Source of the DNA: Chlorobiota bacterium
GTDB taxonomy: Bacteria; Bacteroidota; Ignavibacteria; OLB7
Reading direction: 5' to 3'
DNA length: 37,007 bases
Assembly: GCA_016788565.1 (NCBI GenBank)
Contig: JAEUSP010000016.1
Span: forward strand, 1 to 37,007
How positions within the stretch are numbered: the stretch's first letter is position 1; each line of letters begins with the position of its first letter. Positions 1 through 37,007 of the stretch are shown piece by piece. The translations under genes and the position numbers were made by a program. The notes under the pieces are model-generated. The model had not been told where the DNA came from. It did not search any database and saw only the letters and a list, made by a program, of their open reading frames with translations.

Positions 1-1048
1 CAAGGATTGGAACGCCGTTCAAGCAGATGGAGAGTTGTTCAGGGTTGAACTCAATCCCGGAGTATCCAACCGCCGCAAGGATTCGCCCCCAGTTTGCGTC
101 GGCCCCGTGAATGGCGGTTTTCACCAAGTTGGAGTTGGCAACGGCGCGTGCGGCTTGTTCGGCTTCGGATTCGGTGGCCGCGCCGCGCACCTGGATTTCA
201 ATCAGCTTTTGCGCCCCTTCGCCGTCGCGGGCAATCATTTTTGCCAGGACAATCATCACGTGGGTCAGGGCATCGGCAAGCTGGTCGAACTCCGGTGTGC
301 CTTCGGTCACGGTTGGATTTTGCGCCATCCCGTTGGCCAGGACGATTGCCATATCGTTGGTGCTGGTGTCGCCATCCACGCTGATCCGATTGAAGGAAAG
401 CTGGCAGGCACGGCCAAGCATCAGCTGCAACGCGGGCTGGGTGACGGCGGCATCGGTGGCGATAAACGCCAGCATGGTGGCCATGTTTGGGGCAATCATC
501 CCGGACCCTTTTGCCATTGCCCCAATCGTCACCGGAACGCCACCGATGCGAACCCGCACGGCGTATTCTTTGGAGCAGGTGTCGGTGGTCATAATCGCCA
601 ACGCGGCCTGGTGCGCGCCTTCGGGCGAAAGCAGCGGCGCAAGCTGGGCAATGCCGGTGGTGATTTTTTCCATCGGCAGATATTCGCCAATCACCCCGGT
701 GCTGGAAACCAGAACTTGATCTTCGGGAAGGCCCAGCGCGGCGGCGGTCTGGCGGATCATCTTCCAGGCATCCTCCAGCCCACGCTCGCCCGTGCAAGCG
801 TTGGCAATGCCGCTGTTGACGGCAACCGCCTGGCAAGTCTCGGTTTGGCGCAACTGGATTCGGTTGGCAAGCACCGGCGCGGCCTGGGCCTTGTTGGTGG
901 TGAACACGCCGGCAACGGTTGCCGGGCGGTCGCTAACCAGCAACGCAAGGTCCAGCTTGCGGCGGCGGATTCCGCAATGCACCCCTCCGGCGCGGAAGCC
1001 CGGCGCGGCAGTAATGCCCCCTTCAATGTGGACGATTTCTGGTTTCAT
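1..1048 (-). CDS. argJ: Bifunctional glutamate N-acetyltransferase/ornithine acetyltransferase ArgJ (3' end outside window)
   Basis: ArgJ moves the acetyl group from N-acetylornithine to glutamate in the cyclic arginine pathway, and some family members also use acetyl-CoA. Read on the minus strand from the ATG at 1048, the frame stays open to the window edge (349 codons), so about 40-60 C-terminal residues lie outside. The family signature KGSGMIAPNMATML is visible at residues 180-193. The Thr in its ATML part, T191 (codon 476-478), is the expected self-cleavage nucleophile that splits the precursor into alpha and beta chains. The motifs TTDT (about 154-157) and SVDGDTSTND, further on, also fit ArgJ. 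The start codon overlaps the argC stop as ATGA, which implies translational coupling in an arg operon. The next arg gene presumably lies beyond the left edge. Whether the enzyme is mono- or bifunctional cannot be read from the sequence. Confidence 0.95.
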   Translation of the reverse strand, partial: MKPEIVHIEGGITAAPGFRAGGVHCGIRRRKLDLALLVSDRPATVAGVFTTNKAQAAPVLANRIQLRQTETCQAVAVNSGIANACTGERGLEDAWKMIRQTAAALGLPEDQVLVSSTGVIGEYLPMEKITTGIAQLAPLLSPEGAHQAALAIMTTDTCSKEYAVRVRIGGVPVTIGAMAKGSGMIAPNMATMLAFIATDAAVTQPALQLMLGRACQLSFNRISVDGDTSTNDMAIVLANGMAQNPTVTEGTPEFDQLADALTHVMIVLAKMIARDGEGAQKLIEIQVRGAATESEAEQAARAVANSNLVKTAIHGADANWGRILAAVGYSGIEFNPEQLSICLNGVPIL

Positions 1049-2079
1049 AGTAGCCCCTCCGTTTCATCGAAGCCAAGTTGGATGTTCATGTTTTGCACGG
1101 CTTGCCCGGCAGCGCCTTTCAGCAGGTTATCAATCGCCGACATCAGCGTCAGCCGCCCGGTGCGTGGGTCCAGGCGGTAGCCGATGTCAATAAAATTGGT
1201 GCCAACCACGCCGCGCAAATCGGGAATCCGTTCCGGCGACCAGCGTACAAACGGCTTGTTGGAGTAGTGCTGGTGATAGAGTTCGCCAAGCTGTTGGTGG
1301 GTGATTGGCCGGCGCAACCCCAACGTCATGGTGGTCACTATTCCCCGCTCCACCGGAATCAAATGCGGGGTGAACGCCACCGTGACCTCCGTTCCCGCAA
1401 CCCGGCCCAGGGCTTGCTCAATCTCCGGCAGATGCTGGTGATCGCCCACGCGGTAGGCCCGCACGTTCCCCGCCACCTCGCTGAACGAAAGCTCCGCCGA
1501 AGCCGACCGCCCCGCCCCGGTTGTTCCCGACATTGAGTGAATAATTATGCAGTCAAGGTCAATCACCCCAGCGGCAACCAGCGGCAGCAACGGAAGCAGG
1601 ACACTTGTTGGATAGCAGCCCGGGTTGGCAATCACTTCCGCCGCTGCGATTTCCCCAGTGTTCCATTCTGGCAGGCCATACACCGCTTTGGATAGATACT
1701 CCGTTGCGGTGTGGGCGCGCCGGTAAAACTGCTGGTAGGCGGCGGCATCTTTCAGCCGGAAATCGCCGCCAAGATCAATCACTTTCACACCACGCTCAGC
1801 CAGCAAAGGCAACAACGGCAAGGCTTCACCGGATGGAAGAGCAAGAAAGATGAGGTTGCAGCTGCTTGCTTTTTCAAGATTCCAGGGTTCAAATTTTGCA
1901 TCAACTCTGCCGCGCAAGTCGGGGTGAAGCGTGGCCACATCTGCGCCAACGGAGGAATTGGCGAACAGCGGGCCAACCGCCACCCCGGTGTGCCGCAGCA
2001 GCAAACGCAGCAACTGCCCACCGGAGTAGCCAGATGCGCCAAGAATGCCGATGCGAAATTGGGGTGATTGAATAATCAT
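1045..2079 (-). CDS. argC: N-acetyl-gamma-glutamyl-phosphate reductase ArgC
   Basis: ArgC reduces N-acetylglutamyl phosphate to the semialdehyde with NADPH in arginine synthesis. The 344-residue protein has the usual length of the family. The N-terminal dinucleotide-binding loop GILGASGYSGG lies at about residues 11-21. The catalytic cysteine is C155 in NPGCYPTS, and the substrate-loop sequence HSMSGTTGAGRS follows. The frame could open six bases earlier at a TTG (2085). The ATG at 2079 is preferred because a well-placed promoter puts transcription start at that A, which would leave the TTG untranscribed. It is the first gene of a minus-strand operon with argJ and overlaps it by 4 bases. It is divergent from the response regulator at 2386. 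Confidence 0.96.
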   Translation of the reverse strand: MIIQSPQFRIGILGASGYSGGQLLRLLLRHTGVAVGPLFANSSVGADVATLHPDLRGRVDAKFEPWNLEKASSCNLIFLALPSGEALPLLPLLAERGVKVIDLGGDFRLKDAAAYQQFYRRAHTATEYLSKAVYGLPEWNTGEIAAAEVIANPGCYPTSVLLPLLPLVAAGVIDLDCIIIHSMSGTTGAGRSASAELSFSEVAGNVRAYRVGDHQHLPEIEQALGRVAGTEVTVAFTPHLIPVERGIVTTMTLGLRRPITHQQLGELYHQHYSNKPFVRWSPERIPDLRGVVGTNFIDIGYRLDPRTGRLTLMSAIDNLLKGAAGQAVQNMNIQLGFDETEGLL

Positions 2080-2082
2080 GCA

Positions 2083-2113
2083 CAATTATACATTGATCTG
2101 CATATTCATGCAA
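2083..2113 (-). promoter_or_regulatory. Bacteroidota-type promoter of argC, predicted leaderless
   Basis: On the minus strand TATAATTG (2090 to 2083) differs at one position from the Bacteroidota -7 consensus TAnnTTTG, and TTG (2113 to 2111) fits the -33 element. If the last G of the -7 box is at -4, transcription begins exactly on the A of the argC ATG (2079), and the TTG is centred at -33. A perfect 5-bp inverted repeat, TGCAT-n4-ATGCA (2099-2112), fills the spacer and touches the -33 box, so it could be an operator. Its TGAAT core loosely recalls an ArgR half-site, but the second half is off register. The leaderless reading is inference from spacing. Confidence 0.55.
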
Positions 2114-2298
2114 TGACTTTTTTAGAGTTTTTACGAAGCGATAATGTTTGCGGTGTGGTGGAAGGCGGAGCGGCAGTTGAAACACGCAAGAATGAAGAAG
2201 GGTGGAATGGGGGAAATCACAGAAAGGGAATCGCTGTCCGGTACGATTCTTGCTACGGTTGAAACCGCTGCACCCAGCGGCAATTCCCGCCAACTTTG

Positions 2299-2306
2299 TA
2301 CTTTTG
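2299..2306 (+). promoter_or_regulatory. Candidate -7 promoter element for the response regulator
   Basis: TACTTTTG matches the Bacteroidota TAnnTTTG consensus completely. It lies 79 bases before the ATG at 2386, which predicts a leader of about 75 nt. No TTG is seen at the expected -33 position (about 2277), so support rests on one element. A short palindrome, CGGTT-GA-AACCG, lies about 30 bases upstream. The rest of the divergent 2080-2385 gap shows nothing else recognisable. Confidence 0.35.
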
Positions 2307-2385
2307 GCCACGCTGTTCGCAAAGGCCGCATTTGGCACCACTGCGCGAACGTGTGCGCCCCAACTATTTCTTGTACAGGAATCCA

Positions 2386-3783
2386 ATGATGAACAACACG
2401 CAGGCTTCTTCCCGGCCCGACATCTTACTGATTGACGACGACCCCAACTTCCTTGAAGCCGTTGGCGAACTGCTGAAACGGGTGGGGCACCGCACCATTT
2501 CCGCTCGCAGTGGTGAGGAAGGGTTGGCACTGTTAGGGGCCGAGGCTCACAACATCCAGTTGGTGCTGCTGGACATTCGGATGCCGGGGATGGGAGGGAT
2601 ACAGACCTTGGAGCAGATCGTTCGGTTCCACCCCACGCTGCCGGTGATTATGCTGACCGGGGAAAACTCCATTGACCTTGTGGTGCAAGCAATGAAGACC
2701 GGAGCCACCAATTACATCTACAAAGGTTCTGGCGCAAACGAGCTGCTGTCGGCAATCAACGCCGTGGTGGATCAGTTGAAGGCTGGGAAGGAACATGTGG
2801 GGGATGCAAGCCAGTACGGCATTATTGGAAACAGCCCCGACTTGCAACGGATTATCGGCGAAGCCGCGCTCTGCGCCCGCTCGATGATCTCGGTGCTGAT
2901 TACCGGGGAAACCGGTGTTGGCAAGGATTTGCTGGCCAGCGCGATTCACAAAATGAGCCCCCGCAAGAACAAGCCGTTTGTGGTGTTGGATGTGCCGAAC
3001 ATCCCGGCCACGATGTTTGAAAGTGAGTTGTTCGGCCACACCAAAGGGGCGTTTACCGGGGCGGTGGAAGTGAAGCCGGGAATGGTGCAAGCCGCGCACC
3101 AGGGGACACTGTTTCTGGATGAGATTGGTGAGTTCCCGATTGAGCTTCAATCCAAATTTTTGCGGGTGATTGATTCGCAAACGGTCCGGCGGCTTGGCTC
3201 GGTCCAGGCCGAAGAAGTTGATGTTCGGATCGTCTCGGCCACCAACCGCGACCTTCTGGAAGCAGTCAGCGAGCGGGTATTCCGCGAGGACTTGCTGTAC
3301 CGGCTGCGGGGCATTGAGATTCACATCCCGCCACTGCGTGAACGGCGCCAGGACATTGCGCCGCTTGCCAACCACTTCCTAACCGGGTTTGCCAAGAAGA
3401 ACGACATGGGGCCAAAACGCTTCAGCGATTCGGCGATTGATATGCTGGAGCGGCAACGGTGGCCGGGGAACGTTCGCGAGCTTCGCCGGCTGACGGAGGC
3501 CGCAGCGGTGATGACCCCTGGCGAGCTTATCGAGCACACCGATTTGGCCCGTGTTCTGGATCGCAACGATTCCTCCCGCAACCATGATCTTTCCGTCATT
3601 CGCGATTACGGCGACGTGCAGCAATTAGCCAAGCAAACCAAAAAGGAGGAGCTGGTGAAAGTGCTGGACCGGAACGAATGGAATATCACCAAAGCCGCTG
3701 CAGAGTTGGGAATTGACCGCTCCACACTCAGCAAGCAGATGAAAACGCTTGGCATCAACAAGCCACGGCTTGGCATGCGGTGA
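2386..3783 (+). CDS. Sigma-54-dependent NtrC-family response regulator
   Basis: This is a 465-residue transcription activator with the three classical modules. The receiver domain (about 12-125) has the acidic pocket DDD at 17-19, phospho-acceptor D63 in LLDIRMPG, and switch Lys K113. That Lys is followed by Gly (YKGSG) rather than the usual Pro. The AAA+ sigma-54 domain (about 145-375) has Walker A GETGVGKD at 174-181, the sigma-54-contacting loop GAFTGA at 221-226, and Walker B LFLDEIGE. A Fis-type helix-turn-helix ends the protein (about 420-460). It should bind enhancers and drive open-complex formation by sigma-54 RNA polymerase. The frame extends upstream to 2296, but receiver homology begins near residue 10 from the ATG at 2386, and AGGA sits 6 bases before it. 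No histidine kinase is adjacent, so partner and signal are unknown. A heptad repeat array starts one base after the stop. Confidence 0.95.
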   Translation: MMNNTQASSRPDILLIDDDPNFLEAVGELLKRVGHRTISARSGEEGLALLGAEAHNIQLVLLDIRMPGMGGIQTLEQIVRFHPTLPVIMLTGENSIDLVVQAMKTGATNYIYKGSGANELLSAINAVVDQLKAGKEHVGDASQYGIIGNSPDLQRIIGEAALCARSMISVLITGETGVGKDLLASAIHKMSPRKNKPFVVLDVPNIPATMFESELFGHTKGAFTGAVEVKPGMVQAAHQGTLFLDEIGEFPIELQSKFLRVIDSQTVRRLGSVQAEEVDVRIVSATNRDLLEAVSERVFREDLLYRLRGIEIHIPPLRERRQDIAPLANHFLTGFAKKNDMGPKRFSDSAIDMLERQRWPGNVRELRRLTEAAAVMTPGELIEHTDLARVLDRNDSSRNHDLSVIRDYGDVQQLAKQTKKEELVKVLDRNEWNITKAAAELGIDRSTLSKQMKTLGINKPRLGMR

Positions 3784-3784
3784 A

Positions 3785-3945
3785 ATGTCGAATGTCGAAT
3801 GTCGAATGCCGAATGTCGAATGTCGAATGTCGAATGTCGAATGCCGAATGTCGAATGCCGAATGTCGAATGCCGAATGCCGAATGTCGAATGCCGAATGC
3901 CGAATGTCGAATGTCGAATGCCGAATGCCGAATGCCGAATGTCGA
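3785..3945. repeat. Heptanucleotide tandem array, 23 units of ATGYCGA
   Basis: There are 23 uninterrupted 7-bp units, 13 ATGTCGA and 10 ATGCCGA. The units differ only by C or T at position 4; a degenerate unit follows at 3946. The array starts one base after the stop of the response regulator and lies between that gene and the convergent barrel gene ending at 4032. Because 7 is not a multiple of 3 and the unit contains no stop in any phase, all six frames stay open and translate to a 7-residue period (MSNVECR type on plus, IRHSTFD type on minus). Those frames are artefacts rather than genes. The rest of the 3784-4031 gap shows nothing recognisable. Confidence 0.97.
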
Positions 3946-4031
3946 ATGGGCAAGATGGGGGGAGTGAACGGGGGGCCAGCGACAACTGCGCAGGCTGAGT
4001 AACTGCGTTCGGTGAAGATTCGGCAACAATG

Positions 4032-5114
4032 CTACAGCAGGAACGACGCTCGTAGCTGCAGGGCATGGACGTTCTGTTCTGTGGTAAACGATGCGCGTGC
4101 GTTCAGCGGCAGCAGGCCGTAGTCGAAATCAAGAATCAGCGGGGCGTTGATGCCAAGCTGGCGTAACGGCAGGTTCACCCCAAAACCATAACGTGGGCTT
4201 AGCGTTGATTGCTCGGCATACGGATCATCAACGGTCTGGCGGTGCAAGCCCAAACGGAGCGATAGCCCGTAGGCTTGAAGCTGCAAACCGGCATCGAACT
4301 GGTTCTGGCGGTCGCCGCTGGTGGGAGCGGATAGGCCATCAACGCTGGTAAGTTGTAGCGATGTGCCGACCCCGACTCCAATTGCTCCCTCAAACTCTGG
4401 GAAAGGAATCGTGAGGGCTGCGCCAAGGTTCAGCCACGTGGCAATGGGGGTTTGAATGGAGGGTTCATCGTAGGTCATATCTCCACCAAGATCGCGCACC
4501 GCAACACCGAAACAGAGAGGTCCTTCGGCATTTCCGTGCAGCGTTAGCGGCAGTTGGTACGTTGCTCCAGCGTCAAGCCAGACTCCACTTCCGTACACTG
4601 GCAGGTTGGAAGAAAAACCGCTATCGCTTCCAAACACGGCAAGGGTGCTTGTGGTGAACTGCTTCACCGTTGCCCCCACGCGAAAACCTTCGATAGAAGG
4701 GGAGGCGATTGTCACCGAAAGAAGGTCATCGTAGCTGCGGACAATGGCTCCCAACTGTCCGTTTTGGAACACTTGCTGCACCTCACCCAAGCCAAGATGG
4801 GAGTAGTTGATGCTTACCGCGCCGTAGCTGGGGTTGCTCCACCACATACCAATTTCCGAGTATCCTATCTCACCCTCAATCCACGGGGCATTTCGATTGG
4901 AGAGGAACGCGCCAACGGTCGCGCTATCGGCAATGGTGGCGGGATTTGATCCCCAGGCGGTTGGGTCCCCAGCGGCTGCGGTTCGCACGCTGCCAAGCAC
5001 CGAGGTCCGGGGATCGGGGGTGGCGTTAAGCGAGCCAAGTGGTTGAGCCGGTGCGGTGCTTGCGAACAACAATGAAAGCAGCAGCCAGCAGAATACGTGA
5101 TACGGGTATCTCAT
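4032..5114 (-). CDS. PorV/PorQ-like outer-membrane beta-barrel protein
   Basis: This 360-residue protein has a clear Sec signal peptide (hydrophobic stretch WLLLSLLFAS, cleavage near APAQ at about 24). After it comes VRTAAAGDPTAWGSNPAT, which resembles the start of PorV/PorQ-family barrels, where a small-residue segment precedes a WNPA-like motif. The remainder alternates polar and aromatic residues in beta-strand style and ends on a hydrophobic strand (LQLRASFLL), as outer-membrane barrels do. PorV and PorQ are T9SS accessory barrels that shuttle cargo at the surface, but the family is broad, and a T9SS role is inferred only from the T9SS cargo elsewhere in this window. It lies 84 bases downstream of the TonB receptor on the same strand, with a nested hairpin between them. 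It could instead be a FadL-like transporter. Confidence 0.55.
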   Translation of the reverse strand: MRYPYHVFCWLLLSLLFASTAPAQPLGSLNATPDPRTSVLGSVRTAAAGDPTAWGSNPATIADSATVGAFLSNRNAPWIEGEIGYSEIGMWWSNPSYGAVSINYSHLGLGEVQQVFQNGQLGAIVRSYDDLLSVTIASPSIEGFRVGATVKQFTTSTLAVFGSDSGFSSNLPVYGSGVWLDAGATYQLPLTLHGNAEGPLCFGVAVRDLGGDMTYDEPSIQTPIATWLNLGAALTIPFPEFEGAIGVGVGTSLQLTSVDGLSAPTSGDRQNQFDAGLQLQAYGLSLRLGLHRQTVDDPYAEQSTLSPRYGFGVNLPLRQLGINAPLILDFDYGLLPLNARASFTTEQNVHALQLRASFLL

Positions 5115-5122
5115 AACAACAA

Positions 5123-5173
5123 CTCCGGTATGATGAAAACGAACGCCGCAATGTTCGTTATTCTCTACCGGAG
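5123..5173 (-). promoter_or_regulatory. Nested hairpin between TonB receptor and barrel gene
   Basis: Two perfect inverted repeats are nested. The outer arms are CTCCGGTA (5123-5130) and TACCGGAG (5166-5173). The inner arms are AACGAAC (5138-5144) and GTTCGTT (5153-5159), with an 8-base loop and 7- and 6-base internal sides. The structure ends 9 bases before the start of the barrel gene and begins 26 bases after the receptor stop. No T-tract follows, so a plain intrinsic terminator is less likely than an intercistronic processing, attenuation or stability structure. Function is inferred from position only. Confidence 0.5.
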
Positions 5174-5198
5174 CTGCAAGGCTAAAATTTGATCTGGG

Positions 5199-7505
5199 TT
5201 ACAACTCCCACTCCACCCCCAAAACCGGAATTAACCCAAGCTGAAGTTGTGCTTCCGGTTGCTTCTTTACTCGGTTCCAGTAGTAGTCGGCAACGTTCTC
5301 GCGGTTGTAGGCGTTCAGCACGCTAAGGTAGATCACAAGGTTGGAACGCTCGAACAGGAAGCGGCGATCAACCCGCACGTTCAGCGTGTGATAATCGGGA
5401 TACCGTTCGGCCATGAATTTGCCTTGGTCGCGAACGCTTCGGTTCTGGCGTGCTGATTCGGCCAGATCGAGCGGGGTGTATGGTGTTCCCCCAGCCAGGT
5501 TGAACCGAACGCTCACTTCCCACACGTTGCTTGGCCGCCACCCACCAACCACACTCAGCAGATATTTGTTGTCGAACATCCGGTCGCGCCAAGTCCCGTT
5601 TGCGTCGCGGTAGCTGCTGCGGATGTAGGAGGCACTCACCAACCCGTAGAAATCTTCCGCCAACTTTTTTTGCAGCAACAACTCCACCCCGTGCGAACGC
5701 CCTTCCCCGTTTGACAGCAGCGTGCCGTAGTTTCCAAAATCGGCATCGCCAGCGGCATCATCAATCACCGAAAGCATCGGGCGTTGCGGGTCCAACGGAA
5801 GGTTGCTGTACTGCTTCACGTAGCCCTCCACCGTCAGTTTTGTGTCGTCGGTCAGCATGTAGTCGGCACCAAGAACGTAGTGGGTTGCGCGGGTGCTGGG
5901 CAACGACTCGTTCCGCTGGTCTTGCGCCAGCAGCACCATCGGGAGCGTCTGGTGGTAGATGCCGAACGCCGCTTTCACATTCAACAGATCGCTGGCGCGG
6001 TACAGCACCGAGGCGCGTGGCGAGAAGGTGACATCGCCGTTCACCGAGGAGTATTCGGCACGCATCCCCACGGTGGTCGTCAAGGCTTCCATTGGGGTCC
6101 AGCTGTGCGAAAGATATGCCCCACCTTTGGCGGTGTTGAACTCCTTCAGAAACTCCAACGCCGGGGTGATTTCGCCAGTGCCGTTGGTGTCGGGGCCCAT
6201 GAACACGTCGTAGTTCATCATCTCACGGGCGGCCTCAATTCCGAACTCCAGCGTTTGCCCGTCGGCGATTTCCACGGTGTTCAAGTTGCGAAGCGTGAGG
6301 GCCGACTCCACGTAGTTGTTCCGGTAGCTGAGTTCGCGGTTGCTGAAGCGGAAAAACTCTTCGTCGGAATTGGTGCTGTTGAAGGAAAGTGAAGTGTTGG
6401 AGAATCCGGTCCCGCTCCAGATAGAACGCCAGTTCCCGCCGGCGGTGGTCTGCAAGGTCTGTTGTTCGCCGAACGGGCCTCCGTTATCGGCGGCTTCTTC
6501 GTAGGTGCGGTTGAATTGGCTGAGCGCGGCAATCCCCAACAACGTCACGCGGTTGTTTGGGTCCAGATCTACGGTGGCTTTCCCTTGAAGATCACCAAAC
6601 CGTGGCGCGCCATCGTAGTTGCTTGCTTTCTGGATCAGATCAAGGTAGCTGCGGTGGCCACTAAGCATGAACGAGCCGATTCCGGAAGGGAGCGGCCCTT
6701 CGATCGAGCCGCCGAACCCGGCCATGTTCAGGTCAATCTGCCCCTCCAACTCCTCCCGATTTCCATCACGGTATTTGATATCCACCACCGATGAAAGCCG
6801 GTCGCCATACTGGGCACCAAAGCCGCCAGCTTGGAACTCCACGCCATCAATAAAATCAACATTCAGGAAGCCGATGGGGCCGCCGCTGGAGCCTTGCTGC
6901 GGGAAGTAGTTGACGTTGGGAATGGGGATGTTGTCAAGGGTGAAATTAGTCTCGGTGGGGCTTCCGCCGCGCACGGCAAGGTCGTTCCGGTTGTCGGCGG
7001 TGCGGGCAACGCTTGGCAGCGCGTTCAGCACACGGCTGATGTCGCCAGCCGAGCCAGGGGCGCGCCGAATTTCTTCGGCGTTCATCGCCACGGTGCTGAT
7101 TGCCGATTCCTCGCGCCCGCTGAAATATCCGGCGGTCACGGTGACTTCTTGCCCCACCGCGCTTTTTTCTGGCAACTCAATTTCCACTTGGGTGATCCGG
7201 TCGGGGCGGACGATGATGTCGGTTTTCACCACCGGCTGGTGGCCAACCGAAGTCACCTTCAGGCTGTATCCGCCTGGCGATAGTTTGTCAATGGTGAACT
7301 CACCATTCCGGTTGCTGACCGCGCCACGCTTGGTGTCGGGGATTGCAACGGTTGCGCCGGTTACTGGCTCCTTCGTTTCGGCACTGATAACAATTCCTCG
7401 GATTGTGCCGTTCGGTTCCTGTGCACACGCTGCTGCCGGAAACAGGATGGACAAAAGAATTCCCCCCACGCCAAACGCGCAGGCTGCGATTGATGAAATA
7501 CTCAT
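5199..7505 (-). CDS. TonB-dependent outer-membrane receptor with carboxypeptidase-regulatory domain
   Basis: This 768-residue receptor should import an unidentified ligand across the outer membrane using TonB energy. From the ATG at 7505 it starts with a Sec signal peptide (hydrophobic run ending AAACAQ, about 29). A CarboxypepD_reg-like beta-sandwich follows (about 32-115; TIRGIVISAETKEPVTGA, then NGEFTIDKLSPGGYSL). The plug domain is at about 125-240 and includes SRVLNALPSV, LAVRGGSPTE and FGAQYGDRLSSVVDIKYRDG. The rest is a 22-strand-type barrel ending in LGVEWEL. The frame extends to 7673, but those 56 extra residues look like intergenic translation, and the signal peptide begins at 7505. 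No SusD-like partner is adjacent, so glycan specificity is not implied. The gene precedes the PorV/PorQ-like gene on the same strand and may be co-transcribed with it. Confidence 0.9.
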   Translation of the reverse strand: MSISSIAACAFGVGGILLSILFPAAACAQEPNGTIRGIVISAETKEPVTGATVAIPDTKRGAVSNRNGEFTIDKLSPGGYSLKVTSVGHQPVVKTDIIVRPDRITQVEIELPEKSAVGQEVTVTAGYFSGREESAISTVAMNAEEIRRAPGSAGDISRVLNALPSVARTADNRNDLAVRGGSPTETNFTLDNIPIPNVNYFPQQGSSGGPIGFLNVDFIDGVEFQAGGFGAQYGDRLSSVVDIKYRDGNREELEGQIDLNMAGFGGSIEGPLPSGIGSFMLSGHRSYLDLIQKASNYDGAPRFGDLQGKATVDLDPNNRVTLLGIAALSQFNRTYEEAADNGGPFGEQQTLQTTAGGNWRSIWSGTGFSNTSLSFNSTNSDEEFFRFSNRELSYRNNYVESALTLRNLNTVEIADGQTLEFGIEAAREMMNYDVFMGPDTNGTGEITPALEFLKEFNTAKGGAYLSHSWTPMEALTTTVGMRAEYSSVNGDVTFSPRASVLYRASDLLNVKAAFGIYHQTLPMVLLAQDQRNESLPSTRATHYVLGADYMLTDDTKLTVEGYVKQYSNLPLDPQRPMLSVIDDAAGDADFGNYGTLLSNGEGRSHGVELLLQKKLAEDFYGLVSASYIRSSYRDANGTWRDRMFDNKYLLSVVGGWRPSNVWEVSVRFNLAGGTPYTPLDLAESARQNRSVRDQGKFMAERYPDYHTLNVRVDRRFLFERSNLVIYLSVLNAYNRENVADYYWNRVKKQPEAQLQLGLIPVLGVEWEL

Positions 7506-7638
7506 GGATGTTTTTGTGGTCAGTTGGGCGTGTAGGCTGGGCGCATCCGAATCAAGCGTCGCGATGCTGATGAAACCCTTTCTGGTTGCCCGTTCGCTGG
7601 ATAGACAACCGCAGAAGCTGAACCTGACAAGTAGGAAG

Positions 7639-7795
7639 TATACTCCAAACAGAGTGGTTTGCGAAAAACTCAATCACTGTCATTCCCAGTTCACCCCGAC
7701 CAGTCGGGGCGAAAGCGGGAGCCGAAGGCCTGCGAAGCGTATCCATAGCGCACCTAGCTGAGCAGAGTTCCGCAAACCAATTTGCGCCGAGTATA
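7639..7795 (-). repeat. TATACTC-ended dispersed repeat, copy 1 (157 bp, inverted)
   Basis: This is the same family as 20407-20522 and 32110-32246, in reverse orientation. The termini are imperfect inverted repeats: TATACTC, then a gap, then TGGTTTGCG at each end. The interior holds a CCCGCTTTCGCCCC/CCCCGACTGGTCGGGG palindromic segment, plus an insertion relative to copy 2 (about 7710-7745). It lies upstream of the TonB receptor. It encodes nothing and looks like a non-autonomous mobile element (MITE-like); mobility is inferred. Confidence 0.8.
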
Positions 7796-7843
7796 ATGAC
7801 CACCCGCCCCCCAATTTCTTGAAAGGATGCTGACCTTGTTGGC

Positions 7844-7894
7844 AACTGATGCTATCCCATTCGCGGAACTGATGCTACCCAGATTCTACGTTTG
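7844..7894 (+). promoter_or_regulatory. Candidate promoter with direct repeats upstream of the giant fibre gene
   Basis: TACGTTTG (7887-7894) matches TAnnTTTG completely. Upstream, AACTGATGCTA occurs twice in direct orientation (7844-7854 and 7867-7877, 23 bases apart, about two helical turns), overlapping where the -33 region should be. That arrangement fits an activator or repressor site. No TTG is seen at -33. If real, the leader before the ATG at 8154 would be about 255 nt; that stretch shows no other clear structure apart from two G7 runs. Confidence 0.35.
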
Positions 7895-8153
7895 CGATTA
7901 AGGTACAGGGACACCATCCGCACATCTGCATCCTCAGATCGGGGGGGAGCTTCCCATCTCAACAACAACTCAGCTTACACGGTGTATCGTGGTTCCGTAG
8001 CCCCGCAATGGGTGACTGCGTGAGGAATCAATTACCCACCGTTGTTGTGCCGCCTCTCGGTCCGGACTGGGGGGGATAGCACTGCAATAGCGTATGGGCC
8101 AACGGCAACCGCACCTATTCCCCGCACACAGCTAACCTTCCCATAGCCACACT

Positions 8154-11100
8154 ATGAACTGCTCAACAACGTGGTGCATTGCACCGCGCAGGCTTCGTTT
8201 TGCCCAAATCCTTTCTCTGCTTTTCCTTCTGATAGCCTCGCAGCCACTGCTTGCCCAGCTTTACCCAAACCCCGCCCCAGCGCCGATGGTGGATATTCAC
8301 GGCCACATGGGGGTGGGGACACTTCGCCCCGATTCTTCGGCAATCCTTGATGCGTTCTCCACCGCCAGCGGGTTTCTGCTTCCGCGAATGAACAGCACAC
8401 AGCGTGACCAAATTGCTGGCAATCGCCCGGCAAAAGGGTTGATGATTTTCAATATCCAAACCGACCGCTGCGAGATTAACATCGGCACAAAAGAACGCCC
8501 GCGTTGGGTCCCGTGCCAGATGGTGGATACCAGCGGAAGCCTTGTGATCAACGGCCCAGTTAGCCCCAACGGCGACCCCGGCGACCCGGGCGATCTGTTC
8601 GTTTCGCAGGGGCCGAACAATCCGCCAATCTGGCTTGAGCCGGAAGCCGCCGTCCCCGCGTGGTTTCTGCGCGGCAACGCCAACACCAACCCGGGAACCG
8701 GAACCGGACAGAACTTCATGGGAACCCGCGATAACCGCGATGTGGTGTTTGCAACCGGCGGCGTGGAGCGGGGCAGATTTCTTAGCCCATCCAACGGCGG
8801 TGGGTTCTCCATCACCGGCCCATTTCTGCCGGGCGGAAATGCCGGAACTTCCGGGATGGCGTTGGTTTCCTCCGGCCCCAGCACACCACCAACGTGGCAG
8901 GTTGTTCCCTTTTTGCCAGCTGGCACCCGCAACTTCTCCACGCTGGCGTGGGATAGCGTTGCGGGGATGTGGGTGGAGAACATCAACCTGACCAGCAACC
9001 CCACCAACGGCAACACCGACATCAACGGAAATTTGAACGTTGATGGCAACACCACGCTGAACGGAACTACCGTCTCCATCCCCAACGTGCCGAACGTCAC
9101 TAACGGAACTGAGGTGGTGATTACTGATGCTTCCGGGAATGTGCAAACCATCAACGTCAATGACCTGATTGGCAACGCAACGCTCACCCAAAACGCTATC
9201 TGGGTTGGCGATGCCAGCAATAATCCTGCAGAGCTTCTTTCCACAAACTTGCAAGGCTCGGTGCTGGTCCAGAACGCCAGCGGCGCGCCAACATGGACCA
9301 CGCCGGCAGCCTCACCATTCTGGGCATTGAACGGCAACGCCGGAACCAACCCAGCCAACAATTTTGTGGGAACCACCGACCCTTCCGACTTGGTGTTCCG
9401 CACCGCAAACACCCCACGAATGCGACTTGGCCAGGGGGGGACCGACAACGTGGTAAACATCACCGGAACCCCCGATGCGGTTGTTGGCAACACCAGTGCC
9501 GATGCCGTTTGGGACGTTCGCGTTGCTGGCGACCTGTACGCCAGCGGCATCTTCAAATCGGGCGGCTCGCTCTGGATGGATGGGCGCAACGCCACGCAAA
9601 ACCAAGTCACCAGCGACAACACCTTGTGGATGACCACACGCGGCGCAACCAACGCGCTGGAGCTTCACCTTGATGAGCTTGGAGCGGCAGCGCAGGGGCG
9701 GCGGCGGGTGATGCGGTACGAGCCGAACAACACCAGCGCAAACATCATTGGCGGGTTCAACCTTAACAGCGTGACGGCGGGTGTGGTTGGGGCCACCATC
9801 AACGGCGGCGGAAGCAACGGCGCGGCCAACACGGTGACGGATAATTTTGGGACCATCAACGGCGGCGAAGCAAACCGCGCCGGCGACGCAGGCGGAACCA
9901 CTGCCGACGCACGCTACGCCACTGTGAGCGGTGGATTAAGCAACACCGCATCGGGGGAAAACTCTACTGTTGCTGGCGGCTACTTGAACAGCGCGTCGGG
10001 GCCAAGCAACACGATTGGCGGAGGTCGGCAGAACCAAGCAAGCGATGTCAGCACCACGATTGGCGGAGGGATGCAAAACCGCGCAACCAACAACAACGCG
10101 GTGGTTGCCGGGGGGTCGGGGAATCTTGCCAGCGGGAACAGTTCGGCGGTTGGCGGCGGCGCAAGCAACCAAGCCACAAGCACCAACACCACAATTCCGG
10201 GCGGGGTAAGCAACACCGCAACGCAACTGAACGCCACCGTTGGCGGCGGAAGCTCGAACGATGCGATAGCACAAGGGGCCACCGTTGCTGGTGGTGAGGA
10301 TAACACGGCAGCTGGGGGGGCATCATTTATTGGTGGAGGAGGCAACAACATTGCCACGGGAACCACCAGCAACATTGTTGGCGGGGTCAACAATCGGGTG
10401 GATGGGAATCAAAGCAGCATACTTGGCGGCGACCGCGACACCGTCTTGGGGCCACACAGCATGATTGGTGGCGGAAGGCTGAACAAGGTTATCGCCACAG
10501 CAGATTTTAGCGTGATTGGCGGCGGCCAAAACAACCTGATTAACAACGGCAACAGCGTGATTGCGGGCGGCAACACGAACATTATCAGTGCCGACGGCGC
10601 AGCAATTGGTGGTGGTGGCGAAAATAGAGTAAGCGGGCTAAACGGAACGGTTGGTGGCGGGCAACTGAACAACGCAAGCGGCCAGACATCAGTCATCGCC
10701 GGCGGGCGATTGAACCAAACAACCGAACGTTTCACCTTTGTTGGCGGCGGCGACCGGAACGTGGCATCAGGGCCTGGAGCAGTGGTTGCTGGCGGCGGCG
10801 ATAATGGAGTATTCAGCCCAGCGGGGAACACTGCATCGGGCTTGTCGGCGGCGGTTGTTGGCGGCTACAGCAACACCGCTGCCGGTCACCAGAGCATCGT
10901 TGGCGGGGGGAACAGCAACTCTGCTTCGGCAGCCGCAGCAGGCGCGGCAATTGTTGGCGGCACAGGGAACGTGACCACCGCGAACGAGGCGTTTATTGGT
11001 GGCGGGCGGGGCAATCAAGTAGCGGCACAGTTCGCCTCGGTTGTTGGTGGAAATCTGAATCGAGCACAAAGCATCTACTCGGGGGTGCTAAGCGGACTGA

Positions 11101-13949
11101 ACAACCAAGAGCAGAGCACTGTTGGCGGCAACAATGGAGCCAACGCAATCGTGGGCGGGCGCAATCACTTTGTGAACGGCTCCAGCAACACCATTGCTGG
11201 CGGCGAAAACGACACAGTGATTGGCCGCTTCAGCTTGATTGCTGCCGGAACCGGAAACAACACCAACGGCGACTACCATTTTATCGGTGCCGGAACCAAC
11301 AACCGGATTGTTTCGGGAACCACCAGCAACATCATCGGCGGGAATCTCAATCAGATTACCGGCAACTACAACCTGATCGGCGCGGGCATTGCCAACAGCG
11401 TTGGCGCGGAACACTCCAGCATTGTTGGCGGGCGCAGAAACCAAGTGGCTTCGGTGAATTCCTTCATTGGCGGTGGCGACACTAACTCCATTGCTGCCTC
11501 ATCATTCAACAGCGTTGTTGGTGGCGGCGTGCGGAACAGCATCACCAACCGTTTTGGTGTGATTGGCGGCGGCGTAGCAAACACCATTTCCGGCGATTCA
11601 TCGGCGATTGTTGGGGGGGCAGGAAACCGGGCATCCAACACCTTGAGCTTTGTTGGTGCCGGGCAGTTCAACGTTGCTTCGGGGGCGTACTCGGTGGTCT
11701 CGGGTGGCTTGCGCGACACAGCATCGGGACCCACTGCCACAATCAGCGGCGGCGAACGGAACGTGGCAACCGGGCAAGCATCAACCGTTGGCGGGGGAAT
11801 GGCGAATCGCTCCACAAGCAACAACACAACAGTAGCCGGCGGGTTTGCCAATCAAGCTACCGGGAACTCCACAACAGTTTCCGGTGGATTTAGCAACCAA
11901 GCCACACAGCAATATGGCGTTGTTGGGGGGGGAAGCAACAACCAAGCGACTGCGTTGGCGGCCACAATTTCCGGCGGCACGAATGGAGTAGGAAGCGGAC
12001 AATATGCTGTGATTAGCGGCGGTGAGTCCAATATCTCCAGCGGTTTGCATTCGGTAGTTGGTGGCGGGCTTTCTAATCAAGCGAACGGGCAACAAAGCAC
12101 CGTTGCTGGTGGTGCCGGAAGCCAAGCCGGAGCGTCGTATGCCACCGTGGGGGGGGGGCAAGCAAACGGGGCATTGGATAGCGCATCCACCGTTTCGGGC
12201 GGCCAGAACAATGCCGCACGCGCACGTCACTCCACCGTTTCAGGCGGGTTGTGGAACAGTGCCAACTCACCATTCTCCAGCATTAGTGGTGGCTACGCAA
12301 ACAACATCTTCTCTGCTCAATCATCCCACATTGGCGGCGGTGATTCCAACCAAGTGCTAAGCCCATACTCGGTGATTGGTGGCGGGCGATTCAACTACGT
12401 CAGCAACCAATACGCCACCATCGGCGGTGGCCTTAGCGACACCGCCACCGGGCAAGCCGCAACCATCGCCGGCGGCGAAGGGAACAAGGCAATCGGCGGA
12501 GCTTCAGCAATCGGAGGTGGCTACCAGAATTATGCTACCGGTAGCCTTAGCGTTGTTGCTGGCGGTTTCCAGAATCGTGACTCGGCTGATCAAGCTGGCA
12601 TTGTTTCCGGTTTCACCAACCGCATTGGCCCAACCGGCGCACGCGCGTTTATCGGCGCTGGCTTGGGGAACCGCGCGGGCGGTCCGCAATCGGTGATTGG
12701 CGGCGGCGCAACCAACCAAACAGGCGACACCAGCGATAACGCAGTGATCGGCGGCGGAGCCAACAACGTTGCTCGTGGCCAACATTCCACAATCGGCGGT
12801 GGATATATCAGCCTTACCACTGGCAACTACAGCACGGTTGCCGGGGGCATATCCAACTTTGCCGCTGGCCACGGCTCGTTTATTGGCGGCGGCGGCCCCA
12901 GTGCTGCGGGGGGGCAATTCTCCACAATCGGGGGAGGAGCAAACAATCTTGCAAGCGGCAACTACACCACCATTGCTGGTGGGCATTGGAACGACATTGC
13001 TCCACTGGGCCAATTTGGTGTGGTGAGCGGTGGCCATGCCAACCGAAGCAATGGGGCGTACAGCGTTATCAGCGGCGGCGATTCCAACCAGCTACAGCTT
13101 GCGGATTACTCCATCATCCTTGGCGGCCGCTCCAACTACAGCAGTGGGCTTTACACCACCATTGCTGGCGGGCAGCGGCTAAGCGTTGGTGGCAACAACG
13201 TTTTTGCTTTCCTAGCAAACCCAAACGACTTGCTTCCAATGGGCATCAGCAACAGCAACGTTGCGGCCTTCGGCAATGTTGATCTTTGGTTGGCAAACAA
13301 TCGTGGCCAAGCTGGGCGGCTTTTCTTCTACGAACCGAACTCCGTCACCGGTGGATTTCCCCCAGTGCTTTCGGCCTCGCAGCATTACAGCACCTTCGAG
13401 GCGCAAACGCAGATTGAGAACTACGAGTATCTGCTTCCGGCATCGGCACCAACCGCGCTTCCGGCAAACCATCACGTTCTGGCAATCACCGGCGTTAGCA
13501 CTTCGGGCATCATCTCCGACCTCACCCTCTCGTGGGTTGATAACACCTTGCTGACTTCCGACAAACGCCGCAAGGAGAACATCACCCTGCTGAAAGGTGA
13601 GCCGTTGCTGGCGAAGTTCCATGATCTGGAACTCAGTTCTTGGAACTACATCGGCGATAAGCAGCGGCACTACGGCGTGATGGCCCAGGATTTCTACTCA
13701 GCATTCGGCAACGACGGTGTTGCGCAGATTGGAACTGACACCACCTTAAGCGTGATTGATCTTCATGGTGTTGCCTATCTGGCAATCCAGGGCCTTGAGC
13801 ACCGCACCGCCAACACCAACGACCGATTGAAAAAATTGGAGCAGGAGAACGCCGCGCTTCGCCAGGAGTTGGAGGCCCTGAAAGAAGCCGTGAAAGCAAT
13901 CAACGGAGAAGGGCGGGCCGCAACAGCCGCGCCAGCCATCGAACGATAA
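8154..13949 (+). CDS. Giant secreted beta-roll repeat fibre with C-terminal S74 intramolecular chaperone
   Basis: This is a 1931-residue protein with a Sec signal peptide (about 1-34, ending LLAQ). Residues 35-120 carry a Bacteroidota tail-fibre N-domain style motif (GTLRPDSSAILD, GFLLPRMNSTQRDQI, KGLMIFN), followed by a stalk-like Asn/Thr-rich region. Residues 545-1682 hold about 73 copies of a 15-residue unit, roughly T[VI]xGGxxNxAxGxxS. It resembles the YadA/Hep_Hag head repeat, which folds as a left-handed beta-roll in trimers. Near residue 1798 comes TSDKRRKENI, the hallmark of peptidase_S74. Its Ser and the Lys five residues later form the self-cleavage dyad in endosialidase-type chaperones. 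A coiled coil (KKLEQENAALRQELEAL) follows the chaperone domain. Inference: a trimeric surface fibre whose chaperone is cut off after folding. There is no T9SS domain and no YadA membrane anchor, so the export and anchoring route is unknown. No phage genes are nearby. Confidence 0.88.
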   Translation: MNCSTTWCIAPRRLRFAQILSLLFLLIASQPLLAQLYPNPAPAPMVDIHGHMGVGTLRPDSSAILDAFSTASGFLLPRMNSTQRDQIAGNRPAKGLMIFNIQTDRCEINIGTKERPRWVPCQMVDTSGSLVINGPVSPNGDPGDPGDLFVSQGPNNPPIWLEPEAAVPAWFLRGNANTNPGTGTGQNFMGTRDNRDVVFATGGVERGRFLSPSNGGGFSITGPFLPGGNAGTSGMALVSSGPSTPPTWQVVPFLPAGTRNFSTLAWDSVAGMWVENINLTSNPTNGNTDINGNLNVDGNTTLNGTTVSIPNVPNVTNGTEVVITDASGNVQTINVNDLIGNATLTQNAIWVGDASNNPAELLSTNLQGSVLVQNASGAPTWTTPAASPFWALNGNAGTNPANNFVGTTDPSDLVFRTANTPRMRLGQGGTDNVVNITGTPDAVVGNTSADAVWDVRVAGDLYASGIFKSGGSLWMDGRNATQNQVTSDNTLWMTTRGATNALELHLDELGAAAQGRRRVMRYEPNNTSANIIGGFNLNSVTAGVVGATINGGGSNGAANTVTDNFGTINGGEANRAGDAGGTTADARYATVSGGLSNTASGENSTVAGGYLNSASGPSNTIGGGRQNQASDVSTTIGGGMQNRATNNNAVVAGGSGNLASGNSSAVGGGASNQATSTNTTIPGGVSNTATQLNATVGGGSSNDAIAQGATVAGGEDNTAAGGASFIGGGGNNIATGTTSNIVGGVNNRVDGNQSSILGGDRDTVLGPHSMIGGGRLNKVIATADFSVIGGGQNNLINNGNSVIAGGNTNIISADGAAIGGGGENRVSGLNGTVGGGQLNNASGQTSVIAGGRLNQTTERFTFVGGGDRNVASGPGAVVAGGGDNGVFSPAGNTASGLSAAVVGGYSNTAAGHQSIVGGGNSNSASAAAAGAAIVGGTGNVTTANEAFIGGGRGNQVAAQFASVVGGNLNRAQSIYSGVLSGLNNQEQSTVGGNNGANAIVGGRNHFVNGSSNTIAGGENDTVIGRFSLIAAGTGNNTNGDYHFIGAGTNNRIVSGTTSNIIGGNLNQITGNYNLIGAGIANSVGAEHSSIVGGRRNQVASVNSFIGGGDTNSIAASSFNSVVGGGVRNSITNRFGVIGGGVANTISGDSSAIVGGAGNRASNTLSFVGAGQFNVASGAYSVVSGGLRDTASGPTATISGGERNVATGQASTVGGGMANRSTSNNTTVAGGFANQATGNSTTVSGGFSNQATQQYGVVGGGSNNQATALAATISGGTNGVGSGQYAVISGGESNISSGLHSVVGGGLSNQANGQQSTVAGGAGSQAGASYATVGGGQANGALDSASTVSGGQNNAARARHSTVSGGLWNSANSPFSSISGGYANNIFSAQSSHIGGGDSNQVLSPYSVIGGGRFNYVSNQYATIGGGLSDTATGQAATIAGGEGNKAIGGASAIGGGYQNYATGSLSVVAGGFQNRDSADQAGIVSGFTNRIGPTGARAFIGAGLGNRAGGPQSVIGGGATNQTGDTSDNAVIGGGANNVARGQHSTIGGGYISLTTGNYSTVAGGISNFAAGHGSFIGGGGPSAAGGQFSTIGGGANNLASGNYTTIAGGHWNDIAPLGQFGVVSGGHANRSNGAYSVISGGDSNQLQLADYSIILGGRSNYSSGLYTTIAGGQRLSVGGNNVFAFLANPNDLLPMGISNSNVAAFGNVDLWLANNRGQAGRLFFYEPNSVTGGFPPVLSASQHYSTFEAQTQIENYEYLLPASAPTALPANHHVLAITGVSTSGIISDLTLSWVDNTLLTSDKRRKENITLLKGEPLLAKFHDLELSSWNYIGDKQRHYGVMAQDFYSAFGNDGVAQIGTDTTLSVIDLHGVAYLAIQGLEHRTANTNDRLKKLEQENAALRQELEALKEAVKAINGEGRAATAAPAIER
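9786..13196 (+). repeat. About 73 tandem 45-bp coding repeats (15-residue beta-roll units)
   Basis: Read as protein, the segment consists of about 73 consecutive units with a conserved GG at positions 4-5, Asn at 8 and often A-x-G at 10-12. Most are exactly 15 residues; a few are 14-17 or carry inserts (for example near 10800-10850 and 11100-11150). DNA identity between units is low because codons for the Gly pairs vary, so recombination between distant units should be limited. Units were counted by eye and the total may be off by one or two. Confidence 0.85.
12149..12158 (+). repeat. G10 homopolymer inside the fibre gene
   Basis: Ten consecutive G bases encode the end of Val plus three Gly (TVGGGQ) near codon 1332. 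It is the longest mononucleotide run noticed in the window; G7-G8 runs also occur in this gene (for example 10314-10320, 11925-11932). A one-base slip would truncate the protein before its S74 domain. The frame is intact in this sequence. Confidence 0.9.
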
Positions 13950-14134
13950 CACCACTGCGGCGGGAAGAGCTTCGGGAGGGGTAACCTCGATAAGAACCGT
14001 GCACCGATTACAGGAGCGGGCTGATAACTCTACGGTACAAACGGCAAGCAGAGCAGGCTTGCCACAGCAGCATCAGCAGCACGCGTTCTTCCCCCCCCCG
14101 TTCTTTTTCCGCCGCAGATATTTCTCAGTCAGCG

Positions 14135-14205
14135 GGGCAGCCGCCACCAGTTTTAGATAGATGGGCATTGTGCCTGTACCTTTGTCCAAACGGTGGCGGC
14201 TGCCC
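14135..14205. terminator. Long hairpin between fibre gene and lipoprotein gene
   Basis: GGGCAGCCGCCACC (14135-14148) and its exact complement at 14192-14205 form a 14-bp stem. It is extended inward by GTTT/AAAC past a one-base bulge, leaving a loop of about 35 nt. On the plus strand TGATATTTTTGGG follows, so it could terminate the 8154-13949 transcript, though it lies 185 bases after the stop. The large loop also fits a palindromic repeat relic. The rest of the 13950-14259 gap shows a C9 run (14091-14099) and no gene. Confidence 0.45.
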
Positions 14206-14212
14206 TGATATT

Positions 14213-14240
14213 TTTGGGAGATCAATCTGTGGTAGCTTTG
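14213..14240 (+). promoter_or_regulatory. Candidate promoter of the lipoprotein gene
   Basis: TAGCTTTG (14233-14240) matches TAnnTTTG, with TTTG at 14213-14216 as a possible -33 element (16-base spacer, slightly short). Transcription would start near 14244, giving a leader of about 16 nt before the ATG at 14260. Confidence 0.45.
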
Positions 14241-14259
14241 CTCAAAACAAAAAATAAAA

Positions 14260-15036
14260 ATGAGCGGCTCCTTAGTATCCTTGTATTCAGCTTGCTTCGC
14301 CTTCGCTACTATTCTCCTATCCTGCACCACGCAGGAGCAGAAGCCATCAGCATCATCGGAGCAACCTCCAATTATTGCTGGGGCCGACACCTCAACAACA
14401 TCATCGCCATCCGGCAACACAACTTTTTCACAGCGACCACCAACAGTTCCTTTGCAACAAGATCAGGAGCTTGTTGAGAATCTAATCCGCGACGCACTGC
14501 ATCACCCACGCGACGCTCGATTTATTGAGATACGCGACTCCGCCAAGCAACTGTTGAATTATCGCCGCATTCCCGATGGCATTGAAATCAGCGACACGTT
14601 AGCATCGGGTAATCGGTACTTGGTGAGAATTACCAAAAAGAAATTTCACGCAAAACGTCATCACATCACACGCGATAGTGCTGGCTGGATACTCCAAATT
14701 GATAGAAAGCCGTATTGGGGAAGCGATGGGAGGCTGCCACGCTATGAGATTCAGAAGATTGAGGTTTGTATTAATGGCCACAACATTACCATCCCCAAGC
14801 GTGCTTGGGCCAACTATTATGAGCCAAGCCTCTATCTACCCGATTCCACACGCCCTCCGCATGCAACCGTGTATGAGTCGCGCGATGCGCGTTACTGTTA
14901 TCTCTACATGTCCAATGGTGATGCTGCTGGAGCATACGACGTGAAATTCATTTTCGACCACCGCACCTATATCACTGACTTTGCGCTACTGGATGCGATT
15001 GACCTTGAGATAGACGGAGTTGATGGTTCCCATTAA
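14260..15036 (+). CDS. Lipoprotein of unknown function
   Basis: This 258-residue protein starts with a lipoprotein signal peptide whose lipobox is LLSC, with Cys22 as the predicted lipidated residue. A low-complexity Ser/Thr/Pro-rich linker follows (about 23-70). The remainder (about 70-258) is a soluble domain rich in charged and aromatic residues, with motifs such as LIRDALHHPRDARF and RYEIQKIEVCINGHNI. It matches no family I can name. The base composition is more AT-rich than its neighbours, which could mean transfer, but the stretch is short. A good promoter element lies 20 bases upstream. It is not obviously in an operon with the isomerase gene 143 bases downstream. Confidence 0.75.
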   Translation: MSGSLVSLYSACFAFATILLSCTTQEQKPSASSEQPPIIAGADTSTTSSPSGNTTFSQRPPTVPLQQDQELVENLIRDALHHPRDARFIEIRDSAKQLLNYRRIPDGIEISDTLASGNRYLVRITKKKFHAKRHHITRDSAGWILQIDRKPYWGSDGRLPRYEIQKIEVCINGHNITIPKRAWANYYEPSLYLPDSTRPPHATVYESRDARYCYLYMSNGDAAGAYDVKFIFDHRTYITDFALLDAIDLEIDGVDGSH

Positions 15037-15179
15037 CGTACCGCTGACTCTGTCGTGTTCAACAAAGAAATTTGTACTATGCAAGCAGCTACTCGGTGGC
15101 AACGAGCAAGGGTATATCCTCGACTATTCTGTGCCGCCGTAACCACTGTGTACCGAATCAGATATTCAGCATCTCCACC

Positions 15180-16208
15180 ATGTCCCAAACCAGCAGCCGT
15201 AAACGCGATCACGTTGAGCTTTGCGTGGGCGAAGACGTTGCCTTCCACACAAAAACCACGGGGCTGGAGAAGTACGCACTGCTTCACAACGCGCTGCCGG
15301 AACTTGATTTCTGCGAGGTTGATACTGCGGTGGAGTTTCTGGGAAAACCGTGCGGGATGCCACTGCTGATCAGCTCGATGACCGGCGGCTACGATGATGC
15401 CGCAATCATCAACCAACAACTGGCCCAAGTCTGCCAATCGCTTCAGATACCGATGGGGGTTGGTTCGCAACGCCAAGCGATTGAGGATGATTCGCAGCTG
15501 GAGAGCTTCCGCGCGGCGCGGCGTGGCGGCCCAACCATCCCGCTGTTCGGCAATTTGGGGGGCGCGGAAATTGTTGACCAACAGGGGGGGGAAACCGTCA
15601 GGCGGCTTGCCGAGTTGATTGATGCCGACGGGTTTGCAATCCACCTGAACCCGCTGCAAGAACTGATGCAGCCGGAAGGCAATCCCAACTACCGAGGCGT
15701 GCTTGCCGGGATTGAGCGGCTGGTGCGCCAGCTTGGTTTGCCGATTATCGTGAAAGAAGTTGGCGCGGGACTTTCGGCAGATACGGTGCGGCGGTTGTTG
15801 GATGTTGGGGTGCGGATTATTGACGTTGCTGGCGCGGGGGGAACAAGCTGGGCCGGTGTGGAGTTGATGCGCCGCAGCGATGCCAACCACTACGCCGATT
15901 TCTGGGATTGGGGAATCCCCACGGCCGATGCTGTGCGTGCCGCGCGCCCGCTGTGCGATGCCGCCCAAGCAACGCTGATTGCCAGCGGCGGCATTGCTTC
16001 CCCGCGCGACGTTGCCACCTCCATCGCGCTTGGTGCCCACCTTTGCGCGGCCGCCCGCCCAATGCTGAAAATGCTTCGCGAGCAAGGAGAGCAAGCACTG
16101 GAGGCGATGCTGCTTCGTTGGCAACACGGCCTGCGCTGCATGATGTTCCTGAGCGGCTCCAAAACCATCGCCGATCTGCGGAACGCACCGCTGGTGGTTG
16201 AAGAGTGA
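15180..16208 (+). CDS. fni: Type 2 isopentenyl-diphosphate delta-isomerase
   Basis: This FMN- and NADPH-dependent enzyme interconverts IPP and DMAPP, the isoprenoid building blocks. From the ATG at 15180 the protein has 342 residues, normal for the family. The frame extends to 15072, but the N-terminal type 2 motif SSRKRDHVEL sits right after this Met, so the shorter start is chosen. Visible motifs along the TIM barrel are SSMTGGYDD, GVGSQRQAIED (FMN/phosphate region), HLNPLQE (the Gln and Glu that contact substrate and Mg), IVKEVGAGLS, DVAGAGGTSWAGVE and ASGGIASPRDVATSIALGA. Together these identify the type 2 rather than the Nudix type 1 enzyme. It stands alone; no other mevalonate or MEP genes are near. 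Confidence 0.95.
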   Translation: MSQTSSRKRDHVELCVGEDVAFHTKTTGLEKYALLHNALPELDFCEVDTAVEFLGKPCGMPLLISSMTGGYDDAAIINQQLAQVCQSLQIPMGVGSQRQAIEDDSQLESFRAARRGGPTIPLFGNLGGAEIVDQQGGETVRRLAELIDADGFAIHLNPLQELMQPEGNPNYRGVLAGIERLVRQLGLPIIVKEVGAGLSADTVRRLLDVGVRIIDVAGAGGTSWAGVELMRRSDANHYADFWDWGIPTADAVRAARPLCDAAQATLIASGGIASPRDVATSIALGAHLCAAARPMLKMLREQGEQALEAMLLRWQHGLRCMMFLSGSKTIADLRNAPLVVEE

Positions 16209-16265
16209 AGAGTGAGATGGGAAGAGTGAAATGAAGCCAAAGCCGGGGAAGAAAATAGGAGATAG
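16199..16265. repeat. Purine-rich dispersed segment, inverted partner at 31943-31990 and 32249-32273
   Basis: The stretch of GAAGAGTGAAGAGTGAGAT type followed by GAGTGAAATGAAGCC reappears nearly identical in reverse complement at about 31943-31990. The adjoining AAAGCCGGGGAAG-to-TAGGAGAT part reappears inverted at 32249-32273. The repeat overlaps the last codons of the isomerase gene. It is non-coding and of unknown origin. Confidence 0.65.
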
Positions 16266-16385
16266 GAAATAGAAGTGAGAGCGGTGTCCGATGCTCTCTC
16301 GCAGTCCACCGCGAGATGGGCTTGCGCCGTTGCTTCGCAGTGCTTCGTCGAAGACTCCTGGCGATGACGGGGTGATGAATGACTA

Positions 16386-16707
16386 ATACCAATTCGTTGT
16401 ATTGCTCCAGCATTGCAGGATACTCGGACATCCTTGTTCATAGCCCCGAATGGGGCGGCACTCTTCTAGCCCAATGGCGTAAGCCTTGGGAACACCCACC
16501 ATGGTTGTGATTCCCAGCCCCGAACGGGGCGGCAGAATCCGTCGTGTTGGGCATCTTCCGCCCCTTCGGGGCTAGAGGATGGGAAGGGGTGAGAGCCTAC
16601 CCAGGGCTTACGCCGCTGGGCTATGGGACTTCCGACCCATTCGGGGCTAGGAACGTCGAACTCATGCAGGTCATCCACATTGCTGGGGTATAGAAAAGAT
16701 TTGGTAT
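16386..16707. repeat. Large imperfect palindromic element (MITE-like), 322 bp
   Basis: The two halves are imperfect inverted copies of each other over their whole length. The ends are ATACCAA (16386) and TTGGTAT (to 16707). Inner arms include TAGCCCCGAATGGGG (16441) against CCATTCGGGGCTA (about 16639-16651), and a TAGCCC-GCGTAAGCC-TTGGG block against its inverted copy near 16610-16633. It lies between the convergent isomerase and ribulokinase genes and encodes nothing. The flanks share AATGAC on both sides, a possible but inexact target duplication. The REP/MITE-like nature is inferred. The rest of the 16209-16764 gap shows only purine-rich repeat debris. Confidence 0.75.
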
Positions 16708-16764
16708 AATGACCGAGGTGAATTCCGATCCAATTTTTCTCACTCTCTCTCCATTCCCCAATTG

Positions 16765-18450
16765 TCATTCCGCATTCCCCGCTCCCCTTCTTTCCCGCAA
16801 TCGCTTCATCACTTCATTTCCCCCCCTTCCGAAATAGTCGTGCAGGCGCAGATACTCAGCGTAGAGTTGGTTGTAGGTGGCTTGGTGTTCGGGGATTGGG
16901 TGGAAGGTGACGCTCTGGAATCTCACCATCCGCTCGGCAGCTTCGGCGATAGTGGAGTAGCCTCCGCTGCCAGCCCCAGCCGCCACCGCGCCAAACATCG
17001 CCGCCCCCAACGCCGATGCCATCCCCGCTCCCCCTTGCCGAATCGGCCTTCCGGTAACGTCGGCGTAGATCTGCATCAGCAACGGGTTCCGCTCCGCAAG
17101 GCCGCCGCAGGCAACAAGCTCACGCACCGCCACGCCGTAGGCTGTGTGTGCTTCAATAATCACCCTTGCACCAAACGCCGTGGCTTCAATCAATGCCCGG
17201 TAGATGTCGGGGGCGCGGGTGGCAAGGGTTGCTCCAACTATCAGCCCGCTGAGCGCGGCATCGGTCAGCACCGAGCGGTTTCCGTTCCACCAGTCCAATG
17301 CTATCAGCCCATGCTCCCCCGGCTTCTGCGCGGCGGCCTCCTGCTCCAGAATCTGGTAGATATTTTTCCCCTGCGCTTCGGCTTGCTGGAAGTAGCGCGG
17401 CGGCGTTGCCTGCTCCACCAACCACTCGAACAAATCGCCAACCCCGGCTTGCCCCGACTCGTAGCCGAAGAAGCCCGGCAAAATTCCATCGGCCACCACA
17501 CCGCTGATCCCCGGAACCAGTGCCTCCGTTTCGGAAAGAAGCATGTGGCAGGAACTTGTGCCCAGGATCATGGCCATTGCTCCCTGCGCCGTTACTCCAA
17601 TTCCGGGGACCGCAGCGTGGGCATCAATCGTTGCGGCGGCAACGGCTGTTCCGGGAAGCAATCCGGTAAGCGAAGCTCCGGCATCGCTCAACGGCCCAAC
17701 AAATGCGCCCGGGGGAACCACCGGGGCTGAAAGCCGAGTTCGGTTCAGGTTGCGCAATCGGGGATCGAGCGCGGCAAGAAATTCTTCCGAGGGATAGCCG
17801 ATTCCCCGCTCCCACAACCCCTTGTAGCCAGCCGCGCAGGCGTTCCGAACTTCGCGCCCGGTTAGCTGCCACACCACCCAATCGCCAGCCTCCACAATGC
17901 GCTCGGCAGCGGAATAGACTTGGGGCGATTCGCGAAGGAGTTGGAGTGTTTTGCTGTGGAGCCACTCGCTGGAGATTTTTCCGCCGTAGCGTGCAAGCCA
18001 GGGTTCGGCGCGGTGGGCGGCCAGCGCGGTGATGCGGTCGGCATCGGGTTGGGCGGCGTGGTGTTTCCAGAGTTTCACCCAGGCGTGCGGGTTACCGTGC
18101 CACTCGGGGATTGAGCAAAGCGGCGTTCCATCGGCCAGCGTGGGAAGGATTGTGCAAGCGGTGAAATCCACCCCAAGCCCCACCACCTGATCGGGCTTCA
18201 CCCCGGCTTGGCGCAAGGCTTCTGGGATTGCGTGGCGCAGCACCTGCAGATAGTCATCCGGGTTTTGCAACGCCCAGTCGCTGCCAAGCGGTGCGTTGGT
18301 TCCGGGAAGCCGTTCATCAATCACTCCATCGGCGTAGCGGTGAACCGCCATCCCCAAAATTTCTCCGGTGGCGAGATCAACCACCACCGCCCGCCCTGAT
18401 TCAGTTCCGAAATCAAGGCCAAGCGAACAACGTTGCGCGGAAGAAGGCAT
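16765..18450 (-). CDS. araB: Ribulokinase (FGGY carbohydrate kinase)
   Basis: This 561-residue FGGY kinase should phosphorylate L-ribulose to L-ribulose 5-phosphate. The length fits AraB and exceeds the roughly 500 residues of glycerol or xylulose kinases. The N-terminal ATP-phosphate loop is LGLDFGTESGRAVVVD (about 9-24). AraB-like substrate motifs are GVDFTACTILP, EWHGNPHAWVKLWKHHAAQ and EAGDWVVWQLTG. The C-terminal half has the actin-like ILGTSSCHM segment and the second FGGY signature region CGGLAERNPLLMQIYADVTG. No araA, araD or araF-type transporter is adjacent, so the kinase is an orphan here. D-ribulokinase activity cannot be excluded. The start at 18450 leaves only 8 residues before the ATP motif, as usual. 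Confidence 0.88.
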   Translation of the reverse strand: MPSSAQRCSLGLDFGTESGRAVVVDLATGEILGMAVHRYADGVIDERLPGTNAPLGSDWALQNPDDYLQVLRHAIPEALRQAGVKPDQVVGLGVDFTACTILPTLADGTPLCSIPEWHGNPHAWVKLWKHHAAQPDADRITALAAHRAEPWLARYGGKISSEWLHSKTLQLLRESPQVYSAAERIVEAGDWVVWQLTGREVRNACAAGYKGLWERGIGYPSEEFLAALDPRLRNLNRTRLSAPVVPPGAFVGPLSDAGASLTGLLPGTAVAAATIDAHAAVPGIGVTAQGAMAMILGTSSCHMLLSETEALVPGISGVVADGILPGFFGYESGQAGVGDLFEWLVEQATPPRYFQQAEAQGKNIYQILEQEAAAQKPGEHGLIALDWWNGNRSVLTDAALSGLIVGATLATRAPDIYRALIEATAFGARVIIEAHTAYGVAVRELVACGGLAERNPLLMQIYADVTGRPIRQGGAGMASALGAAMFGAVAAGAGSGGYSTIAEAAERMVRFQSVTFHPIPEHQATYNQLYAEYLRLHDYFGRGGNEVMKRLRERRGAGNAE

Positions 18451-18484
18451 GATGAACGAAGGAAATGTGTGTGTGCTAAACCGC

Positions 18485-18505
18485 TATCTTTGCGGCGCAA
18501 AGTAA
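18485..18505. promoter_or_regulatory. Palindromic promoter-like element between araB and the BNR gene
   Basis: TATCTTTG (18485-18492, plus) matches TAnnTTTG fully. The minus strand carries the near match TTACTTTG (18505 to 18498). The two share a 15-base palindrome, CTTTGCG-g-CGCAAAG. The minus element would start araB transcription about 44 bases before its ATG. The plus element would need a leader of about 250 nt to reach 18749. No -33 TTG is seen for either, so this is tentative. Confidence 0.3.
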
Positions 18506-18627
18506 AACTCTTCGGTTCATCTTGGCGTTAGCGTGCGAAGGGAAAACAACATTCCCCATCTAACTTTCCCCCCAGAATTGGGGGGACGCGAAGCTCGCCA
18601 GAGCGGAGCAGGGGGGCGAGGATGCGA

Positions 18628-18680
18628 GGTTCGGTGGCTCCGCTCATACTTCGACGGGGCTCAGCATGAGCGGGGGCTGG
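18628..18680 (+). repeat. Dispersed short hairpin repeat, copy 1
   Basis: A roughly 53-bp unit contains CCGCTCA and TGAGCGG as hairpin arms around TACTTCGACGGGGCTCAGCA. Near-identical copies occur at 31844-31896, 32031-32085 and 32364-32413, with a partial one at 32416-32448. Upstream in the same gap (18555-18627) is a GC-rich segment with CCCCCC/GGGGGG arms. The 18451-18748 gap has no gene besides these repeats and the promoter-like palindrome. Confidence 0.85.
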
Positions 18681-18748
18681 ATTCGGTGGCATTTGCACGC
18701 TAACTTGAGATACACCAAACTCTTCTCTCACTTTCCTGGAACCTCAAA

Positions 18749-19819
18749 ATGAACATCTCTTCTTTGCCCGCCGCTCTCCTCTTCCTGGCCCTCTTCGTTG
18801 CTGGGGGCGTGCGTGTTGCTGCGCAGTCGGAATGGGAACTGACCTCGCCACCGGTTGTGAATGGGAATCCGGTTGGGGTCATGGAGATTGTGGGAACTCC
18901 ATCCGGTACGCTGTTTCTGCGAACCAACGATCAAGGCTTGCTGTACCGTTCGTTGAACATGGGCGAGACGTGGGAGCCAGCAGCCAACGGCATTGAACCG
19001 AGCGACATGGCTGGCGCAAGTGTTTATCCCTCGCCAAGCGGTGCGTTGTTTTTGTTCAGCCCGCTGCGGGCCACGCTGTACCACTCGGCCAACAACGGCG
19101 GCAGTTGGTTGCCGGTGCTTCAGTTGGCGGGGGATGATGCCGAGCTACGCCACCTTGCGTTCACCTCGCAAGGGGGAATCTACGTTTCAGCAAACGACAC
19201 AACGCTCCGCTACTCCGCCGACGACGGCAAAACGTGGTCACTGCTGGCCGCGCCGGCCAATGGCGCTTTTGTTAGCGTCACCACCAATGGGGATTTGGTG
19301 GCGGCGGCCACCAGCGATTTCGGCAAAGCAGTTGTGTGGCGGTCGGAAGGGGGAACAGGGGCATGGCAGCAGGTGTTCACCGGCGGGGCAAACAGCACCA
19401 CCGCACGGTTGTTTCTGAACCCGCAAACCAATATCCTGTTCATCGGCGTGACCAACGTGAACAACGGCACGTTCGCCAGCGCAGATATTTTCTGCTCGGT
19501 AGATTTTGGGGTCTCGTGGCAGATCGTCAACACCGGCATTGCAACCGATAATCGGCGCATCATTTCCCACATCGTCACCCCCGATGGCAACCTCCATATT
19601 CTGATCGGCACCGGGGTGATCTACACACTCCCCTTTATGCGTGCCGAGTGGGAGCAACGGACACCCACCAATCAGATAGGCACGCCGCAGCAACTGGCGA
19701 GCATTGGCCACACATGGTTTGTTATTGACAACAGCGGGAAGCTCTTCCGAAAAAATCTTACGCCAACGGCTGTGGAGATGGAACCCGGAAGCAAGAGGCT
19801 GCCGCTGGATTTGTGGTAG
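18749..19819 (+). CDS. Secreted BNR/Asp-box beta-propeller protein
   Basis: This 356-residue protein has a Sec signal peptide (hydrophobic LLFLALFVAGG, cleavage near VAAQ, about 26). The mature part carries at least four Asp-box repeats of the S-x-[DN]-x-G-x-[ST]-W type: SLNMGETW, SANNGGSW, SADDGKTW and SVDFGVSW. These repeats sit at blade turns in sialidase- and sortilin-type propellers. The family often serves binding or structural roles on the surface, and no sialidase catalytic residues are recognised. It ends at VEMEPGSKRLPLDLW without a T9SS sorting domain, unlike the longer BNR protein at 24615. It may be complete and periplasmic, or may have lost its C-terminus. The lipoprotein gene follows after 61 bases. 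Confidence 0.75.
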   Translation: MNISSLPAALLFLALFVAGGVRVAAQSEWELTSPPVVNGNPVGVMEIVGTPSGTLFLRTNDQGLLYRSLNMGETWEPAANGIEPSDMAGASVYPSPSGALFLFSPLRATLYHSANNGGSWLPVLQLAGDDAELRHLAFTSQGGIYVSANDTTLRYSADDGKTWSLLAAPANGAFVSVTTNGDLVAAATSDFGKAVVWRSEGGTGAWQQVFTGGANSTTARLFLNPQTNILFIGVTNVNNGTFASADIFCSVDFGVSWQIVNTGIATDNRRIISHIVTPDGNLHILIGTGVIYTLPFMRAEWEQRTPTNQIGTPQQLASIGHTWFVIDNSGKLFRKNLTPTAVEMEPGSKRLPLDLW

Positions 19820-19880
19820 CATTGCCGGAACCGCACGGGGTGGTTGCACGGCAGATAAAAACCAATTAGGAGGGAAACAG

Positions 19881-20276
19881 ATGAACGCAAAAGCATTGAT
19901 TGCTTTGGCCGCGGTGGCCATGCTGCTTCTTGGCGGCTGCGGCGAACCTGGTATCCAGGAGATTGAGCTGGCGTTGGACAAGCAAGGAACGGCAGGCGAT
20001 GTTGTGCAAACAATCTCACCAACCGACAACCCGTTTCATGCCGTCGTCCATGTGAACAATGGAGGTGGGATGAAGGTGAAAGCCGACTTAATTGCAGTGG
20101 ATGCCGGCGGCGAAAAAAACTTTGTGATTGCCAGCAAAGAACTGACGCTGTCGGGAATTGAGAACCAGATGGATGTGGCTTTTAGCCTTCCAACATCTTG
20201 GCCGCCCGGCAAGTACAAAATTGATGCCTACTTGGATGGCAAGCTGGGGAAATCGCGCCAGTTTGACGTGAAGTAA
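19881..20276 (+). CDS. Small lipoprotein of unknown function
   Basis: This 131-residue protein has a signal peptide and lipobox LGGC (Cys20 predicted lipidated). The mature part is a single compact beta-rich domain (VVHVNNGGGMKVKADLIAV, then DVAFSLPTSWPPGKYKIDAYLDGK). That pattern suggests an immunoglobulin-like fold of the kind that ends in a strand reading GxYxIxxYLDG. I recognise no named family. The start is fixed by a strong Shine-Dalgarno, TAGGAGGG, 8 bases before the ATG, unusual among the genes here. It follows the BNR gene by 61 bases on the same strand and probably shares its transcript. Confidence 0.75.
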   Translation: MNAKALIALAAVAMLLLGGCGEPGIQEIELALDKQGTAGDVVQTISPTDNPFHAVVHVNNGGGMKVKADLIAVDAGGEKNFVIASKELTLSGIENQMDVAFSLPTSWPPGKYKIDAYLDGKLGKSRQFDVK

Positions 20277-20326
20277 TTGGGCCGCACGCTATCCACAGGT
20301 AGGATGTGGAGTACGTGGGAAACAAG

Positions 20327-20367
20327 TTGGGGGATTGCTTGCGGCAGCACCGCAGGCAATCCCCCAA
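20327..20367. terminator. Strong hairpin between convergent genes
   Basis: The stem TTGGGGGATTGC / GCAATCCCCCAA is extended by GCGG/CCGC after a 2-nt internal mismatch, with loop CAGCA. It lies 51 bases after the lipoprotein stop and 165 bases beyond the end of the opposing metalloprotease gene. No proper T-tract follows on either strand, so it may act as a bidirectional roadblock or protect 3' ends. Confidence 0.55.
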
Positions 20368-20406
20368 AAACTATGCGGCACCTGGGCCGCGCCAAGAATG
20401 CTTGGT

Positions 20407-20522
20407 TATACTCGGCGCAAATTGGTTTGCGAAATTCTACTCAGCCAGGTGTGGTATGGATTCCCGCTTTCGCGGGAATGACAGTGATTAAGTTTTTCGC
20501 AAACCACTCTGTTTGGAGTATA
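20407..20522 (+). repeat. TATACTC-ended dispersed repeat, copy 2 (116 bp)
   Basis: This is the shortest and cleanest copy. The left end TATACTCGGCGCAAATTGG and right end (TGGTTTGCGAAAAA in reverse, then the terminal GAGTATA) form imperfect terminal inverted repeats. The centre is a short palindrome, TTCCCGCTTTCGCGGGAA. It sits between the small lipoprotein and metalloprotease genes and its right end reaches within 10 bases of the metalloprotease stop. Confidence 0.85.
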
Positions 20523-20531
20523 GAATCACCG

Positions 20532-23270
20532 TCAGCGAATCACCGTCACGGTGGCAACCCTGCGGTGATGCTTGGTTTGCACGGTGATGTAGTAGGTCCC
20601 AACCGGCCAATCGGAGGTCGGGATGGTAATCACCGAATCGTTGTTATCGAACACGCCGGTGGCGGTGTGTTGTTCGCTTCCGGCAGCATCGGTGATGATG
20701 ATCTTGTAGCGAAGCCCAAGCTCGTTCTGGGCTGGGGCAACGCTTAGCCGCATCATTGCCGCCACCGGGTTCGGCACAATGCTGATCCCCTGGGACGATA
20801 GCTGTTCGCCCGTTACTCCGCTTGGCGTTCCTTCGCGGACAACGTTGGCAATCAGCGGGATGGTGTCGCGCTGCACAAACACTGGGACGTTCGGGTCGGT
20901 AACGTCTTCGGTTGTGACAACCATGATGGCGGTGTGCAATCCCAAGCCAGCATCGGTGGTGTCCCCTTCGTAGAAGTCCAACGATAGCTCATCGCCTTGC
21001 CCCGGGGCAATCTCGACAATGGGGGAAGGAATCTCGAAGTTAGGTTCGCTTTTCCCTTCATCGAAGAAGCTGATGTAGAGCGGTATCGTGCCAGCGTTGT
21101 AGTAGAAGTTGGCAAGCGAGGTATCCGCCGACGCACCAATTTTTCCCCCTTTCTTCCGCAGAACAATATCACCGAAGTTGATTGCCCCTGAACGAATCCG
21201 CAAATCCACCACTCCCTTCCCACTTCCCAGCACTCCTTCGCCGGTGAGCATCACGCTGTCCACGGCATCGGGGATGTTGTTGCTGTTGCTGTGAACCTTC
21301 AGCCACGCGGTTTTTTTGCCGACGGACGATGGAGTAAACTGAATAACGCCATTGCGTTTGTTGGTTGCCGGAAGATCGAACGGCCCGCTGCCGTCAACAA
21401 TCTCAAAGTCGAAACGGTCGGGGCCGGTGATCTCGGTGCGGTCCACGTGCAGCGGAGCCGATTCCACACTTCCTTGATTGACATACTTGAGCGTATCCAA
21501 CACCGGAACCAGCACAGTCCGTTTGCCAAAATCGAGCTTGTTGCCAATGGCATCTTGGAAGCCCAGCACCGGGCGGTAGTTCTCGGCAAACGCCTCGAAG
21601 CTCACCACAATTGGCCCCTGGCTGATGAAGTTCAAGCCGGTGTGCGAGATCAGCATTTTCAGGTATTGCGGCTTGCTGTCAATCTTGGCGTTGAAGGTGA
21701 CCTCCACCGATTTCGACTCGCCCGGTTTCAACGTGAACGGTGTGGCCAGTGGGGTGGCAAAATCGAAGGAGCCGATATCGCCGGTTAGGTCAATCTGCGT
21801 CACCACCACCGAGTCCTTGCTGTTGTTGCGGAACATGGCGTTCAGGGTGGTATCTATTGGGTTCCCAACTTTCACAATCGGGAAGATGATCCGTTGCGGG
21901 ATCACGGTAAGTTTCCGGGAGAACTCGAAGCATCCACCACCGTTTGGCCCAAATTTGTTGGCGTTGATTTTGGGGAGCATCCAATCAATCTGGATTTGAT
22001 CGAACCGCAGGTCCTTCTGGGCGCAGTAGCTCATGATTGTCCCCACCTGCTGCTCAGTTCCGGTGAAGCAGCTTCCCCCTTCGGCGGGGGCGCATCTATC
22101 AATCGCCCCGCCGTGCGTGCCGCCCCAGCTGCAATCGTGGGTGTGGCGCATCGAGAAGTTGTGGCCAATCTCGTGGGCCAACACTTCGATATCGCGTGAT
22201 GGGTTGGTGTAGGTCATCGCGCTGTAGTTGCAGGATTGCCGGTCAATGCACAGCACATCAAGCCATGCAATGCCAATCGGGTTCACCCAGGGCTTGCCGC
22301 TCAGGATGCTCATGAATGCGCGGTCGGGCAAGCTGCTGTCCTTCCAGTAACCGGTCCCTTCGTACAAGGCTTGATCCATGCTGGCACTTTCCTTGTACGG
22401 CTGTGCCGATTGGCTTCCCCAAATGTGGATGTAGTTGATAACAATCTGGGTCTCCAAGTCGCGTTCGTAGATGGCACTGACTTTCCCGGCCAGGCTTACC
22501 ATGTAGTCCTGGGCTAATCCAACATCACCACTAAACAAACGCTGCAGATACTCATAATCAGCATCGAAGCCAGCTTTGATAGAGTAGTTGATTACCCCCC
22601 CCACCGCTTGCGTCCGTGGCCCAATGGAGTGCTTGGGAAGCGGATAGTTGGAAGCGCGATCCAGGCGATAGAGGTTCTCATCGCTCACGCCGCAACGCAT
22701 CAGGTTCCCGGGAAGATCAGCAAATGGATAGGTGACCACCGGAAGCAGATTCCCCTGCTGTGCCGCCCCCAAATCGGTGGTGATTTCATACCCTTTGCCA
22801 TCAACGTTCACGTGGCCCAGCACCGTGCGGTCGCCAATGGCCAGGAAGACATCGCTGGTGGGGTCGTTGGCCACCTTCCCACGGAAAGTGCGGACGGTTG
22901 GGGCCGGCAACGGGATACGCCGCCCGTTGGCATCGGTGTAGCTGCGGTCGGCACCGGGGGCAATGTTGTTCTGTTCGTACAACTCCAAGTCCACCGTGAT
23001 TCCCGGCGCAACTGGCATATCGGCCACGCGCATCTGCGGGGCGGTGGCGGCGCGAAATGCGGCAAGATCAAGCGTTAAGGTTTGGGTGCGGGCAAGGGTA
23101 AGCAGTTGCAGTGATTGCACCGTCGCGCCCGATACTTTCCGCTCGGCAAGCCGGAAAAGGCGGGAGCCTTGCATCGGCACTTGTTGCGCCAGGGTGGCGG
23201 TTGCGGCCAGCAATCCCACCGCAAGCAGCAAGCCTGCGCGATGCAAAGCGGCGTGTAGAAGTTTGTTCAT
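20532..23270 (-). CDS. Secreted M12B-like zinc metalloprotease with T9SS sorting domain
   Basis: This 912-residue protein starts at the ATG at 23270, where a Sec signal peptide begins (LLLAVGLLAATATLAQQ). The frame runs on to 23393 without one. A prodomain-like region leads to the reprolysin-type zinc site HEIGHNFSMRH (H366, E367, H370, H376), followed by GGAIDRCAPAEGGSC and IMSYC, a typical Met-turn (M in IMSYC). The middle region (about 460-690) contains ASPM/SPD-2/Hydin-like beta-sandwich repeats with TPFTLKPGESKSVEVTF. The C-terminus (about 830-912; ISIVPNPVAA, then WPVGTYYITVQT and VATVTVIR) is a T9SS type A sorting domain. It should be exported by Sec, crossed through T9SS and anchored or released at the surface. 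Substrate unknown. The hydrolase gene lies 288 bases upstream on the same strand. Confidence 0.9.
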   Translation of the reverse strand: MNKLLHAALHRAGLLLAVGLLAATATLAQQVPMQGSRLFRLAERKVSGATVQSLQLLTLARTQTLTLDLAAFRAATAPQMRVADMPVAPGITVDLELYEQNNIAPGADRSYTDANGRRIPLPAPTVRTFRGKVANDPTSDVFLAIGDRTVLGHVNVDGKGYEITTDLGAAQQGNLLPVVTYPFADLPGNLMRCGVSDENLYRLDRASNYPLPKHSIGPRTQAVGGVINYSIKAGFDADYEYLQRLFSGDVGLAQDYMVSLAGKVSAIYERDLETQIVINYIHIWGSQSAQPYKESASMDQALYEGTGYWKDSSLPDRAFMSILSGKPWVNPIGIAWLDVLCIDRQSCNYSAMTYTNPSRDIEVLAHEIGHNFSMRHTHDCSWGGTHGGAIDRCAPAEGGSCFTGTEQQVGTIMSYCAQKDLRFDQIQIDWMLPKINANKFGPNGGGCFEFSRKLTVIPQRIIFPIVKVGNPIDTTLNAMFRNNSKDSVVVTQIDLTGDIGSFDFATPLATPFTLKPGESKSVEVTFNAKIDSKPQYLKMLISHTGLNFISQGPIVVSFEAFAENYRPVLGFQDAIGNKLDFGKRTVLVPVLDTLKYVNQGSVESAPLHVDRTEITGPDRFDFEIVDGSGPFDLPATNKRNGVIQFTPSSVGKKTAWLKVHSNSNNIPDAVDSVMLTGEGVLGSGKGVVDLRIRSGAINFGDIVLRKKGGKIGASADTSLANFYYNAGTIPLYISFFDEGKSEPNFEIPSPIVEIAPGQGDELSLDFYEGDTTDAGLGLHTAIMVVTTEDVTDPNVPVFVQRDTIPLIANVVREGTPSGVTGEQLSSQGISIVPNPVAAMMRLSVAPAQNELGLRYKIIITDAAGSEQHTATGVFDNNDSVITIPTSDWPVGTYYITVQTKHHRRVATVTVIR

Positions 23271-23558
23271 TGTTCTTTGGTTGATGAACGGGAAGATGTG
23301 TGTATGAAGGACGTAGCTGAATGCTTTACCGTAGCCAAGTGTGTTGTGTAAAGAACCCACCACACAAAGGATTGTCACCAGGCCCAGACCCAACAGCTGC
23401 GTGGCAGCGGCAGCCGCGGTTGGGGCCAGAATTCACAACCGCCAATCAGGCCGGAAGAGAGTTGTGCAGATACAGTGACAACGAATTTGGGGGAATCAGA
23501 TCACACAGGCAATGCAGAAGTGAACAAAAAATGTGTTTCGGGAAAATTTGCTGCGCCG
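23271..23558. other. Intergenic stretch, nothing recognised
   Basis: This stretch lies between two minus-strand genes (hydrolase upstream, metalloprotease downstream). I see no gene, clear promoter box, repeat or tRNA. A short T-run on the minus strand (near 23525) could help end the hydrolase transcript. Confidence 0.5.
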
Positions 23559-24299
23559 CTACCGAACCGTTTGCAGGAAGCTGATGACCCGTTGATTAAA
23601 GTCTTCCGGAACCTCAATGTTGGATAAATGGCCCGCTGTGGGAAGCACTGCAAGGCTGGCATTGGGGATTGCATCGGCCATGAGTTGAGCATCCTCAACT
23701 TTCGTGACCGCGTCATCGCTTCCAACAATCACTGCTGTGGGGACGGTGATTCCGGCAAGGATCGGGCGCGAGTCGTTGCGGTGGGCCAGCGCACCAAGCG
23801 CGGCAATCACCGCAGCGGGATCCGCTTGCTGGTACAGCTTCCCGATCTGCCGCATCGCCTGCATCCGCTCACTTTTTGTGGTTTGGCTCACCATTCTTGG
23901 GATCATCCCTTCGGCAAATTTCTGGTAGCCGCCGTTGCGCAGCTGGCCAATGGCCACATACCGCCCGCGCCGTGTTTCGGGGGTGTCGGGGCTGGCCATG
24001 GTGTTGGCAAGGATGAAGCCCGCAATCCGTTCGGGGAACAGCCGCCAGCACTCGAATGCCACATATCCCCCCATGGATAGCCCGCCAATCACGCACCGCT
24101 CTATCCCCAGCTTGTTCAGCTGCTGCAACACCAACTGCGCCATTGCTGGGATTGTCCACTCGGCGGCATCAATCAGCGGCGCACCGCCAAACCCGGGAAA
24201 GTTGGGGGTACGCAGGTTGCAGTGTGGCAGCAACGCTTCGCGCTGTGCGTCCCACATCCCCGAATGAAGGGGAAAAGCATGAAGAAGGATAAGGTCCAT
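23559..24299 (-). CDS. Alpha/beta-fold hydrolase
   Basis: This 246-residue cytoplasmic serine hydrolase has the full triad. The nucleophile is S75 in GGLSMGGY (GxSxG elbow), the acid is most likely the Asp in VGSDDAVT, and the His is in TAGHLSNIE. The N-terminal strand and oxyanion segment is LILLHAFPLHSGMWD, a pattern seen in 3-oxoadipate enol-lactonase and related esterases. A lid domain follows the nucleophile. The substrate cannot be read from sequence, and pcaD-like annotation would be over-specific. The frame extends upstream to 24398, but family homology starts at MDLILLHAFP, so the ATG at 24299 is used. No signal peptide. It is divergent from the subtilase gene. Confidence 0.88.
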   Translation of the reverse strand: MDLILLHAFPLHSGMWDAQREALLPHCNLRTPNFPGFGGAPLIDAAEWTIPAMAQLVLQQLNKLGIERCVIGGLSMGGYVAFECWRLFPERIAGFILANTMASPDTPETRRGRYVAIGQLRNGGYQKFAEGMIPRMVSQTTKSERMQAMRQIGKLYQQADPAAVIAALGALAHRNDSRPILAGITVPTAVIVGSDDAVTKVEDAQLMADAIPNASLAVLPTAGHLSNIEVPEDFNQRVISFLQTVR

Positions 24300-24614
24300 A
24301 GCACGTTGATGTAAGGGTTTGGAAGTCGGCACTTGCAAGCCACCTACGGTAGCCATCCTGTTGCGCAATTTGCGTAGTTTTCTGTTGGCCTGATGCAATC
24401 GCAGAAAAAAGAATCGGTGACCCCATGGCGTTGGCCGTGTTCCCGCTTCTCATCTGCACGCAGGCCCCTTCCGGTTGGCCGAAAAATAGGGGAGTGGTGT
24501 AACCGCCACCTCTACTTTCGGTTCTGTCACGTACTCAGTCTGCACCCGGTCCTGTTGTTGCGAACACTTCCGGGCTATCCATCTTCACGTACTCACGCAG
24601 GTTTTCCCGTCATC
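24300..24614. other. Divergent intergenic region between hydrolase and subtilase genes
   Basis: The plus-strand subtilase frame is open through most of this region, but its translation (Arg-, Cys- and Trp-rich, no homology) looks non-coding, and a signal peptide starts only at 24615. TAGTTTTC (24374-24381) is a 7/8 match to TAnnTTTG but lacks a spaced TTG. No other feature is seen. Confidence 0.45.
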
Positions 24615-27600
24615 ATGCTCTACCGTTCGTTTGTTCTTCTGGCCATTGCGGCCCTCTCCCTTTTGCTGATACTTCCAACCACGCTTCACGCCCGCGATGG
24701 AAGCCGCGGGATGAAGAAACATGGCGGCCAAGCGGGGTTTCTTCCCGGCACCGTTGTGCTGAAATTGAAGGAGACGCTGCCAAACCGCCGCAGCAATCTT
24801 CAGTTCGGTATTCCCGACCTTGACCGCGCCCTTGCGGGGCTTGGCCTCACCGCCCGCCGTCCGCTGTTTCCGCTTGCGCCGTGGCCAACCGATGGATTGT
24901 TCAAATCCTCGCGTGACCCGATTGCGGCCGGTGGATTTAACCGAATCTACGTGATCCAGTACGGAGGTCACACTGACCCCCAAACCGCTGCCAACCAGCT
25001 TGCGGAAACTGGCTTGGTGGAATTTGCCGAGCCGTACCTCACCTTCCCGCTTTTGTACACCCCCAACGATCCGCAGATTTCTGGGCAGTACGCGCTCAGC
25101 ATCATCCAAGCGGCCCAGGCGTGGGATGTGACAAAAGGGGATTCCAGCGTGGTGATCGGCATCATTGACTCCGGCGTGGAGTGGACGCACCCCGACCTGC
25201 TGGAAAATATCTTCAACAACCCGGGCGAATCGGGGAAGGACGCGCAAGGGCGCGACCGCAGCAGCAACGGCGTGGATGACGACAACAACGGCTACGTTGA
25301 TGACCTCCATGGATGGGACTTGGTGGGAGGGCCAACGCTACAGGAACTTCAGAACGGACAGTTCAAGCCGGATAACAACCCTGCCCCTGTTGTTTCATCA
25401 GCGCAGAATTATCAGGGCTACCACGGGACGTGGAGTTCCGGCTGTGCTTCGGCAGCAACCGACAACGCACGCGGGATTGCTGGAACCGGATTCCGCTCAA
25501 AAATTCTTCCGGTGAAATGCACCGACGACAGCTTCGCCACCGGGCAAGTACTTACTGCGTTGGATGGCATCCGCTACGCCGCCGATATGCGCGCCAAAGT
25601 GATTAATTGCAGCTTCGGTGGCGAGGCCGCGGCCAGCGCAGGCCAGGCGTACCAGGCCGTGATTGATTATGCCTATGCCAAAGGGGCCTTGGTGGTTGCC
25701 GCCAGCGGGAATTTCAGCATGAACAACGATGAGAGTTCGGTCTTTCCTGCCAATTTGAAGCGGGTCCTTTCGGTGGGGGCAAGCACCCCGCAGGACTCAG
25801 CCGCCAGCTTCACTCATTACGGAATTGCGGTGAAGGTCTATGCCCCGGGGGTGAATATCCTTACCACACAACTGGGCGGAGGCTACGTGAGCAACGGAGT
25901 GAGCGGGACATCATTTTCGTCGCCGATCACCGCTGGCGTAGCCGCGCTGGTGTGGGCCATGCACCCCGATTGGACCCCCGACCAAGTTGCCATGCAAATC
26001 CGCGCCACCGCCGATAACCTGAAAGTGCCAAGCGGAGCCTACGCCCCGTTTTTCCACAAACGGGTGAACGCTTACCGCGCCGTGAACCTGAACAAAACCT
26101 TCACCGGAAGCGCGCTGACCACCATGCCCGGCGTGGAGCTAACCGGCTACACCATCAACGGCAAGGCCACCGACACACTGAAAGGACGTGAGCAAACCGC
26201 AACCGTGCAGCTTCGGCTGAAGAACCTGCTTGCCCCCACACGCAATCTGAAAATTGCCAGCATTGTTGGCCAGGTGCTTACCACCGATGGTGACATCACC
26301 CTTCCCAAACTTGGAACGCTGGAAGAAACCGCTCAGGAGATCACCGTCCGGTTTGCGCCAAACGCGCAGGTGCTCTATTCAGAAGGGAATATCCCGCTGA
26401 TTTTGCTGTTGAGCGACGGGGCCTACGAAGCCTACGTGAAAGTAGAAATCCCGATTAGCATCCCCGGATGGAAAAAACAGTTCGACCCACCCACCGCCCA
26501 GTTTGAAGGGAGCAGCATCAAGGCCGTTACCAACCAGGTGGCGTGGGGTGCGGGGAACGTCAGCAACGTCCCGTACATCACCCGCACGCTGAACGGAAAC
26601 ACCTGGAGCAACCTGATCCGTGTGACCTCGGCACAGGAGCCGCTGTACGCGATTACCGGGCGCAGTAGCCAGCTTGCTTGGGGGGGGACAGGGCCGTCAT
26701 CGGGCCAGGCTGCCGTCTATCGGACCAGCAACGGCGGGACCGCATGGACCCGAGTAAACGTTGCGGCCATCACCAACTTTGTCAACGGTATTCATTTCTT
26801 CGATGACCAAAACGGCGTGGTGCTTGGCGACCCGCTAAACGGACGTTGGGGAATTGGAACCACCACCAACGGCGGCGCGTCCTGGGAAGCAATCGCCACG
26901 CCAGTATCGCTTGGGAAAGCAGCGGAAGTTGGTTGGAACAACGCCTACGCTTCGGTTGGCGACACCATCTGGTTCGGCACCAACAACAGCCGCATCTACT
27001 ACTCCACCGACCGTGGCGCAACATGGGGTTTTGGGACCACACCAACCGTGAACTCCTTCAGCGTGGCTTTTGCCAACGGGAACGATGGCTTGGCAACCTT
27101 CAACCAGGGGAGCGACGGAACCGGCGTGCCGATGATCGCCCTCTCGCGCGATGGCGGAAAAACGTGGGACCCAACCACACTTCCGTTCAACGGAGCCTTG
27201 CCGCAATCGGTGACGTTTGTTCCCGGGACCACGCGGGCGTTTGTGGCAACGCAGGTGGGGATATTCGAGACCAGCGATTTTGGGGCATCGTGGAAGCAGA
27301 TGGCGGTGCCGATGATGAGCTATCAGAGCTTGGCCCTTTCGGCGCAGGCTGATTCCGAAAAAAATGTGAGCGCGTTCGGCATCAATGCTGCGGGGCAGAC
27401 GATAAACCTGAAAGAAGCTGCAGAAATCACCCAACCAACGGCGGTGCCAGCCGATGCCAGCGCAGGGTCGGGACTAATCGTTGGCGAAGCACTCCCCAAC
27501 CCAAGCATCGGGGTTGCCAGCATTGCCGTGATGCTCCCCCACGCGGCCAACCTGCAAGCAACATTGTTCGACGTTCTTGGCCGCCAGATCGGCGTTGTTG

Positions 27601-27731
27601 CTGACGGAGCCTACTCCGCCGGCCGCCACAGCATCACCTTCGATTGCAGCGGCTTGGCAACGGGAACATACTACTGCTGGGTGCGGGTCGGTGGCGTGCG
27701 GTTGATGCGGACAGTGGTGGTGGGGAGGTAA
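24615..27731 (+). CDS. Subtilisin-like (S8) protease with BNR region and T9SS sorting domain
   Basis: This is a 1038-residue secreted protease. The signal peptide (about 1-26; LLAIAALSLLLILP) is followed by a propeptide-like segment (VVLKLKE, then IYVIQYGG). The S8 domain (about 150-490) has the triad D185 in GIIDSGVEWTHPDL, H270 in YHGTWSSGCA and S433 in GVSGTSFSSP, with the oxyanion Asn in VVAASGN. The usual HGTH motif reads HGTW here. Residues about 490-630 form a beta-sandwich, and about 640-920 carry BNR/YCF48-like repeats (SNGGTAW, TNGGASW, STDRGATW, SRDGGKTW, TSDFGASW). The last 85 residues (GEALPNPSIG, then GLATGTYYCWVRVGG) are a T9SS type A domain. It should act at the cell surface. 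The start at 24615 is chosen for the signal peptide. Confidence 0.92.
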   Translation: MLYRSFVLLAIAALSLLLILPTTLHARDGSRGMKKHGGQAGFLPGTVVLKLKETLPNRRSNLQFGIPDLDRALAGLGLTARRPLFPLAPWPTDGLFKSSRDPIAAGGFNRIYVIQYGGHTDPQTAANQLAETGLVEFAEPYLTFPLLYTPNDPQISGQYALSIIQAAQAWDVTKGDSSVVIGIIDSGVEWTHPDLLENIFNNPGESGKDAQGRDRSSNGVDDDNNGYVDDLHGWDLVGGPTLQELQNGQFKPDNNPAPVVSSAQNYQGYHGTWSSGCASAATDNARGIAGTGFRSKILPVKCTDDSFATGQVLTALDGIRYAADMRAKVINCSFGGEAAASAGQAYQAVIDYAYAKGALVVAASGNFSMNNDESSVFPANLKRVLSVGASTPQDSAASFTHYGIAVKVYAPGVNILTTQLGGGYVSNGVSGTSFSSPITAGVAALVWAMHPDWTPDQVAMQIRATADNLKVPSGAYAPFFHKRVNAYRAVNLNKTFTGSALTTMPGVELTGYTINGKATDTLKGREQTATVQLRLKNLLAPTRNLKIASIVGQVLTTDGDITLPKLGTLEETAQEITVRFAPNAQVLYSEGNIPLILLLSDGAYEAYVKVEIPISIPGWKKQFDPPTAQFEGSSIKAVTNQVAWGAGNVSNVPYITRTLNGNTWSNLIRVTSAQEPLYAITGRSSQLAWGGTGPSSGQAAVYRTSNGGTAWTRVNVAAITNFVNGIHFFDDQNGVVLGDPLNGRWGIGTTTNGGASWEAIATPVSLGKAAEVGWNNAYASVGDTIWFGTNNSRIYYSTDRGATWGFGTTPTVNSFSVAFANGNDGLATFNQGSDGTGVPMIALSRDGGKTWDPTTLPFNGALPQSVTFVPGTTRAFVATQVGIFETSDFGASWKQMAVPMMSYQSLALSAQADSEKNVSAFGINAAGQTINLKEAAEITQPTAVPADASAGSGLIVGEALPNPSIGVASIAVMLPHAANLQATLFDVLGRQIGVVADGAYSAGRHSITFDCSGLATGTYYCWVRVGGVRLMRTVVVGR

Positions 27732-27753
27732 CCGATATTCGGAAGAAGATCAG

Positions 27754-27842
27754 CCACAGAGACACAGAGGCCACAGAGTAGAAGGGCAAGAGAGAGTAGA
27801 ACCCTCTCTTTTCTTCCCTCTGTGATCTCTGTGCCTCTGTGG
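27754..27842 (+). terminator. CACAGAG palindromic repeat with terminator form
   Basis: CCACAGAG-ACACAGAGG-CCACAGAG (27754-27778) faces its near-complement (27818-27842). The inner segments AAGAGAGAG and CTCTCTT also pair, so the 89 bases form one long hairpin, directly followed by TTTTT. It lies 22 bases after the subtilase stop and can act as its terminator. The sequence belongs to a type of palindromic spacer repeat that I recall from many unrelated bacterial genomes, a statement from memory. The rest of the 27732-28076 gap shows no gene. Confidence 0.7.
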
Positions 27843-28056
27843 TTTTTAATTTCCCCCTCCTCCTGCAAACCGCGTTACGTTCCCGCGCATTGATGCCTCA
27901 ATTCCAAAGGCCACCCCTCTGCTTTCCCCTGGTGTACTTTTCTTTTCACGTATGGGAACCCAAGGTGAAAGAACGTCTCCAAGCCCCCTGCCTACCCCGC
28001 TGGCTGGATAGAGTATCCGGCGCGAATCAACCGAACAAAGCCTTTTCAACACTACA

Positions 28057-28070
28057 TACCTTTGGAGGGA
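28057..28070 (+). promoter_or_regulatory. Overlapping -7-like box and Shine-Dalgarno before the DUF1800 gene
   Basis: TACCTTTG (28057-28064) matches TAnnTTTG, and GGAGGG (from its last G, 28064-28069) is a strong ribosome-binding site 7 bases before the ATG at 28077. They cannot both act on the same transcript: a start about 4 bases after the box would remove the ribosome site. The Shine-Dalgarno role is more likely, since no -33 TTG is seen. Confidence 0.4.
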
Positions 28071-28076
28071 TAACCG

Positions 28077-29699
28077 ATGGATCGTAGAAACTTTCTATCC
28101 TTTGGAACACCACGCCGCACCGCTGCAAAGCCGTTGCAGGCGAACCAACGGAGCAACGGTGGGACGCAGAATCCCCCAGCGTTTTTAAGCCGCACAACCG
28201 CCGGACTTGAGCCATACAGCGGGCCATTCACCTACAAAGAAGCCGCACATCTGCTGCGCCGCTGCGTGGTTGGCCCAACCCAAACGGAAATCAACCAAGC
28301 AGTGGCCGATGGCTTGGATGCCACCATCAAAAAACTTCTTACTCCATTCACCCCTTCGCTTACGCTGATCCAAGATTGGGCCGGGCAGGACCCACAAGTC
28401 CGCCCAGCCGATGCCAGCCAAGCACAAGCCCTTCAGGATGCCGTATTTCAGCGCCGCGAGGCGTTACTGAAATGGTGGATGGGCGCGATTGCGACCTCCC
28501 CTGTTTCGCTTCAGGAGCGGATGGTGCTGTTTTGGCACAACCACTTCACCAGCGAGATGCAGGCCGTGAACATCCCCGAGTTCATGCTTACCCAGAACCA
28601 ACTGTTCCGCAGCAGCATGTTGGGGAATTTCAAGCAGTTCGTCAAGGATGTCACCAAGGATGTGGCAATGCTGATCTACTTGGATGGAGCAAAAAACTAC
28701 AAGCAAGGGCAGCGAAGCAACATCAACGAGAACTACGCACGCGAGCTTCAGGAGCTTTACACGATGGGCGTTAGCGATTGGGACGGAAACGCCAACTACA
28801 CCCAGCAAGACGTGAGCGAAGCCGCCCGTGCGCTAAGTGGTTGGGGCCCCAGCCCCAGCGCGAAAGGCTCACTGTACTTGGGATTGACCAGCCTGTTTAT
28901 TGCGCAGCGGTGGGATAGCGGAACCAAAACATTCCTGGGGAAAACAGGGGCGTGGAAGGCCGATGACATCGTGGATATCATCTTCGAGCAACGGGCTGAC
29001 CAAACCGCAAAATTCATGTGCGAGAAATTTTACCGCTGGTTTGTCTATGACATCCCCGACCGTGTGGTGATTGCTGCAATGGCCGAGACCTTCCGGCAGG
29101 GCAACTGGGAAATCAAACCGGTGATTGAGCAGCTTCTGCGAAGCGCGCACTTCTTTGATGAAACGAACATCGGCGCAATGGAGAAAAGCCCGACCGATTA
29201 CATGATCGGCGCAATCCGCCAACTGGCACTGACGGCAGTGCCCGACTTCAACGGGCAAACCGGGCGGAATACCCAGGACCTACGCAATCGGATGAGCGCG
29301 CAAGGAATGATCTTGTTCGATCCGCCAAACGTGAAAGGGTGGCCCGGCGGGCGAACTTGGGTTAGCACCAGCACGCTTCCGCTGCGCCAAAAGTTCAGCA
29401 TTGACGTTGCCGATGGTGTTCTGAAAAATCGCCAAACGCCCACCTACGTGTTCGACCCCATTGCCTTTGCCAAACAGTTCAGCGACCCGAACGACCTTAC
29501 CGCGCTCAGCAACGAAATGGCGCGGTTCCTTCTGAACAGCGAGCCATCGGACGCGGAACGCCAAACCCTGTTCGACACGATCTTGGACGGAGGGAAGGAC
29601 TACGAATGGAAGATTGACGACCCAGCCCAGAAGCCTGATGTTCGTATCAGGAAATTCATCAAGGCTGCGGTGCAATTAGCGAAGTATCAACTCTACTAA
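28077..29699 (+). CDS. DUF1800 family protein
   Basis: This 540-residue protein belongs to the DUF1800 family. Characteristic stretches are EAAHLLRRCVVGPTQTEI (the hallmark near the N-terminus), LKWWMGAIATSP, ERMVLFWHNHFTSEM, NENYARELQELYTMGV, and a late MILFDPPNVKGWPGGRTW. The fold is helical; biochemical function is unknown. It starts MDRRNFLSFG, a twin-arginine-like motif, but no hydrophobic core follows, so a Tat signal is doubtful. It has no C-terminal sorting domain. The DUF1501 gene follows after 61 bases on the same strand. This pairing recurs across Planctomycetota and Bacteroidota and suggests a joint function. The start is supported by a strong GGAGGG at the right distance. Confidence 0.92.
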   Translation: MDRRNFLSFGTPRRTAAKPLQANQRSNGGTQNPPAFLSRTTAGLEPYSGPFTYKEAAHLLRRCVVGPTQTEINQAVADGLDATIKKLLTPFTPSLTLIQDWAGQDPQVRPADASQAQALQDAVFQRREALLKWWMGAIATSPVSLQERMVLFWHNHFTSEMQAVNIPEFMLTQNQLFRSSMLGNFKQFVKDVTKDVAMLIYLDGAKNYKQGQRSNINENYARELQELYTMGVSDWDGNANYTQQDVSEAARALSGWGPSPSAKGSLYLGLTSLFIAQRWDSGTKTFLGKTGAWKADDIVDIIFEQRADQTAKFMCEKFYRWFVYDIPDRVVIAAMAETFRQGNWEIKPVIEQLLRSAHFFDETNIGAMEKSPTDYMIGAIRQLALTAVPDFNGQTGRNTQDLRNRMSAQGMILFDPPNVKGWPGGRTWVSTSTLPLRQKFSIDVADGVLKNRQTPTYVFDPIAFAKQFSDPNDLTALSNEMARFLLNSEPSDAERQTLFDTILDGGKDYEWKIDDPAQKPDVRIRKFIKAAVQLAKYQLY

Positions 29700-29760
29700 G
29701 AGCCGCGATGCCAACCAAACTCAATCAACCATTACCACAACCGAAATCAGACGAGGAATT

Positions 29761-31311
29761 ATGAAACGCAGAACATTTATACAGCGGCTTGGGGCAACGG
29801 GCATCGTGCTTCCATTAGCAATGGGTTTCCCGCGTGTGCGGGCCTTTGCCAAGCCCCCAGCAAACTCCCACTTCATGGGATTGCTTGGTGCCACCAACGA
29901 TAACGTGATGGTGTTGATCCGCCTTGCCGGCGGCAACGACGGATTGAACACCATCGTCCCCTACACCGACAGCACCTACTACAACGCCCGCGCCGGCGAC
30001 AGCTTGGGAATCGCCGAAAAAGATGTCATCAAACTTCCCGACAGCGCGGCACTGGGGTTGCATCCAAGCCTGCAACCGCTGGCTGAACTTTATACCGAAA
30101 AGAAGTTCGCCATTGTGCAAAGCGTTGGCTACCCAAACCAAAACCTCTCGCACTTCCGCAGCACCGACATTTGGCTGAGCGGAAGCGATTGGAACGTCTA
30201 TGACAACGCCGGGTGGTATGGCAAATATCTGGAGAAGGCCTACCCCGATTATCCCGGCGTTCTTCCCAGCGACCCATTTGCGATTGAGCTGGGGACCTAC
30301 CTAAGCACCACGCTGATTGGCGAGCAGAACAACATGGGGGTTGCGGTTTCCGACCTTTCCTACATCCCGGGCCAACCCGATAGCGACCCCGTTCGCGGAA
30401 CACACGCCGGCGATGAAGAAGCCTACGTGCGCGAGATTGCACGGCAATCCAACGTCTTCTCGAACGCAATCCTGAACGCAGCTGGCAAACAGCTTACCAA
30501 CAAAGTAACCTACCCAACGGGGAACGTGCTTGGAACCGCGCTTGCCTCCATTGCCCGGCTGATTGCTGCTGGATTAAAAACCCAGATGTACATCGTCAAC
30601 ATTGGCGGCTACGACACCCACGGAAACCAACTTGATACGCAAGCCACTCTGCACAAAACCTTTGCCGATGCGGTGAAAGCATTCCAGCGTGACATTGAAG
30701 GGTTTGGTTTGGACAAGCGCGTCTGCACGATGACCGTCAGCGAGTTCGGGCGGCGGGTGGCTTCCAACGGTGGCGGAACCGACCACGGGTCGGCAGCACC
30801 GCTGTTCGTGATTGGGACTAACGTCAATGGTGGATTGTTCGGCAACGCGCCAAACCTTACCGATTTGGAAGGACCGGGGAACATCAAAATGCAGTTCGAT
30901 TTCCGGCAGATTTATGCTTCGGTGTTGGGGCAATGGTATGCCGCGCCGGAGGAGATGATCCAGCCAGGGCCACTGCCACGCCACTTCGATCAACTGCCAA
31001 TCTTCAAGGTCAGCAGCAACCCAACCGGTGTTGATTACGCCAACGAGGCCGCCGCCGGAATGACGCTTGGCCAGAACTACCCGAACCCCGCAAGCAACGG
31101 GACAACGTTCCCAATCGGTGGTGTGCCGTCGGGGGTGGCGGCGCGGCTGGCAATCCACACGTTGGAAGGGCGCGAGGTGTTTGCGCAGGATATTCCCGCT
31201 GGGCAATCCAGCATCTACTTCGATACGCGAGTGCTGGCACCGGGAAGCTACATCACCACGCTCACCGCCGGCACCGCACGCCGCACCCGCTCGATGACAG
31301 TGGTTCGCTAA
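29761..31311 (+). CDS. DUF1501 family protein with Tat signal and T9SS sorting domain
   Basis: This 516-residue protein has a sulfatase/alkaline-phosphatase-like DUF1501 body. The N-terminus MKRRTFIQRLGATGIVLPLAMG is a twin-arginine signal (RRTFIQ plus hydrophobic core), so export as a folded protein is expected. Family motifs are LIRLAGGNDGLNTIVPY, LHPSLQPLAELY, VQSVGYPNQNLSHFRSTDIW, GGYDTHGNQ, VSEFGRRVASNGGGTDHGSA, and RQIYASVLGQWY. The last 80 or so residues (LGQNYPNPASNGTTF, then APGSYITTLTAG and MTVVR) form a T9SS type A domain, so the protein should reach the surface after Tat export. Metal ligands and substrate are not defined for the family. GAGGA lies 5 bases before the ATG. It forms a two-gene unit with DUF1800 and ends in a strong terminator. 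Confidence 0.92.
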   Translation: MKRRTFIQRLGATGIVLPLAMGFPRVRAFAKPPANSHFMGLLGATNDNVMVLIRLAGGNDGLNTIVPYTDSTYYNARAGDSLGIAEKDVIKLPDSAALGLHPSLQPLAELYTEKKFAIVQSVGYPNQNLSHFRSTDIWLSGSDWNVYDNAGWYGKYLEKAYPDYPGVLPSDPFAIELGTYLSTTLIGEQNNMGVAVSDLSYIPGQPDSDPVRGTHAGDEEAYVREIARQSNVFSNAILNAAGKQLTNKVTYPTGNVLGTALASIARLIAAGLKTQMYIVNIGGYDTHGNQLDTQATLHKTFADAVKAFQRDIEGFGLDKRVCTMTVSEFGRRVASNGGGTDHGSAAPLFVIGTNVNGGLFGNAPNLTDLEGPGNIKMQFDFRQIYASVLGQWYAAPEEMIQPGPLPRHFDQLPIFKVSSNPTGVDYANEAAAGMTLGQNYPNPASNGTTFPIGGVPSGVAARLAIHTLEGREVFAQDIPAGQSSIYFDTRVLAPGSYITTLTAGTARRTRSMTVVR

Positions 31312-31338
31312 AGCAACACGTTGGGTACAGGTACAGGC

Positions 31339-31380
31339 AACCAGCCCTTCCGGTGAATGCTGGAAGGGCTGGTTGATTTT
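31339..31380 (+). terminator. Intrinsic terminator after the DUF1501 gene
   Basis: A perfect 13-bp stem, AACCAGCCCTTCC (31339-31351) with GGAAGGGCTGGTT (31362-31374), has a 10-base loop and is followed by GATTTT. It lies 28 bases after the stop codon at 31311. It may also serve the convergent cupin gene. Confidence 0.8.
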
Positions 31381-31439
31381 GTGATCTGCCCAAGCTGGGC
31401 ACGGGCCACCAAACTGCTTTGCGTGGAACTAATCCCCAT

Positions 31440-31805
31440 CTACTCCAACCGCCCCAGTTCATCCAGCGTCCGCTCGTTGCGGATGTTCCCGGTGTTTAGC
31501 GTGCTGGCCGGCTCGAACAGCAGAAGGTGAACCTCCTGCTCGGCCACCGGCAGATGCTCGACACCGCGTGGGACAATGAAAAATTCCCCAGCATGAATGG
31601 CCACATCGCGCTCGCGAAGCCGCATCAGCAGCGTCCCTTTCAGAACAAGGAACAACTCATCTTCCTGTTCATGGTGATGCCACAAAAACTCCCCTTTCAG
31701 CTTTGCCAACTTCACCTGCTGCCCATTTAATTCCCCAACAACCACCGGTGCCCAGTAGCTGGTGATGCGGCTGAGTGCTTCGGCAAGATTGATGTTCTGT
31801 AGCAT
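31440..31805 (-). CDS. Small cupin-domain protein
   Basis: This 121-residue single-domain cupin has no signal peptide. Cupin motif 1 is KGEFLWHHHEQEDELFLVLKG, which supplies the HxH and Glu metal ligands. Motif 2 is AGEFFIVPRGVEHLPVA, which supplies the last His. The size and motifs resemble small metal-binding cupins of unknown substrate, such as those annotated as cupin_2, which include isomerases and storage-like proteins. It is divergent from repeat-rich DNA on the right and convergent with DUF1501 on the left. It is cytosolic. Function beyond metal binding is not inferable. Confidence 0.88.
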   Translation of the reverse strand: MLQNINLAEALSRITSYWAPVVVGELNGQQVKLAKLKGEFLWHHHEQEDELFLVLKGTLLMRLRERDVAIHAGEFFIVPRGVEHLPVAEQEVHLLLFEPASTLNTGNIRNERTLDELGRLE

Positions 31806-31843
31806 GGTTGTGGTAAAAAAGGTGGAAGATCAGTGATTTCGCT

Positions 31844-31896
31844 GTTCGGTGGCTCCGCTCATACTTCGACGGGGCTTAGCATGAGCGGGGGCTGGG
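31844..31896 (+). repeat. Dispersed short hairpin repeat, copy 2
   Basis: This unit is nearly identical to 18628-18680, with one transition in the CTCAGC part. It is directly followed by a short tract of GTCATTGG/GTCGTTGG repeats (31902-31928). Confidence 0.85.
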
Positions 31897-31991
31897 TTCG
31901 TGGTCATTGGTCGTTGGTCATTGGTCATTAGCGGGTTCTCGGTTTTGGCTTCATTTCACTCCTCCTATCTCACTCTTCACTCTTCGCTTCT

Positions 31992-32085
31992 GAGAGGGCG
32001 GGGGGTGAGGGCAGGCAGCGGCGGCGGCTTGGTTCGGTGGCTCCGCTTATACTTCAACGGGGCTCAGCATGAGCGGAGGGCTGGG
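31992..32085 (+). repeat. Direct duplication A: GC-rich block plus hairpin repeat copy 3
   Basis: GAGAGGGCGGGGGGTGAGGG and the following GGCAGGCAGCGGCGGCGGC block run into the hairpin repeat (32031-32085). The same roughly 90-bp composite recurs at 32325-32413. Copy 3 has several substitutions (CTTATACTTCAACG) compared with the others. Confidence 0.85.
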
Positions 32086-32109
32086 TTCGCAGCTATCCGC
32101 TCTAACTTC

Positions 32110-32246
32110 TATACTCGGATGAAATTGGTTTGCGAAACTCTACTCAGCTATGTGTGGTATGGATTCCCGCTTTCGCCCCGACTGGTCGGGGTAAACAGGG
32201 AATGACAACGACTAGATTTTTCGCAAACCATTCTGTTTGGAGTATA
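32110..32246 (+). repeat. TATACTC-ended dispersed repeat, copy 3 (137 bp)
   Basis: This copy has the same orientation as copy 2, with imperfect terminal inverted repeats of the TATACTC / GAGTATA type. Relative to copy 2 the central hairpin is longer and contains CCCCGACTGGTCGGGG, a nested palindrome also found in copy 1. It lies between the two direct duplications at 31992 and 32325. Confidence 0.85.
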
Positions 32247-32324
32247 TCTCCTACTTCCTTCCCCGGCTTTGGCTCCCTCTCCCACCCGACCAATGTGAGG
32301 CAACCAGCACCGTCACACGCTTGG

Positions 32325-32448
32325 GAGAGGGCGGGGGGTGAGGGCAGGCAGCGGCGGCGGCTTGGTTCGGTGGCTCCGCTCATACTTCGACGGAGCTCAG
32401 CATGAGCGGGGGCGATGTTCGGTGGCTCGGATCATACTTCGCACGCTA
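32325..32448 (+). repeat. Direct duplication B: GC-rich block, hairpin repeat copy 4 and partial copy
   Basis: The composite of 31992-32085 recurs here (32325-32413), followed by a partial hairpin repeat (32416-32448). The GGGAGAGGG at its left edge pairs with CCCTCTCCC at 32275-32283. The 31806-32644 gap is made almost wholly of such repeats; no gene is supported within it. Confidence 0.8.
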
Positions 32449-32644
32449 CCTGTTGATGAGCCAAAACAGCCTGCCTAAAAATTTGCTCCGTGAAGCAAAT
32501 CCTCCCTTCCAAAAACGAACCAGCCCAAGCCAATGGCTCAGGCTGATTCGCGGTGCAGACTGACTGAAATTCAGTAGTCGGCGGCAAAGGTACAACATCC
32601 CTGCGTCGGATTCCAGCGTTCATCCGAACGCCTGTGGTGATTTG

Positions 32645-33172
32645 TCAGCACAACTGGCAAGAAACCAACGCCATGCTATCTCCCACCGACGAAGTAGTGA
32701 GGATCAGCCCAATCCCACGGGCGTAGAAGTATTGGGTGAAGAAGTTCAATGCTATCAGGTTGCCGTTCATCAGCATCTTGCTCTCCCCCTCAATCATCAT
32801 CACGTCGTCGTAGAGCGTACCGGCAACTTCCTTGCTGGCCCCGGTTTCTTTCACGACCATCACCAAGATGTTCTCAAAGCCGTTAGCTTTGTAGCGGATT
32901 TCCCAAGTGTCGCCAATCTTCACGTCGTCGCGAAGCAAGGGTTGAAAATTCCCCGCCTCAAAGTTGTCCGCCAGATAGAGTTCCCCCTCCTTGCGGATAT
33001 GTTGGTCAATGTTGAGGATGGAGTTTACCATCGTGAAAGCGTTCGTGCCGTTGGCCGCTGTCACTTGGTTTGTGAAGCCGTCGCCGTTGCTCATCTGATA
33101 GGTCCAACTGTTCCCAACCGCAAGGGGGTAGAACGTTGCTGTTTCAACTGTCGTCTCCATTGTCGTCTCCAT
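32645..33172 (-). CDS. Small protein of unknown function with PLAVGNSW motif
   Basis: This is a 175-residue protein from the ATG at 33172. Near its N-terminus it reads FYPLAVGNSWTYQM, a pattern common at the start of many uncharacterised secreted or lipoprotein-like domains in Bacteroidota and Acidobacteriota. The rest is beta-rich and ends YFYARGIGLILTTSSVG, then SCQLC. No enzymatic motif is seen. The start is uncertain. A 12-base tandem duplication, ATGGAGACGACA, creates two in-frame ATGs (33172 and 33160), and the frame stays open to 33313. The upstream part ends LHAQ, which could be a signal-peptide end, but lacks a clean hydrophobic core. It is flanked by repeat DNA on the left and by the AddB-like gene on the right. 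Confidence 0.6.
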   Translation of the reverse strand: METTMETTVETATFYPLAVGNSWTYQMSNGDGFTNQVTAANGTNAFTMVNSILNIDQHIRKEGELYLADNFEAGNFQPLLRDDVKIGDTWEIRYKANGFENILVMVVKETGASKEVAGTLYDDVMMIEGESKMLMNGNLIALNFFTQYFYARGIGLILTTSSVGDSMALVSCQLC

Positions 33173-33372
33173 GGTGTTCTGTGCGTGTAGTTTGGTGAAT
33201 GATTCTGGTTTGTGGCAAACAAGCCAACCCAGCAATGCCGCGCTGAAACGATGCCGCTGGCCAGGCAGTGACTTCAAGATAAAAGCAGCAATGAGCGGTT
33301 GGATGAAACTCAATCTTCAGTTCGGCACGCAAACGATTTCCCCTCTCATAAAAACCAACGCCCCCAACTCAC

Positions 33373-33440
33373 TCCATTAACCAACAACCGTTTCCCAGCT
33401 TCCGACAACCGACTCCCGATCCCCGACAACCAATTCCCGA
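33373..33440. repeat. Short degenerate tandem of CCGACAACC/TCCCGA units before the AddB-like gene
   Basis: CCGACAACC and AACCAACAACCG-type units alternate with TTCCC/TCCCGA in an irregular 14-20-bp period, ending 5 bases before the ATG at 33445. It occupies the region where the promoter or ribosome site would lie. No promoter box is recognised in the 33173-33444 gap. Confidence 0.6.
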
Positions 33441-33444
33441 CACC

Positions 33445-36400
33445 ATGCCACAGCTTCTGTACAACTCCACCAACCCAATTTTTCGCTCGGTTGATTTCCA
33501 AGAAATCGTGCTTGATGCGGCCACCGAGATGCAGCTTTCTTCCTACCTGTTCGTGGTGCCAACCTTCCGGTACGGGCGCGATCTGGAGCAGAAGCTGACG
33601 GCAAAACATTTCCAGCTGACGAAGCGGCCTATCGGGCGGCTGCCAATCCACACCGTGCGGAGCTACGTGGCCCAGTTCCACGACCGGCTGGCAACCGCAC
33701 GCCGCGATGTTGGCCCCGAAATCCAGATTGCGCTGATTGACCGCGCAATGAACAGCGTGGACCTGAACTACTACAGCCGCGGCGGCAAGCCAACGCTGGG
33801 CGTGGTGGAACGGATCACCCGCGTTATCAACGGCATCCGCGCCGATGGCATCCTCCCTTCCGATTTCCAGCGTGACCTTGAATACACTCGCGAGAATTTC
33901 GACAAAGCCGAAAGCGAAGGCTACGACCAAGCAAAACTGAGCGATCTGTACCAGATTTACAGCCGCTATCTGGAGCTTCTGCGCAACCGATGGAGCGATT
34001 ATCCGGGCAAGCTGTTTTTCCTGAACAGTGAGCTGTTCCGCGACCGCGCCGCCACCTTCCGCCGCGCATTTCCGCGCGTGCAGACGGTGCTGTTTTATGG
34101 CTTCAATGAATTCACGTTTCCCGAGATCGGCCACATCCAACAGCTTGGTTTGGTGCCGGATGTGAACGTGTTGGTCTATTTCGATTATGAGGAAGCCAAC
34201 GGCCCGCTGTACGGAAATTTTGAACAAGTGCTGGACCATTTAACCACAGCGGGTTTTCAGAAGCTGGACCTGGATAAGATGCAGATCAACATCCCGGAAA
34301 CGGAACGCCGTCCGTTCCAGCATCACATGCGCCGCAACCTGTTCCGCACCGACCAGCGCATCCCCAACCGCCAGTTCGATCCGTTCGTCCGTGCGATTGG
34401 ATTTTTTTCGCGACAGGAGGAGGCCCAGGGGATTGCTTCGCTGGTGAAGTCGTTGGTGGTGGATGAGCGGATACCGCCGGAACGCATCTGCATCACCACG
34501 CTTCGGCTGGATAGCTACGCCGAACTTTTCCGCGAGCAGCTTGCGACCCACGGGATACCGGCCAACATCACCGCACGCTATCCGCTGCAAAGCAACGCGC
34601 TGGTGACCGCACTGTTTTCGGCGCTGAATATCCTTGCCGGGGAGTTCACCCGCCGCGACGTTGTGCGGGCGGTAAGTTCACCCTACCTCAGTTTTGGAAA
34701 CGACGTGGACCCCGCCGCCCTGACCGACGCAGCCGGGAAGCTACGGATCACCCGCGGCCGCCGCAGTTGGATGCGGCGCATCACCCGCCGGTTGGAGTAT
34801 CTGGGGCAACGAATCGAGCGCGTTGCCGACCCCGAAGATCGCCGGATTATTGAGGCCGAAGCCAGAACCCTTGCCCGCGCACGCAGCAGCTTTTTAGCAG
34901 TGGAGCAAGTGCTGGAAGAGTTCGACCGGAAGATGACCCCCGCCGAGTTCCGTGGCGCGTTCCTGAAGTTGATTGCCAAGCTGAACGTGACCGAACATCT
35001 GCTGGAGCTTCGGCAGATGCTGGATGCCCGCAACCGCCCAAGCCAGGACTGGCAACGGGTCCATGATGAAATCGAGCGCGACACACGCGCCCTTGCAAAA
35101 TTCCTGAGTCTGCTGGATGAGTTGGTGGAGTTTCTGGAGTTGGAGGAAGAACCGCCAACCAATCCAACCGAATCCAGCAAAGTGAGTGCCGACCCTGAGC
35201 TTCCCGGCAGCGCGCCAACCGAAAAAAATCTACCGTCAAAAAATCTACCGTCAAAAAATCTACCGTCAAAAAATCTACTGTCAAAAAATCTACTGTCAAA
35301 AAATCTACCGTCGGAACCTGGCGCATCGGCGGCCAGCACACAGCCCCAGCATGATCTTGGATTCTACCTGGACCAGTTGCGGACCGCAGCGGCAATGGCC
35401 TTCTACCAGATTCGGGAGAAGCACGATTACGGCGTGCTGGTTGCGCCGATTGAGCAGATGCAGGGATTGAACTTCGATGTGGTGATTTTGTGCGGGTTGG
35501 TGGATGGCGAGTTCCCCAGCACCTACCTGCCGGAAACGTTTTTGGGGAAGCCGCTCCCCAAAGCAGAAGACCGCCACCTTCGGCGCGAGCGGGTGGCGTT
35601 CTACCAGGCAATCACCAGCTTCCGCGACCGCCTGTTTTTAACCTGGCCACGGTTTGCCGGCAACCAAGCTCATGTTCGTTCCCCCTTCCTGGAAGCATTG
35701 CTCCGCATCACCACGCTGGAGGAATCGGGAAGGGTGTTGATGCTGGATGAACTGCGGACCCTGCGCGACCGTGCGCGGCGGGGGGAACCGCTGCCGGAAG
35801 GGATGGAGTTTTTGGGTGAGATTCAAACCTGGGAAGGGCTGGCCGAAGAAGCCGGGGCGGTGATTTGGAACAACCAAGAAATCCCCCGAATCCCCGGCGA
35901 TGCCGAACGGATGCTGGAGAATCTTCAGCACACCGCCACCGTTGAGCGGGAACGCGCACACGCCGTTGCCGCCGCCGATGCCAGCATCGTGCCGGAGTAC
36001 CGTGGCGTTGTTGGCGTGGGGCTTCCCCCCGAAGAACAGGCCGCGCTGGCCAATCGGAGCAACGCCGAATACTCCACCTCGCAGCTGGAATTGTACGCCC
36101 GCTGCCCGTTCAAATACTTTGCCTCGCGGGTGGTGCGTGCCAGCGGAACCCCTGAGTATGATGTCACGCTTACGCCGCTGGAACGGGGGCAACTGCTGCA
36201 CTCCGTTTTGTTCAAACTCTACACCGAGCTGAAGGAGCAGGGGATGCTTCCCATCACCCCCGAGCGGCAGGAGTTTGCAATCACGCGGGCACGGGAAATT
36301 GCGGCTGAAGAGATAAAAGGGATCGTGTTCGAGCACCCGTACTGGAGCTTGGATCAGGAGCGATTGCTGGGGGGGGAGTTGTTCGATGGATTGCTGAAAC

Positions 36401-37007
36401 AGTGGGTGCAGGAGGACACCGTGGGTGCGGGGGATATGCGCAAGCTGGTTCCATCATTTTTTGAGGTTGCCTTTGGCCAGAACAACGACCGCAGTGGCGG
36501 ATTCGACCACCAGCTTTCGGCGAATCATGGCGTTCAGGTGCAAGGGGTGAACTTGCGGGGCCGCATTGACCGTGTGGAGATTCAGCAAACCGAGGATGAG
36601 ATAATTTTTGCCGTTGCCGACTACAAAACCGGAACCCCACCAACACAAAAACAGGTGGCCGAAGGGACCAGCCTTCAGTTGATGATTTATTTGGAGGTGG
36701 TGCGGCAGATGTTGGCCGAAAAATTTGGAGTTCCGTTGCACCACGTCCACCCCGCCGGGGCGTTGTACTACCGCCTGAAAACGCGCGACATGGAGATTGA
36801 GCCGAAGTACATGTTCGTCCCAAGCAACCTGCAGGAATTGGTGACCGGAGTGCAGAAAAAAGCAACAGGGAAAGGGATTGAAAGTGCCGACGAACTTCAG
36901 CAGGTGATTGATGAGGTCTTCAGCAAGGCGCGCGAATACGTGGCGGGGATTGCCGCCGGGGAGTATCACGTCACCACGCGGAACGTGAACGAGGTGTGCC
37001 GCAACTG
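33445..37007 (+). CDS. AddB-like ATP-dependent helicase/exonuclease subunit with PD-(D/E)XK nuclease (3' end outside window)
   Basis: The frame is open from the ATG at 33445 to the edge (1187 codons). The protein looks like the AddB/RecB-type nuclease subunit used in double-strand break repair. The N-terminal half is a degenerate helicase core (VVPTFRYGRDLEQKL, LFYGFNEFTFPEI) without a recognisable Walker A, as in inactive AddB-type helicase subunits. APIEQMQGLNFDVVILCG (about 665) is a helicase motif V/VI region. The nuclease domain shows SQLELYARCPFKYFASRVV with C887. It also has GRIDRVE (D1042) and VADYKTG (D1059, K1061), the PD-(D/E)XK active site. C1185 in VCRN, with the next codon beginning TG, gives the C-x2-C spacing of the AddB [4Fe-4S] cluster whose first ligand would be C887. 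A KNLPS repeat links the two halves. No addA is visible; it is probably beyond the right edge. Confidence 0.87.
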   Translation, partial: MPQLLYNSTNPIFRSVDFQEIVLDAATEMQLSSYLFVVPTFRYGRDLEQKLTAKHFQLTKRPIGRLPIHTVRSYVAQFHDRLATARRDVGPEIQIALIDRAMNSVDLNYYSRGGKPTLGVVERITRVINGIRADGILPSDFQRDLEYTRENFDKAESEGYDQAKLSDLYQIYSRYLELLRNRWSDYPGKLFFLNSELFRDRAATFRRAFPRVQTVLFYGFNEFTFPEIGHIQQLGLVPDVNVLVYFDYEEANGPLYGNFEQVLDHLTTAGFQKLDLDKMQINIPETERRPFQHHMRRNLFRTDQRIPNRQFDPFVRAIGFFSRQEEAQGIASLVKSLVVDERIPPERICITTLRLDSYAELFREQLATHGIPANITARYPLQSNALVTALFSALNILAGEFTRRDVVRAVSSPYLSFGNDVDPAALTDAAGKLRITRGRRSWMRRITRRLEYLGQRIERVADPEDRRIIEAEARTLARARSSFLAVEQVLEEFDRKMTPAEFRGAFLKLIAKLNVTEHLLELRQMLDARNRPSQDWQRVHDEIERDTRALAKFLSLLDELVEFLELEEEPPTNPTESSKVSADPELPGSAPTEKNLPSKNLPSKNLPSKNLLSKNLLSKNLPSEPGASAASTQPQHDLGFYLDQLRTAAAMAFYQIREKHDYGVLVAPIEQMQGLNFDVVILCGLVDGEFPSTYLPETFLGKPLPKAEDRHLRRERVAFYQAITSFRDRLFLTWPRFAGNQAHVRSPFLEALLRITTLEESGRVLMLDELRTLRDRARRGEPLPEGMEFLGEIQTWEGLAEEAGAVIWNNQEIPRIPGDAERMLENLQHTATVERERAHAVAAADASIVPEYRGVVGVGLPPEEQAALANRSNAEYSTSQLELYARCPFKYFASRVVRASGTPEYDVTLTPLERGQLLHSVLFKLYTELKEQGMLPITPERQEFAITRAREIAAEEIKGIVFEHPYWSLDQERLLGGELFDGLLKQWVQEDTVGAGDMRKLVPSFFEVAFGQNNDRSGGFDHQLSANHGVQVQGVNLRGRIDRVEIQQTEDEIIFAVADYKTGTPPTQKQVAEGTSLQLMIYLEVVRQMLAEKFGVPLHHVHPAGALYYRLKTRDMEIEPKYMFVPSNLQELVTGVQKKATGKGIESADELQQVIDEVFSKAREYVAGIAAGEYHVTTRNVNEVCRN
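35223..35312 (+). repeat. Six 15-bp in-frame tandem repeats in the AddB-like gene
   Basis: There are six units of AAAAAATCTACCGTC; the fourth and fifth read ACTG in place of ACCG. They encode KNLPS (or KNLLS) six times, in a low-complexity linker (about 594-623) between helicase-like and nuclease halves. Each unit has an A6 run. Because the unit is a multiple of three, copy-number change would only lengthen or shorten the linker. Confidence 0.95.

Follow-up and report, generated by a model that had tools for sequence, protein, structure and literature searches.

The window, i.e., the whole 37,007-nucleotide stretch of DNA that was analysed, contains a gene for a 1931-amino acid protein that is likely a Sec-exported, trimeric surface fibre whose C-terminal S74 cap templates the trimer and then cleaves itself off. 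Judged from the domains, the fold matches, the catalytic dyad, the orthologues, and the paralogues, this fibre is probably trimeric, cut, displayed on the surface, and adhesive. The gene and its parts are:

8154-13949 (+): the whole gene, encoding the 1931-aa giant beta-roll S74 fibre; ATG start, orthologues in three relatives
8154-8258 (+): putative Sec signal peptide, residues 1-35 (h-region ILSLLFLLIAS; end PLLAQ), from hydrophobicity windows
8259-8537 (+): Bacteroidota-type N-domain, residues 36-128 (MGVGTLRPDSSAILD...GFLLPRM), common to many paralogues in the same genome
9654-9797 (+): roll start or N-cap, residues 501-548 (GRRRVMRYEPNNTSANIIGG), which recurs where the rolls of paralogues start
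9798-13193 (+): beta-roll, residues 549-1680, about 75 coils of 15 residues (GGG.N.A.G..S.V), from autocorrelation, the UspA1 match, and folds of trimeric autotransporter adhesin (TAA) heads
13194-13544 (+): neck module, residues 1681-1797 (FGNVDLWLANN...FYEPN...YLLPA...LSW), also in non-S74 paralogues and a phage tail fibre
13551-13793 (+): S74 intramolecular chaperone domain, residues 1800-1880, from PF13884 and the folds 3gw6, 7dc3, 3gud, and 4uw8
13557-13574 (+): predicted catalytic dyad, with the codons of Ser1802 at 13557-13559 and Lys1807 at 13572-13574, from conservation
13794-13919 (+): C-terminal coiled coil, residues 1881-1922, from the model helix and bZIP/coiled-coil Pfam matches

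The strongest hydrophobic stretch of the protein comprises residues 14-34, with the top hydrophobic windows beginning at residues 14-22. A Sec signal peptide is expected at this place, and the one proposed by the sequence-only reading is retained as putative. Paralogues on contigs C50, C107, C46, C38, C74, C52, C75, and C77 match residues 19-128. The AlphaFold model of the N-terminal part is poor (pLDDT 34); linker domains lie between the N-domain and the roll start motif. Measured from stop to stop, the frame comprises 1937 amino acids and is the longest among the S74 frames listed from 198 Bacteroidota genomes (the next has 1526), in agreement with the exceptional length first noticed. A still longer frame, of 3768 aa, is found in Bacteroidota bacterium SSF3 (L066, 2011-13314, + strand); it combines beta-roll repeats with an S74 domain and a T9SS-like tail.

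The autocorrelation of residue identity peaks at 0.315 at lag 15 and again at lag 30, while most lags are at about 0.07-0.09, roughly a fourfold excess for lag 15. The 15-residue period seen in the sequence-only reading therefore holds, but its count of about 73 repeats becomes about 75 coils. Its description of the repeats as head-like was borne out both by sequence and by fold. With a profile of the C-terminal region, the UspA1 head of Moraxella (3pr7) was matched at E=1.1e-7; the match to the neck-appendage chaperone of GA-1 was weak (3gud, E=0.1). The proposed check with the Hep_Hag HMM was negative: the Pfam scan of the fibre returned no Hep_Hag or YadA-head match, and UspA1_rep stayed below threshold (E=0.046).

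The AlphaFold model, which covers residues 1530-1931, contains a confident roll (pLDDT mostly 77-91), an S74 fold (core 68-85), and a long helix; the neck is poorly modelled (32-50). The roll aligns best with the heads of trimeric adhesins (CbpF, AtaA, BoaA, and EibD; Z 10.6-15.6) and with the ice-binding roll of ryegrass (3ult, Z 12.9). The rmsd of these alignments is 7-8 Å, with unrelated left-handed helices ranking not far below; the large rmsd probably reflects the bend of a long repeat. The match to 3ult, together with a paralogue (L020) that passes the Pfam cut-off for the ice-binding beta-roll, would fit a roll that binds ice or coats the surface and is not the shaft of an adhesin. We consider this reading very unlikely: the fibre in the window has no Pfam ice-binding match itself, the heads of trimeric autotransporters have the same roll, and the S74 domain points to a trimeric fibre. 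If each coil is assumed to add about 0.48 nm, as is general for beta-rolls, about 75 coils correspond to a roll of about 36 nm.

The presence of an S74 domain, initially recognized by eye, was established by HMM: PF13884 matches residues 1802-1853 with E=1.5e-9 and 38.4 bits, well over the curated cut-off of 22 bits. Structural counterparts of the modelled domain are the intramolecular chaperone of the eukaryotic transcription factor MyRF (ICA, 7dc3; Foldseek probability 1.00, Z 6.9, rmsd 2.5 over 99 residues), endosialidase NF (3gw6, Z 6.9), GA-1 (3gud, Z 6.6), and T5 (4uw8, Z 6.6). These four solved S74 structures overlay the model at rmsd 2.4-3.2 over 80-99 residues. The Z scores of 6.6-6.9 are middling, though they were obtained against the expected family. 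Many viral S74 proteins are also among the BFVD structure matches. A coiled coil following the S74 domain, as found here, is typical of S74 trimers.

Ser1802 and Lys1807, spaced by five in TSDKRRKENI, form the predicted dyad. In the aligned ranges of the fold comparison, Ser1802 falls opposite Ser587 of MyRF, the demonstrated catalytic serine of that protein (PMC8326128). Among 143 distinct Bacteroidota S74 domains, the serine is present in 134 (94%) and the lysine in 142 (99%), given as raw counts that ignore kinship. Lys1807 is the most conserved column of the domain and Ser1802 is within the top four; both are also invariant in the four orthologues described below. The dyad can thus be regarded as intact, as the sequence-only reading had it. 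Its assignment of the cut to the Ser-Asp bond fared less clearly. In Bd3182 of Bdellovibrio bacteriovorus, self-cutting at S782 is abolished in S782A, and a fragment comprising residues 632-782 suggests a cut after the serine (PMC10769870); in MyRF, the bond identified by mass spectrometry precedes the serine (P586|S587; PMC8326128). Because these reports differ on the bond, we give the predicted cut as at Ser1802.

In seven of the 143 S74 domains, a cysteine takes the place of the catalytic serine (ICDKNRKENF); examples are L064, L068, L070, and L077, from Chitinophagaceae, Ferruginibacter, and a Bacteroidetes MAG. Such substitutions would fit a cap that trimerises the fibre and stays attached uncut, or one that is cut but remains bound as the adhesive tip. 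More such evidence comes from 18 Bacteroidota proteins, from at least eight family-level groups, that carry a T9SS sorting domain behind an S74 domain with an intact dyad (PF18962 matched 18 of the 20 tails of S74 proteins that were scanned):

9314-11356 (-), G000:C107: S74-then-T9SS protein L003
Further S74-then-T9SS proteins: L029, L031, L033, L066, L118, L125, L139, L147, L157
Further S74-then-T9SS proteins: L161, L168, L170, L175, L179, L180, L181, L182

If the cut preceded export, the stalk would lose its T9SS signal. In these proteins, S74 would therefore fold and cut only outside the cell, or the pieces would remain associated, or no cutting occurs; this implies that some S74 domains in the phylum must not cut before export, and an intact dyad is no proof of early cutting. 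No paper on this pairing of S74 with T9SS signals turned up in the literature search. However, few S74 columns are as conserved as the serine and the lysine, and cutting does occur in the relatives that have been tested, MyRF (PMC8326128) and Bd3182 (PMC10769870). We therefore regard a cap that stays in place as the less probable, if serious, alternative to self-cleavage and release. With S74 found in 57 of 198 Bacteroidota genomes, and with 13 S74-ended surface fibres in Bdellovibrio (PMC10769870), the domain on a cellular fibre is not the oddity for which it had been taken.

The fibre in the window is itself not a candidate for T9SS export: its tail has no PF18962 match, in line with the first impression, and inspection by eye revealed no continued frame behind the stop. 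The T9SS channel SprA is present in the genome, and the window contains two genes with weak T9SS tails. The absence of a YadA anchor, also noted from the letters alone, extends from the fibre (Pfam) to the whole genome. Because it has no such anchor, the fibre is not a type Vc autotransporter.

No phage genes were found across the entire 37-kb contig, and a search of the whole genome did not find a Baseplate_J gene, which upholds a cellular, non-prophage setting. The surroundings are not surface genes alone, as had been suggested, but mixed. Named by eye from their translations, they include argC, an IPP isomerase, and a ribulokinase-like gene; the contig also encodes a response regulator, a PorV-family protein, a TonB receptor, two proteases, and a DUF1800/DUF1501 pair. 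In the same genus, synteny is retained on the downstream side (fni, araB, a BNR gene, and an M12B gene).

A tail fibre encoded on an IMG/VR contig with a terminase gene shares a short roll and the neck with the fibre in the window, and starts without a signal peptide (L097, 4656-6527, + strand, about two kilobases from the terminase gene). The roll-neck is therefore a module common to phage and cell. Another phage contig encodes a small virion protein that looks membrane-anchored and contains an S74-like stretch (L098, 5287-6201, + strand). The shared module, and the frequency of S74 in tail fibres generally, could suggest that the gene belongs to a prophage or a contractile injection particle and encodes its tail fibre. 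This is highly improbable given the putative signal peptide, which the related phage fibre does not have, the retained synteny, and the lack of any PHROGs match for the fibre itself; the gene content of the contig and the genome-wide absence of Baseplate_J largely refute such an origin.

The sequence-only reading proposed a search for the same architecture in related genomes, and orthologues were found in three relatives. The one from the same genus is full-length and 91% identical, with no change in length. Two diverged orthologues of 2043 and 2082 aa are from another genus of the family, and their C-terminal regions are 43-44% identical to that of the fibre in the window. The serine and lysine of the dyad are invariant in all four sequences, the window fibre included. 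The diverged orthologues (G002 and G004) have another N-domain, of the LPRLLSYQGVL type; N-domains have therefore been exchanged among orthologues. Most of the relatives with names are MAGs from Bacteroidota that bear the label Chlorobiota, Ignavibacteria, or Kapaibacterium, and the host thus probably comes from this section of the phylum.

The host genome is a draft assembly in 137 contigs, fragmented at repeats. Besides the fibre gene, it contains about a dozen frames with a roll, whose C-terminal ends fall into at least seven unrelated kinds; the number of frames is an estimate because several are cut by contig ends. The nearest in layout is a paralogue of 1949 aa (L013) with the same N-domain, roll, and neck, and a different end. 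At L013 (3931-16581, - strand, G000:C107), two giant roll proteins of 2267 and 1949 aa with non-S74 ends are adjacent, and the second shares the N-domain of the window fibre. Only one other S74 gene is present in the genome; it has no roll, and a T9SS signal follows its S74 domain and coiled coil. Since the paralogues share the roll and have other ends, S74 is one of several interchangeable ends, and some rolls do without it. The tips of L022, L028, L013, and L012 have no Pfam name. Two of these paralogues (L022, 2680-6141, and L028, 4426-8001, both - strand) end in an unnamed domain (MAVGNGDIWVTDQGG...PGDYLITSTIPGYAMR) followed by a coiled coil; by eye, and with no Pfam match, this domain looks like another phage-type autoprocessing domain.

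Under the favoured reading, three chains would come together through the S74 domain and the coiled coil at the C-terminus, and these would template the trimer. The neck and the coils would then zip into a trimeric rod of about 36 nm resembling UspA1 and YadA heads. The Ser1802-Lys1807 dyad would cut at Ser1802 and free the chaperone, leaving the neck exposed as the tip of the fibre, with the N-domain probably at the cell surface. The fibre would probably serve adhesion and belong to a set of roll fibres whose tips are swapped, much as in the fibres of Bdellovibrio.

Well outside Bdellovibrio, bacterial surface fibres routinely include folding chaperones of the phage type, and these can be joined to autotransporter-type beta-rolls of extreme length. 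The fibre in the window has neither of the expected outer-membrane routes, the YadA barrel or the T9SS signal, despite SprA in the genome, and it matches none of the export routes known; this makes its export testable. As a tentative generalization, on which we would not yet rely, this Bacteroidota lineage may build trimeric adhesins from autotransporter-type rolls in which the barrel is replaced by interchangeable tips, including a self-cutting, phage-type S74 domain. If true, this would be a class of fibres that crosses, and is anchored in, the outer membrane by an undescribed route.

The closest known system is the mosaic adhesive trimer (MAT) superfamily of Bdellovibrio bacteriovorus (Caulton et al. 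2024; PMC10769870). It comprises 21 surface fibres with a signal peptide and a conserved, beta-rich N-domain of ~130 aa; 13 of them have an S74 end and 8 a different tip. Compared by layout, the fibre in the window resembles the MAT S74 subgroup (Bd3182 and others): it is encoded by the cell and has a putative signal peptide, a conserved N-terminal part, and a C-terminal S74 domain with SDxxxK. In both genomes, S74 and non-S74 members occur side by side with swapped tips, and no phage genes are needed. By analogy, the fibre would work like a MAT fibre. However, MAT shafts are intertwined beta-helices or prisms of about 1000 aa, whereas the window fibre, at 1931 aa, has a UspA1-like beta-roll of about 75 coils. 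The two are from different phyla, and the likeness, which covers the domain layout, makes the fibre at most a candidate member of the superfamily.

The 15-residue GGG.N.A beta-roll is shared with the heads of UspA1 and YadA-type proteins, by sequence (3pr7) and by fold; in contrast to trimeric autotransporters, S74 at the C-terminus replaces the membrane barrel. The S74 fold and the dyad with its spacing of five are shared with phage proteins (endosialidase NF, 3gw6; the T5 L-shaped fibre, 4uw8; GA-1, 3gud) and with the eukaryotic MyRF ICA (7dc3). Those domains sit on phage fibres or on a membrane transcription factor, whereas here the domain sits on a bacterial beta-roll. Ordinary Bacteroidota S74 proteins, e.g., from Ferruginibacter and Chitinophagaceae, also combine head-like repeats, S74, and a coiled coil, but they are much shorter (400-600 aa) and some have cysteine for serine. 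With the MAT fibres known, a cellular S74 fibre is largely unsurprising; what is new is the exceptional length, the UspA1-type roll in place of a beta-helix, and the lineage.

Follow-up and report, generated by a model that had tools for sequence, protein, structure and literature searches.

Tat-exported exoproteins of Pseudomonas aeruginosa, such as PlcH and PlcN, depend on the T2SS for the second step of their secretion. Export of exoproteins from this organism by Tat, followed by secretion, is documented in the accessible part of PMC4899797. What these proteins would have in common with the protein described here is folded export by Tat followed by a second machine at the outer membrane; the difference is that in our case the outer-membrane step would be carried out by the T9SS and a C-terminal sorting domain instead of the T2SS. 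Type A cargo of the T9SS (CTD proteins such as the gingipains) provides a second point of comparison, since these proteins share the TIGR04183 C-terminal domain and the presence of SprA, PorV and PorU. Their signals differ: as far as the text of two reviews was accessible, T9SS cargo is described as crossing the inner membrane by Sec (PMC5445135, PMC9251779), as a preliminary description of our locus had also stated, whereas the signal of the DUF1501 protein is Tat-type. The accessible text of the second review also states that the T9SS moves folded proteins. Passage of a prefolded protein through the T9SS, which the preliminary description had derived from this locus, is already accepted and hence not new as stated. 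The new part would be the route from Tat to the T9SS. The third related system is DUF1501 from proteobacteria, for which a DUF1800 operon has been described and Tat export predicted with PRED-TAT (accessible part of PMC5122149).

The accessible portions of PMC4804311, PMC9127263, PMC13404670, PMC7073777, PMC5561996, PMC5121618 and PMC6549377 contain no Tat-dependent T9SS cargo. The last of these mentions a protein with an annotated Tat signal domain, the gene for which changed its expression in a gldM mutant; since this is a change in expression, it says nothing about secretion of the protein. Literature on Tat and T9SS, or on Rieske proteins and T9SS, in sources other than most subscription journals and to the extent that their text was accessible, reports neither a Tat-dependent T9SS substrate nor a secretion experiment on a protein with a Tat signal and a T9SS tail. 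If such proteins form a natural class, they would offer a direct test of the degree of folding that the T9SS tolerates in a substrate: folding of Tat cargo precedes its arrival in the periplasm, and a [2Fe-2S] cluster would report on this state.

The DUF1501 protein examined here is encoded at positions 29761–31311 (forward strand, 516 aa, ATG start) of a 37,007-nucleotide stretch from a Chlorobiota bacterium (GCA_016788565.1, contig JAEUSP010000016.1), the whole of which we refer to as the window. Its opening residues, MKRRTFIQRLGATGIVLPLAMGFPRVRAFAK, contain the twin-arginine motif RRTF. The N-terminus up to the likely cleavage site reads MKRRTFIQRLGATGIVLPLAMGFPRVRAFA and is followed by K; here an RRxF motif precedes a moderately hydrophobic stretch (best 10-residue Kyte–Doolittle mean of 2.04), and by eye AFA precedes the likely cleavage site. 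Based on the sequence and on a motif conserved in the family, we assign residues 1–30 (MKRRTFIQ...RAFA, 29761–29850, forward strand, end point by eye) as a Tat-type signal peptide. The general Tat profile TIGR01409 does not match the window protein and matches 5 of 79 DUF1501 members (E ≤ 0.01). Therefore, the Tat assignment is built on the motif, its conservation, and hydrophobicity.

At the other end of the protein, residues 440–510 (31078–31290, forward strand) match the T9SS type A sorting domain TIGR04183 with 23.4 bits, 0.4 bits above the cut-off of 23, and score 20.6 bits with PF18962, below the cut-off of 27. Judged alone, this tail is a marginal call. Two observations lift it beyond chance: TIGR04183 matches 78 of the 79 members of a family alignment (A2) that includes the window protein (E ≤ 0.01), and the AlphaFold2 model contains six strands at residues 448–514. 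With these data, the preliminary observation that a twin-arginine start and a T9SS tail occur on one protein is confirmed at the level of predicted signals.

The genome encodes both machines that these signals would address. The assembly (4.58 Mb, 137 contigs) is rated 100% complete. Profile searches identified TatC (222 bits), which excludes the absence of tatC that the preliminary description had named as an argument against Tat, together with two adjacent TatA/B genes (62.7 and 60.9 bits), SprA (907.5 bits in total across its reading frame), PorU (783 bits), and six matches to the PorV family, four of which exceed the cut-off. Any of these searches could have contradicted the proposed route, and none did. 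The window itself also codes for a PorV-family-like protein (4035–5114, reverse strand; 68.4 bits at 4395–5033, below the family cut-off of 90), which has no Pfam match at E ≤ 0.01.

The catalytic-like domain covers approximately residues 44–418 (29890–31014, forward strand) and is placed by its model in the alkaline phosphatase superfamily; PF07394 (DUF1501) scores 71.9 bits, above its cut-off of 27. The structure model has a pLDDT of 85.7. Foldseek retrieved sulfatases, among them choline sulfatase with an E value of 2.5e-6 but a TM score of only about 0.33, and VIA-align retrieved nucleotide phosphodiesterases (Z 18.4, rmsd 3.4, 247 residues aligned). By this model, the fold is that of the alkaline phosphatase superfamily. 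Residues D60, S130, H131, D285, H287, E328, D341, and H342 are invariant in 14 sampled A2 members and in six of six proteobacterial homologues, and the Asp and His residues in this set likely form a candidate metal site. As a guess, the protein could be a surface phosphoesterase or sulfatase. A search with the family profile against sequences of solved structures gave seven matches at E ≤ 10, all of them on the tail and none on the catalytic domain; the tail part of the profile matches the solved T9SS tail domains 8glk and 8glj.

The two signals, their conservation, the two machines, and the pairing of DUF1800 with DUF1501 are features read from sequence, and on this basis we consider it probable that the window protein is a hydrolase of the metal type, that it folds in the cytoplasm, passes through Tat and then the T9SS, and reaches the cell surface, and that other families use the same two-signal design. 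The hydrolase would fold and be loaded with metal before export, and the folded protein would then cross the inner membrane by Tat. In the periplasm it would be recognized through its C-terminal domain and passed to the surface by SprA, PorV, and PorU. Occurrence of the same design in Rieske and dioxygenase families would make this a general, if small, route for proteins with cofactors and not the oddity of a single gene.

Both signals are well kept among relatives. The genome contains six DUF1501 proteins, all with an M-x-RR-x-(F/L) start, all encoded after a DUF1800 gene, and five with a T9SS tail. The tail-less paralogue (L002:730–2055, forward strand) stops shortly after PTGVEEIS, ahead of the tail, and its counterpart from another genome of the same genus (L104:1288–2616, reverse strand) has the same kind of stop. 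Because the two end alike, an assembly fault is unlikely, and we read them as a natural tail-less version of the protein. Wider sampling was based on 80 named loci, the best 80 of 587 by similarity to mostly tail-bearing queries. These come from Bacteroidota, Flavobacteriales, Chitinophagaceae, Saprospiraceae, Cytophagaceae, and Ignavibacteria, as well as from Rhodothermales, Balneola, Kapaibacterium, and Marinimicrobia. With local profiles made from these same sequences, 82 of their 83 DUF1501 reading frames carry a tail (the exception is L077), a count that overstates the frequency of the tail because of the mostly tail-bearing queries used for selection. A family-model search over 61 genomes, our own included, is not biased to the tail. 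This search found DUF1501 in 29 genomes; the 28 genomes besides our own provided 29 loci (L098–L126, two of them from G001), of which 22 have a tail and seven do not (L102–L104 by profile, L098–L101 by eye). RR could be read in 28 of these loci, and the remaining frame is broken and not readable.

Among the 80 named loci, RR is present in 70, and R-x-x-F in all. The second arginine is replaced (R-S/K/H/A/Q-x-F-L) in the other ten (L017, L022, L033, L037, L042, L049, L070, L027, L031, and L090), and in these either recognition by Tat may be relaxed or the proteins may not be Tat substrates. Seven of the ten are of Cytophagaceae/Spirosoma type; RR is retained in Spirosoma panaciterrae (L047). 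Provided that the starts were chosen correctly, eight loci (L041, L052, L059, L062, L063, L064, L084, and L090), mostly of Rhodothermales/Balneola type, also have about 20–40 Cys/His-rich residues ahead of the Tat motif, roughly following MC-H...HGS-LEHG-AH--DH--W.

These counts bear on the possibility that the arginines are incidental and that DUF1501 takes the Sec route of other T9SS cargo in an unfolded state and folds once it is in the periplasm. To this reading belong the Sec route named in the accessible review text (PMC5445135, PMC9251779), the failure of TIGR01409 on the window protein, and a window signal that is fairly hydrophobic. A further point in its favor came from the other cargo of the same genome. 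Of 229 candidate TIGR04183 tails, 150 were scored, the weakest at 24.6 bits; the window tail is not in this set, and a few of the 150 places look like near-identical copies at contig ends (L170/L186 and L265/L272 have the same starts). A crude rule assigned a hydrophobic start to 125 of them (including L163, L226, and L180) and an alternative start to eight, and left 17 without a resolved start. RRx(F/L) occurs at 13 of the 150 places, no more than 30 residues from a possible start. Five of these are Tat-like with hydrophobicities of 1.28–1.89 (DUF1501 at L163, L206, L242, and L253, and a Rieske protein at L226), three are implausible starts (L195, L202, and L228), and five are Sec-like (L168, L192, L204, L248, and L263), with the motif ahead of a strongly hydrophobic stretch (2.50–3.25). 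We therefore rejected RR alone as evidence for Tat.

The median of the best 10-residue hydrophobicity is 1.72 for 78 DUF1501 proteins versus 2.81 for 123 Sec-like starts (the 125 minus L163 and L226), a gap that is inflated because each Sec-like start was taken as the most hydrophobic one available. The window stretch, at 2.04, lies at the upper end of the DUF1501 range (1.14–2.21 for the 5th to 95th percentiles), and falls only slightly short of the value that bounds the lowest 5% of the Sec-like set (2.17). Taken with the persistence of RR-x-F in 70 and of R-x-x-F in all of the 80 loci, with RR in each of six proteobacterial homologues, and with the PRED-TAT prediction for proteobacterial DUF1501 (PMC5122149, accessible part), this difference makes export by Sec quite unlikely in our judgment.

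Six DUF1800–DUF1501 pairs from proteobacterial plasmids, out of 47 records, were examined. They resemble the window pair in gene arrangement, in the Tat motif on DUF1501 (RR in six of six), and in the conserved residues. They differ in two respects: none of the six DUF1501 proteins carries a T9SS tail, and four of the six DUF1800 proteins have a hydrophobic start of their own. As RR is kept and the tail is missing in these homologues, an older protein exported by Tat probably gained the tail later, as a lineage-specific feature of a T9SS-bearing lineage. Export by Tat would then be common to the proteobacterial and the tail-bearing DUF1501 proteins.

The same comparison argues against the idea that export by Tat is real but that the C-terminal domain is a mere beta-sandwich module on a protein that stays periplasmic. 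The marginal score of the window tail is consistent with this idea, as are matches of 3 of the 79 A2 members to a FlgD model and a dioxygenase tail (see below) that passes FlgD_ig but not PF18962. Against it stand the family-wide matches to TIGR04183, the similarity of the tail profile to 8glk and 8glj, the 150 scored tail places in a genome with SprA, PorU, and PorV, and the missing tail in all six proteobacterial homologues examined. We judge a purely periplasmic protein to be highly improbable, and retain passage from Tat to the T9SS as the preferred reading.

Directly upstream of the DUF1501 gene lies a gene for a 540-aa DUF1800 protein (28077–29699, forward strand; PF08811, 335 bits, cut-off 26.1). 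This protein begins with MDRRNFLSFG, in which MDRRNFL (28077–28097, forward strand) is a twin-arginine-like motif by sequence, but no hydrophobic N-terminal stretch follows. It has no NCBIfam match at E ≤ 1, and hence no match to a T9SS tail. Its model has a pLDDT of 87.3, with most of residues 1–35 below 50; Foldseek returned nothing at E ≤ 0.001 and the best VIA Z score was 5.4 over 66 residues, which we treat as uninformative. Pairing of the two genes is consistent: by a DUF1800 profile built from the named loci, DUF1800 is directly upstream of all 80 DUF1501 frames for which 600 nt or more of upstream sequence is available (83 frames in the 80 named loci). We scored the starts, chosen by rule, of 60 DUF1800 proteins that were caught by pattern, 56 from the named loci and four of the six from our genome; L077 and L090 were left out, as the start of their domain was not recognized. 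In 54 of the 60, no stretch ahead of the domain reaches a hydrophobicity of 1.6; six keep such a stretch, including two copies in L087 with apparently full Tat signals. The motif R(R/K)x(F/M/L) occurs in 19 of the 60, mostly without a hydrophobic region.

DUF1800 would serve either as a helper in the cytoplasm or as a hitchhiker. As a helper, it would be a chaperone or maturation factor for its Tat-exported partner and would itself not be exported. The consistent pairing and the 54 starts without a hydrophobic stretch point in this direction, and the RR/RK motif in 19 proteins could reflect contact with the Tat receptor or be a vestige. The export-like starts of four of the six proteobacterial DUF1800 proteins suggest that the family is probably extracytoplasmic there and speak against this role, to which we give somewhat less than an even chance. 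As a hitchhiker, DUF1800 would fold with DUF1501 into a cytoplasmic complex and travel with it through Tat, and perhaps through the T9SS. Tat hitchhiker complexes such as the small and large subunits of hydrogenase likewise have genes side by side and a Tat signal on one partner. The consistent gene order fits such a putative complex, as does the lack of a hydrophobic stretch in 54 of the 60 proteins of this group when four of six proteobacterial DUF1800 proteins have a start of their own; in the other two proteobacterial pairs, a signal-less DUF1800 adjoins a Tat-type DUF1501. Several points detract from it: a complex of more than 100 kDa would need to cross Tat, six of the 60 proteins keep a hydrophobic stretch and the two in L087 resemble full Tat signals, a maturation factor would explain the data equally well, and the model has no clear fold match. 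Hitchhiking is thus possible but doubtful. The more far-reaching version, in which cofactor-loaded cargo crosses both membranes in a folded state, by Tat and then by the T9SS, with DUF1800 riding through one or both, we hold to be unlikely.

The design with two signals is conserved and, by the predicted signals of other families, extends beyond a single gene. A Rieske protein of the same genome (G000:C105:35990–36730, equal to L277:2991–3734, forward strand, including tail place L226) combines a Tat-type signal with a T9SS tail. It matches PF00355 with 55.3 bits and contains the ligand motifs CTHSGC and CPCHGS. Its tail scores 26.7 bits with TIGR04183 (29 in the genome-wide scan) and 25.0 with PF18962, below the cut-off of 27. 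Rieske matches occur in 37 of 197 genomes of the class, our own included, and among 50 listed matches at least 17 reach into the tail, beyond query residue 234. From 12 genomes, we selected 14 full-length proteins by the R(R/K)xF pattern and by length and aligned them; L298, which has an internal stop, and two further long matches are omitted. Every one of the 14 has RR and matches TIGR04183, 13 match PF00355, and two match TIGR01409 (E ≤ 0.01). By eye, the cluster ligands are complete in nine and lost in five.

In Rieske proteins that are exported by Tat, the cluster is inserted in the cytoplasm. Therefore, cofactor-loaded T9SS cargo would be the natural reading for the nine proteins with complete ligands. 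The 14 proteins share the RR signal and the C-x-H..C and C-x-C-H ligands with known Tat-exported Rieske proteins, but differ from them by the additional T9SS tail and by loss of ligands in five. This family makes cofactor-loaded T9SS cargo plausible. The suggestion of the preliminary description that the cargo may carry a cofactor is better supported by these proteins than by DUF1501, where it follows from the metal-hydrolase fold. Searched against the phylum, the Rieske-tail alignment matches somewhere in 261 of 395 genomes, mostly on tails of other proteins. The best 12 matches span almost all of the model; 11 are from the class of the window and one is from outside it (L355). L355–L357 have an RR start but altered cluster ligands. 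The frames read at L358 show only an unrelated haem protein.

A weaker case, with a looser Tat motif, is an intradiol dioxygenase with a T9SS tail (G000:C106:18138–19169, equal to L278:3136–4170, reverse strand; PF00775, 52.9 bits). The predicted signal of this protein (L180) contains KRSEFL. Its tail scores 32.9 bits with TIGR04183, 34.7 with FlgD_ig (above the cut-off of 27), and 22.4 with PF18962 (below 27). Relatives occur in 19 of 197 genomes, our own included. We read the starts of 13 of 20 relatives and found RR in five, KR, RK, or RS in seven, and one unclear start.

The same genome also encodes a multihaem cytochrome of 664 aa with six CXXCH motifs, a Sec-type start, and a T9SS tail (G000:C26, L377:159–2150, reverse strand; tail at C26:47164–47415, 44 bits). 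This combination suggests that the route across the inner membrane may be chosen to suit each cofactor. Cofactor cargo from Tat and from Sec would then meet at the T9SS, to be placed as redox proteins on the cell surface. Near the DUF1800–DUF1501 pair, the window contains two further cargo-like proteins, an S8 protease and an M12 metalloprotease (24393–27731, forward strand, and 20535–23393, reverse strand), with weak T9SS tails that score below the cut-off.
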